Positions 1 through 58,619 of a stretch of 58,619 nt of DNA are shown here, piece by piece. The DNA is taken from positions 1-58,619 of IMG/VR virus record IMGVR_UViG_3300030202_000422; one strand, 5' to 3'. The position numbers and the translations under genes are program-made. The stretch's first letter is position 1. Each line of letters opens with the position of its first letter. The notes beneath the pieces were generated by a model, which worked only from the letters and a program-made list of their open reading frames with translations, was not told the origin of the DNA and did not search any database. The stretch comes from a virus.

Positions 1-168
1 CCACAGATTAAGCCCACGGTTCTGCCACTCGATTGTTATCAGATTCATAGACCGTCTGGCTGTACGAAGATCATATCCAGAACGCATTTCTCGACCAGCA
101 CGTTCCCACGCTTCTTCAGCGATCTCCGTGAAGTCCATGTTGAATGCGGTTGTGCCAGAAGTAGCCAT
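1..168 (-). CDS. Head-tail adaptor-like protein, N-terminal fragment (copy 1)
   Basis: Only the first 56 codons lie in the window; the gene runs off the left edge. It starts at an ATG directly after the stop of the 102-aa gene upstream. The 56 residues match the N-terminus of the complete 229-aa protein at 56952-57641 at all but three positions, while the DNA has drifted at many silent sites apart from a 41-bp identical stretch (98-138 and 57571-57611). By that match it is a second copy of a small virion connector protein. Function is inferred from the paralog and from its place after the capsid genes. Confidence 0.8.
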   Translation of the reverse strand, partial: MATSGTTAFNMDFTEIAEEAWERAGREMRSGYDLRTARRSMNLITIEWQNRGLNLW

Positions 169-477
169 CTATTTCTTCTTAGTTGCAGCTTTCTTTTTAG
201 CTGGGGCTTTCTTTTTTATAGCGGGTTCTTCTACCCACGCCTCGTTTTCTGGGGTATCGGGATCATCAGCTATAAACTGACCCTCATCAGTTCTTGCACG
301 AGTGCGCTTAGTCTCTGTTGCGGGCTGTAACTCAGCTAATGCTGCGTTTGCCTCTTCTTCACTCATCAAATTAGCATTTACGATATCGTAAGTACCGTCT
401 TCTTTATTATTACGAACTTGAAAGACGGGCCTTCCGTCTGAAAAGTTTCCGTTCTGGAATACTTCTAAATCAGCCAT
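169..477 (-). CDS. Small protein with lysine-rich tail, unknown function
   Basis: 102 aa. The N-terminal 50 residues are mixed and acidic; the last 20 are almost all Lys, Ala and Pro (IKKKAPAKKKAATKKK). Such a tail could bind DNA or be carried in the virion, but I do not recognise the family. It overlaps the upstream 113-aa gene by 8 nt and abuts the truncated adaptor copy, so it is in the late operon. The second copy of this block at the right edge has no counterpart of this gene. Confidence 0.75.
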   Translation of the reverse strand: MADLEVFQNGNFSDGRPVFQVRNNKEDGTYDIVNANLMSEEEANAALAELQPATETKRTRARTDEGQFIADDPDTPENEAWVEEPAIKKKAPAKKKAATKKK

Positions 478-811
478 TTTTACTACCTCTCACATATAAA
501 GTTTTCTTACGCCTTCCTTTACGAACTTTACCGCAGCCTTTATGGTGCTCTCGCATTAAACCACCATCAAATGCAGTTCTAACCTTTGCTTTCTTCGTGT
601 TTGCTACTACTTGCTGGCCCCCTGCCCCTGCTTTCTTCTTCTTTCTAGCAGTTTTAGCTCGTTCTGCCTGACTAAGAGACTGTGCTTTTGCTTTCGGCAA
701 ACATCGATCTGGGTTCTTTTTATTCTCTGACGTACCGCACGGACCTTTTATCTTGCCATCTGTGCCGATACGAACCCACTGTTGGTCACGCCATTGCTTT
801 AATTGTCCCAT
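470..811 (-). CDS. Basic micro-protein MGQLKQW family (copy 1)
   Basis: 113 aa, strongly basic. It starts MGQLKQWRDQQWVRIGTDG, has Cys residues around GPCGTS and DRCLPKAK, an ARKKKKAG stretch and a C-terminal HKGCG...RRKKTLYV segment. A paralog of 112 aa lies at 57638-57976, nearly identical over its first half. Small proteins of this type occur among structural genes of marine phages (memory, unchecked); function is unknown. The paired Cys and basic runs suggest nucleic-acid or metal binding, which is inference. The start overlaps the stop of the 94-aa gene by one base. Confidence 0.8.
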   Translation of the reverse strand: MGQLKQWRDQQWVRIGTDGKIKGPCGTSENKKNPDRCLPKAKAQSLSQAERAKTARKKKKAGAGGQQVVANTKKAKVRTAFDGGLMREHHKGCGKVRKGRRKKTLYVRGSKNG

Positions 812-1095
812 CAGCCAGCCTTCCTAGCTCTACGTATAGCTTCTTTACCACGCTTCGCAATATCTGCTTGAGTATGTTTACCCGCTGCCTTAGCCCTCTG
901 TTCTAACACCGTAAGTATCTGTATCTTCCTAGCAAAAGGCTTCCTTACTTTTTTAACCTTAGCCACAGTGTCACGAGCATCCTGTGCAGTAGCGTACTTT
1001 ATAGATACAGTATCTTTAGGATTCTCATCCGTATACAGCCTTCTACCACTACCCTTCGGCTTTTTACCTGTTCCTACTTTAGGATCTTTAGCCAT
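811..1095 (-). CDS. Conserved basic micro-protein, unknown function
   Basis: 94 aa starting MAKDPKVGTGKKPKGSGRR, with a central helical segment ending in RRARKAG. I recall close relatives with the same opening (KPKGSGRRLYTDENPKDTV) in marine phages and viruses, always without assigned function. It sits between two micro-genes with one-base TAATG junctions, which supports translational coupling in the late operon. It is absent from the second copy of the block near the right edge. Confidence 0.8.
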   Translation of the reverse strand: MAKDPKVGTGKKPKGSGRRLYTDENPKDTVSIKYATAQDARDTVAKVKKVRKPFARKIQILTVLEQRAKAAGKHTQADIAKRGKEAIRRARKAG

Positions 1096-1274
1096 TACTT
1101 CTTCTTTTTCTTGCTGCCTTTGGCGTAGTTAGGATCTTTGCAGTATTTAGAAGCTGCCATGTTTGCATAAGCTGACGGGTATGTATCGAAAGTCCGTTTA
1201 GCCCACGCCTTTCCTTTCGGGCAGATTTTTCCACCCGACTTAACTTTACCGCCTGACTTATAGTATCTTCTCAT
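1095..1274 (-). CDS. 59-aa basic micro-protein MRRYYKSGG family (copy 1)
   Basis: Sixty codons from the ATG at 1274 to TAA at 1095. The product begins MRRYYKSGGKVKSGGK, has CPKGKAWAKRTFDTYPSAYA in the middle and ends in a lysine run. It starts inside the ATGA overlap with the 176-aa gene and ends in a TAATG overlap with the 94-aa gene. A second copy at 57976-58155 is identical except near the last residues. The two conserved Cys (CPKGK, KYCKD) could bind metal. Function unknown. Confidence 0.8.
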   Translation of the reverse strand: MRRYYKSGGKVKSGGKICPKGKAWAKRTFDTYPSAYANMAASKYCKDPNYAKGSKKKKK

Positions 1275-1801
1275 CGCATCTTCGTTGGTCTTACACCCTT
1301 ACGAGCTATTCCAGCACCTCTGACCTTTGGTTTAGAAGCTTTCTTCTTGGTAGCCATCTTAGACTTCATACCACCAACTGCGTAGCCTTTAGACTTCATC
1401 TTCATGCCGCCTTTAGCCATACCTTTAGACTTCATCTTCATGCCGCCTTTAGCCATACCCTTAGCTTTCATCTTCATGCCGCCTTTTTTAAATCTTAATG
1501 GAGCTTCATCTTTCGGTGGCCTAAGTAGATCCGACTTCCCACTACGTCCAGCTATTTCTTCTTTAGCCATCTTCTTATCGCGCTTTGTGTCCTGCATTTT
1601 TCGCGTAGATTCTGGTTTTTGAGTTCTTTTAACGCCTATATTGGCTGTACCTGCCTTATCACTAATAGCTGAATCACGTTTTTTAATTTGGTCTTTGGCC
1701 TTATCCACAGCCGCTTTGCCAAATTTCATCGTCGCTGCTCTGGCTCCATTCGCCATTAAAAATTTAGCTGCTGCTCCTAATACTGGTAGTGCTACTGGCA
1801 T
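1271..1801 (-). CDS. Repeat-bearing basic protein with KVRGAGIARKG tail
   Basis: 176 aa. The N-terminal third is helical (GAAAKFLMANGARAATMKFG). The middle is charged, followed by four tandem repeats of roughly 10-11 residues (KGGMKMKSKGMA type), and the C-terminus reads KVRGAGIARKGVRPTKMR. The same tail ends the proteins at 58152-58478 and 58488-58619, so they form a small paralogous set. Met/Lys/Gly-rich repeats like these recur in marine phage virion genes; function is unknown. It overlaps the next micro-gene by 4 nt. Confidence 0.75.
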   Translation of the reverse strand: MPVALPVLGAAAKFLMANGARAATMKFGKAAVDKAKDQIKKRDSAISDKAGTANIGVKRTQKPESTRKMQDTKRDKKMAKEEIAGRSGKSDLLRPPKDEAPLRFKKGGMKMKAKGMAKGGMKMKSKGMAKGGMKMKSKGYAVGGMKSKMATKKKASKPKVRGAGIARKGVRPTKMR

Positions 1802-1804
1802 AAT

Positions 1805-2479
1805 TTACTCCGCGTATAAGTTGTTAAACACTTGATTAACGTCCAACGTGTAATCAAGATCCGATTTACTATAGTGAACGTGCTGTGACGGCTTAAAGTC
1901 TGGCGCACCTTCCCCCGTTTCAAACCATGCCGGATGTGTAACTCTTACCCTGTTGTTAGGTAATGCCACTATATTTCCGGTCCAAGGTCCAGCATCCAAA
2001 AGCTCCATGACATGACTTTGCTTATGTTGTGCTGGATCATCTGCAATCTCTGAGTCTGTATAGTCCACAGTAAACATATACTTTGCTGGATACATTTCGC
2101 CGTCTATCTTTGCTAACCAAGGACATGGGACAGCACGATCAAGAACATACACCCCGTGATCCCTCGAACTACAGTCCCAAGGTTGAGCGGCCCAGACATC
2201 CATAGGTTCAGGCCATTCCTCATAAGGCGTATCACCGACCAATGCTGTAATCGGCATCCTCGCCCACATAGCTCCCCCGTGAACATTCGGCTCACTTTCA
2301 TCGTCGTATGTCTCTGCTCCTGTAAAAATCACTTGAAAACTCAAACACCTACAAGGAATTGCTGTAACCGCAATCGCCATTGCGTGTAAGAACTCACCAT
2401 GATACTTCTCATGGTTGTGCGTATACTCTCTTCGCACCCAGCACTTGAAGTGCGGGATGTTGCTTTGTAAATATGCCAA
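1805..2479 (-). CDS. Conserved hypothetical late protein
   Basis: 224 aa, acidic and aromatic-rich, with no membrane segment or signal peptide. It contains several His and Cys residues (FKCWVRREYTHNHEKYHGEF, DCSSRDHGVYV) but no motif I can assign. It lies between capsid-associated genes and the basic micro-gene block, 3 nt from its neighbours, so it is part of the late operon. A structural or head-completion role is only a guess from position. Confidence 0.7.
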   Translation of the reverse strand: MAYLQSNIPHFKCWVRREYTHNHEKYHGEFLHAMAIAVTAIPCRCLSFQVIFTGAETYDDESEPNVHGGAMWARMPITALVGDTPYEEWPEPMDVWAAQPWDCSSRDHGVYVLDRAVPCPWLAKIDGEMYPAKYMFTVDYTDSEIADDPAQHKQSHVMELLDAGPWTGNIVALPNNRVRVTHPAWFETGEGAPDFKPSQHVHYSKSDLDYTLDVNQVFNNLYAE

Positions 2480-2480
2480 T

Positions 2481-2804
2481 TTAGCATCTCCATCTTTTTC
2501 GCGCCTGACGCAGCCTTGAGTTAGGGTCTTTTGCTGCTTTAGGGAATTTTTTCATTTGACCTGCTGAACGAGCACAGAAAGACTTTCTACGCTTCGCTCG
2601 ACTGCCCGAAGGACTTTTTTCAGTAACCGCCGTCTTTAACTTACTGCCGGGGTTCTGTCGTCTATATTTAGCAACGCCTTTTGCTGTCATACCAGCGCCA
2701 GACTTAGTGGGACGTTTATCCCCGCTCTTTATAGACATACCAGACATACCACCCCTCTTGAAGGAAGGGCAGCTTTCTGGTTTCTTTTTGTAGTAGCTAC
2801 GCAT
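2481..2804 (-). CDS. Basic FCARSAG-type micro-protein
   Basis: 107 aa, very basic. It opens MRSYYKKKPESCPSFKRGGM and ends with the pattern KRRKSFCARSAGQMKK...RRKRWRC-like. I recall the ending (K..FCAR......KDPNSR...RRW.C) as a widespread marine virus family of unknown function, perhaps filed as a DUF; not checked. Spaced Cys residues and basic charge suggest binding to nucleic acid or metal. It overlaps the 203-aa gene upstream by 8 nt. Confidence 0.75.
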   Translation of the reverse strand: MRSYYKKKPESCPSFKRGGMSGMSIKSGDKRPTKSGAGMTAKGVAKYRRQNPGSKLKTAVTEKSPSGSRAKRRKSFCARSAGQMKKFPKAAKDPNSRLRQARKRWRC

Positions 2805-3408
2805 GAAACGCTGTCATAGACGTAAAAGTACCACCTGTATAAGTGATAATTATACCGCTTGGAAAGCGCATACCCTCTTCGGGTATGGTTATATCTCGCG
2901 TTATCGTAGCACTAGCAACAGTTCCAACCTCCATCAGGGTTGTACCCGAAACAGAAGTGGTTCTGAATTTTATCGTACCCGCTGTAGCTGAGTTAACTAT
3001 GTAAGCTCCTTTCAGCCTAGCTGGGCCAGCGAATATGTTATCCGCGCAGCTATCGCTAACTCCAGCTTTCACATTACCTGCTGGATCACCCACAGCAGTT
3101 ATAGATGCGATAGTCTTGAAGAAGCCACTGCTAGTAGCAACACCCGCATTTGCGCCAGTAACTGACTCTGTTAAAGCATCACCAAAAATATCTGTACCCA
3201 CTACGGTAAAAGATATTTCATCGTCATCCCCAGCAGAGGTAATCGTAACAAGTTGCCCTGAGTTCAGGGTAACTGAACCACCAGAAGCTAAAGCACCTCC
3301 AATAGTTAGTGCTGCGTTGTTGCCAACAGCGGCGCTTGCGGATATACCATCGTCGTCTGCGGCGATACCTGCGGTTCTAAATACCGCAATTACATCAGAC
3401 ATACCCAT
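2797..3408 (-). CDS. Beta-rich structural protein, probable capsid-associated
   Basis: 203 aa, low in charge, rich in Ala, Gly, Ser, Thr and Val, with alternating beta pattern and no membrane helix, as expected for a virion surface or decoration protein. ATGs occur at codons 1 and 3; a G-rich Shine-Dalgarno-like run precedes the first. Together with the 182-aa gene it follows the major capsid gene. The specific role is inferred from composition and position only. Confidence 0.7.
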   Translation of the reverse strand: MGMSDVIAVFRTAGIAADDDGISASAAVGNNAALTIGGALASGGSVTLNSGQLVTITSAGDDDEISFTVVGTDIFGDALTESVTGANAGVATSSGFFKTIASITAVGDPAGNVKAGVSDSCADNIFAGPARLKGAYIVNSATAGTIKFRTTSVSGTTLMEVGTVASATITRDITIPEEGMRFPSGIIITYTGGTFTSMTAFHA

Positions 3409-3420
3409 GATTACCCCCTG

Positions 3421-3969
3421 TTACGCTATCTGAACGTACTCAATGATGAACGTAAAAGAACCTGCTGTCGTAGCATCAACCGTATTGGTAATGTTGCAGA
3501 AGATCGTTCTTGCAGCAGAAGTGTACTGGACAGAAGCAGGGGCGGTAGTGCCACTTTGAGTCTGAACAACTAGAGTGGTTAGCGTTACGTTGTGTTCAAC
3601 AACCGTTGTACCACCATCAAGAATCTCATCTGTTACCGCAGCTACAATTTCAGCGCCAGAACTAGAAGTTCCTACTTCATAACCAATGTCACCCGTTCCA
3701 ATAACAGGGGAGGTATCACAGAAAATTTTAATGTCTGTGATAATGGTATTTGCAGGTTGCGTAAACTCACCAATAGCAGGGCTATCGCCAGCGGTAGTGT
3801 TAACTGTTACACCCGTAGCAAAACCTACGTGCTTGACATACTTGTCCGTAACAATTCCAGTAGAAGCAATAGATGCAACATCTGTAACTGCGCCTGTGGT
3901 GGCATTTTTAGAGATTACTGTAAACCCATTCTCTGAACGAACTGGGCCGTTGAAAGTCGTATTAGCCAT
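3421..3969 (-). CDS. Beta-rich structural protein, probable capsid decoration
   Basis: 182 aa beginning MANTTFNGPVRSENGF, a Thr/Val/Ala-rich beta-strand protein without membrane or catalytic motifs. A good ribosome site (GGAGAAAC) lies just upstream of the ATG. It is the first gene after the terminator that follows the major capsid gene, so its transcript probably comes from read-through or from an unrecognised promoter in 3970-4040. A head decoration or fibre role is inference. Confidence 0.65.
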   Translation of the reverse strand: MANTTFNGPVRSENGFTVISKNATTGAVTDVASIASTGIVTDKYVKHVGFATGVTVNTTAGDSPAIGEFTQPANTIITDIKIFCDTSPVIGTGDIGYEVGTSSSGAEIVAAVTDEILDGGTTVVEHNVTLTTLVVQTQSGTTAPASVQYTSAARTIFCNITNTVDATTAGSFTFIIEYVQIA

Positions 3970-4040
3970 ATGTTTCTCCTGTCGTGGCTAGTGTCAGTCA
4001 CGGGATGCGACTGTCAGGAATAAATTTTATATCATAGAAA

Positions 4041-4066
4041 CAAAAAGGGGGCAACAAATGCCCCCT
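4041..4066 (-). terminator. Intrinsic terminator after the major capsid gene
   Basis: Read on the minus strand, a perfect 8-bp stem (AGGGGGCA / TGCCCCCT, 4046-4053 with 4059-4066) closes a 5-nt loop and is followed by five T residues. It lies about 20 nt past the capsid stop codon. A second small perfect palindrome (AGTGTA-gt-TACACT, 4073-4086) sits between stop codon and terminator. It probably lets the capsid transcript end here while part reads through. Confidence 0.85.
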
Positions 4067-4086
4067 CTAAGAAGTGTAGTTACACT

Positions 4087-4995
4087 TTAGGCTCCGGGTG
4101 ATCCGAAAATTCCGAGTGGGTCACTTACCCCAAACGAATACCTTTCTCTCGCTTTATAACGAGAGTTGCCCGTATCAAAGTCTGCATCCATAGATGTAGC
4201 CATTGGTGAACGAACAAAGTGCTTCAGACCGTTTGGTATGTCAGTCGTTAAGAAAAACGCATCGGTATCGGTCAAATAATGATTGATTGTGTAACCACCC
4301 GGTACAGAACCGTTGTTACGCAATGCGTTCAAGTCATTATCAGCCGTTCCAACCCTACCTTCAGTCTCTAACAAACGAGTTGCTACGAACTGTAGATTTG
4401 GTGGGATAACCAAAGTATTTGGTCTTGCAGCGATTAACAATCCACGCTCATCAGTCCATCCAGCTATCTGAATGACGGCGGCTTCCAAAGAAGTCTCGTT
4501 CAAATCAGCAGCCACAGCGGGTCTGTTTGAGTTAGTGCCGCCAGAAACTAGCGGGTGTGCCGTTGAACACAGAGTCTGTCCGTCACCATAAGTAGTACCT
4601 GCTGCAAACGCATTATTAAGAATGGTAGCTGCTTTAACTTGCTTGGTGTACGCCATTGCTCGGGCCAAAGCCTTCGTATATCTTGCTGATAACGAGTCAT
4701 ACAGATTATCTTCGATTGCTTCTTCCGTAATCGAAAATCCCATAGCAATAGTTTCGTGCGTGTACCTTGCGGTGAACGCCTCTTGTGCGTTGTCATACTC
4801 AATTGCAGCGCCTTCGTCTTTGACGGGGGCAGCAGAAAAGCCTGACAACTTGGTTTCTTCTTCAAAAGAACGGTCAGAAGTCTCTGATTCAAAGATTTCT
4901 TTATGCTCTTCTCCATACTTAGCATACTCCATTCCGAACAAAGCGTTCAGTCCGGGCAGGAGTTCTTTAAGTAATTGCGCTCTTGAAATAGCCAT
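4087..4995 (-). CDS. Major capsid protein (Mu gpT / HK97-fold type)
   Basis: 302 aa. It has the pattern of Mu-like major head subunits: an N-terminal helix (LLKELLPGLNALFG), a central ITEEAIEDNLYD...LARAMAYTKQ region, the strongly conserved DGQTLCSTAHPLVSGGT segment, and an IAARPNTLVIPP...EGRVGTADND stretch. This shell protein is assembled on the scaffold encoded two genes upstream. Length fits the family. There is no obvious N-terminal delta domain, in keeping with a separate scaffold. A strong terminator follows directly, as expected for the most abundant late product. Confidence 0.9.
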   Translation of the reverse strand: MAISRAQLLKELLPGLNALFGMEYAKYGEEHKEIFESETSDRSFEEETKLSGFSAAPVKDEGAAIEYDNAQEAFTARYTHETIAMGFSITEEAIEDNLYDSLSARYTKALARAMAYTKQVKAATILNNAFAAGTTYGDGQTLCSTAHPLVSGGTNSNRPAVAADLNETSLEAAVIQIAGWTDERGLLIAARPNTLVIPPNLQFVATRLLETEGRVGTADNDLNALRNNGSVPGGYTINHYLTDTDAFFLTTDIPNGLKHFVRSPMATSMDADFDTGNSRYKARERYSFGVSDPLGIFGSPGA

Positions 4996-5008
4996 TTCTT
5001 AACTCTCC

Positions 5009-5602
5009 TTATACGCCAGTGGTGTTGGCAAATGCGTGACCTGCGTTCCACTTAACATACGCTTCCGTAAACCCGCCAGAAGAGTTCTTGGTTTCTTCAA
5101 CCAACTCAACAATACGGAAAGGGAGCGTAGCTGTGGTAGCAGATGTATCTGAAATAGCACTAGCAGAATTACCTGTTACGGTGCTTCCGCTATTGTTTAC
5201 TCCAGCGACATTTGCGCCAATATCAGTGATAGCCAAGTCACCAATCGTTGTACCGGAAGATACAACAGCAACCTTGAACAATACGTCCGTAGCATCGCAT
5301 ACATACGCTTTAATATCTGAAGCGGCTGTGCTTGCTGGGTAGTATTGTCTAAAAGTCACTTGTGAAGTGCTTGGGTCGGTGTAAGTTACACCCATGAAAA
5401 CTCCAATAGGAGTCATGGCAGCATCAAACGTATCACGCTCGACAGTGCCTCCAGTAACTAACTTGACAGCATCCCCGTAGAAAATGTCCGTCGCATAACC
5501 GCTGGCTATGCTGTATTGACGAACTGTGCCTACATAAGGAACACCACTAAGCAGTTTTACTGGCTTTAGCCCATAAGGGGCATCAACTGTTGGATAAGCC
5601 AT
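5009..5602 (-). CDS. Head-associated structural protein, probable cement/decoration
   Basis: 197 aa starting MAYPTVDAPYGLKPVKLLSG, beta-rich, without membrane segments. I recall relatives with the same opening (APYGLKPV.L..G.PY.G..R.Y.IASGY) just upstream of capsid genes in many marine phages, usually unnamed. The place between scaffold and major capsid protein argues for a head role such as cement or decoration, which is inference. The spacing to the capsid gene is 13 nt. Confidence 0.75.
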   Translation of the reverse strand: MAYPTVDAPYGLKPVKLLSGVPYVGTVRQYSIASGYATDIFYGDAVKLVTGGTVERDTFDAAMTPIGVFMGVTYTDPSTSQVTFRQYYPASTAASDIKAYVCDATDVLFKVAVVSSGTTIGDLAITDIGANVAGVNNSGSTVTGNSASAISDTSATTATLPFRIVELVEETKNSSGGFTEAYVKWNAGHAFANTTGV

Positions 5603-5623
5603 GTTAACCTCTTAACAAAAAAT

Positions 5624-6073
5624 TTAAGTTCCTTTACCAAAATTGGTAACTTTAGTTGTGCGCTCGTTGAATAATGGCATACGAGGGTCGTTTTCGCGCA
5701 TAAGGTTATTGTCAACAGAGTTCATCTGTTGCCTAGTTTGGTTTTCGTAATAATCATTACGCTCGTTAACCAACTCTTCTGGAGCTTTACAAAGCAACAA
5801 ACCACCCTGCAATACATTACCTTTGAACCTTTCGTCCGTATCAGTTAATGCAAATTCTGGATGATCTTCTGCTTTTACAGGCTCCCAACCTTCACGTAAT
5901 TTTGAGGAGACGTTAGTGGCATCAGTTACTCCAAGAGTAGCAATCCGCACCCAACGAAACTCGTAGCCGTCCTGCGGTTCCGGGTTGCTTAACACATCCG
6001 GTTTAACCCAGTGTCGCTTACGAGTTTTCGTATCGCGTGTTTCGTGATCTCTTTTAACTCTATTTTCAGCCAT
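5624..6073 (-). CDS. Conserved hypothetical head-region protein
   Basis: 149 aa from the ATG at 6073. A GTG one codon earlier is possible, but a GAGGGA ribosome site fits the ATG better. It is charged throughout, with conserved-looking centre LGVTDATNVSSKLREGWEPVKAE and GLLLCKAPEELVNERN, and no membrane segment. It sits between scaffold and head protein genes, so it may be a minor head or assembly protein. Family not identified. Confidence 0.75.
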   Translation of the reverse strand: MAENRVKRDHETRDTKTRKRHWVKPDVLSNPEPQDGYEFRWVRIATLGVTDATNVSSKLREGWEPVKAEDHPEFALTDTDERFKGNVLQGGLLLCKAPEELVNERNDYYENQTRQQMNSVDNNLMRENDPRMPLFNERTTKVTNFGKGT

Positions 6074-6075
6074 CA

Positions 6076-7083
6076 CTATCCCTCAGTTTTATTTAATGCA
6101 GCCATTTGTTTGGCGTATTCTTCGAGTGGAACTCCCAATTTCCTTGCTATGGCTTGTGCAGATTGCGATAGTCTTACTTTCTTAGGACTTGTGCTCCGCG
6201 CTGCGGGTGCAACTACATTTGACCTTGGCTTGGGTTTCTCTACTTCTTCTGCCCCTCCTTCATTAAAGTAGTCAGGGTAGAAAGATCGCATACGAACATC
6301 AATTTGTTCATAGTAAGTATCCTCCTGTGGCGTTATGTCGTTCCTCATTAGCGATTGGTGTATCGCCATTGCAACATCTCGCATATCTTGGTTTTCTTTA
6401 AACCAAGGGTTGTCATTCGCCCATTTTTCGGCTCTGGGGTCAGCAACTCTTGATTGTTGTACAGGAGTTTCTTCTTCTTGTAAAGGCGGCAACGCAAAGT
6501 TGTCCAGCCTATCAGAACGTATCTTAACGTTAGTCAGAGCTTCCTGTGCTTCTACCACACGATCTGCTTCTCCTGACTCATACGCTTCTTTATACGTTTG
6601 TTTCGCTGCTTCTAATTCAGACTCCGTAGCACGTTTAGCCTGCTCTAAAAGAGCTTCCTGATTCTTGTTAACAGTACCTTTTAACTCTTTATTCTCATCA
6701 ATAAGTCGTTGGGCATACTGTTCTAGTTCTTCACGCTCTCTTTGAGCCGATTCCTTTGCCCGCCGTTCATCGTGATAGCCCTTACTAAAATGTTTGATTC
6801 GTTGTTGAACCTTCTCAGAATAGTCGGCTAACTCATCATCTGTAACATCAGACGGGGGTTCAGAAGGTTTACGGTTGCGATCTGCTTTAGGAGTATCGTC
6901 GTATACCTCGACTTCAACTTTATCTTCTACTTCTGGTTCTACTTCCGGCTCTGGCTCTTTGTAATCCTCTGCCGTTTTCTTACCAGATAAATCTATTTCA
7001 ACCTCGCCCGAATCTTCCACTTCTATTGCTGCATCCTCTTGTTCATCTTCAGGGAACTCAAATTCTACTTTCTGAAATGCCAT
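6076..7083 (-). CDS. Capsid scaffolding protein
   Basis: 335 aa. The first 80 or so residues are extremely acidic (Glu/Asp-rich), followed by a long charged coiled coil (about residues 90-190, many EL, KE and QR repeats) and a basic C-terminal part with a short helix (VRLSQSAQAIARKLGV). An acidic head, coiled-coil middle and basic tail that could bind the shell, placed between portal and capsid, is the classic scaffold pattern; sequence identity in this class is always low. No protease motif is seen. Confidence 0.75.
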   Translation of the reverse strand: MAFQKVEFEFPEDEQEDAAIEVEDSGEVEIDLSGKKTAEDYKEPEPEVEPEVEDKVEVEVYDDTPKADRNRKPSEPPSDVTDDELADYSEKVQQRIKHFSKGYHDERRAKESAQREREELEQYAQRLIDENKELKGTVNKNQEALLEQAKRATESELEAAKQTYKEAYESGEADRVVEAQEALTNVKIRSDRLDNFALPPLQEEETPVQQSRVADPRAEKWANDNPWFKENQDMRDVAMAIHQSLMRNDITPQEDTYYEQIDVRMRSFYPDYFNEGGAEEVEKPKPRSNVVAPAARSTSPKKVRLSQSAQAIARKLGVPLEEYAKQMAALNKTEG

Positions 7084-7093
7084 GTCTTACTCC

Positions 7094-7471
7094 CTATACT
7101 CGCTCTATACCACGATGGTCAGCCACAACTGCTTCGATTGAATCATCATTCATCAGTCGGTACTCTGAACCATCAATAGTAAACCTAGTGCCAGTATTAG
7201 CGCGAAACATAACATAATCCCCGGTTTTACACCAAGCCCCAGTAGGGAATCTATCCTCATCTGAGTATGCCTGTTTGCCCATATCAATCACCACTCCGAT
7301 AATCGACATGACTTGTTCGTTATTTTTAGTAGTAACTGATTTTAGTAAGTCAGTTCCTTCAAACGCCTCTTCCACTTGAGGCATTGCTACTAATACCTTA
7401 TACCCAACGGGTACAGGTAATTGTGCTTCAAACTCTTCTTCCGTTATGCTCGCTTGCGCGGTATCAGTCAT
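7094..7471 (-). CDS. GroES-like co-chaperonin (Cpn10 family)
   Basis: 125 aa. After 20 residues comes the Cpn10 core: VGYKVLVAMPQVEE, a region where the mobile loop is expected (EGTDLLKSVTTKNNEQ), GVVIDMGKQAYSDEDRFPTG, W.K.GDYVMFRANTGTRF, and the final YRLMNDDSIEAVV strand. Family members cap GroEL; T4 gp31 and similar phage proteins replace host GroES so that the capsid protein can fold. Its place between portal and scaffold fits that job. The strand pattern and conserved glycines make the call fairly firm, though identity to bacterial GroES is modest. Confidence 0.8.
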   Translation of the reverse strand: MTDTAQASITEEEFEAQLPVPVGYKVLVAMPQVEEAFEGTDLLKSVTTKNNEQVMSIIGVVIDMGKQAYSDEDRFPTGAWCKTGDYVMFRANTGTRFTIDGSEYRLMNDDSIEAVVADHRGIERV

Positions 7472-7658
7472 CTTCGTACTCCATATTGCGCGAAAGGTCT
7501 TCGATATAGCCCAAGCAGGTGTCCAGACCTCGTAATAACCCTGCCGTTTCCTTATACTGAGAGAAGTCCTTTACCGCTCCCCCCACCAAGAAATTTGTTG
7601 CAGAAGCTTTATCAGCTTCGATTCGCTCTCTTAAAACATCTAATACGGTCTTAGCCAC
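7464..7658 (-). CDS. 64-aa hypothetical protein next to the portal
   Basis: 64 aa, helical and charged (MAKTVLDVLRERIEADKASA...GLLRGLDTCLGYIEDLSRNMEYEDD). It overlaps the co-chaperonin gene by 8 nt and shares one base with the portal stop codon. Small helical proteins occupy this slot in other marine phages as I recall them; function unknown. No membrane segment. Confidence 0.75.
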   Translation of the reverse strand: MAKTVLDVLRERIEADKASATNFLVGGAVKDFSQYKETAGLLRGLDTCLGYIEDLSRNMEYEDD

Positions 7659-10114
7659 TAGGTATCTCTTTTAGTGTCTTTAACTGTTTTAAGAAGATCC
7701 AAGTCTAATTTAGTGCTGTCTTTTCTACGATCAGCTGCCAGTTTAGCCCCGGCTTTCTGTGCATCGATTTGAAGTTCCTTCTCATCAAGTTCAAGTTGTT
7801 TCGCATCAATCATCGTATCTGCTTGATCTTTCTGCGTTTTTCTCTGTAGATCTGCTGCTTGTAACTGCGTATCAGCCTGATCTTTCTGTGCTTTACGCTG
7901 CACTTCTTGTTGTCTGACTTGCAGTTCTGCTTGCTTTAACTGAAGCAGTGGATCTTGTGCTTGCTGCTGTGCTTTCTGTTGTGCTGCCTTCTGCTGGTTG
8001 GCTTGCGATACTTGTTGCCCAGCTTGCGCCACCACACGAGCCAGATTGACTTCGACCTCTTCCGACAACTCTGAGTTCGGTGCAGGTAGTGGAGCACCCA
8101 TCTTTTCTTCGACCTGCTGGCGATACAAGAACGCCATATGCTCCGCAAGGTGCGCCTGTAGTGCTGCCATGATCTGCTGCCCTTTCGGATTCTGACCGAT
8201 CATCTGAGCTACCATCGGATCTTGCATAAACGCTCTGTGTGCAGCGATATGTGCTTCGTGGTCCTGATAGATAAATGCTCTTAAAGGTTTACCATTAAGG
8301 GCGTCCATGTTCTCACTGACCGGATCGGTAGGTTTAGCGTCATCTTTAGTCGGAACAAGTTTATCGGCATTCTTAACGCCTAGTACTTCGATCATCTGTC
8401 TATGTAGCTGTGGCAAGTCATATATCTGTGGTGCTGACTGTGACATCTGCAATACAGCCTGATACTGAACCACCCGCTGTGCCATCGTAGAACTATTCGG
8501 ATCACTGACGGGTATGACATCCACCATCATGTAATCAGCCTGCCGTGCTGTGACAGAACCTCTTATAGGCTCATAAGAATATTCTGGCGGTGCATACTCT
8601 GCCATGATTGACTTGAGCATCTTAAACTCTTGCTTCATGGCGTAGTGGACACGAGCCTGTACCGCAGCCATCGGCTTCAGCGTTCTTTCCAATAATGCGA
8701 GTGTCGTACCCACAGGAGCATTAGCTGACATATCAGAAATATTCATATCACTGATAGCCCCTAACCGCCTTCCTTCCTGCGTTATCTGATTCAATAAAGC
8801 TAAGAGTGTTTGACTAGGCTCTTTATAAGGAAGCGCCATGATATTATCGCGTATGCTTCCAGACGGTACATCCACATCCTTGAACTCACCCGGCTCTATG
8901 GGCGCATCATCTCCTTTGATACGCAGCCCACGAGTTTTTAGACCCCCCGGTAAATTAGAAAGTGTGCCAGCGTCCACCAACTGCCGTATAAGTGACGTAC
9001 CTGCTTTAGCGTACCCCCCTATTATATGTATCAGACCTAGACCGTAAAACCCAAACCCCGGCACATATACGTAATGTACGAAATGCTGGCGCTTTAACAT
9101 CAAAGGATCGTCAGGGTTCCAGTTACGTCTTATAGCTAAAACTTCAGAAGAACCACGTTCTATTGTTACCACATAAGGTTTAGCAATCTCGTCATCGGAG
9201 TCGTCTACACCCTCAATCACCAGATCTGCGTGTATCTCATACACCGCGTACCGATCATCATCTGTTATAGAATACCCACCTTCTTCCGCTTTACGTTCTT
9301 CTATATCTGTGTGGTACGGCTGCGGCTCACCAAGATCTACCTCTTTGTAAAATCCTGATGCTTGTAATTTTTTAAGCTCGTTCTTTGTCTTACGCATTAC
9401 GTGAGTCACACGCTCTGCGCTCTCTACATTAGACGCTCCGTAAGGGACGATGACATCTTCGGCTGGTATGTACATAGCCATCTGCCGACCGATATTCGGA
9501 TCATAGTAGACTTTCTTAAACGCTGACCCAGCCAGACCAAGACTATAGAGTAGTCGTTCATGCTCCGGTCTGTATTCGACCATGCGCTCTGTAAGCTCGT
9601 AGTTCATGTCAGCTTTGACACGTTGCGCGGCTTCGTCCTTCTCCTTAGTCTCTTCTCCTAAAATCTTTACTCGGACGGGGCCAGCGGCGGGGAAGGTTTC
9701 ACTCATTGCCTCTGCTTGGAAACGTATAGCCGCTTCTGCTAAGACAGTAGAATAAACACCGCAGGCTCCTTCCCAAGGATCATTACGTTCTTCGTATTGG
9801 AACCCAAGAACATCTAAACCTTTTACAAACGTATCAGCCCAATCTTTTCTGCTGGCTGTGTCTGCGTCTACAGAACCTATCAAATCGTCGGATAAACCAT
9901 TAAGCGTGGAGTCATCTAATACTTCAGCCAGATTGTCATCAAAGGCAACCATGTCACCTACATCAGCGTCAGGGACGATGGTTATCTCAACGCTGCCGTC
10001 ATCAAGAGTAACCATCTCAGGGTTAACGATCTCTATTTCAAGACCCTCTTCCTGTTCTAACGCTGCCTCATCAATCCCTGTTGGGGCCGAATATAGTCCT
10101 TTCTCTACTGCCAT
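7658..10114 (-). CDS. Portal protein
   Basis: 818 aa, in the size range of podovirus-type portals. The N-terminal 80 residues are acidic. The body contains typical portal stretches such as DTFVKGLDVLGFQYEERNDPWEGACGV, the ERMVEYRPEHERLLYSLGLAGSAFKKVYYDP helix region and the GIAFMALP-like stem segment (SIRDNIMALPYKEPS). The C-terminal 150 residues are a Gln/Ala/Lys-rich coiled coil that probably forms the barrel inside the head. It directly follows TerL with overlapping stop and start. The portal is the dodecameric ring for DNA entry. Confidence 0.88.
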   Translation of the reverse strand: MAVEKGLYSAPTGIDEAALEQEEGLEIEIVNPEMVTLDDGSVEITIVPDADVGDMVAFDDNLAEVLDDSTLNGLSDDLIGSVDADTASRKDWADTFVKGLDVLGFQYEERNDPWEGACGVYSTVLAEAAIRFQAEAMSETFPAAGPVRVKILGEETKEKDEAAQRVKADMNYELTERMVEYRPEHERLLYSLGLAGSAFKKVYYDPNIGRQMAMYIPAEDVIVPYGASNVESAERVTHVMRKTKNELKKLQASGFYKEVDLGEPQPYHTDIEERKAEEGGYSITDDDRYAVYEIHADLVIEGVDDSDDEIAKPYVVTIERGSSEVLAIRRNWNPDDPLMLKRQHFVHYVYVPGFGFYGLGLIHIIGGYAKAGTSLIRQLVDAGTLSNLPGGLKTRGLRIKGDDAPIEPGEFKDVDVPSGSIRDNIMALPYKEPSQTLLALLNQITQEGRRLGAISDMNISDMSANAPVGTTLALLERTLKPMAAVQARVHYAMKQEFKMLKSIMAEYAPPEYSYEPIRGSVTARQADYMMVDVIPVSDPNSSTMAQRVVQYQAVLQMSQSAPQIYDLPQLHRQMIEVLGVKNADKLVPTKDDAKPTDPVSENMDALNGKPLRAFIYQDHEAHIAAHRAFMQDPMVAQMIGQNPKGQQIMAALQAHLAEHMAFLYRQQVEEKMGAPLPAPNSELSEEVEVNLARVVAQAGQQVSQANQQKAAQQKAQQQAQDPLLQLKQAELQVRQQEVQRKAQKDQADTQLQAADLQRKTQKDQADTMIDAKQLELDEKELQIDAQKAGAKLAADRRKDSTKLDLDLLKTVKDTKRDT

Positions 10115-11694
10115 TAGTAATACCCACCCCTGCGTTGTTTGAAGTACCGTATATCCTCTGGCTCATCAGTGGGCAATCGTATAAACCCGCCCTGTCTAAA
10201 TCTCATAAGCGCCATCACTGTTGAGTCAACTAAGTCATCATGGCTCATAAACGGAAAACCTGCAATTTCTTCGATTACCTCTTCTGCCCACCGTGTAGGA
10301 GGAACCCACACCAAACCAGACGCTACAATATCAGATACTGAATTTAATCGTGCAAGTTTATCACCTGATCCTCTATGGGGGGTATACTCAGATACAGGCA
10401 ATCCCATACGCCTCATCTCCTGATACAAGGCCGTACCCGAACTCTTCTTCTCCACAATGAATGCGTCTGGCTCCCACTCGGCATACTCCTCCATAGCCAA
10501 GTCTTTTAGCTCTGGAAACTCCATCCGCTTCTTGATGCTGTTAAGGAGGATGATGTTATACGCTTCATTCTCTTCATTGAGAAACACACCCCACGTAGTT
10601 AACGCTGTGTAGTCAGCCCTGTTGTGAGTTTCTGCTGCTGCGTCCAATGACATGATAACGTACTCACAAGACGGTGGATCACCCTGCTCCCACATCTGCC
10701 ACCACTCACGTTTGACCAGTGCGGCTTCTTCTGCTGTCGGTTCCTGCTGATACTGAGCATTCCACTGGAATGTAGGCATAGATGCCTTGGTTCTGAGTAG
10801 TGCTTCAAGGTCAAAGAACTCAGGCCATAACGGTTTCTGTATTGGTTCTCCTGTTTCTTCGTCATCAATATCAAGAATCGCTGGGAACTCTACCACTTCG
10901 TACTGGTCAGCCCGCTCATTCTGCATCATATCCTTAGTTACACGCCCTGTTAGGTCATCCATGTGCCATCTGGTCTGTATTATGGCTACTCTACCCCCCG
11001 GCATAAGACGAGTTCGAGCACCAAAGGTAAACCAATCGTATGCTTTGGAGAAAACCTCGAAGTTGCCGTTGATTACGTCCTGTTCTGAGTGCGGATCGTC
11101 CACTAATAGTAAATCTGCGCCCCTACCAGCGATAGATGAGCCAATACCACAGGCATAATACTCACCACCTGCGTTAGTATTCCACCTTCCTGCTGATTTT
11201 GAGTCGATTGCCAGCTTTACTGTAGGGAATATCGAGGAATATTCATCTGTAGAGATCAAATTTCGCACTTTTCGACCAAAATCCACCGCCAAATCGGTAG
11301 TGTGGGACACCATCATCACTTTTTTGTTCGGATTACGCCCCAAAAACCACGCCGGGTACATAATAGATACTAAATTCGACTTACCATGCCGTGGTGGTAT
11401 GTTCACACAGATCCGATCTTTGTTACCCTGCTCAATAGACATGAGCATATCGGCTAACAAGCGGTGATGTTTACCCACAATGAAGTCCGACTGCATTCTT
11501 TTACAAAATTCTATGAGATCATCGTAAGCTGCTTGGTTCGCTCGGCGCTCTGCAAGCTCATCCACGATCTTATCAATCTCTAAAATCTCTTCTGCGGTGT
11601 AGTTATCAAGATTATCCAGCATCTGCTGGACCTCTTCTTCCGTAAAACTAAAAGCTGGCTCAGTCATCGTACTCGTCTGGGCCAAATTCTGCAT
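10114..11694 (-). CDS. terL: Terminase large subunit
   Basis: Up to 526 aa; an ATG at 11667 (codon 10) would reduce the overlap with TerS to 8 nt and is an equally good start. ATPase half: Walker A PPRHGKS at residues 100-106, Walker B LLLVDD with DPH at 195-202, and a coupling-type motif near TRWHMDDL. RNase-H-like nuclease half: Asp351 in MSLDAA, Glu415 in FIVEKK, and the Asp cluster in SHDDLVDS (486-490). This is the motor that pumps DNA into the prohead and cuts concatemers. The layout TerS-TerL-portal is standard. Confidence 0.95.
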   Translation of the reverse strand: MQNLAQTSTMTEPAFSFTEEEVQQMLDNLDNYTAEEILEIDKIVDELAERRANQAAYDDLIEFCKRMQSDFIVGKHHRLLADMLMSIEQGNKDRICVNIPPRHGKSNLVSIMYPAWFLGRNPNKKVMMVSHTTDLAVDFGRKVRNLISTDEYSSIFPTVKLAIDSKSAGRWNTNAGGEYYACGIGSSIAGRGADLLLVDDPHSEQDVINGNFEVFSKAYDWFTFGARTRLMPGGRVAIIQTRWHMDDLTGRVTKDMMQNERADQYEVVEFPAILDIDDEETGEPIQKPLWPEFFDLEALLRTKASMPTFQWNAQYQQEPTAEEAALVKREWWQMWEQGDPPSCEYVIMSLDAAAETHNRADYTALTTWGVFLNEENEAYNIILLNSIKKRMEFPELKDLAMEEYAEWEPDAFIVEKKSSGTALYQEMRRMGLPVSEYTPHRGSGDKLARLNSVSDIVASGLVWVPPTRWAEEVIEEIAGFPFMSHDDLVDSTVMALMRFRQGGFIRLPTDEPEDIRYFKQRRGGYY

Positions 11695-12271
11695 CTACAT
11701 CCAAAACTTCACCGTCAAGCTCCACACTTTGTGTGTACTCAGCATCCACTACGTCTTCTACTTCGATAATCTTTTCGAGTTTACTACGTAACTTATCACG
11801 TAGATCCTCTGTAGATTGGTGGGTAACGGTGACTTCTGACTTCTCTGCGAATAGCCCTACGTCTGAGATCTTACCTAGAAGCTCCAAAGCTCTCATTCGG
11901 ATGCGTGGGTCTTGGTTTTCAGACTCTATAAGTAGTTTGTTTGTTACTAGGTGGCGTATCTGGACTGCGCTTTCTGCAACTGAGTGACCGAACTGCTTTA
12001 AGATTGTGTCGGTAAGCACTAATGCAGGTGGTGTTATCTTAGCTGCCTTAGCATTCGATACAGACTTAGATGTTTTTTCAGGGTCGTCGGCGTAAGACAC
12101 CGCTAATTTTGCAGCTACTTCTTCGTCTTCGCTGGTAGGCTCTATATTCAATCCGTGTTCTGACAATTCCAACGCAGTATTACAAGCGGCTTCAGCCCGC
12201 TCTTTCAAATCCATGTTCGTTATTCCGTCTTCCAACGGAACGCCGATTTCCGGTTTCAGAAGCATCGTCAT
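11660..12271 (-). CDS. Terminase small subunit-like protein
   Basis: 203 aa. The N-terminal part is acidic and helical; the middle (LVLTDTILKQFGHSVAESAVQIRHLVTNKLL...DPRIRMRALELLGKISDVGLF) resembles the oligomerisation core of small terminases that recognise packaging sites, and the C-terminus is acidic. It is the first gene of the leftward structural operon and overlaps TerL, which is the usual location. No clear HTH is visible, so the call rests on position and helical pattern. It faces the 446-bp regulatory region. Confidence 0.75.
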   Translation of the reverse strand: MTMLLKPEIGVPLEDGITNMDLKERAEAACNTALELSEHGLNIEPTSEDEEVAAKLAVSYADDPEKTSKSVSNAKAAKITPPALVLTDTILKQFGHSVAESAVQIRHLVTNKLLIESENQDPRIRMRALELLGKISDVGLFAEKSEVTVTHQSTEDLRDKLRSKLEKIIEVEDVVDAEYTQSVELDGEVLDVDAEFGPDEYDD

Positions 12272-12593
12272 ATTTTCGCTGACCTGTGGTCGTTTTGCGA
12301 AATATACAGGAGGGGGACACAGAGGAAAAGTGAGAATTATTTGAAATGTTACTTTTTTTATTTTAGTGGCGCATAAGTTTTTAATTGTAACTTGTTATAT
12401 GTGAATAGTTAGAAGTGAAAGAAATTAAGCCCGCCTAGTTTAATTTTACAAAAAAATTTTTTTCAAGGAGGTTTGGGACTCCAAAGGGGGGTGTTTCCAT
12501 ATATGAGGGGGGTGGGGGTCGAACTCAGAGAAAAACGGATTTGTTTGAGGAAATTAGTAATATACAGACACGCATACAGCTGCGACGTACAGC

Positions 12594-12614
12594 GGGCCAT
12601 AGGGGTGGGGTGGG
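12594..12614 (+). other. G-quadruplex motif
   Basis: Four G runs in the form GGG-N5-GGGG-T-GGGG-T-GGG fit the usual intramolecular quadruplex rule. It ends 4 bp before the first 18-bp operator-like repeat and about 28 bp before the early -35 box, so it could affect strand opening or promoter use. Confidence 0.55.
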
Positions 12615-12618
12615 TAAT

Positions 12619-12636
12619 GTTATAACCAGTTATAAC
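12619..12636. promoter_or_regulatory. 18-bp operator-like repeat, copy 1
   Basis: GTTATAACCAGTTATAAC: two copies of the self-complementary 8-mer GTTATAAC spaced by CA. It ends 5 bp upstream of the -35 box of the first early promoter, a typical activator or repressor position. Four further copies follow within 5.3 kb. Confidence 0.75.
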
Positions 12637-12641
12637 AAAAG

Positions 12642-12669
12642 TTGCGTGTAACTTCTTATATGTTACAAT
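12642..12669 (+). promoter_or_regulatory. Sigma70-type early promoter
   Basis: TTGCGT (12642-12647), a 16-bp spacer and TACAAT (12664-12669), with TG upstream of the -10 box. Transcription would begin near 12676, about 40 nt before the ATG of the first early gene at 12718. The adjacent 18-bp repeat points to regulation. Confidence 0.6.
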
Positions 12670-12717
12670 GTACGGAATCCCGCTCATGTCGAGACGGGTA
12701 TAAACAGGAAAAGTACT

Positions 12718-13194
12718 ATGGCTACAACATACAACAAAGCACAACTAGCAGAATTGACAGCGTTTGCAAAGGGTGAGGAAAAGCAGAGCAACCAAATTGC
12801 AAAGCTCAATAAGCTCGGTTTTGAATTTGCGGATTTCAGAAAATCGCACGAAGATTGCAACGTTGATAATTTCGCCGTGTGTCGCGAGGCGATCATTGCT
12901 GGGCTACCAGCAAAATCCCGGTCTCTCATATGCATGGCATCGCGTGAAGTACCAGCGCACCAACGCGAGGCGCGACGTACAGCGCAACAATCTATAGGTG
13001 CTTACATGGGGCGTGCTTATAAGAGCTTGAAAAAGCTCCAGTCTGACAGCGAGGGCGAGGCCGTGGAAGTAACAGAGCTTTACAAAATCCAGCAAGTACT
13101 GATCGGCCTAGTAAAACGCGCCGGGAAAGATAATTCTGGAGTAAGTAAAAAGGCGATTGCTGGCATGAACGCGGCTCTAGAAATGCTCGGTTAA
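12718..13194 (+). CDS. First early protein, unknown function
   Basis: 158 aa, helical and basic, with no recognised motif. Segments such as KGEEKQSNQIAKLNKLGFEFADFRKSHEDCN and VPAHQREARRTAQQSIGAYMGRAYKSLKKL suggest a nucleic-acid-binding helical bundle, but that is inference. It is transcribed alone from the promoter at 12642-12669 and closed by a strong terminator at 13217-13240. Such a single-gene early unit next to repeat elements is the usual place for a takeover or replication-initiation protein; this gene is the best candidate to bind the 18-bp repeats or the neighbouring repeat region. Confidence 0.75.
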   Translation: MATTYNKAQLAELTAFAKGEEKQSNQIAKLNKLGFEFADFRKSHEDCNVDNFAVCREAIIAGLPAKSRSLICMASREVPAHQREARRTAQQSIGAYMGRAYKSLKKLQSDSEGEAVEVTELYKIQQVLIGLVKRAGKDNSGVSKKAIAGMNAALEMLG

Positions 13195-13216
13195 TCTCAA
13201 ACTACATAGGACAATC

Positions 13217-13240
13217 AAGGGGGCTTCGGCTCCCTTTTTT
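13217..13240 (+). terminator. Intrinsic terminator with TTCG loop
   Basis: Stem GGGGGC / GCTCCC (13219-13224 with 13229-13234, one G-T wobble), stable TTCG tetraloop, then six T residues. It closes the single-gene unit 12718-13194. Confidence 0.9.
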
Positions 13241-13296
13241 GTGTCCAAATTTTCTATCCATGTAACATCTCACCAGATCTAATTTACCCAACCCAG

Positions 13297-13305
13297 TTAT
13301 CCACA
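13297..13305 (+). promoter_or_regulatory. DnaA box
   Basis: TTATCCACA, the exact high-affinity consensus for bacterial DnaA, lies in the non-coding repeat-rich region. A single box can occur by chance; its location makes a replication role plausible. Confidence 0.5.
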
Positions 13306-13327
13306 GGCAGCAGATATTTTTTATCTT

Positions 13328-13405
13328 TGATAACAGTTCCCTTGTTGCGCTGCGCCTCTGGTTTGCGTGGCCCCTGATAACAGTTCCCCCGTTGCGTTGC
13401 GCCTC
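13328..13405 (+). repeat. Pair of 31-bp direct repeats
   Basis: Units 13328-13358 and 13375-13405, spaced 47 bp start to start, share TGATAACAGTTCCC, then GTTGCG and TGCGCCTC, with three mismatches. The leading 14-mer TGATAACAGTTCCC recurs at 19137-19150 right before another gene start, and its last 13 bases occur inside the primase gene at 29027. Confidence 0.8.
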
Positions 13406-13408
13406 ATT

Positions 13409-13426
13409 GTTATAACCAGTTATAAC
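13409..13426. promoter_or_regulatory. 18-bp operator-like repeat, copy 2
   Basis: Perfect GTTATAACCAGTTATAAC located 3 bp after the second 31-bp direct repeat. The sequence downstream (AAATTGCTTTGTAAC) resembles that following copy 1 (AAAAGTTGCGTGTAAC), so more than the 18 bp is conserved, but no good -10 box follows here. Confidence 0.75.
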
Positions 13427-13788
13427 AAATTGCTTTGTAACCAATGTTCCCTTTTTTAATTGCAAAAAGGAACAAATGAAGCGTGGTTTCTGATGGTATC
13501 TGATGGTATGTAATATATGTTTGGTAGTAGGATAGAAGCATATTTTTATAATGTTCCCTTTTTCAAAAAAATTATGAAGCAAGATAAATTTAAGGGGGCT
13601 TCTTTGCGTATTGTTCCCTTTACACACCCTTTACGTCCCAACCCAAGCGGTCCTTCATAATTTTCAAAAAACCGGAACATTAGAACATTACTTTATTTTC
13701 AAGCACTTGCCAGCCTACCTAACGGAACATTACGGAACATTTCATTAGAAGTCATTACATGGGACTATTAACTATTTTATGGTAACAC

Positions 13789-13818
13789 TTGACATTACCT
13801 ACTAGATGTGAGAAGATA
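13789..13818 (+). promoter_or_regulatory. Possible early operon promoter
   Basis: A consensus -35 hexamer TTGACA (13789-13794) followed after 18 bp by AAGATA (13813-13818), a poor -10 box. It lies about 120 bp before the first gene of the rightward operon. The choice is tentative because of the weak -10 element. Confidence 0.35.
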
Positions 13819-13892
13819 CATGATGGCTAGCGTACCTCACGGTTTACGCTTGTCTGTAACAGGTTATATCCTTTTATAGCATATGCGTATTT

Positions 13893-13910
13893 GTTATAAC
13901 TGGTTATAAC
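13893..13910. promoter_or_regulatory. 18-bp operator-like repeat, copy 3
   Basis: GTTATAACTGGTTATAAC, the same element in the opposite orientation (TG instead of CA between the 8-mers). It lies 29 bp upstream of the small membrane protein gene at 13940. A TTGACA hexamer at 13789-13794 with a weak AAGATA box 18 bp later may be the promoter of the long early operon; the operator then lies downstream of the start, a repressor-like position. Confidence 0.7.
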
Positions 13911-13939
13911 ATTTTATAAACTAAGAAGTAGGAGATCGT

Positions 13940-14110
13940 ATGCAGATTATTGCACTGTTTGTAGGTGGCATATTGTTCGGAGCTTCGACGATTGGCATAT
14001 GTGTTATTGGTCCCACGGCTACGGCTTGGACCTTACCGCTTGTATCAACGCTCGGATGTTTCGCGGTATCGCTTGGGCTTATCTTGATGGGTTCCATCAA
14101 ATCACTGTAG
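13940..14110 (+). CDS. 56-aa two-helix membrane protein
   Basis: Starts MQIIALFVGGILFGAS at the ATG behind a good AGGAG ribosome site. Two hydrophobic segments (about residues 3-26 and 30-52) and a short SIKSL tail predict a hairpin in the inner membrane. It ends 9 nt before the next gene, whose ribosome site overlaps its stop. As a first early membrane protein it could act in superinfection exclusion or host takeover, but nothing in the sequence shows which. Confidence 0.65.
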   Translation: MQIIALFVGGILFGASTIGICVIGPTATAWTLPLVSTLGCFAVSLGLILMGSIKSL

Positions 14111-14119
14111 GAGAAGTTA

Positions 14120-14392
14120 ATGGAAAGAAGAGAATACGAAGGTTGGTATAACTACGAAACTTGGCAGTGTGCGCTCTGGTTAGACAATGACAGAGATCTC
14201 TATCATGCAGTTAAGTTCTGCTCTGATGAAGAGGAGTTACGAGAGCTTGTTCACGACCATCTATATGAAGATATGAAGAGTGCCGCGAGTCTAGCTACTG
14301 ACATCGTGAACGCTTGGATGACCGAAGTTAATTACAACGAGATCTGGAACAGATACGAAGAGGCGAATGCCAAGGAGAAAGATGATGAATGA
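14120..14392 (+). CDS. NYETW-family small protein
   Basis: 90 aa, acidic, opening with YEGWYNYETWQCALWLDND. The pattern NYETW..ALW.DND is a signature I recall from many phage and plasmid proteins annotated only as a domain of unknown function; some lie near anti-restriction genes, so an antidefence role has been imagined, unproven here. It has a GGAGA ribosome site and its end overlaps the start of the next gene. Confidence 0.75.
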   Translation: MERREYEGWYNYETWQCALWLDNDRDLYHAVKFCSDEEELRELVHDHLYEDMKSAASLATDIVNAWMTEVNYNEIWNRYEEANAKEKDDE

Positions 14393-15344
14393 TGTTATAA
14401 CCAGTTATAACAATGAGAAGCCCGACCTCAGTGATATGCCATCACTGTCGAAGTCGGCTAGGTTGGTGTTGCTCAACATTAGTTGTTGGACCGCACGTAA
14501 GAAGAACAAAAAAGAGTCTGAGAAAGTGGCGATTGCTAACGGTGCTGACCCCAAAGCGGTGTCAGTCAACAACGGCCTGATGGCTACATCGGTCGAGTTG
14601 GATCAGTTGCAAAAGCACGTTGGGTTATGGCGTAAAGCACACACACGTTTGACCGCTCCGTGGATGGGTACGGGTTATGCTTTCCTACCCAATGCCGCTT
14701 GGATGATGAAGTACCAGAAAGAGATGAGTGTGTTCTCTAATAAGTATGACTCGTTACTAGCATCGTTCCTGAGTAAGTACGAGCAGGATCGCATTACTTC
14801 GATGGCTGCGTTGGGTAACATGGCTGATATGTCGAACTACCCTGACCTTCTGACCGTAAGAAGAAAGTTCAAGTGGTCACTGACATACCATCCTATATCT
14901 GAGGTAGATACAGGTGACTCGTTCCTAGATGATCTCGAAGACGATCAACGTGCATACATGGAAGAACAGCTGGGCGATACCATGCGAGGGCAACACGAGA
15001 AGTTCTTACATGAAGCAATGGACGGTATGGTCAACAGTATCTGGGCTAGGTTGTACGACAATCTTACAAGACTGAGTTCTAATCTTAGGATTCAAGAGGA
15101 CGGTACACCCGGTAGGATACACGAGTCGGTGTTCAATACGACTGTCGAGTTGGTGAATATGATGCGTGAGTTCAATGTATCAGGTAATCCTCAGTTGGAT
15201 GCCATGCGTCAAGAGTTGGAGTCAGCATTAGCTGGCGTAAGTGTGGAAGGTATCAAGCACAGCAGTACGCTGCGTGAAGTTACCAAGGGCAAGGTTGATT
15301 CTGTCAAAAGCAGGATCGAAGCATTGCCGAGTTTGGATCTGTAG
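14382..15344 (+). CDS. Partner protein of the AAA+/VWA module
   Basis: About 320 aa from ATG 14382 (or 14385) behind AAGGAG; the in-frame ATG at 14367 lacks a ribosome site. Helical, soluble, rich in coiled-coil-like stretches (residues 90-150 and 230-320). The family is not clear; size and position recall the third protein (DUF3150-like) that accompanies AAA+/VWA pairs in some phages and plasmids, from memory. It precedes the MoxR ATPase and VWA genes on the same strand. An 18-bp operator-like repeat lies over its first codons, suggesting control at its start. Confidence 0.7.
   Translation: MMNDVITSYNNEKPDLSDMPSLSKSARLVLLNISCWTARKKNKKESEKVAIANGADPKAVSVNNGLMATSVELDQLQKHVGLWRKAHTRLTAPWMGTGYAFLPNAAWMMKYQKEMSVFSNKYDSLLASFLSKYEQDRITSMAALGNMADMSNYPDLLTVRRKFKWSLTYHPISEVDTGDSFLDDLEDDQRAYMEEQLGDTMRGQHEKFLHEAMDGMVNSIWARLYDNLTRLSSNLRIQEDGTPGRIHESVFNTTVELVNMMREFNVSGNPQLDAMRQELESALAGVSVEGIKHSSTLREVTKGKVDSVKSRIEALPSLDL
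14394..14411. promoter_or_regulatory. 18-bp operator-like repeat, copy 4 (within coding start)
   Basis: Perfect GTTATAACCAGTTATAAC placed at codons 5-10 of the partner gene, where it encodes VITSYN. Conservation of an exact DNA element inside coding sequence suggests that it acts as DNA (binding site) or as an mRNA element near the ribosome site. Confidence 0.7.
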
Positions 15345-15381
15345 TAACAATTAACATAAACAACAAAGTAAGGAGATTGCC

Positions 15382-16476
15382 ATGCTAGGGAATATGCATA
15401 GCTTAGGTTTGGATCAGTGTTCGGAGTTAATCAAAGCGATAGGCAGTGAGGTCACTGTTCTACTGCGCGGTGACATGGGTAACGGTAAGACATCTGTAGC
15501 GAAGACGTTACAGGAAGACTTGCCAGAACATATTCTGTGTATGCTCGACTGTAGTAGTTTGGATCTGGGTGATCTGGCGATACCCAACCTCTCGCAAGCA
15601 GAGACAGAGAAGTATGTGTCGTTTGCTGTCAACGAGGCGTTGGGCCTACATCTGGGTAAGCCGGTGATCGTGTGTCTCGATGAGTTCGGTAAAGCGAATC
15701 CAGCAGTGAAGACTGCGTTATGTCGGTTCATGTTAGAACGGCAGTTCGGTACGTTGTCTCTACATCCTGACTCGATTGTGTTTGCTACCACGAACAAGGG
15801 TGCTGAAGGTGTGGGTGACTTGTTACTACCACACCAGCGTAACAGGATTGCGATTGTGGATGTACGCAAGTCTACGGCTGAAGAGTGGGTGATATGGGGT
15901 ATCAACAACGGTATCGATCACTCGCTACTAGGTTGGGTCAAACAGAATCCGCAAGTGTTACAGTCATTCGAGGATGTCGAGAATCCTGATGACAACATAC
16001 ATATCTTCCATCCCAAGGCACAACGTGAGTCGTTTGTCACACCAAGAGCGTTGGAGTTAGCGAGTAAGATATTACACCGACGAGCTTTGTTCGATGGCGA
16101 TACGTTGAAAGCAGCATTGGCTGGTGTGATCGGTGCTCCATCGGCCCAAGACTTCTACTCGTTTCTTACACTGGCTAATAAGTTGCCGTCCTTGGAGTCG
16201 ATCAAAGCCGATCCCAATACAGCGACATTGCCTGATACTCCAGCGACCAAGTGTATGACTATCTATCGTGGGCTGGCTGCTATCGAGCGAGATTGGGTGG
16301 ATGCATGGATGACGTATCTATTGCGATTCGATCCAGAAGCACAGGCATTGTTTGTGAAAGGTGCGCTGAACGAGAAGTATCCAAAGCGTAAGATGATGAT
16401 GCACAACAGCAAGTTCTGTGATTGGGCTGTAGACAACGGTTGGATCAACGCACAAGCAGTAAAGAAGGGGGTATAA
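15382..16476 (+). CDS. MoxR-type AAA+ ATPase (CobS-like)
   Basis: 364 aa. Walker A GDMGNGKT at residues 30-37, Walker B VIVCLDEF at 95-102, sensor 1 FATTNKG around 138, then LLLPHQRNRIAIVDV with candidate arginine finger; the C-terminal 150 residues are helical. MoxR ATPases remodel proteins or insert metal together with VWA-domain partners; CobS/CobT of cobalt chelatase is one pair. The VWA partner follows 1 nt later. Ribosome site AAGGAG fits the ATG. The ATPase call is firm; the substrate is unknown. Confidence 0.9.
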   Translation: MLGNMHSLGLDQCSELIKAIGSEVTVLLRGDMGNGKTSVAKTLQEDLPEHILCMLDCSSLDLGDLAIPNLSQAETEKYVSFAVNEALGLHLGKPVIVCLDEFGKANPAVKTALCRFMLERQFGTLSLHPDSIVFATTNKGAEGVGDLLLPHQRNRIAIVDVRKSTAEEWVIWGINNGIDHSLLGWVKQNPQVLQSFEDVENPDDNIHIFHPKAQRESFVTPRALELASKILHRRALFDGDTLKAALAGVIGAPSAQDFYSFLTLANKLPSLESIKADPNTATLPDTPATKCMTIYRGLAAIERDWVDAWMTYLLRFDPEAQALFVKGALNEKYPKRKMMMHNSKFCDWAVDNGWINAQAVKKGV

Positions 16477-16477
16477 C

Positions 16478-17713
16478 GTGTTAGCTATACATCAAGAGTT
16501 GACCATCGATCAACGGCTGACCAAAGCATACATCGATGTTATGAATCACCCACGCTACATGGCGTTGGGTCCGTTGTTGTTGCATGGCAAGCGCACGATT
16601 GTTGACGATCCTAGTGTCACTGCACGTACCAATGGCAGAGACATCGAGTATGGTAAACAGTTTATCGAGTCGCTAGATGACTACGAGCTACGGTTTCTCA
16701 TACTACATGAGGTCTATCACAAGTTGTTCCGACACCTTACTACGTGGAAGAACTTACACGATAAGAACTTCCGTCTGGCAAACCAAGCGTGTGACTACAA
16801 CATCAACGGCAAGCTGGTAACAGAGAACAAGGATGACGGCTTCGCTACGATGCCACGCACTCCAGACGGTAAGATGATCGGCTTGTATGATGAGCGGTTC
16901 AGAGCAGGTTCCGATTGGATGCCTTCTGACATTATCTTCGAGATGCTAGAAGAAGATGAAGAGAATGGCGATCAGCAGGGTAATCCATCTGGTGGTGGTG
17001 GTGGTCAACCACTGGACGAACACGATTGGGAAGGTGCGGTTGACATCTCAGAAGAGGAGGCCAAAGAGATCGAAGCCGAAATCGAAGAGGCGATACGGCA
17101 GGGTGCGATGATGGCTAAGACTTGTGGTGGGGGCGAGAATGCCAACATCGATGGGCTACTCAAACCCCAAGTTAACTGGCGTGATGTGTTACGTGAGTTT
17201 GTAGAGACAACGTGTTCTGGTAACGACTACTCGACATGGAAGCGACCTAACCGACGATATATCGGGGCTAACGTGTACTTGCCTAGTGGTATCAGCGAGA
17301 CAGCCGAAGAGCTACTCATTGCTTGTGATATGTCGGGTTCGATAGGTCCGAAAGAACGTCGAGTGTTTCTATCTGAAGTAGTCAGTGTATGCGAGGTGAT
17401 GAAACCGCAACGAGTTCGGATTGTCTATTGGGGTTCTATTGTACCGAAAGAAGAAGTGTACGAGGCCCACGAGATATCCGAGATCATGCAACGTACCCAG
17501 CCGGTTGAGGGCTACGGTACAAACATCGACACTGTGACAGCTTATATGCAAGCTAACAATGTCCGACCCACGGCAGCTATCATACTTACTGATGGTTGCT
17601 TTACTGGTTGGGGGCAATGGCACTGTCCAGTTCTATGGGCGTTGGTTGACAACGAGGACGATATGCCTGACTGCGGTAAGGTTGTGCGTATCAAAGCGAG
17701 GTATCTGACATGA
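16478..17713 (+). CDS. VWA-domain protein with N-terminal zincin-like domain
   Basis: 411 aa, GTG start right after the ATPase stop. The N-terminal domain has HEVYH at residues 77-81 within a helix (LRFLILHEVYHKLFRH), the HExxH signature of zinc metallopeptidase-like domains (as in the DUF2201 class). A Gly-rich, acidic linker (about 165-210) follows, then a VWA-like domain with MIDAS residues DMSGS (284-288) and a late TDG motif. Such proteins pair with MoxR ATPases. Whether it still cleaves peptides cannot be judged; no third zinc ligand was confirmed. Confidence 0.88.
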   Translation: MLAIHQELTIDQRLTKAYIDVMNHPRYMALGPLLLHGKRTIVDDPSVTARTNGRDIEYGKQFIESLDDYELRFLILHEVYHKLFRHLTTWKNLHDKNFRLANQACDYNINGKLVTENKDDGFATMPRTPDGKMIGLYDERFRAGSDWMPSDIIFEMLEEDEENGDQQGNPSGGGGGQPLDEHDWEGAVDISEEEAKEIEAEIEEAIRQGAMMAKTCGGGENANIDGLLKPQVNWRDVLREFVETTCSGNDYSTWKRPNRRYIGANVYLPSGISETAEELLIACDMSGSIGPKERRVFLSEVVSVCEVMKPQRVRIVYWGSIVPKEEVYEAHEISEIMQRTQPVEGYGTNIDTVTAYMQANNVRPTAAIILTDGCFTGWGQWHCPVLWALVDNEDDMPDCGKVVRIKARYLT

Positions 17714-17916
17714 GAATTGACAGATTCAACATAGAGAAGCATAAGCATTTGCTTGTGCGTAGCGTGATGCGAAGAGAGGGTGGAGACCCAGTGCAGGAAG
17801 CTGTACTCGACGCAGCGTGTAAGGGGCAAACCCTATTTGATTTGAAAGAATGGAATAGGTTATTGCGTGGGTTAGATACGTCCGACCTGACGGTTGGCGA
17901 TCTAGTTGGTATATAA
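17710..17916 (+). CDS. Small protein coupled to the VWA gene
   Basis: 68 aa (MRIDRFNIEKHKHLLVRSVMRREGGD...), helical, starting in a 4-nt ATGA overlap with the VWA stop. No motif is recognised. Tight coupling suggests it works with the AAA+/VWA module, as an adaptor for example, but that is inference. It ends 3 bp before operator-like repeat copy 5. Confidence 0.7.
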   Translation: MRIDRFNIEKHKHLLVRSVMRREGGDPVQEAVLDAACKGQTLFDLKEWNRLLRGLDTSDLTVGDLVGI

Positions 17917-17919
17917 CAA

Positions 17920-17937
17920 GTTATAACCAGTTATAAC
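17920..17937. promoter_or_regulatory. 18-bp operator-like repeat, copy 5
   Basis: Perfect GTTATAACCAGTTATAAC, preceded by a degenerate third unit (GTATATAAC, 17910-17918). It ends 1 bp before the -35 box of the promoter at 17939-17966. It separates the AAA+/VWA module from the next genes, so it probably controls a second early transcript. Confidence 0.75.
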
Positions 17938-17938
17938 A

Positions 17939-17966
17939 TTGAAGACAATCTATACGATTGTATAAA
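17939..17966 (+). promoter_or_regulatory. Sigma70-type early promoter with internal palindrome
   Basis: TTGAAG (17939-17944), 16-bp spacer, TATAAA (17961-17966). The spacer holds the perfect inverted repeat ACAATC-tatac-GATTGT (17945-17961), another possible operator. The start would be near 17973, only about 10 nt before the ATG at 17983, leaving a very short leader. Confidence 0.55.
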
Positions 17967-17982
17967 TAAAGAGGTAAGAAAC

Positions 17983-18888
17983 ATGAACAGTAGTGATTTT
18001 AGAAAAGAAGTAAAAGATCTAACACCGATAGAAGTGTGCGACGAGAGGTTCCCATCCACTATGGATGATTTCATCGCAGCACTGAAACCGAAGCTTGATG
18101 GGCCTTTCGGTAACAGGGATGTGCAGTTCGGTGTAAGTGGAGACGGCTATCGCCCTCACAAAGTGTGGGTGTATGACAAAGTAGAGCACTACGCCATGGG
18201 TTACATTCGAGTGAGCGAAGAGCAAGGCTATAATGAGTATGACCGCTCGAAGAGTAGGCCGTTATACATTGTGGGGTCTAGGCTTATCACGAATGGTAAG
18301 GGGTACGACCATAGGCATGAGAACAAGAGTAGTAATCTTAAAGCGGCTGTGGGTAAGGCGTTACGTGGTTTACATAACTATAGTTTGTCGGACATGGCTC
18401 AAGTCTGGCTTATTGATTTTAAAGGCAGGGTGTCTGAAGAGGCTCATGGCCTTAGATCAAAACAAAAAGAAGTGATTAGTGAGATCCTTGGAACGCCGAT
18501 GAGTTCTGTTAACAGTTCGATGTTCTATCAACGTCCGTTAGCTAAACTGGCTTACCTGATGATCGACCAAATAAAAGAGATGGACTCAGAGCTTGCAAAT
18601 AAGCTGTTACGTGTTCAGCAGTATGATGCCGAAGTAGAAGAGGCGAATATGTACAAACAAAAGAGTGCGTTTGTCTTTGTTACGCCGACTGAGTATCGAT
18701 GTTTGTTCAACGTAACTGAAAGCCCTTGGGGTTCTGCTAGTACGCTGGCAGAAAACACACGCATCTTTTCAGCAACGGATAAGCCCGCGTTTCTTAGTAA
18801 GCTAGCAGTGCTTGCAATGTTGAATCCATTTGACTACGAAGATGGCATTGGTATGAAGGTGGACGATAACATCTTTTTCATTCACTAA
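17983..18888 (+). CDS. Hypothetical early protein (301 aa)
   Basis: 301 aa, soluble, mixed alpha/beta. Segments such as YRPHKVWVYDKVEHYAMGYIRV and SRPLYIVGSRLITNGKGYDHRHENKSSNLKAAVGKALR suggest an N-terminal beta sheet and a helical C-terminal half (KLAYLMIDQIKEMDSELANKLLRVQ). I do not recognise the family. It is the first gene after the operator-linked promoter at 17939 and overlaps the next gene by one base. Confidence 0.75.
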   Translation: MNSSDFRKEVKDLTPIEVCDERFPSTMDDFIAALKPKLDGPFGNRDVQFGVSGDGYRPHKVWVYDKVEHYAMGYIRVSEEQGYNEYDRSKSRPLYIVGSRLITNGKGYDHRHENKSSNLKAAVGKALRGLHNYSLSDMAQVWLIDFKGRVSEEAHGLRSKQKEVISEILGTPMSSVNSSMFYQRPLAKLAYLMIDQIKEMDSELANKLLRVQQYDAEVEEANMYKQKSAFVFVTPTEYRCLFNVTESPWGSASTLAENTRIFSATDKPAFLSKLAVLAMLNPFDYEDGIGMKVDDNIFFIH

Positions 18889-19139
18889 TGAGCCAAGGAA
18901 CACAATACAGTACGACTTACTTTGTTCTAGTAGACAAAACTACAGGCGTATGTATGATAGATTGTATTGGTCTAGGATGTGTTGATGCACCGCATACAGG
19001 TACGTATGCATCTGTGGACGAACTACCCGACATCTTTAGGAAGAGGATTGCGGTCCTCTCCATGTTGGAACATTCCAACGATGAGGTGTCGGGGGTTGGT
19101 CAGCGGTTTGATGAAAGCACATATTGGGTTCACATTTGA
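18888..19139 (+). CDS. Hypothetical early protein (83 aa)
   Basis: 83 aa (MSQGTQYSTTYFVLVDKTTGVCMIDC...), starts in a TAATG overlap with the 301-aa gene. Its last strand pattern (FDESTYWVHI) resembles the C-terminus of the preceding protein (DDNIFFIH), so the two may share a fold or have arisen by partial duplication, a weak impression. Function unknown. Confidence 0.65.
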   Translation: MSQGTQYSTTYFVLVDKTTGVCMIDCIGLGCVDAPHTGTYASVDELPDIFRKRIAVLSMLEHSNDEVSGVGQRFDESTYWVHI

Positions 19140-19161
19140 TAACAGTTCCCACGGAGAAAGT

Positions 19162-19326
19162 ATGGGCAAAGTAATCATCGAGTTTGATGAGGATGATTTG
19201 GAGAAACTATTCGAGACGCAACATAGCATATTGGAGACGATGCTACGTATCGAGACATTGTTAAAGGAGAAAACGAAAAATGACACCGGAAGCAAAAGTA
19301 AAACGAGTCGTAACAAAGCATCTTAA
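19162..19326 (+). CDS. 54-aa acidic coiled-coil protein
   Basis: From ATG 19162 behind GGAGA; a longer in-frame version starting at 18979 would lie wholly over the previous gene and has no ribosome site. The product (MGKVIIEFDEDDLEKLFETQHSILETMLRIETLLKE...) has an acidic helix with heptad leucines, and a polar tail. It overlaps the nuclease gene by 47 nt. The leader contains a third copy of TGATAACAGTTCCC. Function unknown. Confidence 0.55.
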   Translation: MGKVIIEFDEDDLEKLFETQHSILETMLRIETLLKEKTKNDTGSKSKTSRNKAS

Positions 19327-19600
19327 ATCAGTAGGTGCGTATTACTTCTTTCCTGCAACAGGTGGTTACGGTAAGAGCGGTGTACCCGATATTGTCGGGT
19401 GCTTTAGGGGGAAGTTCTTTGGGATAGAGTGCAAGGCAGGTGGTAACAAGCCTACCGCACTGCAAGAAAAGAATCTTCGGGAGATTGCTGATTGCGAGGG
19501 GATTGCATTGGTGGTCAACGAAGAAAACATGAATGACGTATTAGATCTAATCGATGCAAACCCAGCGCAGTTGGAGTTTGACTTTGAAGATACGCTATAA
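19280..19600 (+). CDS. VRR-NUC domain nuclease
   Basis: 106 aa, a complete stand-alone VRR-NUC domain of the PD-(D/E)XK superfamily. Visible are Glu4, the GVPD motif with Asp37, IECKAG with Glu50 and Lys52, and Gln62 in TALQEKNL. Phage members act as structure-specific nucleases, possibly on Holliday junctions or branched replication products before packaging. Its location ahead of the polymerase fits a recombination/replication role. Ribosome site GGAG precedes the ATG. Confidence 0.88.
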   Translation: MTPEAKVKRVVTKHLKSVGAYYFFPATGGYGKSGVPDIVGCFRGKFFGIECKAGGNKPTALQEKNLREIADCEGIALVVNEENMNDVLDLIDANPAQLEFDFEDTL

Positions 19601-19662
19601 ACTAAAGGTACGTTTCCCGCCCAAAAGATAGGTAGTACGTAGTAATACGTTATATGGAGAAT

Positions 19663-19711
19663 CCTACCGCTGTGTTTTGTACACTACTGGTACTTAAAAT
19701 ACAGCAGTAGG
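19663..19711 (+). ncRNA. Long RNA hairpin before the 75-aa gene
   Basis: Seventeen-bp stem (19663-19679 with 19695-19711) with one A-C mismatch and two G-U pairs, around a 15-nt loop. The stem has a GC-rich base and AU-rich top and is not followed by a T run, so it is not an ordinary terminator. It ends 20 nt before the start codon at 19732; a processing site, mRNA stabiliser or protein-binding leader is likely. Confidence 0.6.
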
Positions 19712-19731
19712 GGAAACAAACGGAGAAAGTA

Positions 19732-19959
19732 ATGAAGAATAAACACGGACAAACGCCACAAGAAGTTACACGGGCCAATGTCTTACAGCAGCTACGCTTC
19801 ATGGCAACGGACGATGAGTACACGGAACTAAGGGATCAGAACGAGAACACTTCATTATTCCTACGAGAGGTGCGAAAGCATTACGCCAAAATAAACAATA
19901 GCCTAGCTTATAGGTGGGGAATGGATGAGAACACTATTGATATGAAGGAGGTCAAATGA
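19732..19959 (+). CDS. Hypothetical early protein (75 aa)
   Basis: 75 aa, helical and charged (MKNKHGQTPQEVTRANVLQQLRFMATDDEYTELRDQ...). Good ribosome site GGAGAAAG. It lies behind the long hairpin at 19663-19711 and overlaps the next gene by 4 nt. No recognised family. Confidence 0.65.
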   Translation: MKNKHGQTPQEVTRANVLQQLRFMATDDEYTELRDQNENTSLFLREVRKHYAKINNSLAYRWGMDENTIDMKEVK

Positions 19960-20183
19960 AGCTCTATAGAATCGATACTGGAGAAGGTTGGCACTACGCT
20001 AAAACCAAAGGAGCTTTAAAACGTGCTCTGGTAGAGCTAGAGGCAGAATATGCAGATGTGAGTATTTTAGAGTTTCACGTTAATAGTAGGGGGATCTTTG
20101 ATGCTTTACGCGAGGGTGCTAATGCCGCTGGTGGGCATCTAGACGGGTACCCAAGTGTTTATGGAGAGCCTGACTATGAATGA
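19956..20183 (+). CDS. Hypothetical early protein (75 aa, second)
   Basis: 75 aa (MKLYRIDTGEGWHYAKTKGALKRALVELEAEY...), with a beta-helix-beta look and a strongly helical middle. Starts in an ATGA overlap behind AAGGAGG. Family not recognised. Confidence 0.65.
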   Translation: MKLYRIDTGEGWHYAKTKGALKRALVELEAEYADVSILEFHVNSRGIFDALREGANAAGGHLDGYPSVYGEPDYE

Positions 20184-20409
20184 TGAAGAAGAACTAGAAT
20201 ACGTTGTGTGGTGTACGCACTCCGGTGATAAGTCACGTACTACGTTTGGGCCGTTCCCAAGTAAGTATTTTGCAGAGCATTTTATTTTGAACTACGGCTT
20301 TACCGAAGGGGTGTACAACCTCAAAGCCGTTCCACTTAACCGCATAGAAATAAAGGTGAAAGATGACGGAGAAGAAGAAACGAGGTCGGCCTCGCAAACA
20401 ACCCACTAA
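20176..20409 (+). CDS. Hypothetical early protein (77 aa)
   Basis: Starts at ATG 20176 (MNDEEELEYVVWCTHSGDKSRTTFGPF...), with GGAGAG 9 nt upstream; the in-frame ATG at 20155 has no ribosome site. Acidic ends and a central FAEHFILNYGF helix. It overlaps both neighbours. Function unknown. Confidence 0.6.
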   Translation: MNDEEELEYVVWCTHSGDKSRTTFGPFPSKYFAEHFILNYGFTEGVYNLKAVPLNRIEIKVKDDGEEETRSASQTTH

Positions 20410-20719
20410 TGCAGTGGTGGGTGATAAAGCTGGTAACAACGTTACAACTGGAAACGATAATGTAGCGGTTGGTGTAACGTCGGACGGTAGTAGTGCTGAC
20501 TATTACGTGTTACCTGCAAAGGCAAAAGAGTTACAGGATCTCATCTCGTTTAAAAACATGAACGCACAGATCGGTGAGATATTTAGGTCATGCTATCGTT
20601 ACGGTCAGTCTTCGCACAGCAACGAGCTACGCGATGCGAAGAAAATTAAATTCTATATCGACGCTGAAATAAAGCGTCTGGAGAGGATAGATGAAACAAC
20701 AGGGCGAAAAAGAGTTTGA
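20363..20719 (+). CDS. AT-hook-like protein
   Basis: 118 aa. Residues 4-13 (KKKRGRPRKQ) form an AT-hook-type GRP core that binds the minor groove of AT-rich DNA. A Gly/Asn/Val-rich linker (VTTGNDNVAVG) follows, then a helical C-terminal domain (AKELQDLISFKNMNAQIGEIFRSCYRYGQ). A role as a DNA-binding accessory of replication is plausible from the hook and from the polymerase two genes downstream. It overlaps the preceding gene by 47 nt. Confidence 0.65.
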   Translation: MTEKKKRGRPRKQPTNAVVGDKAGNNVTTGNDNVAVGVTSDGSSADYYVLPAKAKELQDLISFKNMNAQIGEIFRSCYRYGQSSHSNELRDAKKIKFYIDAEIKRLERIDETTGRKRV

Positions 20720-20882
20720 GGTTATTTATAACAAGATAACTTCTCACAGGGTTGTCGTGTATGCAACTAACGAAGAGGTGGCGCGATATAAGGCGATTGA
20801 TGGTGAGTGTTTGCCGTTGCGTAAAGCACAAGTGACAGAAAAGAACGTAGTCAAAGTAGTCGAGAGACAGGAGAAGGAGTAA
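20691..20882 (+). CDS. Hypothetical protein upstream of the polymerase
   Basis: 63 aa (MKQQGEKEFEVIYNKITSHRVVVYATNEEVARYKA...), alternating strand-helix pattern, starting inside the end of the AT-hook gene behind GGAG. Ends 2 nt before the polymerase start. Function unknown. Confidence 0.65.
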   Translation: MKQQGEKEFEVIYNKITSHRVVVYATNEEVARYKAIDGECLPLRKAQVTEKNVVKVVERQEKE

Positions 20883-20884
20883 CC

Positions 20885-22723
20885 GTGGATCTAATCACAC
20901 TGGATTTTGAAACCTTTTACGACAAGGATTTCTCACTTTCTAAACTAACAACCGAAGAATATGTACGTGATCTACAGTTTGAAGTCATCGGTGTAGGCGT
21001 GAAAGTCAACAACGGTGCTACCGAATGGGCAAGCGGAACCCATGAAGAGATTGCGGAATATTTTGAAGGGTTTAATTGGGCTTCCAGTATGGTTCTGGCA
21101 CACAATACTATGTTCGATGGTGCTATTTTATCTTGGCTATTCGGCATTAAACCTAAAGTATGGGCTGATACTTTATGTATGGGCAGAGCCGTTCATGGCA
21201 TTGAAGTTAGTGGTAGTCTGAAAGCACTGGCTGAACGCTATGGTATTGGAGAGAAAGGGACTGAGGTTTTAAACGCTAAAGGTAAAAAGCGTGGAGACTT
21301 TACCGAAGAAGAGCTAAGTCGTTATGGCGATTACTGCATTAACGATGTTGAGCTTACCTATCAACTATTCACGCAGATGATAAACGGTTTCCCAAAACAA
21401 GAACTCAAGATCATTGACGCTACACTGCGTATGTTCATACACCCTATTCTGGATTTAGATTTAGGTCTCTTAGAATCACACCTAGAGGATATTGTAGATA
21501 AGAAAGACGATCTGTTGATGGAAGCTAATGTCTGTAAGAAAGATCTTATGTCAAACGAAAAGTTTGCGAATCTTCTGATAGCGCATGGTGTGGAGCCGCC
21601 AATGAAGATTAGTCCGACTACTGGTAAGGAAACATACGCATTTGCTAAGACTGACGAAGGATTCAAAGCGTTACAAGAGCATGAGAACGGTGACGTTCAA
21701 AATCTTGTGGCTGCTAGACTTGGTAACAAAAGCACGCTAGAGCAGACACGGACGCAAAGGTTTATTGACATAGCCAAGCGTGGGTTACTACCTGTACCTG
21801 TAAGATATTATGCTGCACACACTGGTAGGTGGGGCGGAGACGACAAGATAAATCTTCAGAACTTACCCAGCCGTGGACCCAACGGCAAGATGTTGAAACG
21901 TGCGATCATCGCGCCGGAGGGACATACGTTAATTGACTGTGACTCGTCACAGATAGAAGCACGAGTGCTAGCTTGGTTGGCAGGACAGTCGGATCTCGTT
22001 GATGACTTTGCTAATAAGAAAGATGTCTACGTTAAGATGGCTTCTATTATATACAACACACCCGAAGAAAAGGTTACGAAAGACCAGCGGTTTGTAGGTA
22101 AGACTACAATCTTAGGGGCTGGGTATGGTATGGGTGCAATGAAGTTTCAATCACAACTCAAAGCTTTTGGTTTTGATATGGAGCTTGAAGAGGCCCGAAG
22201 AGTCATACAGGTTTATCGAGATACCAACTGGAAGATCAGTGCATTTTGGCGTGAAACACAAGAACTAATACACCAACTTGCGAATTGGAAATCTACGGTA
22301 CTAAAAGAAACAAACCTCATTCGCTCCGTTGGTGAAAAACAATCTATACTACTACCGTCAGGATTGCTCATGCGTTACGAAGACCTAGAAGGTGAGATGT
22401 CCGACGAAGGTAGGATGGAATACTCGTATAAGACAAGGCGAGGCCGAACCCGAATCTACGGTGGGAAGTGTGTGGAGAATATCTGCCAAGCGGTTGCACG
22501 TTGCATCATCGCTGAACAGATGTTGTTACTTCATAAGAGTAATCTTCAACTGTCTCCTGTGTTAACGGTGCATGACTCAATCGTCGTGTGTGTACCGAGC
22601 GATAGTTTAGAGGATGGAAGATGGTATGTGGAAGAATGTATGAGGACTGTTCCGGGTTGGGCCAAGGGACTACCGCTAGACTGCGAAAGCGGTATCGGTC
22701 AGGCATATGGAGACTGTGAATAA
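20885..22723 (+). CDS. Family-A DNA polymerase with 3'-5' exonuclease
   Basis: 612 aa, GTG start behind AAGGAG. DEDDy exonuclease: Asp7 and Glu9 (LDFETF), HNTMFD around residues 73-78, and Tyr150/Asp154 (YCIND). Polymerase: motif A DCDSSQIEAR with Asp353, O-helix KTTILGAGYG with Lys406 and Tyr414, motif C VHDS with His563-Asp564. No 5'-nuclease domain, as in T7-type phage replicases. The O-helix position equal to E. coli Phe762 is Leu410. It replicates the phage genome with the primase-helicase encoded downstream. Confidence 0.95.
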   Translation: MDLITLDFETFYDKDFSLSKLTTEEYVRDLQFEVIGVGVKVNNGATEWASGTHEEIAEYFEGFNWASSMVLAHNTMFDGAILSWLFGIKPKVWADTLCMGRAVHGIEVSGSLKALAERYGIGEKGTEVLNAKGKKRGDFTEEELSRYGDYCINDVELTYQLFTQMINGFPKQELKIIDATLRMFIHPILDLDLGLLESHLEDIVDKKDDLLMEANVCKKDLMSNEKFANLLIAHGVEPPMKISPTTGKETYAFAKTDEGFKALQEHENGDVQNLVAARLGNKSTLEQTRTQRFIDIAKRGLLPVPVRYYAAHTGRWGGDDKINLQNLPSRGPNGKMLKRAIIAPEGHTLIDCDSSQIEARVLAWLAGQSDLVDDFANKKDVYVKMASIIYNTPEEKVTKDQRFVGKTTILGAGYGMGAMKFQSQLKAFGFDMELEEARRVIQVYRDTNWKISAFWRETQELIHQLANWKSTVLKETNLIRSVGEKQSILLPSGLLMRYEDLEGEMSDEGRMEYSYKTRRGRTRIYGGKCVENICQAVARCIIAEQMLLLHKSNLQLSPVLTVHDSIVVCVPSDSLEDGRWYVEECMRTVPGWAKGLPLDCESGIGQAYGDCE

Positions 22724-23262
22724 TGAGTGTAGTAGGTAGGCATGAGCGCCTCTACAAGGTTATAGATGGCGAAGAATACAAGTTATGTGCACTTTGTAAG
22801 CAGTTCGTAGTGTTGGCTAACTGCACTTTAGGGAAAGTGAGGTTTGATGGACGTAGAAACTATGAAAATTGCAAACCGTGTGTAAACAAGAAAAGAAAAA
22901 TATATAGGCAAGCACCAAGACATAAAGAAGTAAAACGTGCTTGGGAAGCAGCCAACCGTGACAAAGTACGAGCGGGAAACAAGATCGCGTCTACTAAATA
23001 CATTCGCTCAGAAAAAGGGAAAGCCACTCGCGCTAAGTATAACGCTGCTCATGCAAAAAAACTAAGGGAAGATAACAGGCAATATAGTAAAGAGAAAGTA
23101 AAAAATATTTCAGACGCTTACGCTCGTCAAATGTTAGCTGTTTATAGCCCCTTAAAAGGTTCGCAGTTTTCCCAAGAAATTGTTGACGCTAAAAGAGAAC
23201 TAATAAAATTAAGAAGAGAACTTAAAGGAGACCAATATGAAAGACGTCGTAGAACTACGTAA
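22723..23262 (+). CDS. Zinc-finger protein resembling HNH N-terminal domains
   Basis: 179 aa. Cys22-x2-Cys25 and Cys50-x2-Cys53 form a likely zinc ribbon; in homing and other HNH endonucleases of phages a similar CxxC...DGR...CKxC module comes before the HNH domain. The rest is long, basic, helical (KRAWEAANRDKVRAG, YNAAHAKKLREDNRQYSKEK) and has no HNH motif, so it may be a DNA-binding relic or a distinct regulator. Starts in a TAATG overlap with the polymerase stop. Confidence 0.65.
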   Translation: MSVVGRHERLYKVIDGEEYKLCALCKQFVVLANCTLGKVRFDGRRNYENCKPCVNKKRKIYRQAPRHKEVKRAWEAANRDKVRAGNKIASTKYIRSEKGKATRAKYNAAHAKKLREDNRQYSKEKVKNISDAYARQMLAVYSPLKGSQFSQEIVDAKRELIKLRRELKGDQYERRRRTT

Positions 23263-23440
23263 GCACTTATCAGAAGTATTTGATGAGCTTCGTTCGGGTA
23301 GCATATCAGCTAACGAAGCCTCTGAACTAGCCAACATTGCTGGCAAGATGATTAACTCAGCTAAGGTACAGATGGAGTATCACGCACTACGCAAGGATGA
23401 GCCAAAAATAAAGTTCTTACACGTACAAGAAAAAGTTTGA
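23237..23440 (+). CDS. Conserved phage protein (67 aa)
   Basis: 67 aa, fully helical (LRKHLSEVFDELRSGSISANEASELANIAGKMINSAKVQMEYHALR). I recall similar short proteins next to replication genes in other phages (pattern ELR.G.I...EA.E..N.AGK.I...K...EY), function unknown. It overlaps the zinc-finger gene by 26 nt and has the ribosome site AAAGGAG. Confidence 0.75.
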   Translation: MKDVVELRKHLSEVFDELRSGSISANEASELANIAGKMINSAKVQMEYHALRKDEPKIKFLHVQEKV

Positions 23441-23446
23441 CGAGTA

Positions 23447-24115
23447 ATGAATGCTGCACCGTGGTCATTCAGTAAAATAAAATCGTTTCAACAATGCCCG
23501 AAGCAGTTTTATCACGAGAAGGTTATCAAGCAGTATCCGTTCAAGATGACAGCTGCTGTTCGATACGGCGACCAGTTTCATAGGGCTGCGGAGAAGTATG
23601 TACAGGGAGAAGAATTAGATAAACGGTTCGAGTTTGCAAAGCCCGCGTTGGACGCACTTAATGCCAAAGAGGGTAAGAAGTTATGTGAACATAGGATGGG
23701 ATTAACCAAGCGTTTGGAAGCTTGTAGTTTTTACGATCAGAATGTTTGGTTTCGTGGTATCGCAGACTTGCTGATTGTAAATGAAGAAGATAGAATGGCT
23801 TGGGTGGTAGATTACAAAACAGGTAAATCTGCCCGATATGCAGATAGAGGTCAGTTAGAACTGATGGCCCTGTCGGTGTTTAGGCACTTCCCTCAAGTGG
23901 AAAGTGTCAAAGCAGGTTTATTATTTGTAGTATGTAACGAGCTAATACGTGAAGAGTATGCTGTTACAGAACAAAAAAGGTTGTGGTCTAAGTGGCTAGA
24001 GGATTTTAGTTACATGAAAACAGCTTACAGTGACGAGATTTGGAACCCGAAACCAAGCGGATTGTGTCGGATGCACTGTCCGGTGATTGAGTGTTCTCAT
24101 AATGGGAGAAACTAA
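23447..24115 (+). CDS. Cas4/RecB-like PD-(D/E)XK nuclease with four cysteines
   Basis: 222 aa. The motif order is that of Cas4 and RecB-type exonucleases: Cys17 (FQQCPKQFY), His45 (GDQFHRAAEKY), Asp107 (GIADLL), Asp122-Tyr-Lys124 (VVDYKTGK), GQLELMAL, and a C-terminal Cys207, Cys211, Cys216 cluster. One early and three late cysteines are as in iron-sulfur nucleases, so a 4Fe-4S cluster is likely. It probably resects or processes DNA ends in phage recombination. Overlaps the next gene by one base. Confidence 0.88.
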   Translation: MNAAPWSFSKIKSFQQCPKQFYHEKVIKQYPFKMTAAVRYGDQFHRAAEKYVQGEELDKRFEFAKPALDALNAKEGKKLCEHRMGLTKRLEACSFYDQNVWFRGIADLLIVNEEDRMAWVVDYKTGKSARYADRGQLELMALSVFRHFPQVESVKAGLLFVVCNELIREEYAVTEQKRLWSKWLEDFSYMKTAYSDEIWNPKPSGLCRMHCPVIECSHNGRN

Positions 24116-24396
24116 TGCCATATAAGAATCCAAAAGATCGTAAGAAACAAGAGCCTGACAAGAAAGGTACGAAAGCTTTTAAAGATCGCATGGAGCGTCA
24201 GAAAGCCAGACGTAAAATGGATAAGGTTAGCAAGGATGCTAATAAGAATGGGGTGGCTGACAAACGTGAGGGGAAAGATGTCAGTCATAAGAAACCGTTA
24301 AGTAAGGGCGGCTCTAATAAAGATGGAGTAAAGGTAGAGAGTAGTAGTAAGAATCGCAGCCGTAATTATAAGAAACCAACACGGCGCACCAAATAG
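24115..24396 (+). CDS. Basic protein with HNH-like remnant
   Basis: 93 aa, about one third Lys/Arg. The C-terminal half reads DKREGKDVSHKKPLSKGG, then N..GV.VES...NRS, which resembles the beta-beta-alpha-metal core of small HNH proteins (H, then GG.N, then NR). The N-terminal half is basic coil. It may be a tiny HNH-type DNA-binding protein or nuclease; the spacing is shorter than standard HNH, so activity is doubtful. Confidence 0.6.
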   Translation: MPYKNPKDRKKQEPDKKGTKAFKDRMERQKARRKMDKVSKDANKNGVADKREGKDVSHKKPLSKGGSNKDGVKVESSSKNRSRNYKKPTRRTK

Positions 24397-24429
24397 ACCA
24401 AGGGTACTTACTTGCCCTGTTTAGCACGC

Positions 24430-24463
24430 GCCGTCCGTGTGGTCGAAGACGGCATAATTTTTT
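24430..24463 (+). terminator. Probable terminator or attenuator hairpin
   Basis: GCCGTC (24430-24435) pairs with GACGGC (24448-24453), followed by ATAATTTTTT. It lies between the basic protein gene and the 58-aa gene inside an otherwise continuous operon, so it would act as a partial terminator. Confidence 0.55.
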
Positions 24464-24472
24464 GGAGATCAA

Positions 24473-24649
24473 ATGGAATTAAAGAAAGCAGATGACTTTG
24501 ATAGTGAAGATCAGTTTGCGGCTTATACGCTAGAGATGTTTGTCGTATCTGAGATATGCAAAAAATCAGTAGCCGATCTGAATGACTTAGATGTAGCCAA
24601 AGCTAAACGTGTAGTCAAAACGAAAGGCGGTAGGCTTAGTTGGGTATGA
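24473..24649 (+). CDS. 58-aa acidic helical protein
   Basis: MELKKADDFDSEDQFAAYTLEMF... from ATG 24473 behind TTGGAGAT to TGA 24649. Helical, acidic first half and basic end (KAKRVVKTKGGRLSWV). Stop overlaps the SNF2 helicase start (ATGA), so it probably helps couple translation. Function unknown. Confidence 0.65.
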   Translation: MELKKADDFDSEDQFAAYTLEMFVVSEICKKSVADLNDLDVAKAKRVVKTKGGRLSWV

Positions 24650-26181
24650 AAGTTATAGATAACAAAGCTCTTTTGCTACGACTACGCCAGCCTGAAAAAG
24701 TAACTGATGTAATACCTAAGAGTAAGTTGTTACCTGATAACCAAGTCTTAGTTAATTGGGGCGTCGAAGAAACACACGTTTTACGAAATCTAAACATCAA
24801 AGCCCCATCACCGATTGAACGAGACTACCAGTGGACAGGTAAATACAAACCGTTTGAACACCAAAAAACCACTTCTTCTTTCTTTACATTGAACAGGAGA
24901 GCGTTCTGCTTTAATGAACAAGGTACTGGTAAGACCGCCAGTGCAATCTGGGCTGCTGATTATCTGATGAACAAAGGCAGGATCAATCGCGCATTAGTTA
25001 TATGTCCATTATCGATTATGGTGAGTGCGTGGAGAAACGATCTGTTTAATTTTGCTATGCATCGCACAGTGAGCGTGGCTTACGGCGCTGCTAGACAACG
25101 TGAAAAGGTCATACGTGACGGCGCTGAGTTTGTAATTATTAATTATGACGGTGTGGAGATCGTGCAAGATGTTATAGCTGAGGGTGGCTTTGATCTGATT
25201 ATTATTGACGAAGCAACGCATTATAAGAATGTACAGACGAACCGTTGGAAGACACTTAACAAACTCATAACAGGTTCTACGTGGGTATGGTTGATGACCG
25301 GAACGCCTGCTGCACAAAGTCCTCTTGATGCTTACGGTCTAGCCAAACTAGCAGACGCTAAATCAGTACCACGTTTTTTCGGATCGTTTCGTGATCAGGT
25401 CATGGTAAAAGTTAGTAAATTCAAATGGGTTCCTAAGCCAGAAGCGACTGAGATTGTGTTTGATGCTATGCAACCTGCCATACGGTTCACTAAGAAAGAG
25501 TGTTTGGATCTACCAGATATTGTTTATACCAAGCGTGAAGTTGAATTGACTCGACAGCAAAACAAATATTACAAAGAACTGAAAGATAGAATGATTACTC
25601 AGGCTGCTGGAGAACAAGTCTCGGCTGCTAACGCTGCGGTAAATATGAACAAGCTTCTTCAAATATCGGCAGGTGTTGTCTATACAGATAACGGTCAGTC
25701 GTTGGAGTTTGATATTAAGTATCGCTATAAGGTGTTACGTGAAGTAATCAACGAAGCCAGCAAAAAAGTGTTGGTATTTGCACCGTTTAAAAACGTGATT
25801 GATGTGTTGGTAGATAAGCTACGCAACGATGGCATAACGACTGAGATGATTCGTGGTGATGTCACAGCATCACAGAGGACTCTTATATTTAAACAGTTTC
25901 AAGAAAACCCAGACCCTAAGATTCTGGTGATTCAACCTCAAGCCGCTGCACATGGTGTTACGTTGACCGCTGCTGACACGATTGTTTGGTGGGGGCCAAC
26001 AAGCTCTGTCGAAACTTATGCACAAGCTAATGCTCGTATCCATAGAGCAGGGCAAGACCATAAATGTACGGTGATTCAGTTACAAGGATCTCACGTAGAA
26101 AAACGTGTTTACGAACTATTAGATAATAAACTAGATACTCATACAAAAATTATCGATTTATACAAAGAAATACTTGCATAA
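24646..26181 (+). CDS. SNF2-family DEAD/DEAH helicase
   Basis: 511 aa from ATG 24646 in the ATGA overlap; a TTG two codons earlier is less likely. Motif I NEQGTGKT (Lys96), motif II DEATH (188-192), motif III LMTGTP, motif V region AAAHGVTLTAAD and motif VI ARIHRAGQ (Arg467 second arginine). The Q-A-x-x-R-x-H-R-x-G-Q ending is typical of SNF2/Rad54-like ATPases that translocate on duplex DNA. In phages such genes sit in replication/recombination modules. C-terminal region complete. Confidence 0.92.
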   Translation: MKVIDNKALLLRLRQPEKVTDVIPKSKLLPDNQVLVNWGVEETHVLRNLNIKAPSPIERDYQWTGKYKPFEHQKTTSSFFTLNRRAFCFNEQGTGKTASAIWAADYLMNKGRINRALVICPLSIMVSAWRNDLFNFAMHRTVSVAYGAARQREKVIRDGAEFVIINYDGVEIVQDVIAEGGFDLIIIDEATHYKNVQTNRWKTLNKLITGSTWVWLMTGTPAAQSPLDAYGLAKLADAKSVPRFFGSFRDQVMVKVSKFKWVPKPEATEIVFDAMQPAIRFTKKECLDLPDIVYTKREVELTRQQNKYYKELKDRMITQAAGEQVSAANAAVNMNKLLQISAGVVYTDNGQSLEFDIKYRYKVLREVINEASKKVLVFAPFKNVIDVLVDKLRNDGITTEMIRGDVTASQRTLIFKQFQENPDPKILVIQPQAAAHGVTLTAADTIVWWGPTSSVETYAQANARIHRAGQDHKCTVIQLQGSHVEKRVYELLDNKLDTHTKIIDLYKEILA

Positions 26182-26202
26182 GTTATAAAAAAACACGATA
26201 CT
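26174..26202 (+). promoter_or_regulatory. Internal promoter after the helicase gene
   Basis: TTGCAT (26174-26179), 17-bp spacer, GATACT (26197-26202). It overlaps the helicase stop codon and would serve the 26229 gene and onward. The inverted repeat GCACTCCT/AGGAG(AG)TGC at 26203-26226 just downstream covers the ribosome site. Confidence 0.5.
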
Positions 26203-26228
26203 GCACTCCTCAGTCAAAGGAGAGTGCT

Positions 26229-26630
26229 ATGACTGATGCATTAGATGTATCAAAACTCACAAAAGTCTTTATTAAAATTAGAGACGAAAGAAAACGAATC
26301 GCGGATGACTTTAACAAACGCGATGGAGAGCTTGCTGGAAAGCAAGACACAATTAAGAGTGCGCTGCTGAATCATCTGCAAGAGCAGAACATCGACAGCA
26401 TAAAAACTGGCGAAGGCACGTTCTTTAGATCTACAAAGCAAAAGTATTGGACGAGTGATTGGTCCTCGATGTACGAATTCGTTATAGAGAACCAAGTGCC
26501 TGATCTTTTGGAGAAACGACTGCATCAAACAAATATGAAGCAGTATCTGGAAGATAACCCTGACCTTCTGCCGAAAGGATTGAATGTGGATTCTGAGTAC
26601 ACTTTGTCTATAAGGAAGCCAAAAAAATGA
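26229..26630 (+). CDS. Conserved phage protein in replication module
   Basis: 133 aa. An N-terminal coiled coil (IRDERKRIADDFNKRDGELAGKQ) leads into a conserved part: GEGTFFRSTKQKYWTSDWSSMYEFV, then LLEKRLHQTNMKQYLEDNP..LP.GLNVDSEY..SIRKP. I recall this pattern in many phages close to recombination or SSB genes, without proven function. AGGAGAG ribosome site. Overlaps the HTH gene by 4 nt. Confidence 0.8.
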   Translation: MTDALDVSKLTKVFIKIRDERKRIADDFNKRDGELAGKQDTIKSALLNHLQEQNIDSIKTGEGTFFRSTKQKYWTSDWSSMYEFVIENQVPDLLEKRLHQTNMKQYLEDNPDLLPKGLNVDSEYTLSIRKPKK

Positions 26631-26902
26631 TGAAGGACGTAATCGAAGGACAACTGGTTCCAATAGAAGATGTCGCAAAACACTTCAAGGTGTCGCTATC
26701 TACGACTAGAAAGTGGGTTAGAGATGGTGACATACCAGAAAACCTGTACGTGAAGATCGGTAAGACCTATCGGTTTGATCTAGCAGGTATATCTAAGGCA
26801 CTGCTCGCTAGATCAAGTGTGGATTCAACCACAGAAGAAGATACAGGGGTAACAGACTTGCTAGATAGTTGGGCCGAAGAAGATTTAGATGGCGATGTAT
26901 GA
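26627..26902 (+). CDS. Excisionase/MerR-type helix-turn-helix protein
   Basis: 91 aa. Residues 10-55 have the winged-HTH pattern of excisionase-like proteins: LVPIEDVAKHFKVSLSTTRKWVRDGDIP...VKIGKTYRFDLAGI. The C-terminal tail is acidic. No integrase gene is seen in the window, so this is more likely a transcription or replication regulator than an excisionase. Starts in an ATGA overlap and ends in another with the next gene. Confidence 0.82.
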   Translation: MMKDVIEGQLVPIEDVAKHFKVSLSTTRKWVRDGDIPENLYVKIGKTYRFDLAGISKALLARSSVDSTTEEDTGVTDLLDSWAEEDLDGDV

Positions 26903-27561
26903 ATCGAATCAGCATACGAGGTGGGGTGTTCAACGGCATACCCACGGACACGGACACGCAGATAAAAGTAGTTATTTTAAATGCTGCAAATGTCGCAAGA
27001 TCGTACTATTCTGATGAGTTCAGTGTTGACAGTTTTCAGCATCCTACCTGTTGGAGTGTTGACACGCAGAGACCTGCTATCGAGGTATTGGAGTCGCGCA
27101 TACAAAGCGCGAGGTGCATTGACTGCACTCAAAATATCAGGGGATCTGCGAAGGGTGGAATTGGTAGAGCTTGTAGGTATTTTCAGCTTCTCGCAGTAGC
27201 TGAAGAACATGACCTCAGAACAGTTTACAGACTGCAAGTTCCATCCGCTTCGGTTTTTGGTAAGGGTAATAGGGACAATAAAATGTCCTTAGAGGGGTAC
27301 GCTAGGTTTTTACAAAAGCATGGCACGCCCCCGGCAGCGGTTGTCACTCGGATATTTTTCGATGACATAAGCACGATGCCCAAGATCTGTTTTGATGCAG
27401 ATAGGGCTTTGGCAGAAAAGGAGCTTGATGAGGTTAGGGGGATGATTAACCATCCAGATGCGTTGGAAGCGATAACTTTCAGTGTGACCTCCCATAACTT
27501 ATCACCCTTTTCTATAGTAGACGGTGGTTTTGTTTTTAATGATGGAGATCATAATGGCTGA
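26899..27561 (+). CDS. Zinc-binding protein of the replication module
   Basis: 220 aa from ATG 26899 (MNRISIRGG) in an ATGA overlap; the longer in-frame version starts within the HTH gene and has no ribosome site. Cys51, Cys73, Cys76 and Cys92 in the setting HPTC...CIDC...GSAKGGIGRACRYFQ look like a zinc site, a pattern I recall from phage proteins near SSB genes. The C-terminal half is mixed alpha/beta. It overlaps the SSB-like gene by 8 nt, suggesting common function in DNA replication or repair. Confidence 0.75.
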   Translation: MNRISIRGGVFNGIPTDTDTQIKVVILNAANVARSYYSDEFSVDSFQHPTCWSVDTQRPAIEVLESRIQSARCIDCTQNIRGSAKGGIGRACRYFQLLAVAEEHDLRTVYRLQVPSASVFGKGNRDNKMSLEGYARFLQKHGTPPAAVVTRIFFDDISTMPKICFDADRALAEKELDEVRGMINHPDALEAITFSVTSHNLSPFSIVDGGFVFNDGDHNG

Positions 27562-28282
27562 AGATATAAACAAATACGTGATACCTAGCGCAGAAGTGCT
27601 ATACCCACGTATCGATCAGACGTATCGGTTCGATACAACTGCAAACCAATCAGTACCATGCGGCGTTTTGGAGGATGGTGCGGAGTACAGCTTGAGTTTT
27701 AAGTTACCCAAAGCGGAAGCAGTAAAACTCTTCAAAGCTATGAAAGCGTATTACGATGTGAAGAAAGAGAAAAGCTGGCCTGACAAATTTCCTAATCCGT
27801 TTAAGGAGCAGGAAGATGGTTTGTGGTTGGGTAAAGCTAAACTCAAAGGGGCGTTTGGCAAGGATGCAAGTCGCAAACCTTTGCAATTCGACTCTAATAA
27901 CACTCCGCTTGGTGAGAACTTCAAACTCACGAGTGGTAGTGTAGCTAACATTCAAATCTCTTTTGTTCCTTATAACATAAGTGGTAATGGTGTTAGCTTG
28001 AGATTGGGCGCGGTACAAGTGCTCAAGTACACTCCTCTACAAACTAGATCCCCATTTGAAGCCGTTGATGGTGGCTTCGTAGTGGATGATGCTAGTCCTT
28101 TTGAGGCCGTTGATTCTGGATCACCTGACACCCTAGATCCTTTTGAAGAAGCGGAACAGGCTGAAGAGCCTGCTGAAGAACTTGTAGAGGAGCCAAAAAA
28201 GAAGGCCGTTAAGAAGTCTGCTCCTGCACCGAAAAAAGACTCTGACGATCTTAGCTCGTTAATCGACGAATGGGACGATTAA
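27554..28282 (+). CDS. Single-stranded DNA-binding protein (T7 gp2.5-like)
   Basis: 242 aa from ATG 27554 behind GGAGAT. The first 170 residues form a beta-rich domain with aromatic and basic residues (YRFDTTANQSVPCG, GLWLGKAKLKGAFGKDASRKP, NIQISFVPYNISGNGVSLRLGAVQV), like the OB-fold SSBs of T7-type phages. Then comes a Glu/Ala-rich linker, a basic patch (KKKAVKKSAPAPKK) and the acidic tip DDLSSLIDEWDD, which resembles the partner-binding tails of SSBs. It would coat DNA for the polymerase and primase-helicase. Confidence 0.75.
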   Translation: MAEDINKYVIPSAEVLYPRIDQTYRFDTTANQSVPCGVLEDGAEYSLSFKLPKAEAVKLFKAMKAYYDVKKEKSWPDKFPNPFKEQEDGLWLGKAKLKGAFGKDASRKPLQFDSNNTPLGENFKLTSGSVANIQISFVPYNISGNGVSLRLGAVQVLKYTPLQTRSPFEAVDGGFVVDDASPFEAVDSGSPDTLDPFEEAEQAEEPAEELVEEPKKKAVKKSAPAPKKDSDDLSSLIDEWDD

Positions 28283-28304
28283 GTTTATCGAGGTATAACG
28301 AGTT

Positions 28305-28384
28305 ACATCACGGCTAGGTTCGTGTGGTTTCGACCGAAAAGGGTGGGGTTTTGATGTCCTCTTAACCTACCCCTGCCGTGATGT
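28305..28384 (+). ncRNA. Structured leader before the primase-helicase gene
   Basis: Perfect 10-bp outer stem (ACATCACGGC 28305-28314 with GCCGTGATGT 28375-28384), a 6-bp inner stem (TAGGTT 28315-28320 with AACCTA 28364-28369) separated by a 5-nt bulge CCCCT, and a 43-nt inner region that can fold further (GGTTTCGACC). It lies 19 nt before the start codon and has only a short T run, so it is more likely a leader or processing structure than a plain terminator. Known riboswitch classes were not recognised. Confidence 0.6.
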
Positions 28385-28402
28385 CTTTATTAGGTGCAAC
28401 AC

Positions 28403-31288
28403 ATGGATACAAGAGTTTTCTTGAGGAGACTGCTACCGCAAGAGGGATACTACGTCCTTTGGTGTAATAGCAAAAAGCTAAAACGGCATAAGCAATACTC
28501 GTTTGAGACAGTAGATGAGTTAGCAGATGCAGCCGAACAAGCCGATGCAGATGGGTGGGATGCCTATTTTGCAATGAGTAATTTTGACAGTGTGAACACT
28601 CGTAAGGCAGTTAACTCTAAACAAATACGTTCTTTCTTTTTAGATTTGGATTGTGGACCGAGTAAGCCCCACGCCACACAAGCAGACGCTATAAAAGATC
28701 TTATACAGTTCTGCACTGTTACCGAAATACCCAAACCCCTTGCCGTAAATTCTGGCAGGGGAGTACACGTTTACTGGCCTCTTACTGAATCGGTAAGCAT
28801 AAGAGAATGGAAACCTGTCGCAGAGGCATTTAAGAAGCTCTGCAAAGAAAAGAAGTTTGAGATAGATACCGCCGTACCTGCTGATGCAGCGCGAGTATTA
28901 CGTGTTCTACACACACGCAACCATAAACCAGACCCCCCTGCACCAGTAGAGCTTATCGGCAAAGATATAGAGCCGATTAGTTTTGATTTTTTCGCGTCGA
29001 AAGTTGGTGTGGATACGATAACAGTTCCCACAAAAACAGCTCCCCCTACGAAAAACGAACCTGAGCAGGGTAGCGCAGAAGCGTTTGCGGAGTTTATGCA
29101 GAACAGCCGTGAGTATGTATTTAAAAACATATTGTCGAAAACAAAGGCTGGTAAAGGCTGTCAGCAACTGCAATTAATAATGACAGACCAAGAGAATACG
29201 ACCGAACCGATGTGGCGTGCAGGGTTGTCGATTGCAAAGTTTTGTGAAGATGGTGAAAAAGCAGCGCACATACTATCTAAAAAGCACCCTGAGTATGTGC
29301 CACAACTAACCGAAGAAAAGATGGAGTTAGTAAAAGGCCCATATCGGTGTGCTACGTTTGATGAGAACAACCCTCATGTATGTATAGAGTGTCCGAATTG
29401 GGGAAAGATAAAGTCACCAATCTCGCTGGGTGGTCAATACAAAGAGTTTGATAAAGATAACCCTACTCATACTCACGATGACGAAGACGCTACCGTAGAA
29501 AGTATGAGCGCGTTGATAGACGAGACACCAGAACAAGTTATACCTAACTATCCAAGACCGTATTTTCGCGGGGCGAATGGAGGTGTGTTTTACAGGGAGA
29601 CAAAATCGGATGGCGATGTAGATGAAGCAATGGTGTACCACAACGACATTTACGTAACCCGAAGAATGCACGATGTAGAAGCTGGAGAGGCAGTTGTAGT
29701 AAAGTTACACTTGCCTGTAGATGGTATAAGAGAGTTTACAATACCTCTTACGGCACTGACTTCGAGAGAAGAGTTCCGCAAACAAATGGCAATGGTCGGC
29801 GTTGCTCAATTAGATCTTACTGGATTAATGAAATATATGACTGCATGGGTAAATGAATTACAAGCTAAGGTTGTGGCTGATATAGCGCACAGACAATACG
29901 GTTGGACAGATGACGAATGCACAGCTTTTGTCGTAGGTGAAAAAGAAATTAGGGGGAACGAAATATCGTATAACCCCCCTACAGTAGCCACTGCACAGAC
30001 CTTTCCATACTTTGAACCAAAAGGCACGTTAGATGGGTGGCGTAATATGGCTAACTTCTATACGTCCAGAGAAGGTATGGAGATGCATCAATACATTGTT
30101 TGCACTGCTTTCGGGTCTCCACTTATGCAGTTCCTACCTCAGAACTGCTGCACTCTGCATATGTTTGACAAGGATGGCGGTGCAGGTAAGACCGCTGCAA
30201 TGAAAGTAGCAGCATCCGTCTGGGGTCACTTCAAGGCTTGTATGACAGCGGAGAAAGATACAACCGCGTTCAAGATGAATAGAGGTGAGACGTTACATAA
30301 TCTACCTTTATACATTGACGAACTTACAAACACAGAAAAGAAGTATATGAGTGACCTTGCCTACCAACTAACAAGTGGAGAGCAGCGAGGGCGTATGAGT
30401 CCTAACTCTAATGTGGAGCGTACAACTGGCAAACCGTGGAAGCTACTCTGCTGTAGTACAGGTAACATGAGCGCCATAGAAAAAATATCACTATTCAAAG
30501 CAGCGCCTAAAGCGGAAGCGCAGCGTATATTAGAATGTAGAGCACAACAGGTGTTTACTTCTTCTGGTGAAAAGTCATTAACAGATGAGTTTGAAGGGCA
30601 TATCGAGGCACACTACGGTCATGCTGGCCCTATATTTATACAGTATGTGATCAACAATCTGGAGACCGTTAAAACTTTCTTACGTGAAGTGCAGCAAAAA
30701 GTGGATCGCGCTGCTGATCTAAAAGCAGAGAATAGGTATTGGTCGGCAGGTGTGGCGTGTTCTCTTACAGGTGGACTCATAGCCAGTAAGTTAGGTTTAG
30801 TTAATTATGATAACCAAGCTCTATTTAGGTGGAGTATTGACCTGCTGAAGAAGAGTAAAGTACACATAAAAGAATTGGGTGGCTCGGCACAACAGACGCT
30901 AATCGATTATATAATGGAGCACTACGGTGCGTTTTTAATAATTAAAAGCACTGAAGACCTACGAAAAACCCCAGAAGGTAACGCTATGCCTGTGCCTGAT
31001 GCGCTATCACACCTAGTTCGTCCCGATTGGACACCTAGAGTGGCTATGGTGGGTAGGTATGAAACCGATACTAAGAAGGTATACCTGACACCAGCACCGC
31101 TAAAACAGTGGTGTGGGGAGAGGCAAATTAACTACACAGCATTCGTGCAAGAGCTAAAAGAAAAGATGAATGCTAAACGCACTAAAGTACGGTTGGGTAC
31201 AGGTACGCCAATAGATTTGATTCCTTCGCACGTTATTGTTGTTGATTGTGACATTGAAGCAAAAGATGAAATCCCCATAGATGAGTGA
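28403..31288 (+). CDS. Primase-helicase (AEP-like primase plus DUF927-like ATPase)
   Basis: 961 aa from ATG 28403, with TTAGGTG as ribosome site; a GTG three codons earlier has none. The primase part has the archaeo-eukaryotic primase signature: DLD at 81-83 (FFLDLDCG), SGRGVHVYW at 117-125 with His122, and DTAVPADAARVLRV with conserved Arg. The C-terminal half has Walker A DGGAGKT (591-597) and Walker B LYIDEL (Asp639-Glu640), as in DUF927-type phage helicases. It would unwind and prime the genome for the family-A polymerase. Confidence 0.9.
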   Translation: MDTRVFLRRLLPQEGYYVLWCNSKKLKRHKQYSFETVDELADAAEQADADGWDAYFAMSNFDSVNTRKAVNSKQIRSFFLDLDCGPSKPHATQADAIKDLIQFCTVTEIPKPLAVNSGRGVHVYWPLTESVSIREWKPVAEAFKKLCKEKKFEIDTAVPADAARVLRVLHTRNHKPDPPAPVELIGKDIEPISFDFFASKVGVDTITVPTKTAPPTKNEPEQGSAEAFAEFMQNSREYVFKNILSKTKAGKGCQQLQLIMTDQENTTEPMWRAGLSIAKFCEDGEKAAHILSKKHPEYVPQLTEEKMELVKGPYRCATFDENNPHVCIECPNWGKIKSPISLGGQYKEFDKDNPTHTHDDEDATVESMSALIDETPEQVIPNYPRPYFRGANGGVFYRETKSDGDVDEAMVYHNDIYVTRRMHDVEAGEAVVVKLHLPVDGIREFTIPLTALTSREEFRKQMAMVGVAQLDLTGLMKYMTAWVNELQAKVVADIAHRQYGWTDDECTAFVVGEKEIRGNEISYNPPTVATAQTFPYFEPKGTLDGWRNMANFYTSREGMEMHQYIVCTAFGSPLMQFLPQNCCTLHMFDKDGGAGKTAAMKVAASVWGHFKACMTAEKDTTAFKMNRGETLHNLPLYIDELTNTEKKYMSDLAYQLTSGEQRGRMSPNSNVERTTGKPWKLLCCSTGNMSAIEKISLFKAAPKAEAQRILECRAQQVFTSSGEKSLTDEFEGHIEAHYGHAGPIFIQYVINNLETVKTFLREVQQKVDRAADLKAENRYWSAGVACSLTGGLIASKLGLVNYDNQALFRWSIDLLKKSKVHIKELGGSAQQTLIDYIMEHYGAFLIIKSTEDLRKTPEGNAMPVPDALSHLVRPDWTPRVAMVGRYETDTKKVYLTPAPLKQWCGERQINYTAFVQELKEKMNAKRTKVRLGTGTPIDLIPSHVIVVDCDIEAKDEIPIDE

Positions 31289-31509
31289 TGGGGGTAATTA
31301 AAACGGATGACTTACACCCTGATGGAATCCGCATCGTAGTCGATTGGCCTAGTATGGTTGTAGGGAGTTCTATTTTCCTGCCATGTATCGATACCTACAA
31401 AGCAAAGGCGCAAATTACGCAGGTCGTTGCCGGATTTGGATGGGAATGTATGTTAAAAGTTGTTATATATAACGGCAAATTAGGTGTTCGTGTTTGGAGA
31501 ACCCTATGA
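31288..31509 (+). CDS. Last early protein (73 aa)
   Basis: 73 aa (MGVIKTDDLHPDGIRIVVDWPSMVVGSSIFLPC...), beta-rich, starts in a TGATG overlap with the primase-helicase. It looks like a small beta-barrel or sheet domain. I do not recognise it, but I recall similar short proteins with VDW..M..GSS.F.PC in marine phages. It ends the rightward operon. Confidence 0.7.
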   Translation: MGVIKTDDLHPDGIRIVVDWPSMVVGSSIFLPCIDTYKAKAQITQVVAGFGWECMLKVVIYNGKLGVRVWRTL

Positions 31510-31578
31510 TACTATCCAGCCGTAGGGTCGATGATCTCCAACTTCACTCTATAAGGTCTAACAAGACTTTTCTCCTAT

Positions 31579-31616
31579 GGTTCCCTCACTATGCCCCGTA
31601 ATATAGTGGGGGAACC
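31579..31616. terminator. Bidirectional hairpin between converging operons
   Basis: A 14-bp stem, GGTTCCCTCACTAT (31579-31592) with ATAGTGGGGGAACC (31603-31616), one G-T pair, 10-nt loop. It lies in the 109-bp gap where the early and late operons converge and touches the stop of the 1910-aa gene. T runs on both sides are poor, so it may act as a transcription barrier or RNA 3'-end stabiliser. Confidence 0.7.
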
Positions 31617-31618
31617 TT

Positions 31619-34600
31619 CTAAAAGAATCCCTCTTCTTTCACTGCACGTTGGAAGTACGGTGACAGGGTTACGCCGTTGTGCATACGCACATTAGTTGTT
31701 CTCTCGTGAGCTTTCATAGAACGTTCTATAGTTTCGGGGGTAATCAGTAACTTAGGATCTATTTGCGCTGCTCTTGTTTCATTAAATTCAATCATTTGCC
31801 TAGCCGCTTTCTGTGCGCCTTCACGATCCCCGAACCGTTTTGCAAGGTAGTATTTTTTCAATAAGTCAGCACGACGATTTCTTGCCGCACTCTCCATACC
31901 TTTGGCTGCGGATACTTCTGCTTGTTCATTTGTGTATTCATTAGGGGGGAACCCTAATAGTTTAGCGAATATGTCACCACCTGTTATATCATCGTATATA
32001 ACATCGCCACGCCGGGTGAGTATACCTTCATCACGAGGGTAACGTATTACAGCCTGATACGCATTACGCACGGCTCCCGGCATCATATCTTCTAGCCCAC
32101 GTTCTAACTCACCGTCACTTATTTTCTTCGCCCCGTCAACCATCCTGCTAAATATGCTCCATGCAGGACCGCCAAATAAATGGAAGAAAGTTTCTTCTGT
32201 GGAGGGGTTAGAATTAAAACGATCTGCTTCAACTAACAGGTCGGTTAGTTTAACTCTTTCAGATACATCAAGCCCCGTGATTTCAGATAACGCTCCTTTA
32301 AATAATGCGTCATTGTCCAGATACCTACGTACAAGAGTATCTGTATCCTCTTCATACTCTTCTGCAAACAGAGCATCGTACAGCATGGACACTACGCCGT
32401 ATAACGGTAGCCCTTGAACACCCGCGAAAAATAGAGCAGATAAGTGTGTGGCTGCAAGTTGTTTTGCTGCTTCACTTGTTACTGCCTTCGATACTCCCTG
32501 TTTACGTAATACATCAAGGAACTGCATTGCAGTTTTTCCCATTGTGTAGTACATCTGAATACCATAGTTCTTATACATCAAAGCCACACGGAGTGCGCCA
32601 GCACGAGCGAATCTAGGTCCAGTTTCTAAAGTAGCACCGCCGTTTATTTGTTGCGTCTCATACACAGCTTCTTCTGCTGCCTGCTGTCGTTGTTCGGCTG
32701 TAGCATTTTGCGATTTGTTGTTTGTAATCTTATCGAGGGCTAAATTATACGAAGCCACCAGAGCTACTTGCCTATTCATCATTTCTGCTTGGTGAAACAT
32801 CAACGCTGATGCGCCTGTAGCCATGTCTCCTTTACTTAGTTCCCTTCCCGAAGAGTCCACACTAAGTGTGTCAGCTATAAACGAAGAGTTAAGATGTCCT
32901 CTCCTCGATGCTAGTTGCATGAGTGGGCGGAGCCTGTTTAGTTCTGCTTTTGTTTCAGCGGGTAAATCTAAATCCTTCCTGACAGAATATACCAAGTCAC
33001 CAGTGTTGGAATCTCTAGTAAACGTGTAATAGTTATCAAGGCTCATTAGTGACGCACCAGAGTCTTGTATCGCCTCAAATTTATTTTTAAGGCCACTCTT
33101 AGCAAACGCTTCTTTCATTGATGTCGGGCTAGCGTCGTCTCCAAACAGTGTTTTTGAAGCACGATTCGTCGGTGTCCCGGCGAACAATTTAGTAGCATCT
33201 TTAATGGCAGTACCTGCTTTGCCGAATCCAAACTTACCCGCAAGCATGGGGTATGCGAATAGTGGTATCTGCGACAGGTTTACTAGTGCAGAAGATGTGT
33301 TAAATCCTATCGTCCAAAAGAAAGCCATACGGTTGGCTCGTTTAGCCCACTCATCTTTAGCTGGTTGTATTGCAAATCCTGCTCTATTACGAAGTTCGTC
33401 AGCAACAGCACTGGTAGCGGCTGGTGTACCTGCCAACTTCTCGTCTATTTCTCGCATTGTTTTAGATATTTCAGCACTGTTTTTTATGCGTTCTGTTTGC
33501 CGCGTTAGATCATAGGCTTTGGTTCTAGCAGCTTGTAGTGCTCCTACATCGTAACCCTCGGTTTTCTTTCTTCGTACTAGTGCTTTTGCAAAAGAAGACT
33601 CGGGTAATTCTTCTATAAACAACCTAGCCACTTGTTCTCTGGTCTTACTGTCTACGCCTTGTATGTTGAGCGTATTAAATAGTTGCGCTATGAATGAACC
33701 TGATGGCGCATTTTCATAAGATTTGGAATCACTATTGTCCCAAGGTTCTACTTTTAGTCCTTGATTAGCATAGTCCTCCATAGCCTGCACTCGATCCCCT
33801 GCGGTTTGATAAGCAAACACAGCGGGCTTATCCTTATCTCCTTTTGGATCTCGCACCGCTAACCAATAACTGCCAGATCGTGTCAGAGGAAAGTACGGCT
33901 CTATACTGGTGTTCTCTAGCATACGTGCTAGTAATTCGTTCTTTAGATTATTCTTAGCGCCATCTTCTATGTCCAACCCGTCGATACGCCCACGCAACGC
34001 ACCTAATAAGTCGTTATATCGATCTTTATAAAATTTACGTAAATTATCGTAAGTTTTTCTACCACCTTCTCCAAACTCTTGGCTTGTATATATTTTACGT
34101 AACTTCTTATACACCTCTATCTTGAGTGTTTTTTCTTTACCCTCTATAGTTTGATTCTTATATTTATTCTGCGCTTGTTGAGGATTAAGCGCAGGGTCTA
34201 CTTCATTGATTGTGCTTTCATAAACAAGTGTGTCTAATGCTTCGTTGGCTTTTTGCGATGCTTTATCAGCCCACCTAAACATAGGATCTAATATTTGGCG
34301 TGTTTCTTTTTCTGCTTCAGTCAAACGACCACGCTGCTTTTCTATTGCAGCCATTAGTTTCTTCGCGTCTGCTATACCTGTTGATTCTGCTATATCTTGT
34401 ATTGCTTGGTTAGGCAAAAGCCCTAATCCTACACTTTCTACTTTCTTACCCGCAGGTGTTTGCCTACCTAAAAACCCAGCTTTAAAGTCGCGTACTATTT
34501 TTTCTCTGCCCGCTTTTTCTGACAGCTTTGGTTTTTCTCGTTTTAGGTTTCTTCCTATAGCTGCTACGTCATCTTTTGTAGTCATAGAAAGTAGTTTGGG

Positions 34601-37351
34601 ACCACCAGCAAAAGAAGGTGCAGGGGCTAATATGTCTTCTACCAAACGCTCTACTTCAGATTGTGCCGTCTTATCAAAGCGGAATGGAGATATACCAATA
34701 AAGTCAGACAGCCATCTAAGAAACCGTTGCAGTGCGCTGTTTGGTTGACCTTTTGTATTAATCTTAGCGAGTTCTTTTTGAAAGTCGGGATTACTGAACG
34801 TCTCTGCTACAAACTCTCGTATGTTTTCAAGACCGTATGGACTCTTACCAAGTTCCGCTTTTACATCTGTAAATATCTTATCTAGGTCTTTGACCGCTTT
34901 ACTATTGGGCTGGTTTATTATCTTATCTACGGTCGCAGCGTGCGCTGTTTCATGTAACAAAGTATATGTAGTCAAACCGCCATCTTCGTTTAATATGACT
35001 CTGTTAACGCTAGGAGAAAACAAACCGATAGGTGTCTCTCCTTTCTTTCTCTTAGCTAACAACCGTTGCACGTTTTCTGCTTGTCGAGTATCAAGATCTG
35101 CTATTCGTTGTTGCGGATCTATACGTGCTACATCTACCTCTGTGTTACCAACAAACTCAGATAGTTTCTTTGCTATACGCTTAGTCTTTCGATCAACAGA
35201 TCCGTCAGCTACATCCAGAAGTGCCTGTTTTAAGTTACCTGTACGTATTGTATCCACTATGTTTTGTGGTAACGGTGCATCAATATCTGTATTTGCCGTG
35301 ACAGAAACAAAAGTAGGTTCTGATTTATCTAACTCTTGAAGCAGTTCCGTAGGAGTGATGTTAGGATTTTCTTCTAGCAGTTGTTGTTTTAGTGCGAGTC
35401 TCCTACTCCTCTTATCGGCTACGTCTTCTTTTGTTCTAGCCTGTTCTTCTACCGCTTTAACTTTAACCACAGCATCAGTTGGGCCTGTATCTGCTTCTAA
35501 AAACTTAGCTGCAAACCGCGTTATGCCTGCTGGACCTTTCTGTGTCGCTTTTTCAAATTCCTCTGCTAGCTTTGGATCTTCGCTTATTTTTTGAGCCACC
35601 TCTTTGGCTACTTTTGCACGAGGGGGTCTTCCTGTAGGTGTAACAAGTTCTAGCTGTTCTTCTGGAACCCTTTGTAGAAATCTATTGATACTTGCTTTTG
35701 CTTTACCCGAAGTGTTTTTTCTAGCTGCATATTGTTCTAACTGCTGCACCTGATCGTCTTCTCGTAAGTTCTTATCCGCTAGTCTCTTACGGATCGGCGC
35801 ACTAAGTGGTATGTCTAAACTATCTAACACTTCTTCCGTGGCTATTACAGAATCTACGTCTTCTTGAGACTCGGTAGCGATGCGCCTCTCGGCTGCTTCG
35901 GCCTCCTCTAAGTTTGCGCCTTCGGGTTGTTCTGCTCTTGCTAGTTCAGTTGGAAAAAGATCAGCTTGTTCTCTAGTAGCAATCTCTGCACGCTGCTGAC
36001 CTAGCTGTGCTTCATCTGATACAGGTTGCTCTGTAATCTTCCGTTCTCTATCACGTTGGTTGATTCGAGCTAAAGCTTCTTCTCTTGTTAACGCCTGACC
36101 TTCAAAAGGTTTGGGGTCTAATGCATCCTCTAGTGGAGTTACAGCTAGTGTCTCTCCCGGTATGGTCTCGCCCTCTGGTGCAGGTAGTCCTTGTAGCTGC
36201 GGTCCTATTTTTTCTGGTTCTAGTCCCGGTAGAGGTAGTTGATCTGGTGATACAGCCGCTTCTTTTGAAGCGATATACTCCCCTACTGTTAAATCCTCTG
36301 GTCTTTCTCTTGGGCCACTTACCTCTTCAAATAAATCCCCTTGTCTACCGGGTAATGCATCTGCTGGTAATGTAGGTTCAACATCTTCAGCTACTTCTGG
36401 TGGTGGTCTATCGCCAATACGCCGACCTCTTGTAAACAAGTCAACTACACCCTGTACAATAGCGCCTGCTCCTGCACCGTACCCTGCTGCGGGCGCTAAA
36501 CCTTCTGCTAGGTCTTGATCTATATTGTAACCGCGCTCGATAGCGTTTTGAAAAAACTCAGCCGCTACTTCTTGACCGCCCTCTACACCTGCCGTACCAA
36601 CGGCTCTTCTTACTCGATCACCTAATCCCTCTATTGTCTCAGGACCAAACTTATCTACTAATTTATTAAGTGCAGGCAAGTCAGCCATTTTAACAAAACG
36701 TGCAATTGGCACGAGTTCAGTAAATCCAACTAGTGTACCTAGCAATGTAGCTTCGTTTCTTTCTTCTTCTGTAGCACCTTCTTCTCTTGCTCTTTCACTC
36801 GCTTCACCAGCACCTGCTGCACCTGCTAATGTTAAGCCTGTACCTACTGCGGCAATTCCTGCTCCTGCTATAGGGGCTGCACCTACAGCGGCTACTGGTG
36901 CAGCAATTCCTGCTATTGATCCAAGTGCCTGACCTAGACCATAAGATATACTATCTTGATCGCCACCTTCGGGTGTAAGGTCTCCAAAGAAAGATTTAAT
37001 CTTATCTCTAGCAGCTAGTTCTTCCTCTTCTTCTAATAAAGAAGCTAGTCCCAAACTAGCAATTTCACCTGTACCAACAACCCCTGCGCCGAATCCGCTA
37101 GTTAGGTTGCTGAGTATGCCAGACTCTTCTTTTGGAGCAGTATATAGTTGCGCTATGTTTTGTTGGGCTTGCAGATAATCTTGTTCTGCTTTACGTCTAC
37201 GATCTGCAAAACTAGTAGGCGCACTACTAACACTACGGCTTGTTGCCCGTCGAGCATTTAGTATGTCAACAATATCTTGTTTTGTTGCGCCGGGAGGTAC
37301 GTCTACTGTTTCAGAAGTACCATCTCTTAGAAATACAGTTCTAAGAGCCAT
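31619..37351 (-). CDS. Giant internal virion protein with zincin motif (polyvalent-type)
   Basis: 1910 aa, last gene of the late operon. The N-terminus (MALRTVFLRDGTSETVDVPPGATKQDIVDIL) looks like a small beta-grasp domain. Residues about 135-195 are a Gly/Ala-rich hydrophobic stretch that could insert into membranes. A Pro/Glu-rich linker follows, then LLHETAHAATVDKI with HETAH at 800-804, a zinc-peptidase signature. The remaining 1000 residues are helical (e.g. FFWTIGFNTSSALVNLSQIPLF). Giant multi-domain proteins of this kind are ejected with phage DNA and protect or prepare it; that role is inferred. Confidence 0.75.
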   Translation of the reverse strand: MALRTVFLRDGTSETVDVPPGATKQDIVDILNARRATSRSVSSAPTSFADRRRKAEQDYLQAQQNIAQLYTAPKEESGILSNLTSGFGAGVVGTGEIASLGLASLLEEEEELAARDKIKSFFGDLTPEGGDQDSISYGLGQALGSIAGIAAPVAAVGAAPIAGAGIAAVGTGLTLAGAAGAGEASERAREEGATEEERNEATLLGTLVGFTELVPIARFVKMADLPALNKLVDKFGPETIEGLGDRVRRAVGTAGVEGGQEVAAEFFQNAIERGYNIDQDLAEGLAPAAGYGAGAGAIVQGVVDLFTRGRRIGDRPPPEVAEDVEPTLPADALPGRQGDLFEEVSGPRERPEDLTVGEYIASKEAAVSPDQLPLPGLEPEKIGPQLQGLPAPEGETIPGETLAVTPLEDALDPKPFEGQALTREEALARINQRDRERKITEQPVSDEAQLGQQRAEIATREQADLFPTELARAEQPEGANLEEAEAAERRIATESQEDVDSVIATEEVLDSLDIPLSAPIRKRLADKNLREDDQVQQLEQYAARKNTSGKAKASINRFLQRVPEEQLELVTPTGRPPRAKVAKEVAQKISEDPKLAEEFEKATQKGPAGITRFAAKFLEADTGPTDAVVKVKAVEEQARTKEDVADKRSRRLALKQQLLEENPNITPTELLQELDKSEPTFVSVTANTDIDAPLPQNIVDTIRTGNLKQALLDVADGSVDRKTKRIAKKLSEFVGNTEVDVARIDPQQRIADLDTRQAENVQRLLAKRKKGETPIGLFSPSVNRVILNEDGGLTTYTLLHETAHAATVDKIINQPNSKAVKDLDKIFTDVKAELGKSPYGLENIREFVAETFSNPDFQKELAKINTKGQPNSALQRFLRWLSDFIGISPFRFDKTAQSEVERLVEDILAPAPSFAGGPKLLSMTTKDDVAAIGRNLKREKPKLSEKAGREKIVRDFKAGFLGRQTPAGKKVESVGLGLLPNQAIQDIAESTGIADAKKLMAAIEKQRGRLTEAEKETRQILDPMFRWADKASQKANEALDTLVYESTINEVDPALNPQQAQNKYKNQTIEGKEKTLKIEVYKKLRKIYTSQEFGEGGRKTYDNLRKFYKDRYNDLLGALRGRIDGLDIEDGAKNNLKNELLARMLENTSIEPYFPLTRSGSYWLAVRDPKGDKDKPAVFAYQTAGDRVQAMEDYANQGLKVEPWDNSDSKSYENAPSGSFIAQLFNTLNIQGVDSKTREQVARLFIEELPESSFAKALVRRKKTEGYDVGALQAARTKAYDLTRQTERIKNSAEISKTMREIDEKLAGTPAATSAVADELRNRAGFAIQPAKDEWAKRANRMAFFWTIGFNTSSALVNLSQIPLFAYPMLAGKFGFGKAGTAIKDATKLFAGTPTNRASKTLFGDDASPTSMKEAFAKSGLKNKFEAIQDSGASLMSLDNYYTFTRDSNTGDLVYSVRKDLDLPAETKAELNRLRPLMQLASRRGHLNSSFIADTLSVDSSGRELSKGDMATGASALMFHQAEMMNRQVALVASYNLALDKITNNKSQNATAEQRQQAAEEAVYETQQINGGATLETGPRFARAGALRVALMYKNYGIQMYYTMGKTAMQFLDVLRKQGVSKAVTSEAAKQLAATHLSALFFAGVQGLPLYGVVSMLYDALFAEEYEEDTDTLVRRYLDNDALFKGALSEITGLDVSERVKLTDLLVEADRFNSNPSTEETFFHLFGGPAWSIFSRMVDGAKKISDGELERGLEDMMPGAVRNAYQAVIRYPRDEGILTRRGDVIYDDITGGDIFAKLLGFPPNEYTNEQAEVSAAKGMESAARNRRADLLKKYYLAKRFGDREGAQKAARQMIEFNETRAAQIDPKLLITPETIERSMKAHERTTNVRMHNGVTLSPYFQRAVKEEGFF

Positions 37352-37352
37352 A

Positions 37353-38936
37353 TCACCTTAGACCCAATATATCTTCTTGTTCTAATCGATTAGCCCTGCG
37401 TTCTTTGATATCGGCTAGTGTTTGACCATAACTATCGCGTATAGCTTGCAGTCCTTCTTTTTCTAATAATGCTTCAACTGCATTTGATACTTCTGCTCTC
37501 AATTTAGCTAATTTTTGTGCGTCTTCTGCGGAAATAGTTCCTAGCTCTTCTTTAAGTACAAGAGCTGCTATAGCTGGTTTACTTTCTTCTATTTGTTTAA
37601 GCCTCATAGAGATTTCTTTTATTTGTACTAGCCCCTCTGCCGCAATAGATTTATCTGCTCTATCATCGGCTCGTAACTGATTAAAATTATCGACAAGTAA
37701 TCGCAATTTAGTTAATTCATTTCTAACTTTAGCATCTTCAGATCGCTGTATTCTGTCTGCATAAGCATTAATAGATCTTATATCGGCTTCTGTTGCACCA
37801 GCTAGGTTCTGTCTAGCAGCCCTTCTATCTGCACGTTCTAACTGTAATACAGCAAGACCTTTATCTTCTGCTCCTTGAACCATACCTAAATCAAAGTCAC
37901 TGAGTGATTTAAGTCTGTCTGCTTTTGTTTTAGCAGCAGCTTTTATTTCTCTGTCTTGCGCTGTTTCTTCTTCTAATAATGCTCGTCCACCACCACGTAG
38001 TATGCTACCTATACCACCTGTGCCAATGTTACTGAAGAAAGCAAGTTGCCTTCTGCGTCTCAGTTTGTCTGGATCTAATAAACCTTCTAACCTATCAGAT
38101 TCTTCTTTAAATCCAGTTTGTAGCTCTTGTTTCTTACCCGTTGCATCTATGCTTTTTAAGTATCGCTCAATCTCTGCCTGCCTTTTTTGCCCTATTTGAT
38201 CTCCGGTCATACGGCTTTCAGCTTCGAGCGAGTCAACAAGTCCTTCAGGAGCTACGTCTTTAAAAGTTAAAGCATTAGCTTTTGCGATGTCTAAAATACC
38301 TTGACTGTCTGCATCTCCATCATCCGTAGATGATTCTTCTTCAGTAGATGTAAATCCACTTGCATCTATAGGTCGTCCAATAAGTTTATCTACTCTTTGC
38401 CCAGTTTGTTGCGCTATTGCTCCTTTACCTATATCTGGCAGTCGAGACTTTGCGTAATCGGTTAATTCTACTTGAGGTTCAGTACGTAACTTACTTTTTG
38501 CTGCCGCTATTCTTCCAGCAATTACTTTTCTAGGTAAATATTCTTCGAGCGGATTCTCTTTTATATATTCATCTATTTCTTCATCGGTTACACCGCCTTC
38601 GCTTTGATATCCAACAATACCGCCCTGTGCTGCCATCTGTGGCTGTCTCTGCGCCATCTGTGGCATTTGGCTCATAATGCCTGATGCTTCTTGCATCTTG
38701 CCCTGCATGACTTGGTTTTCTAGCTGTTGTTTTACAGTGCCGGGAGTTTGTTGCTGACTCATAGCAAGATCACGTTGTGCAGCATCCATATCAGTTTTTA
38801 CTTTTTGCAGTGCGAGTAGGTATACAAGTTCTTTAGTTACTTTGTATCGCTTCTGTAGTTCTTGAGGCGAATACGCCGCAGCCAAATCGTCTACATTAGT
38901 GCCAAACTCGCTAGGTGCTGTAGGTGTCATCATCAT
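37353..38936 (-). CDS. Helical internal virion protein (527 aa)
   Basis: 527 aa, mostly helical with long charged coiled coils (about 300-520) and a Met/Gln-rich stretch (MSQMPQMAQRQPQMAAQGGIVGYQSEGG). The motif QGGIVGY...GG is one I recall from virion proteins in marine phages. It lies between the giant protein and other internal-protein candidates, 2 nt from each, consistent with an ejection or core protein. No enzymatic motif. Confidence 0.7.
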   Translation of the reverse strand: MMMTPTAPSEFGTNVDDLAAAYSPQELQKRYKVTKELVYLLALQKVKTDMDAAQRDLAMSQQQTPGTVKQQLENQVMQGKMQEASGIMSQMPQMAQRQPQMAAQGGIVGYQSEGGVTDEEIDEYIKENPLEEYLPRKVIAGRIAAAKSKLRTEPQVELTDYAKSRLPDIGKGAIAQQTGQRVDKLIGRPIDASGFTSTEEESSTDDGDADSQGILDIAKANALTFKDVAPEGLVDSLEAESRMTGDQIGQKRQAEIERYLKSIDATGKKQELQTGFKEESDRLEGLLDPDKLRRRRQLAFFSNIGTGGIGSILRGGGRALLEEETAQDREIKAAAKTKADRLKSLSDFDLGMVQGAEDKGLAVLQLERADRRAARQNLAGATEADIRSINAYADRIQRSEDAKVRNELTKLRLLVDNFNQLRADDRADKSIAAEGLVQIKEISMRLKQIEESKPAIAALVLKEELGTISAEDAQKLAKLRAEVSNAVEALLEKEGLQAIRDSYGQTLADIKERRANRLEQEDILGLR

Positions 38937-38938
38937 AA

Positions 38939-39850
38939 CTAATTTGTCTCCGAAGCAGTTTCTTCTTTCGTTTCTTCTTTCTTGCCTCCATAAAGCTCAG
39001 CTAATTTAGCTAAAATGCCGGGTAGCCCCCCACCAGATAATATATTCGATAAATCACTTGGCTCTGCATACGAGTAAGACTGTGTAGCCAGCGGTAAACC
39101 ACTAAGCAATGACTGCATATACGTAGCTTGGCGGTATGGGAAGTCTCTTTCTTCTTCAAACTGAGCTTTATCTGCCGCTATGCCTTCTGCTTCTACACCT
39201 CTTTGGACTTGGCCTGCACCAAGTTGAGCACCTAGCACATCAAGGCCATATCGATTAGCCATTTCTTGCGCTGCTCTTCCTCTATCTTGCTCTACATTAA
39301 ACTGCTTTCTAGCTGACTCAAATGCTGACGCATAACCTTTACCCGTTATATCAGCGAGGTTTCTGTTTAATCTGTCATCTCGCTCTAAATCTGCAAGAGC
39401 CTGACGAGAACCACCAAAAGCACCAGCCCTAGTAAATCTACCTGCTTCTGCTTGCCTGCTTATTTCTGCCTGCCTACGCGCTTCTTCTAGTTGTGGTTGT
39501 AATACAGCAGATAGATAAGGATTCATATATTGGTTGGCTACGCTACCCCCTGCGATAGGTACATCTCCAGTGGCGGTTGGAGCACCAGTAGCAGCGAACG
39601 TACCGGGAGTAAACGCCCCCATAGCAGACGCACCCGAAGTATCAGTGGGTAGTGCCAGCCCTGCTAACCCCGTAAATGCTGTGTCTTGTAAACCAGACGT
39701 ACCAGCGGTGAGCGGTCCCATATAAGCTTCGTATGGTTGAGAAGCAACTGCCTGACCTCTACCAAGCATTTCAGTAACATACGGCCCTGCATAAGTAGAA
39801 AGGGCTGATTCAGTACCAGTTTGCTTCCCTGTAATATCTTCTGTAGTCAT
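38939..39850 (-). CDS. Virion protein with Ala-rich coiled coil (303 aa)
   Basis: 303 aa. Residues 20-110 are Gly/Ala/Thr-rich (TSGASAMGAFTPGTFAATGAPTATG). A long helix follows (LQPQLEEARRQAEISRQAEAGRF...ALADLERDDRLNRNLADITGKGY), then an acidic tail. Proteins with the QLEEARRQAEI...R.GAFGGSRQAL pattern occur next to internal virion genes in marine phages as I recall. The role is likely structural, perhaps in the ejection complex. Confidence 0.7.
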   Translation of the reverse strand: MTTEDITGKQTGTESALSTYAGPYVTEMLGRGQAVASQPYEAYMGPLTAGTSGLQDTAFTGLAGLALPTDTSGASAMGAFTPGTFAATGAPTATGDVPIAGGSVANQYMNPYLSAVLQPQLEEARRQAEISRQAEAGRFTRAGAFGGSRQALADLERDDRLNRNLADITGKGYASAFESARKQFNVEQDRGRAAQEMANRYGLDVLGAQLGAGQVQRGVEAEGIAADKAQFEEERDFPYRQATYMQSLLSGLPLATQSYSYAEPSDLSNILSGGGLPGILAKLAELYGGKKEETKEETASETN

Positions 39851-40740
39851 GCCATACCTCTTACAAAATCTCTAGGGTCTACTTCTTTGCCCTGCTTTGC
39901 GTTACCTGTCCTTTCTTGTCTTATGTCATTCATAAATTTATGCAGAAACGCAGCCCCTGCATTCGAGTTGCCATTGCCTAAGTGCGACACCACATCAGCA
40001 GGTATAACGAACTCTCCATCACTCAAACGAACTTCATCCCTACCTACATTGGCTGGTACTTCATCTGCCATACCATCAGTAGCTCCGTTTAAATATCTAC
40101 CACCTGCCATAAACCCATATCTTTCTAACGCATCATCAACTTGTGAGGGTTTCTCACCTTTCATAATTACTTGCGGCATACCTATTCTATCGGTGCTTCC
40201 GCGTGGTTTTTCGACATAGTTAGGATTTTCCATACCAACCCTTGGTCCCGGTCCACCATAACCCGTGCCTGCTGTAGTACCTGTTGTTTTTTTCTTTTTA
40301 GTTTGTGCGGGGGGTGGATCGTATGTGGGGTTCAAACCCGCAAGTCCTTGAGCTTGTGCGTCTGCGGCAGCTTTTGCTTCTTCCGCCGTCATGGGTGTTG
40401 TTTCTGGTTTTTGTGCAAATATTGTATCAGTGAAGTATCGTCTACCACCTGCACCGGGGCGACGATTGGGGTCTTGTTCCATCGGCACACGTTGCCTTAC
40501 TGCTTGATACTCAGGTATGCCACCTTGGTAGCCCACTACAGGAATATTTTGATCGTCTAAACCCGATTTATTAGCTAAATACGCAAGTCCCATACCTAGT
40601 AGAGGGCCAGCGTTACCTTGAAGATACTCAGGTAAATCTCCAGTAAAAAATCCTAAAGCATCTCCTAATGCCTCACCAACATCAAACTCACCCGCTTTAT
40701 CGCCTGTAGTGTAATCTATTAATTCACTCCACCAACTCAT
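39847..40740 (-). CDS. Virion-associated protein with VIPADVVSHLGNG motif
   Basis: 297 aa. The C-terminal third carries GRYLNGATDGMADEVPANV, DGEFVIPADVVSHLGNGNSNAGA and FMNDIRQERTG, a combination I know from many marine phage proteins, usually unnamed. The N-terminal part is low complexity with Lys/Thr/Gly runs. It overlaps its neighbours by 4 nt each side. A structural role inside the tail or core is inferred from the block. Confidence 0.72.
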   Translation of the reverse strand: MSWWSELIDYTTGDKAGEFDVGEALGDALGFFTGDLPEYLQGNAGPLLGMGLAYLANKSGLDDQNIPVVGYQGGIPEYQAVRQRVPMEQDPNRRPGAGGRRYFTDTIFAQKPETTPMTAEEAKAAADAQAQGLAGLNPTYDPPPAQTKKKKTTGTTAGTGYGGPGPRVGMENPNYVEKPRGSTDRIGMPQVIMKGEKPSQVDDALERYGFMAGGRYLNGATDGMADEVPANVGRDEVRLSDGEFVIPADVVSHLGNGNSNAGAAFLHKFMNDIRQERTGNAKQGKEVDPRDFVRGMA

Positions 40741-43700
40741 CTTTTATTCCTCAGTATTCGTAAAAGATCATCCACAGTGCCTACCTCTTTATGATCAAAT
40801 ATATTATCAGTATTTTGTCTAACAACACCACCTTGTTTGAAGCCCATTGGTCTCATTTGTTGCGGTGGCGCACCTAAAGAAGGTAAGCCGAATGGGGTGC
40901 TATACTCCTCTATAGGCACGTATCTACCGCTTATATCGTAAATACGTTTAATATCTGCTAGAGGGGCAGCTTTAACTTGCACCTGTCTGGGTTGTAGAGC
41001 CTGTAATAACTGCTGACTACCGAAGTCAAATCCTCTGCCCGTACCATCACCTGTTCCATCACCTGTCCCATCACCTGTCCCATCACCCGTTCCAGACCCT
41101 GTACCGTCACCTGTTCCCGTTCCTGTACCTGTTCCCGTTCCTGCACCTGTCCCTGTCCCTGTACCACCACCCGTGCCACCGGGATCGCCTTCATCACCAG
41201 CCCCTGCACCGGGTGTACCAGAAGCACCTGTGCCTGACCCTGTAGCATCTGCATCACCTGCTCCTGTGCCTGTAACATCTGCATCACCTGCACCTGTACC
41301 GTCTTTCGAACCAGTGGTTCCTGTACCTGCCCCATCAGTACCTGCACCTGCCTTATCCTCATCCGCTGCGGTATCACTCGCACCTAAATCATCTCCTGCA
41401 CCAACTCCACCTGTAGTTGTTTCGGTAGGTGTTGTAGTTGCACCAGCCGTGCCTGTTGATGTATCGGCTGTAGTTGTGGTGTCTGTTCCGGCAGTAGTTG
41501 TGGTGGTTGTGCCTGTATCCGTAGTTGTGGTAGTTCCTACCTCCTCCCCAGTTTCTGTAGTACCCGCAGCTTCTTTTTGTTTATCTTCTTCGTCTGTAGG
41601 CAGCCCCACGTTTACAGTATCGGTTTGATCTGCACCCGTATCATCAGAAAATTCTTGTATTGTTTTACCTGTACCCGTGCCATCTGGGTTTAATACCTCC
41701 CATTCTCCCTCGCCACTAGCTGCTGCTGTACTTGTCGTGCCTGCTATTGTACCCGTTACGGTGTTTTGCCAAGCACCATTGGCAAGTTGGACCCATTGAC
41801 CTACGGTATTGGCATTTTCCCCTGTTGCAACCGTCATACCAGAAGTGTAATCGGGTGCTGACGCTGCTTTTGATGCCGCCGCTGCCGCTTCGTTATCTGC
41901 TACGGTCCATACTCCAAACGCCTCATCAGGCGGTAGAGTAGTTTCAGCGTATTTTTCATACTCTTTTAAAAGCGCATCTTTTAACTCAGGGTCGGCTTCT
42001 TGTAGGTAGGCTTCATAAAGCTGCCTTGCAATTACATTTGGATCAAAACTACCACTACCTTTGTAAGGTTTTTGATCGTCAGGAATTATTTCGTCTGGTG
42101 GTGTGGTTGTGTCAGCAGCCCCCGCTTCTCCTGTTTCCGCAGCCGTTGTTGTGCCTGTCTCGGCATCAGCCCCCTTATCACCACCTTCTCCATCACCAGC
42201 ACCCTCACCAGTGCTATCTCCACCGCCGCCCCCATCGTCATCTGTTTCTGTCGTTTTTGTCGTTTCGGTCTCTTTCGGTTGTTCTGGAAAGTTTGGGTCT
42301 ATGTCTAATGGTGGATCTTCCGGTTTTTCAAACGGCTCAACTTCACTAGTAACTTCTATAGGCGTATCTTCTTGTACGTTGGCTGCTACAGCAGTTTCTG
42401 TTAGTTTTTCTGCTGTTTCTGCTGGTTCTGTGGCTGTGAACTCAGTGTCATACCCAACCTCTCCAGCACCAGATACAACATCAGAATAACCGTCTTTTAT
42501 ATCTGATATGGCTTCATTCTTTTGGTTTTCTCTTTCTTCTGCCGCTGCTTTTGATTCAGCCTGTGCGTCTGCTATTTTTTGTTTAACTTCTGCCTCTGCG
42601 TCTCTTTTGGCTTGGGCTACATCATTTTTACGTTGATCATCTGCTTCTTTTCTTGCTAGTGCTTCTGCTTTCTTAGCATTTTCAAGATCAACTTTTGCTG
42701 CATCTGCAATCTGTTTAGCTTTAGTAAGTCTATTTTGTTTTTCTATTTTTGCTTTATCAATTCTTTTTTGTATTGACCTACCTCTACCCGTCTTTCTTTG
42801 AAATCTAGGTATACGGCGTAACTGTGCTTCGTTAGCGGCTATAGTTCTATCAAGATCCTCCATACCCACACCGGCAAGGTAATCTGAGTATGACTGCGTT
42901 GATACTTTAACCGCTTCTTCAGCGGTTTGTGTTTCTTCTGTAGCAGCTATAACATCTTCATTCTCATCTACCGTAGCAACCGCATCGACAGCAGTTTCAA
43001 CAATCGCAGTAGCATCTATTGTATCTGCTGGGTCTTCCTCTTCAGCCGCATCCGTTTCGGCAGTAGTACCAGAAGTTATGTTGTATATAACGCCGGGGTT
43101 CCAAGCACCGTCTGATCCTGCACCGGGGCCACTGTAGACCACCCCACTGGGCAACCCGTTAGCACCTGTGGCTGATGCCAACGTTGCATCTATTGCAGCA
43201 TTTAATTCTTGGTCTTTATATTGCTGTGCATAGTTTATACCCTTCGCAGTGGCTGCTAAAGACCCTGCAAAATCGAGCGTTCCCGGTGGTATAGGTAATC
43301 CTATTTGGTTAAAAGCTGAAGTTACAGCTCCGTTTACAAGGTCTTTTGCACCTGCAAAAGTTTGAGCTACGTTACCTAAACCAGAGCCTATTTTAAGAGC
43401 TATATCTTTAGCTACGTAACTTATTTTTTGTGCTGTGCTTAAACCCGATAACATTCCACTAGCTGCGGTTTCAGCAGCATATTTAACAAGCCAAGTACCT
43501 CCAACTGCGATTGCAGCGAATGCTGCAAAATAAGGTGCTACCTCTTTGAACCCCTCAAAAAAACTTTTTGACTCTGATATTTTAGGTCTGTGGTAAGAAC
43601 CGTACTGACCCACTTCACCCATCTGCGTGTAATAGCCCTGATCGCTATTCATATGTAGGGTATTTTGCAACCTACCGCCGTCTCGTTGTTCTTGGTAATA

Positions 43701-44216
43701 GGTGGGCGTTAGACCTACATTTAGCTCTAATTTTATCCCGTCAGGCGTAGTAACAGACGTAGGTATCTTGTTGTCTTTTATATAGGTTTTTATTTTTTTA
43801 TTGTGATCCTGCAACGCTTTCGAGTACGCAGCAAAATTTGTGTATATAGGACCGGGAGTTTTTCTAAGATTAGCGGATCTTATTCTATCTGCTTCGCTTG
43901 TTGATGATGAACCCGCTTCGCTCCCCATACCTACACCGACTTTTATAGGATCCCACTTAGGCTGCATGGCAGAAAAGGTTTTTAACTGCGTAAGCTGATC
44001 ATTAGATAACGATGTATTGTTATTGCTGTCAGTAACAGCATTTTGTTTTTGCCAATCTTCTAGGCTGACATTGCCATAGCCGACATAACCACCGCCTTCT
44101 GACTCGGTGTATTCATCAGATATGTTAGCTGTAATACCTTCAAGAGCCGCTTTACCTTCATCGCTATCAAAATACTCTTCTAGCTGCTTCTGTATTTGTT
44201 CTTGGGTGAGAGCCAC
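40737..44216 (-). CDS. Large low-complexity virion protein (1159 aa)
   Basis: 1159 aa. There is a hydrophobic segment near residues 225-260 (FAAFAAIAVGGTWLVKYAAETA), a charged coiled coil about 470-580, a Glu/Thr-rich acidic linker about 590-720, and an extreme Gly/Thr/Asp repeat tract about 950-1060 (units such as GTGDGT), before a C-terminal region with FKQGGVVRQNTD. The repeat tract is encoded by nearly perfect 12-bp and 6-bp DNA repeats. It is probably an internal or tail-linked structural protein; no enzyme motif is visible. Confidence 0.72.
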   Translation of the reverse strand: MALTQEQIQKQLEEYFDSDEGKAALEGITANISDEYTESEGGGYVGYGNVSLEDWQKQNAVTDSNNNTSLSNDQLTQLKTFSAMQPKWDPIKVGVGMGSEAGSSSTSEADRIRSANLRKTPGPIYTNFAAYSKALQDHNKKIKTYIKDNKIPTSVTTPDGIKLELNVGLTPTYYQEQRDGGRLQNTLHMNSDQGYYTQMGEVGQYGSYHRPKISESKSFFEGFKEVAPYFAAFAAIAVGGTWLVKYAAETAASGMLSGLSTAQKISYVAKDIALKIGSGLGNVAQTFAGAKDLVNGAVTSAFNQIGLPIPPGTLDFAGSLAATAKGINYAQQYKDQELNAAIDATLASATGANGLPSGVVYSGPGAGSDGAWNPGVIYNITSGTTAETDAAEEEDPADTIDATAIVETAVDAVATVDENEDVIAATEETQTAEEAVKVSTQSYSDYLAGVGMEDLDRTIAANEAQLRRIPRFQRKTGRGRSIQKRIDKAKIEKQNRLTKAKQIADAAKVDLENAKKAEALARKEADDQRKNDVAQAKRDAEAEVKQKIADAQAESKAAAEERENQKNEAISDIKDGYSDVVSGAGEVGYDTEFTATEPAETAEKLTETAVAANVQEDTPIEVTSEVEPFEKPEDPPLDIDPNFPEQPKETETTKTTETDDDGGGGGDSTGEGAGDGEGGDKGADAETGTTTAAETGEAGAADTTTPPDEIIPDDQKPYKGSGSFDPNVIARQLYEAYLQEADPELKDALLKEYEKYAETTLPPDEAFGVWTVADNEAAAAASKAASAPDYTSGMTVATGENANTVGQWVQLANGAWQNTVTGTIAGTTSTAAASGEGEWEVLNPDGTGTGKTIQEFSDDTGADQTDTVNVGLPTDEEDKQKEAAGTTETGEEVGTTTTTDTGTTTTTTAGTDTTTTADTSTGTAGATTTPTETTTGGVGAGDDLGASDTAADEDKAGAGTDGAGTGTTGSKDGTGAGDADVTGTGAGDADATGSGTGASGTPGAGAGDEGDPGGTGGGTGTGTGAGTGTGTGTGTGDGTGSGTGDGTGDGTGDGTGDGTGRGFDFGSQQLLQALQPRQVQVKAAPLADIKRIYDISGRYVPIEEYSTPFGLPSLGAPPQQMRPMGFKQGGVVRQNTDNIFDHKEVGTVDDLLRILRNKR
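41035..41180 (-). repeat. Tandem 12-bp / 6-bp repeats coding for Gly-Thr-Gly-Asp
   Basis: Units based on CCATCACCTGTC and CCTGTTCC (plus strand) recur in phase inside the 1159-aa gene and encode GTGDGT or GTGTGT. Copies are near identical at DNA level, so length changes by slippage are likely between strains. Confidence 0.75.
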
Positions 44217-44539
44217 TACGTCACCTCTAAGATACTAGCGACAACGTGTAACCTGTTAGCTGTAGCTGCTGTAACCTTTAATATCTCAGACTCCTGCACT
44301 ACCAACGGTGCTGTAAGCAGTTCTACCGTAGTGTTAGCGCCCACTGCCTTGACCTTAAACAAACTAAATACTGCCGAAGCAGAATCGGTAATCGTTACAG
44401 TGATTGTATCTGCGTTACCTGAGTCTTCTGATACGAGTATAGATTTAACAATAGCAGTGGTGGCTGTCGCACAGGTATAAAGCGTAGTAGCAGTCGTAGC
44501 TGTTAGATCTTTTTTAGCGTTGATGTAAGTATTAGCCAT
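44216..44539 (-). CDS. Small beta-rich structural protein
   Basis: 107 aa, Thr/Val/Ala-rich (MANTYINAKKDLTATTATTLYTCATATTAIVKSI...), with regular beta-strand pattern and no membrane segment. It shares one base with each neighbour. The shape suggests a small decoration or tail-tip subunit; unconfirmed. Confidence 0.7.
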   Translation of the reverse strand: MANTYINAKKDLTATTATTLYTCATATTAIVKSILVSEDSGNADTITVTITDSASAVFSLFKVKAVGANTTVELLTAPLVVQESEILKVTAATANRLHVVASILEVT

Positions 44540-44733
44540 CAGCTAAGAAACCAAGCAGTAGCCTGTGCAGTGGGTGACACAGACGCATCACGAATACCTT
44601 TATCAAGCTGGTTAAAATAGATACGCAGGGCGTTGTTTATTTGGTTGAACGAACTCTCGTCATACTCTCTTGGTGGGTCTGGTAGAACGGGTGCTCTAAA
44701 CTCTATGTCATAACTTGTTTTATCTACTGCCAC
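44539..44733 (-). CDS. 64-aa virion-region protein
   Basis: 64 aa (MAVDKTSYDIEFRAPVLPDPPREYDESSFNQINNALRIYFNQLDKGIRDA...). The phrase FNQINNALRIYFNQLD followed by a short tail is one I recall next to the nozzle-like gene in marine phages. Function unknown; probably a minor structural piece. Confidence 0.7.
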   Translation of the reverse strand: MAVDKTSYDIEFRAPVLPDPPREYDESSFNQINNALRIYFNQLDKGIRDASVSPTAQATAWFLS

Positions 44734-46574
44734 TACCTTCTCCCGTCAGGCCGCAGTTCTAGTCGCGGTGATCCTAACTGCCATTTAACTCCGGCGTTGC
44801 TGGATTCTATCTTCAAAGCTAATTGTCTGCCTCGTACTCGCAGATCTAGCCTAGATGTAAACGCCTCGATAGGTGCAGTGGCTGTTCTGGTTATAGAGCC
44901 TGTGTTTGTACCGCCTTCTGAGGCTGGTGAGTTACGTCCCGAACCAGAGTTTTGTGCTGCAAACAAAGATAACGTAGCACTAGGGCTTTCTGCTGTAGAC
45001 CCGTCAAAGGTTACGTCTGGATATACTTTTTGTATAAACGCAAACTTGTGACCATCATCTAGGTCAAACTGCGCTGATGTTATAAACGAGCTAATACCTG
45101 CATTAGTGCCTGTCTCGTTATCATCTATACCGTCCTCGTGATTGACTACATTGTTGTTGTAAGTTGCAGCTAGCGGAAAGTCTCTAATACCCGAATCTAT
45201 CCATGCGGTTCTAGCTAAATTACCGTAGTACCAGATATTCTGTTCATAGTTGTATATAGCGTAGCGGTCTATAGTTGTAGAACTAGAAGAACAGTAGAAC
45301 CACCATATTTCACTAAACCCTTCGTTAGTACCTGCAAATACCTGATCGTACTGCTCTTCGTTAAAATCGTTAAATATGTACCGTTTAACCGAACAAGGCA
45401 GCGTTTGCACTCTACCGTCATATCTGTAAAACCCACCTACACCCATCCAATAAGCTACACCGTTTGCGTAGGCCACAGTGTTAGGGGATGCAATAGATAA
45501 GTTCTCTCCAACCGTCTGAGACGACCATACCGCAGGTGCGCCCACATACTGTAACGCATACAAAGCAGAGTCCGTCCAAACCAGTATTTCCTGTCGGCCT
45601 TGTATAGCAGTTATGATTGACGAGCCTTTAGACAACCGCAGATCACCTGCTTGATTAGTGGATGAAGGAGTCCAGTTAAGTGCGTTCTCTTGGTCAGACC
45701 AACGTAACAGCATAGGATCTATATCCGTGCTACCAAGCACATTAGTGCCAAAACAAAATACAAATCGGTTGTCTGATACAAGCACGGTGTTTACTTTAAC
45801 AGGGACGTTAGACGCGCCGGTCTCACTAGATAGCAACACGCCACGAGTTGTTAGCGCATCAGTAGCATCCCAGAAGAATAAGTTACCCCCACGAGCAGCA
45901 AAAATAAGATCTTCACCAAAATTAGATTGAGTCCACAAACGCAGTGCATCAGTAGATGTTACACCTACGCCCCACGTACCCAGACCCCAACCAGCAGCAC
46001 CCCAACCAACTAGCGTTTCTGCAACAGAGGGGCCAGTGTTTATTTGGTACACAGCGGATACAGACCCCCCACCCGAAGCTGAAGAACTTGCAGCCTCACT
46101 TGCTGTTATGGTGTACGTGTTTCCTGTTAAATATGTTATCTGAAACTCACCATTAAGCGTAAGGCCACCTACAGCAGACGCTCCACTAAACGTTACAAAG
46201 TCATCGTCTATGTATCCACCCGCAGCATCTGTAACTGTTACAGTGGTAGATCCACTTACCGTGGTAAAAGGGTCAGTAAGCGATACAGTGGCTCGTATGG
46301 GGGTAATGTCATAATACGTTCCACCCTGTTCTATGTAGAACTTTAGATTGGTGCCTACACCTAATAGCTTCTGACTACCCAACGTAACCCAAGAAAACAA
46401 CGATCTAGCAATACCTAAAAACGAGTTGGTAGATATGCGGTTCCACCCACCTATCTTTTCCGGCATACCAGAGCGAAACCTTATCTTGTCACATTCGTAC
46501 CAGCCGCCTTCACTCGTATAACGAGTGTTCTCTCTATCTACTCCCGGCTTAAATACGAACTTCTGTAAGGTCAT
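44733..46574 (-). CDS. Beta-propeller nozzle-like tail protein
   Basis: 613 aa. It opens with FKPGVDRENTRYTSEGGWYECDKIRFRSGMPEKIGGW and continues with repeated strand modules (LLGVGTNLKFYIEQGG, NLFFWDATD, GVAYWMGVGGFYRYDGR), followed by a C-terminal beta domain (HKFAFIQKVYPDVTF, SRLDLRVRGRQLALKIES). This matches the tail-nozzle/stabilisation proteins of P22 gp10 and T7 gp12 type in length and in the opening motif. It would close the short tail below the adaptor ring. The call rests on pattern, not a database search. Confidence 0.75.
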   Translation of the reverse strand: MTLQKFVFKPGVDRENTRYTSEGGWYECDKIRFRSGMPEKIGGWNRISTNSFLGIARSLFSWVTLGSQKLLGVGTNLKFYIEQGGTYYDITPIRATVSLTDPFTTVSGSTTVTVTDAAGGYIDDDFVTFSGASAVGGLTLNGEFQITYLTGNTYTITASEAASSSASGGGSVSAVYQINTGPSVAETLVGWGAAGWGLGTWGVGVTSTDALRLWTQSNFGEDLIFAARGGNLFFWDATDALTTRGVLLSSETGASNVPVKVNTVLVSDNRFVFCFGTNVLGSTDIDPMLLRWSDQENALNWTPSSTNQAGDLRLSKGSSIITAIQGRQEILVWTDSALYALQYVGAPAVWSSQTVGENLSIASPNTVAYANGVAYWMGVGGFYRYDGRVQTLPCSVKRYIFNDFNEEQYDQVFAGTNEGFSEIWWFYCSSSSTTIDRYAIYNYEQNIWYYGNLARTAWIDSGIRDFPLAATYNNNVVNHEDGIDDNETGTNAGISSFITSAQFDLDDGHKFAFIQKVYPDVTFDGSTAESPSATLSLFAAQNSGSGRNSPASEGGTNTGSITRTATAPIEAFTSRLDLRVRGRQLALKIESSNAGVKWQLGSPRLELRPDGRR

Positions 46575-46996
46575 TCTTGATAATCACCTGTTCTAATCAT
46601 TTCAGTGACACGTATTGCACGTTGTCCTACCTGAGATGCCCATCTACTATCTAAAAACTCATCGGCAGCATTGTCATATTCTTGCCTAGACATAGCCTCG
46701 ATTGCCTTTACAAAGCCTCGTAAACGACTCAAACCCAGATTAAAGCACATATCTATCATAGCCGCTTGTCTTACTTCATCTAACGCAGGGAACCAAAAAT
46801 ATGCAGCGCCTAATTCTCCTTTAACACGTTCTACATCGTTTATGAGCAGTAGGTTTATCTCTTCGTTATTGAGACCCAAACCACCTTCTTCATCTATGTT
46901 TCTACCTACACCTATCGTCCATTTACCAGCCGTGCATTGGTACGCATGAGATTTAACGCCCTCATGCAGTTTTATCATCTTTAATAATCTTTCCAT
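46571..46996 (-). CDS. Endolysin, T4-type lysozyme (GH24)
   Basis: 141 aa. Catalytic triad spacing E-8-C-5-T: Glu12 (KLHEG), Cys21 (YQCTAG) and Thr27 (WTIGVGRN), the E..C/D..T form known from many phage lysozymes. The rest (FNLGLSRLRGF.KAI, WASQVGQRAIRVTEMIRTG) matches the family. There is no signal peptide or N-terminal SAR helix, so it needs the holin encoded upstream to cross the membrane. It cuts peptidoglycan at lysis. Confidence 0.93.
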   Translation of the reverse strand: MERLLKMIKLHEGVKSHAYQCTAGKWTIGVGRNIDEEGGLGLNNEEINLLLINDVERVKGELGAAYFWFPALDEVRQAAMIDMCFNLGLSRLRGFVKAIEAMSRQEYDNAADEFLDSRWASQVGQRAIRVTEMIRTGDYQE

Positions 46997-47386
46997 TTAT
47001 TTCTCTCTGCTTACGCCTTGTACTTTTTCGTAAGATCTCATTGCTCCAAGGCCGAGCATACCCATCATTACAGGAACGAGCAGGGTGGTGTCCACTTCTG
47101 GCACATCAATCCAAATACCTATAATGTTTGCTAAGATCACGTTGTAAAAGAGGCCCAACGCACACACCCAGCCAATGCAGGGTCTCCACCCAGCAACAAA
47201 TAACGACTTATGTGTAGCCTCTGCTTTGTTTATCTCAAGTTGACCTTTAAGCGCCTCTTGAGCATGGCGCTCTGACATCGTAGCTATCTCGTGAGCAAGA
47301 GCAGCTTTTTGATCTTTGTCTTCGATAAACTTGTCTAACAGACCTGTAACTGGTCCGACAAGCTGTGTAACGATACTCATGCCCAC
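46997..47386 (-). CDS. Holin, 3-transmembrane type
   Basis: 129 aa. A cytoplasmic helical start (LLDKFIEDKDQKAALAHEIATMSERHAQEALKGQLEINKAEA) leads to the signature SLFVAGWRPCIGWVCALGLFYNVI and two further hydrophobic segments, ending MLGLGAMRSYEKVQG. This is the pattern of the 3TM holin family found in GTAs and many phages. It makes the membrane hole for the lysozyme encoded next. Confidence 0.88.
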   Translation of the reverse strand: MGMSIVTQLVGPVTGLLDKFIEDKDQKAALAHEIATMSERHAQEALKGQLEINKAEATHKSLFVAGWRPCIGWVCALGLFYNVILANIIGIWIDVPEVDTTLLVPVMMGMLGLGAMRSYEKVQGVSREK

Positions 47387-47748
47387 ACCTTAGTTTTCTT
47401 ACCGCCGTAGTATTCTACCGCATGACCTGTCTTAATTAACAACTTACATATGTCAATTCCGGTCTCTGTGTAAGGTATTCCAAGTATGCGTCCGTACTTA
47501 CCTCGACCCATGGATGCAATCTTAAATGTACCGCGACACTGTTGTGTCAGAAACTCTTTAGCAGCAAGACCTAAGACCTTTTCTGCTTTGTTTCGGGTAC
47601 GAGATTCGGGTGTGTCTATGCCATGCAGCCTGACTCTTTGTTTCCTAAGCCATACATCAAACCCAAGATCTATATCTACATCAATCGTGTCACCATCAAT
47701 CACTCTGACTAAAGTGCATTTGTAGTTATAAACTTCTTTAGTTTTCAT
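47377..47748 (-). CDS. Staphylococcal-nuclease-like enzyme (SNase)
   Basis: 123 aa, a full SNc domain: VRVIDGDTIDVDIDLGF with metal-binding Asp20, RLHGIDTPESR with Arg40 and Glu48, and GKYGRILG with Arg87, the three active-site residues of thermonuclease. No signal peptide is visible. It overlaps the holin gene by 10 nt within the lysis cassette; it may degrade host DNA or extracellular DNA released at lysis. The activity call is firm, the biological role open. Confidence 0.9.
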   Translation of the reverse strand: MKTKEVYNYKCTLVRVIDGDTIDVDIDLGFDVWLRKQRVRLHGIDTPESRTRNKAEKVLGLAAKEFLTQQCRGTFKIASMGRGKYGRILGIPYTETGIDICKLLIKTGHAVEYYGGKKTKVWA

Positions 47749-47969
47749 ACAGTCACCAAAATGTGTTGTCCTGTTGCTTTCGGAGTCGTTTCGCTCAACC
47801 CACCGTTTTTATACAAGTAAGTTTTTTGATCGTAGTAAGTTGTAACAACCTCTCTATGTCTATTTGTTTCTCTGACTTGCAACCTTTCCGTTTCGATCTT
47901 GTGTATTTGATGTTTTGCATTCGGCGGTTGCGCTTGAATGCTGTTAGGAAAAGGCGGTATGTCAGTCAT
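47745..47969 (-). CDS. Hypothetical lysis-region protein (74 aa)
   Basis: 74 aa (MTDIPPFPNSIQAQPPNAKHQIHKIETERLQVRETNRHREVVTTYYDQKTYLYKNGG...). Soluble, with a central charged coil. Overlaps by 4 and 8 nt. Family unknown. Confidence 0.65.
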   Translation of the reverse strand: MTDIPPFPNSIQAQPPNAKHQIHKIETERLQVRETNRHREVVTTYYDQKTYLYKNGGLSETTPKATGQHILVTV

Positions 47970-48225
47970 CTTTATTTTTTATCTTTGGATCTCGAAAAAT
48001 ATAGTTACCTTTCCCTGCTTCGCTTTGCGGTATAAGCCTTACTTCACAATACGCATCAAACTTACTTGTCTTCCGACCAACCACATGGTTATGAACATGA
48101 GTAGACTGCATAACTAAGGCGTCACGGTACTCAATGCAACTGGTTAATTCTTGGAATGCAAGCTCTACCCCAGTTTTGTTACCGCCTGAGTCCAACATAA
48201 TCAGCATAAAGATCATTAACGTCAT
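47962..48225 (-). CDS. Small membrane or exported protein (87 aa)
   Basis: 87 aa. The start MTLMIFMLIMLDSGG is a short hydrophobic N-terminus that may anchor the protein; then follows a soluble part with Cys and His (ELTSCIEYRDALVMQSTHVHNHVVGRK, YCEVRLIP). Its place in the lysis cassette would suit a spanin-type or membrane partner, but there is no lipobox that I can see. Confidence 0.65.
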   Translation of the reverse strand: MTLMIFMLIMLDSGGNKTGVELAFQELTSCIEYRDALVMQSTHVHNHVVGRKTSKFDAYCEVRLIPQSEAGKGNYIFRDPKIKNKDD

Positions 48226-48407
48226 ATACGTCTTTTCTTTTGGATGGCTTGAGTTTTTTCAGCCTGTGGCTCGACCAGATCCCAAGTAAGCATTTCTATA
48301 TCAATCTGATGTGCTGTACCTAAAACTCTTGGCATGGTGTTTCTCACGTAGATATACGCCCCATACCCGCACTGTTGAAAGTTAAACTTGAGCCAATCCA
48401 TTGCCAC
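48222..48407 (-). CDS. Conserved-looking protein with unclear start
   Basis: At least 61 aa from a GTG at 48407 (then MDWLKFNFQQCGYGAYIYVRNTMPRVLG...). The frame stays open upstream to 48638 with no ATG, GTG or TTG, and the stretch 48408-48500 reads like protein (EYDPENPNLFCDLREWNN). The 89-bp gap this would fill is out of keeping with the tightly packed operon. A frameshift from the 95-aa gene or a non-standard start is possible. Function unknown. Confidence 0.6.
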   Translation of the reverse strand: MAMDWLKFNFQQCGYGAYIYVRNTMPRVLGTAHQIDIEMLTWDLVEPQAEKTQAIQKKRRI

Positions 48408-48496
48408 TTCATGCCGTTTGGCAGGTGGTTGTACTAGTCGTAAGTTATTCCACTCTCGCAGATCACAAAACAGATTAGGATTTTCGGGGTCGTATT

Positions 48497-48784
48497 CTAC
48501 TGAGCCTGCTTGATCATCAGTTCGATCAACGTCTGTAGCTTCGCGTCCGAGTCTCGTGCTGTCTCGTTCATCTGTGCAAGCGATGTCGTTATCTGATCTA
48601 TCGCCTGTGCATTCAGCTTTCCCGTTGTATCGGCCTGTTCAACCTTTACCTTAATTTCTGCGACTTCATCAGCCGTAGCAGCAGCTTGTGCCTGCATAGA
48701 TCCCCATGCTATTGCACCAGATACTAATGCTGCACCTATGGGTAATGCCCAAGTAGGTACTTTAATTGAGTTACCATCGCTCAT
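48497..48784 (-). CDS. Membrane-anchored coiled-coil protein, spanin-like topology
   Basis: 95 aa. One N-terminal transmembrane helix (about residues 12-33, ALPIGAALVSGAIAWGSMQAQAAA) followed by a long coiled coil (DEVAEIKVKVEQADTT...LQTLIELMIKQ). This is the topology of inner-membrane spanins or of a holin regulator, and the gene lies in the lysis cassette. No outer-membrane lipoprotein partner was recognised, so the assignment stays tentative. Confidence 0.65.
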   Translation of the reverse strand: MSDGNSIKVPTWALPIGAALVSGAIAWGSMQAQAAATADEVAEIKVKVEQADTTGKLNAQAIDQITTSLAQMNETARDSDAKLQTLIELMIKQAQ

Positions 48785-48785
48785 G

Positions 48786-49007
48786 TTAAGCTCCTAAGAA
48801 CTGGGGAACCAACAGGCTCCCGATAATTAAAATTATTACGCCCCATAACATTCGCTCGATGCGGTCAAATCTTCTTGACCCATCGGTTAGTCTCTCCTCA
48901 ATCCTTTCGTAACGCAAAGCGCACTCTCTTTCATGTGCATTTATTTCTTGCAAGGCTTTTTGCCCCTGATCATCCATACCCATTGCTTTTGCAAGACCAT
49001 CATCCAC
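48786..49007 (-). CDS. XhlA-like tail-anchored membrane protein
   Basis: 73 aa. An N-terminal charged coiled coil (QKALQEINAHERECALRYERIEERLTDGSRRFDRIERM) ends in a single C-terminal transmembrane helix (LWGVIILIIGSLLVPQFLGA), the layout of the haemolysin XhlA family, whose members work with holins in lysis. It lies 1 nt from the 95-aa gene and 2 nt from the 59-aa gene. Confidence 0.7.
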   Translation of the reverse strand: MDDGLAKAMGMDDQGQKALQEINAHERECALRYERIEERLTDGSRRFDRIERMLWGVIILIIGSLLVPQFLGA

Positions 49008-49009
49008 GA

Positions 49010-49189
49010 TTACTTCTCAGTAGGTGCTTGCTGCTTGGCCTTACCTATCGTCAGCGACATATACTCAATAATTGGGTAAACATACTTACCCATAAAGGCA
49101 TCGTCTTTAGGCGTTGGGGTAGCCGCAGTAACTGCACTGGCTATTGTGACAACCGTAGTAACAAGTGTCCAAATTTCCATGAAATCCAT
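49010..49189 (-). CDS. 59-aa membrane protein, holin-like
   Basis: From ATG 49189 to TAA 49010, with ribosome site AGGAGG at good distance. Product: MDFMEIWTLVTTVVTIASAVTAATPTPKDDAFMGK... with one N-terminal membrane helix (residues 5-24), then a loop TPTPKDD and an amphipathic end IIEYMSLTIGKAKQ. I recall the AxTPTPKDD pattern from small holin-like proteins of marine phages. It starts in a one-base overlap with the coiled-coil gene upstream. Confidence 0.7.
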   Translation of the reverse strand: MDFMEIWTLVTTVVTIASAVTAATPTPKDDAFMGKYVYPIIEYMSLTIGKAKQQAPTEK

Positions 49190-49449
49190 TATTGGATAGC
49201 CTCCTCTTGAGATTCTTCTTCAACCACTTTGACAGAGTTCTTGAGATCCATTTCTCTTTTGGCAATCGCAAGTTGTAGGTCATGTGCATCCTCCTGTAAA
49301 CCAGCTATTTGGTTTACCGTAGTTTGTAACCTTTCTTTGAGATTTTGCAACCTGACAATCTGACGATGCTCCTCTGGCTTGAGGTCTTCTAGCTTATATT
49401 CTTCGCCAAAGATCGTGACTACTGGGGTTTCTTCAGTGTTTTGTTCCAT
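49189..49449 (-). CDS. Coiled-coil protein, DUF6447-like
   Basis: 86 aa. It opens with TPVVTIFGEEYKLEDLKPEEHRQIVRLQNLKERLQTTVNQIAGLQ, a short beta part followed by a single coiled coil to the end. The opening is like a family of marine phage proteins I remember as DUF6447 (PVVTI.G.EY.L..L..E......L), function unknown. Overlaps the oxygenase gene by 17 nt. Confidence 0.65.
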   Translation of the reverse strand: MEQNTEETPVVTIFGEEYKLEDLKPEEHRQIVRLQNLKERLQTTVNQIAGLQEDAHDLQLAIAKREMDLKNSVKVVEEESQEEAIQ

Positions 49450-50143
49450 CGGGTGTTACCTTCCATACGTTTAAATTAGCTGCTACCGTTCTTCGCTCAC
49501 CATCCCCTTTGAATGGATACACACTATGTTGTAACCACGAGGGGAACATAAAAAACTTACCCACTTCGGGTTTCATAATGACCATCTGTGGTGGACGTAA
49601 TCGCTCTGTATCTAGTAACGATCCAGTGCCATATTGAAAGTTAATACACCCATCCGAATGACCGCTGGAATTATACAAACCATATTCGCTTGTGCCAGAG
49701 GTTGGCTGATCTAATATCTGTTGTGGCACTTTAGTCCAGCAAGTACAACTCACACCCATCAGAGTTTTAGTGCCATGATCGTGTATTGGGTTGTAGTCAC
49801 CAGCATAGCTGTGCACTGACCAACACTCATCTGTTTCTACAATGCGGTTTTCATTGAATGGGTTAACCGTAGAACCAGCAAAGTTTTTAACGTAATCCGC
49901 ACCCATACATTGGATTAACTCGTTGAACTCTTGAATCTTTGAATGCGTGTGATCCATTGTTAGTTGTTCGCCGTTACCGATCTGGCCTACTAATGTGCCA
50001 GCATGAGATGCTCGATCCTCTTGATTAAGCAGATCATCAAGATACTCATTGAGGTCGTTTACCATCCTATCTGGCAGCATCGCCTCCATCAAAAATACTG
50101 ATGGTAACGGGTGCATTTTGTATTCTTGTCTGACTTCGGGCAT
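49433..50143 (-). CDS. 2-oxoglutarate/Fe(II)-dependent oxygenase
   Basis: 236 aa from ATG 50143 (a TTG one codon earlier is also open), ribosome site GAGGAGA. Double-stranded beta-helix features: PIHDHGTKTLMGVSC with His121-Asp122-His123, LQHSVYPF with His206, and ERRTVAANLNVW with Arg218 for 2-oxoglutarate. This matches prolyl-4-hydroxylase-like enzymes that are common in marine phages next to tail genes. The substrate is unknown; modification of a virion or host protein is a guess. Iron ligand choice (H-x-D or H-x-H) needs structure. Confidence 0.82.
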   Translation of the reverse strand: MPEVRQEYKMHPLPSVFLMEAMLPDRMVNDLNEYLDDLLNQEDRASHAGTLVGQIGNGEQLTMDHTHSKIQEFNELIQCMGADYVKNFAGSTVNPFNENRIVETDECWSVHSYAGDYNPIHDHGTKTLMGVSCTCWTKVPQQILDQPTSGTSEYGLYNSSGHSDGCINFQYGTGSLLDTERLRPPQMVIMKPEVGKFFMFPSWLQHSVYPFKGDGERRTVAANLNVWKVTPDGTKH

Positions 50144-50153
50144 CAATGTCTCC

Positions 50154-50219
50154 TCACCACAGATAACTAAAAACTATTATCGGCAATACAATCAACACTA
50201 CCAATAACAATTCTACCAT
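50154..50219 (-). CDS. Possible 21-aa hydrophobic micropeptide
   Basis: ATG 50219 to TGA 50154 encodes MVELLLVVLIVLPIIVFSYLW, a single membrane helix. It begins directly after the TAG of the 85-aa gene, and its stop lies next to the ribosome site of the oxygenase gene, so it fills the gap exactly. No separate strong ribosome site, hence low confidence. Confidence 0.4.
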   Translation of the reverse strand: MVELLLVVLIVLPIIVFSYLW

Positions 50220-50477
50220 CTATGCACTTGGATCGTAGTCTTCTGCTTTCTTGATAGCAGCGTCAATATTAGTGAAGTCTTCTGACCCCCAATCGTCTAA
50301 CGCTTTCTGATAAGACATATATCCTGCACTTCGCATGACACGTTCTTTCTTTCCGTCTTTGTCTAAATCGTTACAGAACTCGTTTGAGTCATCCAACGTA
50401 TTGTCAATTACGGAAATACTTCCTGTCATAGCTGCGAATGCTGCTGCTTTCTCTTCGTCTGTTCTAGCTTCTGCCAT
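50220..50477 (-). CDS. Hypothetical acidic protein (85 aa)
   Basis: 85 aa (MAEARTDEEKAAAFAAMTGSISVIDNTLDDSNEFCNDLDKDGKKERVMRSAGYMSYQKALDDWGSEDF...). Acidic and helical, no motif assigned. It lies 3 nt after the fibre gene, so it could be a fibre chaperone or tail-tip cap; position only. Confidence 0.65.
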   Translation of the reverse strand: MAEARTDEEKAAAFAAMTGSISVIDNTLDDSNEFCNDLDKDGKKERVMRSAGYMSYQKALDDWGSEDFTNIDAAIKKAEDYDPSA

Positions 50478-50480
50478 TTT

Positions 50481-53400
50481 CTATCCTCCTGATTTGAGTG
50501 TTTCTATCTCTGCTGAAAGTTCTTGGATTGCTTTTACGAGCATTGGTATAAGAGCATTTGGGCCAAGTCTTTGTCTGCCATCTGTATCTTCAGCCCACAT
50601 ATCAAAACCATCTTTCAATTCCGCATGGTTGTCTATAGCGGTTTTGACTTCTTGAGCAATAAAACCATGGTTTGTTTCACCCTCACTCAACATCACCCTG
50701 TCTTCTGACCCTTCAACGTAAGCTCTGTGGTCTGACGGTATGTCTTTTTCTTTCTTCCATTGGAAGGTCACCGGGCGAAGATCGTTGATAAATGATAGTC
50801 CGGCAGTAGAGTCGGCGATGCTTTCTTTGTATCGCTCATCAGATGGCGCAGTAATGCTTGTACCACCAAAAGCAATATTGCTATCTGCTGCACCGTTACC
50901 AAACGTAAAATTGTTATCCCCTGTACAAGTAACAGTTGATCCCATAGATATTTGGTTATTAGAACCAGATGCAGATGGCCTACAGTCTAAGCCAACCATT
51001 ACATTTTCACCCCCAGTGGTAATATTGTCACCAGCATCTTTTCCAACACAAGTATTATGAGCACCCGTAGTTATGGCAGTAGCTGCCTCTGGCCCTATCG
51101 CAACATTACCTAAAGCCGTTGCCCCAGTACTAACTCCTCTGAGAGCTTTTTGTCCGACAGCAACATTGTTAGCTCCCGTAGTCAGGTATTGACCAGCTTG
51201 GAAGCCTATAAGAGTACCAGCAGCTCCTGTAGTAGTACTTTCTCCAGCACTAGTCCCTACAAAGACTGTGCCATCTCCACTAGTTAAGTTTGTTCCAGCC
51301 GATGATCCAACTATTGTATTTGAGCTAGAGGTAGTGATTGCATCACCAGCTAGACCCCCTATGAGGGTGTTGTTAGCCCCCGTGGTGACGTTTGTTCCTG
51401 CACTAAACCCAACCGCCGTATTAAATGTATCAGTTGCCGTGGTAAAACTTTGGAATCGTAAAGCACTTGTTCCTATAGCAACTGATTTGCTACCAAGGGT
51501 GTCAGTGGTTAAAGCAAACACGCCCATAGCTACATTAAAATCTGCATCCGTAAGCGCATCACCAGCGTCACCACCAACAATTGTGTTGTAAATTCCCGTA
51601 GTGACTGCTACACCAGCGTTATGCCCTACGGCAGTATTTAAAGTGTCTGTCGCAGTCGTAAAGTTTTGTGCGTTTAGAGTACCTTGACCAATAGCAACTG
51701 TCTTGCTGCCTTTTGTATCTTGCTCTAGTGCGCCACGGCCTACGACTACATTGCTAGAGCCTACAGTTACTTGCTCTCCTGCATCAGTACCTACGAAAAC
51801 ATTGAATTGACCAGTGGTGACATCTTGTCCCGCTAATCCTCCGATCAAGGTGTTGTCAGTCCCCGTGGTGACTGCCTCACCTGCTTTATCGCCTATAGCG
51901 ATGTTGAACGAGTTCGTTACTGTTGTAGAAAAGTTTTGGGTTTTTAGAGCATCCCGACCGATAGCGATTGTCCTAGAGCCTAACGTGTCTGCTGAAAGTG
52001 CGTTTTGCCCTATTGCCACGTTAGCAGAACCTTGCGTAAGTGCATCTCCAGCGAGTCCCCCGACGAGGGTGTTGAGGGTTCCCGTGGTGACTAACAGACC
52101 AGCATCTGTGCCTACTGCGGTATTATAAACATCTGTGGCTGTGGTGAAGTTTTGGGTCAGTAATGCCTGATTACCAATAGCCACTGACCTTGATCCAAGA
52201 GTATCGGAACTTAATGCCTGATAACCTATAGCTACATTTAAATCGGCATCTGTAAAAGCGTCTCCAGCAAGACCGCCAATGAGCGTGTTGCGGATTCCCG
52301 TGGTGACATTTGCACCAGCGTTACGACCAACCGCCACGTTATAACTATCAGTAGCCGTAGCGAAGTTCATAGAAGTAAGGGCTTGAGCGCCGATTGCTAC
52401 ATTATAGTTACCAAGGTCATCTGAACTTAAAGCTGCGTATCCAATCGCCACATTGTCAACCGCTACGGTTAGGGCATCACCAGCAAGACTACCGATGAGA
52501 GTGTTGCGTTGTCCCGTGGTGATTGCTGTTCCAGCAGCGTACCCTATACCCGTATTATTACTGTGAGAATTTCCACTAGCTCCTAAACCCGCAGCACTAC
52601 CGACAAAAGTGTTGTTTACTCCTGTCACGTTATAGAAAAGCGATAAGTCTCCAATGCCGATATTGTGAGAATTAGTGGCAGTCGCATAGTTTTGATTAAA
52701 CACTGCACCAGCACCAACAGCTATTGTTCTTGATCCCAGATCATCTGTGGTCAGTGCTTGATATCCAATTGCGATATTTCTATCTGCATCAGTCAGAGCG
52801 TCTCCTGCTAGACCGCCCAAGATAGTGTTCTCTTTCCCCGTAGTGACTGCTGCTCCTGCGTTGTGTCCAACAGCTACATTAAAAGTGTCTGTAGAAGTCG
52901 TGAAGTTTTGAGCAGTAAGAGCATCTACGCCAATAGCAATAGTCTTGTTGCCTTTAGTATCTGAACCTAATGCACCAAAGCCTAAAGTTACATTGAAGTC
53001 TGCATCAGTTAAGTCATCTCCAGAAAACGCGCCGATAATCGTGTTGCGTACACCTGTAGTGATGTCGGTTCCTGAGATATAGCCTAGCGCCGTGTTGTAA
53101 GCGTCTGCACCTGCGTTTAAGTCTTCAAGAGATTGATAACCAACAGCAGTATTGCCTGAGTTAGCGTCTTCAGTTTTTAATGCGGCATAACCAACGGCTA
53201 CGTTGTTATCACCCGTAGTAATCGCCGTACCCGCTTCATCTCCCACTGTCACATTGAAATTACCGCCAGATTGGATGCTGTTACCAGCGTTTACACCGAT
53301 ACGAACATTAGATGTGCCAGCGGATGCAGTGATCAGATCAGCACCATCTTCGAGTGTCGTATCGCCTGAGATCGTGACTGTGCCGTTGAAGTCCATCGCA

Positions 53401-54050
53401 GTAGCAGTCAGATCTATTTCATCAGTCGCACCAAGCGATAGAACCGTAGCACTAGAGCCTTGGATGAACTGACTCGCATCATTGAACATAATCTTGTTCG
53501 TAGAGTTCAACGTCAGACCAGAGCCATCTGTATGTGTCAGCGTAGTGTCGCCATCTGCGCCAAAGGTAATAACTGCGCTGTCAGAGGTAAACGTCAGGTC
53601 ATCGTCAATAAACAGGTCAGGAATAGACAGGTCTTGGAAGGCGTCAACCATCGCGCCACCTGATCCAGCACCGTCCGAGTAGATTGCTTTGGTCTGACCA
53701 TTGGCTATGGTGATTGTGGCACCAGAACCTTGCTTGATAATTATGCTTTGTGAACCACTTGTTCCATTCTCTATGAACCAGAGCTTGCTAACAGTATTCG
53801 GGCCAATAGTAATCGTACACGTTGAATCCAAAGTTCCTGTGTATTTGAGGAATAACGAGCGACCCGGATCAGTAGAACCATCAGCTATTGTGGTAGTATG
53901 AGTATCGGCATTAGTGGTTATTGCCTCTGTACCAAAGCTAAAAGCTTCAGCAACTAATTCCAAATTTGTATTTGTGCTGGTTCCCCACGTACCTGATTCG
54001 TCGCCTGTGGCAATTTCTTTTAATCGAAGGTCATTTACATACGTTGCCAT
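50481..54050 (-). CDS. Tail fibre/spike with repeat shaft and S74 chaperone
   Basis: 1189 aa. The N-terminal ~230 residues look like the virion-binding part (MATYVNDLRLKEIATGDESGTWG...). Residues about 260-1060 form a shaft of YadA-like repeats arranged in a supra-repeat of about 65 residues (TTG..NT..GG.AGD..TDAD.NVAIGY.AL..D.LGS...AIG..AL..QNFTTATD). The last 120 residues are a Peptidase_S74 intramolecular chaperone: Ser1070 and Lys1075 in SDERYKES, spaced as in endosialidases, then HGFIAQEV. It trimerises and is then cut off. It is the likely receptor-binding protein. Confidence 0.92.
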   Translation of the reverse strand: MATYVNDLRLKEIATGDESGTWGTSTNTNLELVAEAFSFGTEAITTNADTHTTTIADGSTDPGRSLFLKYTGTLDSTCTITIGPNTVSKLWFIENGTSGSQSIIIKQGSGATITIANGQTKAIYSDGAGSGGAMVDAFQDLSIPDLFIDDDLTFTSDSAVITFGADGDTTLTHTDGSGLTLNSTNKIMFNDASQFIQGSSATVLSLGATDEIDLTATAMDFNGTVTISGDTTLEDGADLITASAGTSNVRIGVNAGNSIQSGGNFNVTVGDEAGTAITTGDNNVAVGYAALKTEDANSGNTAVGYQSLEDLNAGADAYNTALGYISGTDITTGVRNTIIGAFSGDDLTDADFNVTLGFGALGSDTKGNKTIAIGVDALTAQNFTTSTDTFNVAVGHNAGAAVTTGKENTILGGLAGDALTDADRNIAIGYQALTTDDLGSRTIAVGAGAVFNQNYATATNSHNIGIGDLSLFYNVTGVNNTFVGSAAGLGASGNSHSNNTGIGYAAGTAITTGQRNTLIGSLAGDALTVAVDNVAIGYAALSSDDLGNYNVAIGAQALTSMNFATATDSYNVAVGRNAGANVTTGIRNTLIGGLAGDAFTDADLNVAIGYQALSSDTLGSRSVAIGNQALLTQNFTTATDVYNTAVGTDAGLLVTTGTLNTLVGGLAGDALTQGSANVAIGQNALSADTLGSRTIAIGRDALKTQNFSTTVTNSFNIAIGDKAGEAVTTGTDNTLIGGLAGQDVTTGQFNVFVGTDAGEQVTVGSSNVVVGRGALEQDTKGSKTVAIGQGTLNAQNFTTATDTLNTAVGHNAGVAVTTGIYNTIVGGDAGDALTDADFNVAMGVFALTTDTLGSKSVAIGTSALRFQSFTTATDTFNTAVGFSAGTNVTTGANNTLIGGLAGDAITTSSSNTIVGSSAGTNLTSGDGTVFVGTSAGESTTTGAAGTLIGFQAGQYLTTGANNVAVGQKALRGVSTGATALGNVAIGPEAATAITTGAHNTCVGKDAGDNITTGGENVMVGLDCRPSASGSNNQISMGSTVTCTGDNNFTFGNGAADSNIAFGGTSITAPSDERYKESIADSTAGLSFINDLRPVTFQWKKEKDIPSDHRAYVEGSEDRVMLSEGETNHGFIAQEVKTAIDNHAELKDGFDMWAEDTDGRQRLGPNALIPMLVKAIQELSAEIETLKSGG

Positions 54051-54182
54051 TTACTTTCTCCGACTTTTAGGCTTCACTTTCTTTATTGAAGCCATATGCT
54101 TTTTTAACACATCCGCTTGTTTTTTGTGAGTCTTAGAGGCTTTCTCTAAACCTTTAATAACTTTTTTAACTTTGCGAACCAT
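54051..54182 (-). CDS. 43-aa very basic micro-protein
   Basis: ATG 54182 to TAA 54051; 43 aa, over one third Lys/Arg (MVRKVKKVIKGLEKASKTHKK...KVKPKSRRK). The pattern K..KGL.KASKTH..QA..L resembles tiny proteins in marine phages near fibre genes, from memory. It fills the space between the two fibre-module genes exactly, which supports it. Function unknown. Confidence 0.7.
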   Translation of the reverse strand: MVRKVKKVIKGLEKASKTHKKQADVLKKHMASIKKVKPKSRRK

Positions 54183-55076
54183 TTAAGCTACCTCTTCCCA
54201 ATCAGGCGTTTGTGAGTCGCTAATCTCTGACCAACTCGGTGTTTGTGAATCACTTATACTACTCCAATTCGGTGTTTGTGCATCATCTATAAGCCCCCAA
54301 ACTAACGCGAACCCGATTTGTCCTGTACCGCTAACTCCAACGGGGGAGACATTTGTGTCTGGTTCGACTGCGACAACGCCCACTTGTGCAGAGCTTTCTG
54401 TACCCGTAACTGTAATATTTTGCCCAAGCGCAATGGAGACAGTACCAACTGCACTAGTCCCTGCCACGCCAGTAGGGGTAGTCGATGCAGCACCAGTAAC
54501 GGATACCGAACCGATTGAACCAGTAGCGTCAACGCCAGTAACAGAAGTGTTGGCCCCAGCAGTAGCAGTGACAGAACCCACACTATTAGTTGCTGAAACC
54601 CCTGTGGTAGTGACGTTAGCTGCACCCGTGACTGTAACGCTGCCAGCGGCTGAAGTGCCAGCAACACCAGTAGGACTAACATTCGCAGCGGCGGTAACAG
54701 AAACTGATCCCACAGATCCTGTTGCAGATACGCCGGAGACTGAGGTGGACGCTGCCGCGCTGACCGATACAGACCCGACAGCACTCGTACCCGCGACACC
54801 CGATGGCGTAACATTAGCTTCTGCCGTGACCGATACAGACCCAATAGACCCTGTTGCAGATACACCTGTAACCGATGTATTAGAGGCTCCTGTAACTGTA
54901 ACTGATCCGACCGCAGACGTTCCTGCCAAGCCTGTGACAGAGGCATTTGCATCTGCCGTGACCGTAACCGATCCGACTGAGCCAGTTGCAGATACACCTG
55001 TGACATCGACAAGATCAGGTTCGCCCCACGCATCTTCGCCCCAAGTGCCTCTGCCCCATCCAGTAATATCTGCCAC
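54183..55076 (-). CDS. Repeat protein with eleven 22-residue units
   Basis: 297 aa. The start MADITGWGRGTWGEDAWGEPD is Trp/Gly-rich. Then come about eleven 22-residue units of the type VTGVSATGSVGSVTVTADAN, alternating VSATGS and VAGTSA forms. The end has three 11-residue units around QTPxWxxI/V. A beta-solenoid or filament placed beside the fibre gene suggests a fibre or fibre-attachment protein. The long antisense frames over it are artefacts of the repeats. Confidence 0.8.
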   Translation of the reverse strand: MADITGWGRGTWGEDAWGEPDLVDVTGVSATGSVGSVTVTADANASVTGLAGTSAVGSVTVTGASNTSVTGVSATGSIGSVSVTAEANVTPSGVAGTSAVGSVSVSAAASTSVSGVSATGSVGSVSVTAAANVSPTGVAGTSAAGSVTVTGAANVTTTGVSATNSVGSVTATAGANTSVTGVDATGSIGSVSVTGAASTTPTGVAGTSAVGTVSIALGQNITVTGTESSAQVGVVAVEPDTNVSPVGVSGTGQIGFALVWGLIDDAQTPNWSSISDSQTPSWSEISDSQTPDWEEVA

Positions 55077-55085
55077 ATAGTATCT

Positions 55086-55514
55086 CTAGGCGATGCGGAT
55101 TATCGCGTTTGACGCATCCGCTGCTGGGAAAGTAATTGTAAAATCACCTGCCGTACTAGTTTTATCACCACCGAAAGCCAACGCACAAACTGCTTTGTTT
55201 GAGGCACTGCTATTGTAAATAAGTGCTCCATTAGCTGTGACTGATGCACTGGAGAATGTGAGATCTGAGAAGTCACACAATGCAGTTGTACCAGAGGTTG
55301 TTGGGGTTACTGAAGTAAGGTTTGAACCACCACTTGAATACCCTGTACCACTAACTTCGTTGGTTGTAGCAAAAGCAGTAGTGCTTGCGCCTAATGATGC
55401 ACTGCTTGTAAACAATGCAAGTTTAAATGTATTACCTGTAGTAGCAGTAAAGTTGTGAGTTCCAACAAGTATTTCCTGCTTAAACGAGGTACACATAGCT
55501 GTCGATATAGCCAT
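55086..55514 (-). CDS. Beta-rich tail/fibre-region protein (142 aa)
   Basis: 142 aa (MAISTAMCTSFKQEILVGTHNFTATTGNTFKLALFTSSASL...). All-beta pattern without membrane helices. Proteins with the opening S..CTSFK.E.L.G.H.F....... FK.ALFTS.A.L are common in marine phages as I recall, always beside tail or fibre genes. Probably structural. Confidence 0.75.
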   Translation of the reverse strand: MAISTAMCTSFKQEILVGTHNFTATTGNTFKLALFTSSASLGASTTAFATTNEVSGTGYSSGGSNLTSVTPTTSGTTALCDFSDLTFSSASVTANGALIYNSSASNKAVCALAFGGDKTSTAGDFTITFPAADASNAIIRIA

Positions 55515-55804
55515 TATAATCTCCTTAAAATGTTAGCCATCTCTTGTTGGCCTTGTTTTTCTAATTCCGCAATAAGCGTGGTTCTGTCACTCTTAATTGC
55601 TTCCTTCATGTAGTAGGATATTTGTTGCAACACAGCTTCTTGGAAAGCCTCTGCCTGCTGTGCGATCAGGGGGTGGCAGTTACCACCAATACTAACAATC
55701 TTTTTCGTAGCTTGCTCTGCCCAAAAATCAGGGCTATGACCTATATTCTGCGTGGTGGCTACGTTTACCGTGCCGACTTCTACTTCTGATGTACTAGCTA
55801 ACAC
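55514..55804 (-). CDS. Conserved helical protein of the tail module (96 aa)
   Basis: 96 aa. The core GHSPDFWAEQATKKIVSIGGNCHPLIAQQAEAFQEAVLQQISYYMKEAIKSDRTTLIAELEKQGQ matches a pattern I remember as widely conserved in marine phages (GH.P.FWAE.AT..IVS.........QA.AF...........A..SDR.TL...LE.QG). Helical, soluble, unknown function. Confidence 0.78.
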   Translation of the reverse strand: MLASTSEVEVGTVNVATTQNIGHSPDFWAEQATKKIVSIGGNCHPLIAQQAEAFQEAVLQQISYYMKEAIKSDRTTLIAELEKQGQQEMANILRRL

Positions 55805-55805
55805 G

Positions 55806-56444
55806 TTATGTTACCGCCTGCTTATATTGGCCTTCTCTGTACGTATCACCACGTAGCTTACCGTCACCCATGTTTTTCAACAACGTAATAGACTGTAAAT
55901 ACATCTGTTGGTACATCTGAACCAAATCAGGCTCACCTTTCATAAACCGTATGGCTTCTACCAAAGAACCATTTAACAACGCGGAATCAAAGTTCTCGCC
56001 CAACCACGGAAGTGTGCTTGCTGTAACAATAGACTCAGGGTAGTAGCCGTAATGCAACTCAGCAGTTAGGTCTGCGCTAGGGGTGGGGCCAAGTATAAAC
56101 GTGCCATCATTAAAATTAGCGTAGTGTTTAGGCGTACCTGTGCTAGTCGGCGTGGGGTATGCTTCCCTAATAAAATTAACATCTTTATCAAGTAAGAAGT
56201 CATACGATCCATCAGAATTGACTATGGCTAGACTATACACATACAAAAAGTCAGACGGTACGGCTAGGTATTTGTTACCGCTGGTAACAGAACCAGTTAC
56301 GTTTTTACGAAGCGCAGGAAGCTGAACCGTGTTATATATGGTCTGCTCTGCCTGTTTTGTAAACAATGCAAGCTGGTCGCTTGTAAACGTAGTCTCACAA
56401 ATATCTTGTATATTTGCGGTCAGTTCTGAGTAGGTCATACTCAT
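55806..56444 (-). CDS. Head-tail adaptor-like protein (212 aa)
   Basis: 212 aa. The N-terminal helix bundle (YSELTANIQDICETTFTSDQLALFTKQAEQTIYNTVQLPALR) precedes a beta part (YLAVPSDFLYVYSLAIV, HYANFNDGTFILGPTPSADLTAELHYGYYPE) and returns to helices. This is the arrangement of P22 gp4/T7 gp11-type adaptor proteins that sit below the portal. It lies two genes from the 229-aa adaptor. Function from fold pattern and position. Confidence 0.7.
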   Translation of the reverse strand: MSMTYSELTANIQDICETTFTSDQLALFTKQAEQTIYNTVQLPALRKNVTGSVTSGNKYLAVPSDFLYVYSLAIVNSDGSYDFLLDKDVNFIREAYPTPTSTGTPKHYANFNDGTFILGPTPSADLTAELHYGYYPESIVTASTLPWLGENFDSALLNGSLVEAIRFMKGEPDLVQMYQQMYLQSITLLKNMGDGKLRGDTYREGQYKQAVT

Positions 56445-56447
56445 AAA

Positions 56448-56585
56448 TTACGCCATCGGCCCTCTTGCCATCGTTCCTTTGGTAGCTGCACCCGTACCAC
56501 GAACTTTAATTCCAGTGGTTTTTACACCCTTCATATCTGTCTGGGGTGCGCCTTTTACAGGTTTTACCGTGCTTATATTTTTCAT
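56448..56585 (-). CDS. 45-aa micro-protein with KVRGTGAATKG motif
   Basis: ATG 56585 to TAA 56448: MKNISTVKPVKGAPQTDMKG... ending KVRGTGAATKGTMARGPMA. The ending is a variant of the KVRGAGIARKG tail found in the paralogous set near both edges. It fits the gap between neighbouring genes exactly. Function unknown. Confidence 0.7.
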   Translation of the reverse strand: MKNISTVKPVKGAPQTDMKGVKTTGIKVRGTGAATKGTMARGPMA

Positions 56586-56593
56586 AACATCAC

Positions 56594-56959
56594 CTAAGTT
56601 GTTGTTACCGTTACCGTACCTACTTCTCCAGTAGCCACTAAATCATTAGGAGTAAGGTCGAAAGGATCTCTACCTGCCCCAACTGGGTTAAATCCATATT
56701 GTATCTGGCGGCTACTGTTTACTCCAGCTTCACCCAAACTTCTATCTGGTCTTGGGTCACGTATAGCCTGTGGATCATTAATAGGAAACTCACCCAACTT
56801 CAACTGCGGGTGGTCGGGACTCCAACACTCAGGACAGGCTTTTAAGTTTGTATCTCGCCCTTTACGTATTAGATTTTTTAATTGACGTAACTTATAACGA
56901 AAACCACATATATCGCACATAGCGACTGCGATTTTCTTTGATGCAAACTGCCTAGACAT
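56594..56959 (-). CDS. Zinc-ribbon protein of the tail module
   Basis: 121 aa. Cys15-x2-Cys18 and Cys42-x2-Cys45 (MCDICGFRYKLRQLKNL...ACPECWSPDHPQ) form a probable zinc ribbon; the rest is flexible and Pro/Arg-rich, with a short beta end TVTVTT. Overlaps the 229-aa gene by 8 nt. It may be a small structural or assembly factor held together by zinc. Confidence 0.75.
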   Translation of the reverse strand: MSRQFASKKIAVAMCDICGFRYKLRQLKNLIRKGRDTNLKACPECWSPDHPQLKLGEFPINDPQAIRDPRPDRSLGEAGVNSSRQIQYGFNPVGAGRDPFDLTPNDLVATGEVGTVTVTTT

Positions 56960-57641
56960 AACTTATTTTAGGTACAAACCTAGCTGGAGTTTTTACCCGG
57001 TCCTCTTCAGAAGCTAATCTAAATTGTTCTTCATAGATTTCTTTAAGGAGAGGTATACGAGGTGCTAACTCTGGTTCTTTCATGGCTATGTAATAAGCAA
57101 GTCCTGCTACAAGACAAGGTAAAAATCTAAAGTTCATATCAGCAGTTTCTACTCCACTGCCAGCGTCTTGAACCCTTCGCATACGATAGTATTTAAATAT
57201 ATACGTATCGTTTTTATCTGGTACAGGCCACACATTGATTGTCGGATTGTCTCGTAGTCGCTCTATCCATACCTGTATCGGCCTACCCTGCGTTAGTTTA
57301 TTTGGTATAGACGCATAAGTACTGACACTAATACGGTTTATGGTTAAATCTTGCTGAGTAGTAGTGTTACCGCTATCAGTACGTATGACCTGTTCTAGTA
57401 AATCAATCGTGTCGGCGGGTAAATCATACTCTGATGTGCCTTTTACGAGCGTTACTGTGCCTTCATCAATAGTCCACAGATTAAGGCCACGATTCTGCCA
57501 CTCTATAGTCAACAGATTCATAGAACGTCTAGCAGTGCGTAGGTCGTACCCTGAACGCATTTCACGGCCCGCACGTTCCCACGCTTCTTCAGCGATCTCC
57601 GTGAAGTCCATATCAAATGCTGTTGTTCCAGATGTTGTCAT
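56952..57641 (-). CDS. Head-tail adaptor-like protein (copy 2, complete)
   Basis: 229 aa. The N-terminal helices (DFTEIAEEAWERAGREMRSGYDLRTARRSMNLLTIEWQNRGLNLW) are followed by beta segments with EGTVTLVKGTSEYDLPADTIDLLE and QVWIERLRDNPTINVWPVPDKNDTYIFKYYRMRR, and then helices with ALYYIAMK-type packing. This is the pattern of T7 gp11/P22 gp4-like connector proteins. A truncated second copy lies at the left edge. Overlaps the next micro-gene by 4 nt. Confidence 0.78.
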   Translation of the reverse strand: MTTSGTTAFDMDFTEIAEEAWERAGREMRSGYDLRTARRSMNLLTIEWQNRGLNLWTIDEGTVTLVKGTSEYDLPADTIDLLEQVIRTDSGNTTTQQDLTINRISVSTYASIPNKLTQGRPIQVWIERLRDNPTINVWPVPDKNDTYIFKYYRMRRVQDAGSGVETADMNFRFLPCLVAGLAYYIAMKEPELAPRIPLLKEIYEEQFRLASEEDRVKTPARFVPKISYV

Positions 57642-57976
57642 GGCCTATTACCTTGTACGTACAGCGTCTTCTTCCTACGCTTGTTCATTACTGCGCCACA
57701 GCCTTTGTGATTTGCGCGTATTGGGCCACCAGCTTTCGCTGTTTTAACCTTGGCTTTGGGAGTATTAGATACTACCTGCTGCCCTGTGGCACCTGCCTTT
57801 TTCTTCTTACGCGCTGTGGTAGCACGTTCAGACTGGCTCAGTGACTGTGCTTTAGCTTTAGGTAGGCAGCGATCTGGGTTCTTTTTGTCTTTCGACGTGC
57901 CGCATGGCCCTTTGATCTTGCCATCGGTGCCAATACGAACCCACTGCTGATCCCGCCACTGTTTAAGCTGCCCCAT
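57638..57976 (-). CDS. Basic micro-protein MGQLKQW family (copy 2)
   Basis: 112 aa, paralog of the 113-aa protein at 470-811: identical in the first 28 residues and very close to residue 65, with a more divergent end (GGPIRANHKGCGAVMNKRRKKTLYV). The DNA differs mostly at third positions, showing an old duplication under selection. Same gene order and same one-base overlap with the 59-aa gene as in copy 1. Function unknown. Confidence 0.8.
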   Translation of the reverse strand: MGQLKQWRDQQWVRIGTDGKIKGPCGTSKDKKNPDRCLPKAKAQSLSQSERATTARKKKKAGATGQQVVSNTPKAKVKTAKAGGPIRANHKGCGAVMNKRRKKTLYVQGNRP

Positions 57977-58155
57977 TACTTACTCTTCTTCTTGCTGCCC
58001 TTAGCATAGTTAGGGTCTTTGCAATACTTAGAAGCCGCCATGTTCGCATAAGCAGACGGGTAGGTATCAAACGTACGCTTGGCCCACGCTTTGCCTTTCG
58101 GGCAGATCTTACCGCCCGACTTCACCTTACCGCCTGACTTATAATAACGTCTCAT
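57976..58155 (-). CDS. 59-aa basic micro-protein MRRYYKSGG family (copy 2)
   Basis: ATG 58155 to TAA 57976, same length as copy 1 at 1095-1274 and identical apart from the last residues (KKKSK instead of KKKKK). Starts in an ATGA overlap with the 108-aa gene. Here the next gene is the MGQLKQW family member directly, since the 94-aa gene found between them in copy 1 is absent. Confidence 0.8.
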   Translation of the reverse strand: MRRYYKSGGKVKSGGKICPKGKAWAKRTFDTYPSAYANMAASKYCKDPNYAKGSKKKSK

Positions 58156-58478
58156 CGCATCTTCGCTGGACGTACGCCCTTACGAGCTATGCCAGCGCCT
58201 CTTACTTTGCCACCCTTTTTGTAGCCCTTATACAGACTAGGGTTTTCTTTTATACGCTGTCGTTTTTTCTTCTGAGCAGCTTTTTTTCTTTTCTCTTCAG
58301 CTAGGCGTTTTTCTCGGTATGCAAGTATTTCTTCCATAGTTAGCCTGTCTTCTGACATACCGGGAATAAGACCTCTAACTCCTTCTTTCTCATATCCAGC
58401 ACCAAAAACATCTTTGCGAGCTTCGTTTAGTTCTCCAATAAAACTAAATGGCCCTTTGCTTTTTTTATCTTTAGCCAT
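58152..58478 (-). CDS. Helical basic protein with KVRGAGIARKG tail
   Basis: 108 aa. A short N-terminal part (FSFIGELNEARKDVFGAGYEKEG) leads to a charged helix (MEEILAYREKRLAEEKRKKAAQKKKRQRI), and the tail GYKKGGKVRGAGIARKGVRPAKMR is shared with the 176-aa protein and the edge fragment. It occupies the place of the 176-aa gene in the duplicated block, but only the tail is alike. Function unknown. Confidence 0.72.
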   Translation of the reverse strand: MAKDKKSKGPFSFIGELNEARKDVFGAGYEKEGVRGLIPGMSEDRLTMEEILAYREKRLAEEKRKKAAQKKKRQRIKENPSLYKGYKKGGKVRGAGIARKGVRPAKMR

Positions 58479-58487
58479 ACCTAACTC

Positions 58488-58619
58488 CTAACGCATCTTC
58501 GCTGGACGTACACCCTTACGAGCGATACCGGCACCGCGAACCTTCTGTGTAGTAGGCTTCTTACCGCCTTTAGCACCACCTTTTGAAGACATCTTAGACT
58601 TCATGCCACCTTTGGCGAA
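58488..58619 (-). CDS. C-terminal fragment of a third KVRGAGIARKG-tailed protein
   Basis: The last 43 codons of a gene that enters from the right edge: GGMKSKM repeats, then KVRGAGIARKGVRPAKMR and TAG at 58488. The GGMKSK part is like the repeats in the 176-aa protein at 1271-1801, so this is its closest paralog. The end of the window interrupts the gene. Confidence 0.75.
   Translation of the reverse strand, partial: FAKGGMKSKMSSKGGAKGGKKPTTQKVRGAGIARKGVRPAKMR

Follow-up and report, generated by a model that had tools for sequence, protein, structure and literature searches.

In a large lineage of short-tailed phages from aquatic habitats, most of them uncultured, several small, fast-changing, apparently disordered proteins encoded beside the head-tail connector genes all finish in one basic sequence of 16–19 residues. 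On balance we give an even chance to the reading of this tail as a portable docking tag at the C-terminus, which would tether variable basic proteins in the head or neck of the virion.

We analyzed a 58,619-nucleotide stretch of viral DNA (hereafter the window), in which three minus-strand ORFs end in the 18-residue sequence KVRGAGIARKGVRPxKMR (class A). Specifically, these ORFs are a long gene encoding a 176-aa protein (1271..1801, with the tail KVRGAGIARKGVRPTKMR, x being T, at 1274-1327) that occupies an orthologous slot in relatives, a short gene encoding a 108-aa protein (58152..58478, with the tail KVRGAGIARKGVRPAKMR, x being A, at 58155-58208), and a fragment truncated by the window edge (58488..58619, with the tail KVRGAGIARKGVRPAKMR, x again A, at 58491-58544). 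A 45-aa protein, encoded on the minus strand directly upstream of the second of two adaptor genes (56448..56585), ends in the class-B tail KVRGTGAATKGTMARGPMA (56451-56507). A degenerate DNA pattern for the core of the tail matched the window at exactly these four places and no other, whereas dinucleotide-shuffled versions gave a mean of 0.23 matches and none of 100 shuffles reached four. Both the basic tail shared by three ORF ends and its variant on the 45-aa protein, as described in a first-pass annotation, are thus confirmed, the four matches lying far above shuffle expectation. Because the tails of the window differ in codon at many synonymous sites, their identity is one of protein.

The same annotation counted three late proteins with different bodies. 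The tail is indeed present on all three ORFs, but the three reduce to two genes plus a haplotype copy of one of them. Alignment of the two ends of the window (1-1801 and 56952-58619) revealed colinear homologous DNA with 74-85% nucleotide identity, each end containing a tail gene, the gene of a small basic protein that we call YPSAYAN, that of a second, MGQLKQW, and an adaptor gene. Tail genes are paired in the relatives L028, L033, L048, L050, and L102, a long one preceding one that resembles the 108-aa gene (near-identical in L050), and the pair follows a gene for a 224-aa protein and precedes the YPSAYAN gene wherever those genes fall within the fetched stretch. Because of this paired order, we take the edge fragment to be the C-terminus of a long tail gene, and it reads as the other haplotype of the 176-aa gene rather than as a third protein. 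The window itself is best described as a circularly permuted phage genome with a map of ~57.2 kb, whose ends overlap with two strain haplotypes; the overlap is read from alignment and synteny rather than from sequencing reads. One such genome would carry two adjacent class-A tail genes and one class-B (45-aa) gene. Genes for a 94-aa and a 102-aa protein are present in the left haplotype and absent from the right, and the 108-aa tail gene is in the right haplotype.

The pattern search of phage sequences that the annotation had proposed was run on IMG/VR and found the tag on mostly unrelated bodies. Scans for classes A, B, and D (the last defined by the pattern RGDGCAxRGxTKG) returned at least 592 tail ORFs in at least 378 loci, numbers that are lower bounds and give the size of a collection rather than a prevalence. 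The variants RGAGIA, RGDGCA/RADGIA, and RGTGAA all belong to one syntenic phage lineage. Among the matches listed, 26,883 unique ORFs contain 541 copies of the core RGxG[ICAVM]AxxG (compared with 4 matches in residue-shuffled and 2 in reversed proteins), and in 517 of the 541 copies the motif is C-terminal, with 15-18 residues from its start to the stop. Most of the loci were picked by a DNA motif irrespective of its position within a gene, and a scan for rare endings alone required a stop codon, so the C-terminal bias was not built in. With the class-A DNA pattern, the tail ends at a stop codon in 115 of 119 IMG/VR loci. In bacterial genomes the class-A pattern gave 117 matches with no C-terminal tail among them, and the class-D pattern gave no match; thus no prophage or host copies were found. 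Counted by the strict pattern, tails of the 16-residue type number one to three per fetched locus, and the 17-residue B type is present exactly once in each locus that has it. Eight of the 36 B-pattern-only loci that span capsid to adaptor contain a strict A or D tail, and the other 28 mostly have a variant tail such as RADGIAQRGKTRGKMC.

A minority of tags continue past the usual end in a short conserved extension, VxMKG[AS] in class A (loci including L018, L020, L043, L062, L099, L116, and L380) and VMCGGGM in class D (L161, L224, and L247; VMCGGGMYKK is seen). The tag therefore does not strictly depend on a free carboxylate at a set position. The extended variants also count against the tail being an assembly or stability signal, that is, a site that a chaperone such as the phage's GroES-like protein, or a protease, would recognize, or a mark of scaffolding that leaves before maturation. 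We regard such a signal as highly improbable: a GroES-like gene does lie in the same cluster, and a protease had been suggested in the first-pass annotation, but the idea has no direct support and no shared cleavage-like site turned up.

That the tail is a module, and not a remnant of gene duplication, is clearest from its presence on two otherwise independent proteins. The class-D tag is appended, via different linkers, to 8 of 222 complete DUF6321 proteins (L154 1117-1437, L145 1288-1602, L385 4489-4839, and five more loci), where it follows the ...RWxC with which untagged DUF6321 proteins normally end, and the YPSAYAN protein of Pelagibacter phage HTVC023P ends in the tag RGGGAAVRGMGFKGVF. 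These additions, together with the C-terminal position of 517 of 541 core motifs, support the proposal that a short tail retained on unrelated bodies works as a tag. Recent full-length duplication followed by divergence of the bodies, which the annotation had itself set against its proposal, fails on the numbers: in phages with ~87%-identical adaptors, the tails are 89% identical and the bodies 41% (27% when shuffled). Moreover, the bodies of the short and the long gene show no homology to each other.

The amino acids of the tags are clearly under purifying selection, with pN/pS values of 0.30 (A), 0.26 (D), and 0.20 (B) and synonymous sites near saturation (pS ~0.66-0.73). Within a genome, tags resemble one another more than expected. 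In 83 genome fragments with at least two D-type tags (190 tags, 5000 shuffles), tags of one genome share residue 7 in 53% of pairs (22% when shuffled), residue 10 in 90% (79%), and the last two residues in 25% (13%), in each case with 0 of 5000 shuffles; in class A this likeness is present and weaker. Such likeness suggests either a common partner or concerted evolution, and coevolution of the tags with a partner is suggested by it. Codons at shared residues are also more often identical within genomes than expected from codon usage (A, 0.63 against 0.35; D, 0.49 against 0.36), and one half of the L050 tails has identical codons while the other half does not, so recombination or shared ancestry adds to the within-genome likeness. 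The same codon excess and half-tail sharing could be cited for a quite different account, namely that the tail is a stretch of conserved 3′ DNA promoting recombination between adjacent small genes, or is plain descent from duplication. We think this scarcely credible, given that amino acids are held (pN/pS 0.20-0.30) where synonymous sites are near saturation, that the DUF6321 tails are attached via different linkers, and that the bodies of short and long genes are not homologous. By the pN/pS values, a cause at the level of DNA, whether recombination or RNA, was likewise disfavored.

The bodies of A- and D-tagged proteins are basic (median pI 10.2, 16% Lys, 12% Gly), abundant in KGG-type repeats, and poor in the residues FWYILVC (14%, compared with 27-33% in capsid and adaptors); from their composition they are apparently disordered. 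An EF-hand-like loop module (DLTGDGKVTxxDxLxGRGV) is common to A, B, and D bodies (L012 1801-1986, L013 4764-5282, L245 4781-5362), which suggests modular shuffling of short calcium-binding-like elements. A second module, KQxRFMxAxANNPKFAKK (phrog_16759), forms the N-terminus of the tagged proteins L006 6242-6757 and L206 2430-2630. Because it is found in unrelated phages such as phiKZ (PHIKZ165.1), as well as in PHROGs called 'virion structural protein', we treat it as a weak lead. A Pfam scan of ten tagged proteins, the longest included, gave no convincing domain and no enzyme or inhibitor.

Basic composition raises the possibility that the tail is simply a nucleic-acid-binding peptide, body and tail together forming a DNA-condensing or RNA-binding protein that has no protein docking partner. 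Tails and bodies rich in Lys, Arg, and Gly fit this idea, as do the equally basic DUF6321, YPSAYAN, and MGQLKQW neighbors. Charge alone, however, would not fix the spacing, the Gly and Ala positions, or the distance to the stop, nor does it explain why tags of one genome share uncharged residues (residue 7 and the last two), and we consider the idea unlikely. We are similarly doubtful of a scheme in which the tail loads ejected anti-defense or host-takeover proteins into the prohead via scaffold or capsid, the bodies being effectors in an arms race. Rapid turnover of bodies behind a fixed tag, one to four genes per slot, and modular bodies with short modules found across classes all follow the logic of the T4 internal proteins (PMC3012670). 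Yet the bodies appear disordered and of low complexity, unlike folded effectors, the ten proteins scanned contain no enzyme or inhibitor domain, and no head protease, which T4 targeting sequences need for their removal, is found among the late proteins scanned.

Having weighed these alternatives, we return to the docking reading and to the place of the tag genes, which fill the interval between the major capsid protein and two head-to-tail adaptors. The backbone order is TerL, portal, GroES, scaffold, 150, 197, capsid, 182, 203, DUF6321, and 224, then the A or D tags, YPSAYAN, MGQLKQW, 102, and the adaptor, and then a Cys-rich 121, the B tag, 212, 96, 142, repeats, and fibre. A and D tags share one slot: measured from the first adaptor, their median starts lie 1355 and 1364 bases upstream. 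The B tag is next to the 212-aa gene, ~1.26 kb downstream of where the first adaptor starts. Significant tag matches are within a few kb of each other in 16 long viral records (46-71 kb). In the window the upstream boundary of the interval is the major capsid protein gene (4087..4995, minus strand; assigned by phrog_371 and synteny), and downstream of the class-A tail genes lies that of the first adaptor, a predicted 229-aa protein (56952..57641, minus strand) whose AlphaFold model, of modest confidence (pLDDT 70), matches by Foldseek the portal-tail adaptors in the solved podophage necks of cyanophage A4, VP1, GP4, and SU10 and T7 gp11. The 212-aa protein adjoining the class-B gene (55806..56444, minus strand) likewise has a predicted adaptor fold, its model matching adaptors of VP1, Pa223, SU10, and GP4. 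One genome thus encodes two adaptor-fold proteins, and between them are the class-B tail gene and a conserved Cys-rich, Zn-ribbon-like protein of 121 aa (56594..56959, minus strand; placed by synteny, its Cys pattern read from sequence). This pair of adaptor genes is reminiscent of the 'dual tubeA' module that PMC10386132 describes for podoviruses.

Three further small basic proteins are encoded in the interval on the minus strand: DUF6321 (2481..2804), whose relatives include the proteins with an appended class-D tail, YPSAYAN (1095..1274; phrog_27331), whose HTVC023P homologue is tailed, and MGQLKQW (phrog_23735; 470..811 in the left haplotype, with its right-haplotype copy at 57638-57976). 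The MGQLKQW proteins of the window have a Cys-Gly basic tail near their end, GCGAVMNKRRKKTLYV, which recurs in 100 of 273 relatives and is possibly another tail class. When tail class (A or D) was compared with trees of neighboring proteins, those of the capsid and neck among them, most trees called for one to four changes and the tree of the 142-aa protein for 11, so the tags are inherited vertically with the head and neck backbone. No single docking partner was singled out by these change counts.

Database searches placed the tagged proteins in no described family. The tail proteins of the window had no match in PHROGs or NCBIfam and none above the cut-off in Pfam; PF19846 (DUF6321) was matched solely by the separate 107-aa protein and not by the 176-aa, 108-aa, or 45-aa proteins. 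A profile of 27 tags gave nothing at E<=10 against all PDB chains, the 45-aa protein had no PDB match, and sequence searches of the PDB found no relative of DUF6321, YPSAYAN, or MGQLKQW. Keyword searches of the literature returned no description of the tag, no paper naming 'DUF6321' or 'Pag-Yong1', and no virion proteomics or structure for any tagged protein. Against named phages, tblastn gave no match for class-A and class-B tails and, for the class-D tail, the Pag-Yong1 group alone (E=3). The tail matches being so weak, named relatives were reached via the portal protein. Named carriers are few, namely the group of Planktothrix phage Pag-Yong1 (308-aa protein UMO75986.1, tail GRDGCAKRGRTKGRFI) and HTVC023P (tagged protein gp51, QGZ17680.1). 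Phage DSL-LC04 (L128 1315-1542) encodes, upstream of the adaptor, a 75-aa protein whose N-terminus, rather than its C-terminus, bears the motif (MAGRGMGCATRGGG). HTVC027P, 023Pt_psg01, CRP-902, and RLK lack the tag despite having the same portal, capsid, and adaptors; no universal neck function therefore needs it, and in the wider lineage it is dispensable or replaceable. Strict co-occurrence of tags with DUF6321, YPSAYAN, and MGQLKQW was dropped as a rule, as HTVC027P and 023Pt_psg01 have these genes and no tag.

Late genes, a C-terminal motif of constant spacing, exchangeable Lys-rich bodies, and several such proteins per genome lead us to favor docking to one site in the particle, and the head/neck gene position, the basic disordered bodies, and precedents in T7 and T4 favor docking in the virion with contact to DNA. 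On this model the tagged proteins would be made late, from genes between those of the capsid and the head-to-tail adaptors, and RGxGxAxxG with the last seven or eight residues would attach to a site that all of them share as the particle assembles, with the head-neck/portal-adaptor channel as its likeliest place. The bodies, long, disordered, and Lys-rich, would lie along the packaged DNA and probably exit the particle together with it. A and D tags would serve one to four interchangeable, fast-evolving proteins, and the single B-tag protein would serve a corresponding site at the second adaptor. What we infer from these sequences is the location in the virion, the docking partner, the contact with DNA, and the ejection. 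More tentatively, the tag may amount to a transferable delivery code, drawing in a shifting set of basic, disordered proteins: any sequence that finishes with RGxGxAxxG and a further seven or eight residues would be brought to one fixed place in the virion and be ejected along with the genome, and another version of the tag would mark the second adaptor. Small basic proteins beside phage neck genes are widespread and nearly all unannotated; the shared tag offers a sequence handle for gathering them and predicts that they are virion components. It is also a compact peptide, a candidate for bringing a reporter into phage particles, and the cultured carriers Pag-Yong1 and HTVC023P make it testable now.

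Two known systems come close. The T4 capsid targeting sequence resembles the tag in being a short terminal sequence on diverse, small, fast-evolving proteins, and here too one tag is found on diverse bodies within one genome. The T4 sequence is N-terminal and is cut off by the prohead protease. By contrast, 517 of 541 tag motifs are C-terminal, with the protein of DSL-LC04 as the single N-terminal case, the tag bears no evidence of cleavage, and the bodies are apparently disordered. No head or prohead protease was found among the late proteins scanned, which are part of the gene set, and capsid matches to protease-fused PHROGs fall in the capsid part. T4 internal proteins are highly diverse, the targeting sequence alone being conserved (PMC3012670).

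The other is the podophage virion protein T7 gp7.3 (and gp6.7), which is small and mostly positively charged with a short C-terminal segment. The positively charged N-terminus of gp7.3 is not resolved around the DNA, its C-terminal loop (residues 84-98, 15 residues) is docked at the nozzle-adaptor junction, and two lysines of this C-terminal segment contact the DNA end (PMC11784390). The proteins described here are likewise small, basic, and, by composition, disordered, with a conserved C-terminal segment and genes in the head/neck region. They differ from gp7.3 in that several proteins per genome share one tag with the core RGxGxAxxG, that their genes lie between those of capsid and adaptor, and that no solved chain in the PDB was detected as a relative of the tag profile. 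As far as tested, the tagged proteins appear to be members of neither the T7 gp7.3 nor the T4 family. DUF6321 (PF19846), phrog_27331, and phrog_23735 share with them the gene interval and a similar basic composition, and in PHROGs a DUF6321-like segment is C-terminal in proteins of up to 928 aa. They are independent sequence families, and the tag can join the domains of DUF6321 and phrog_27331.
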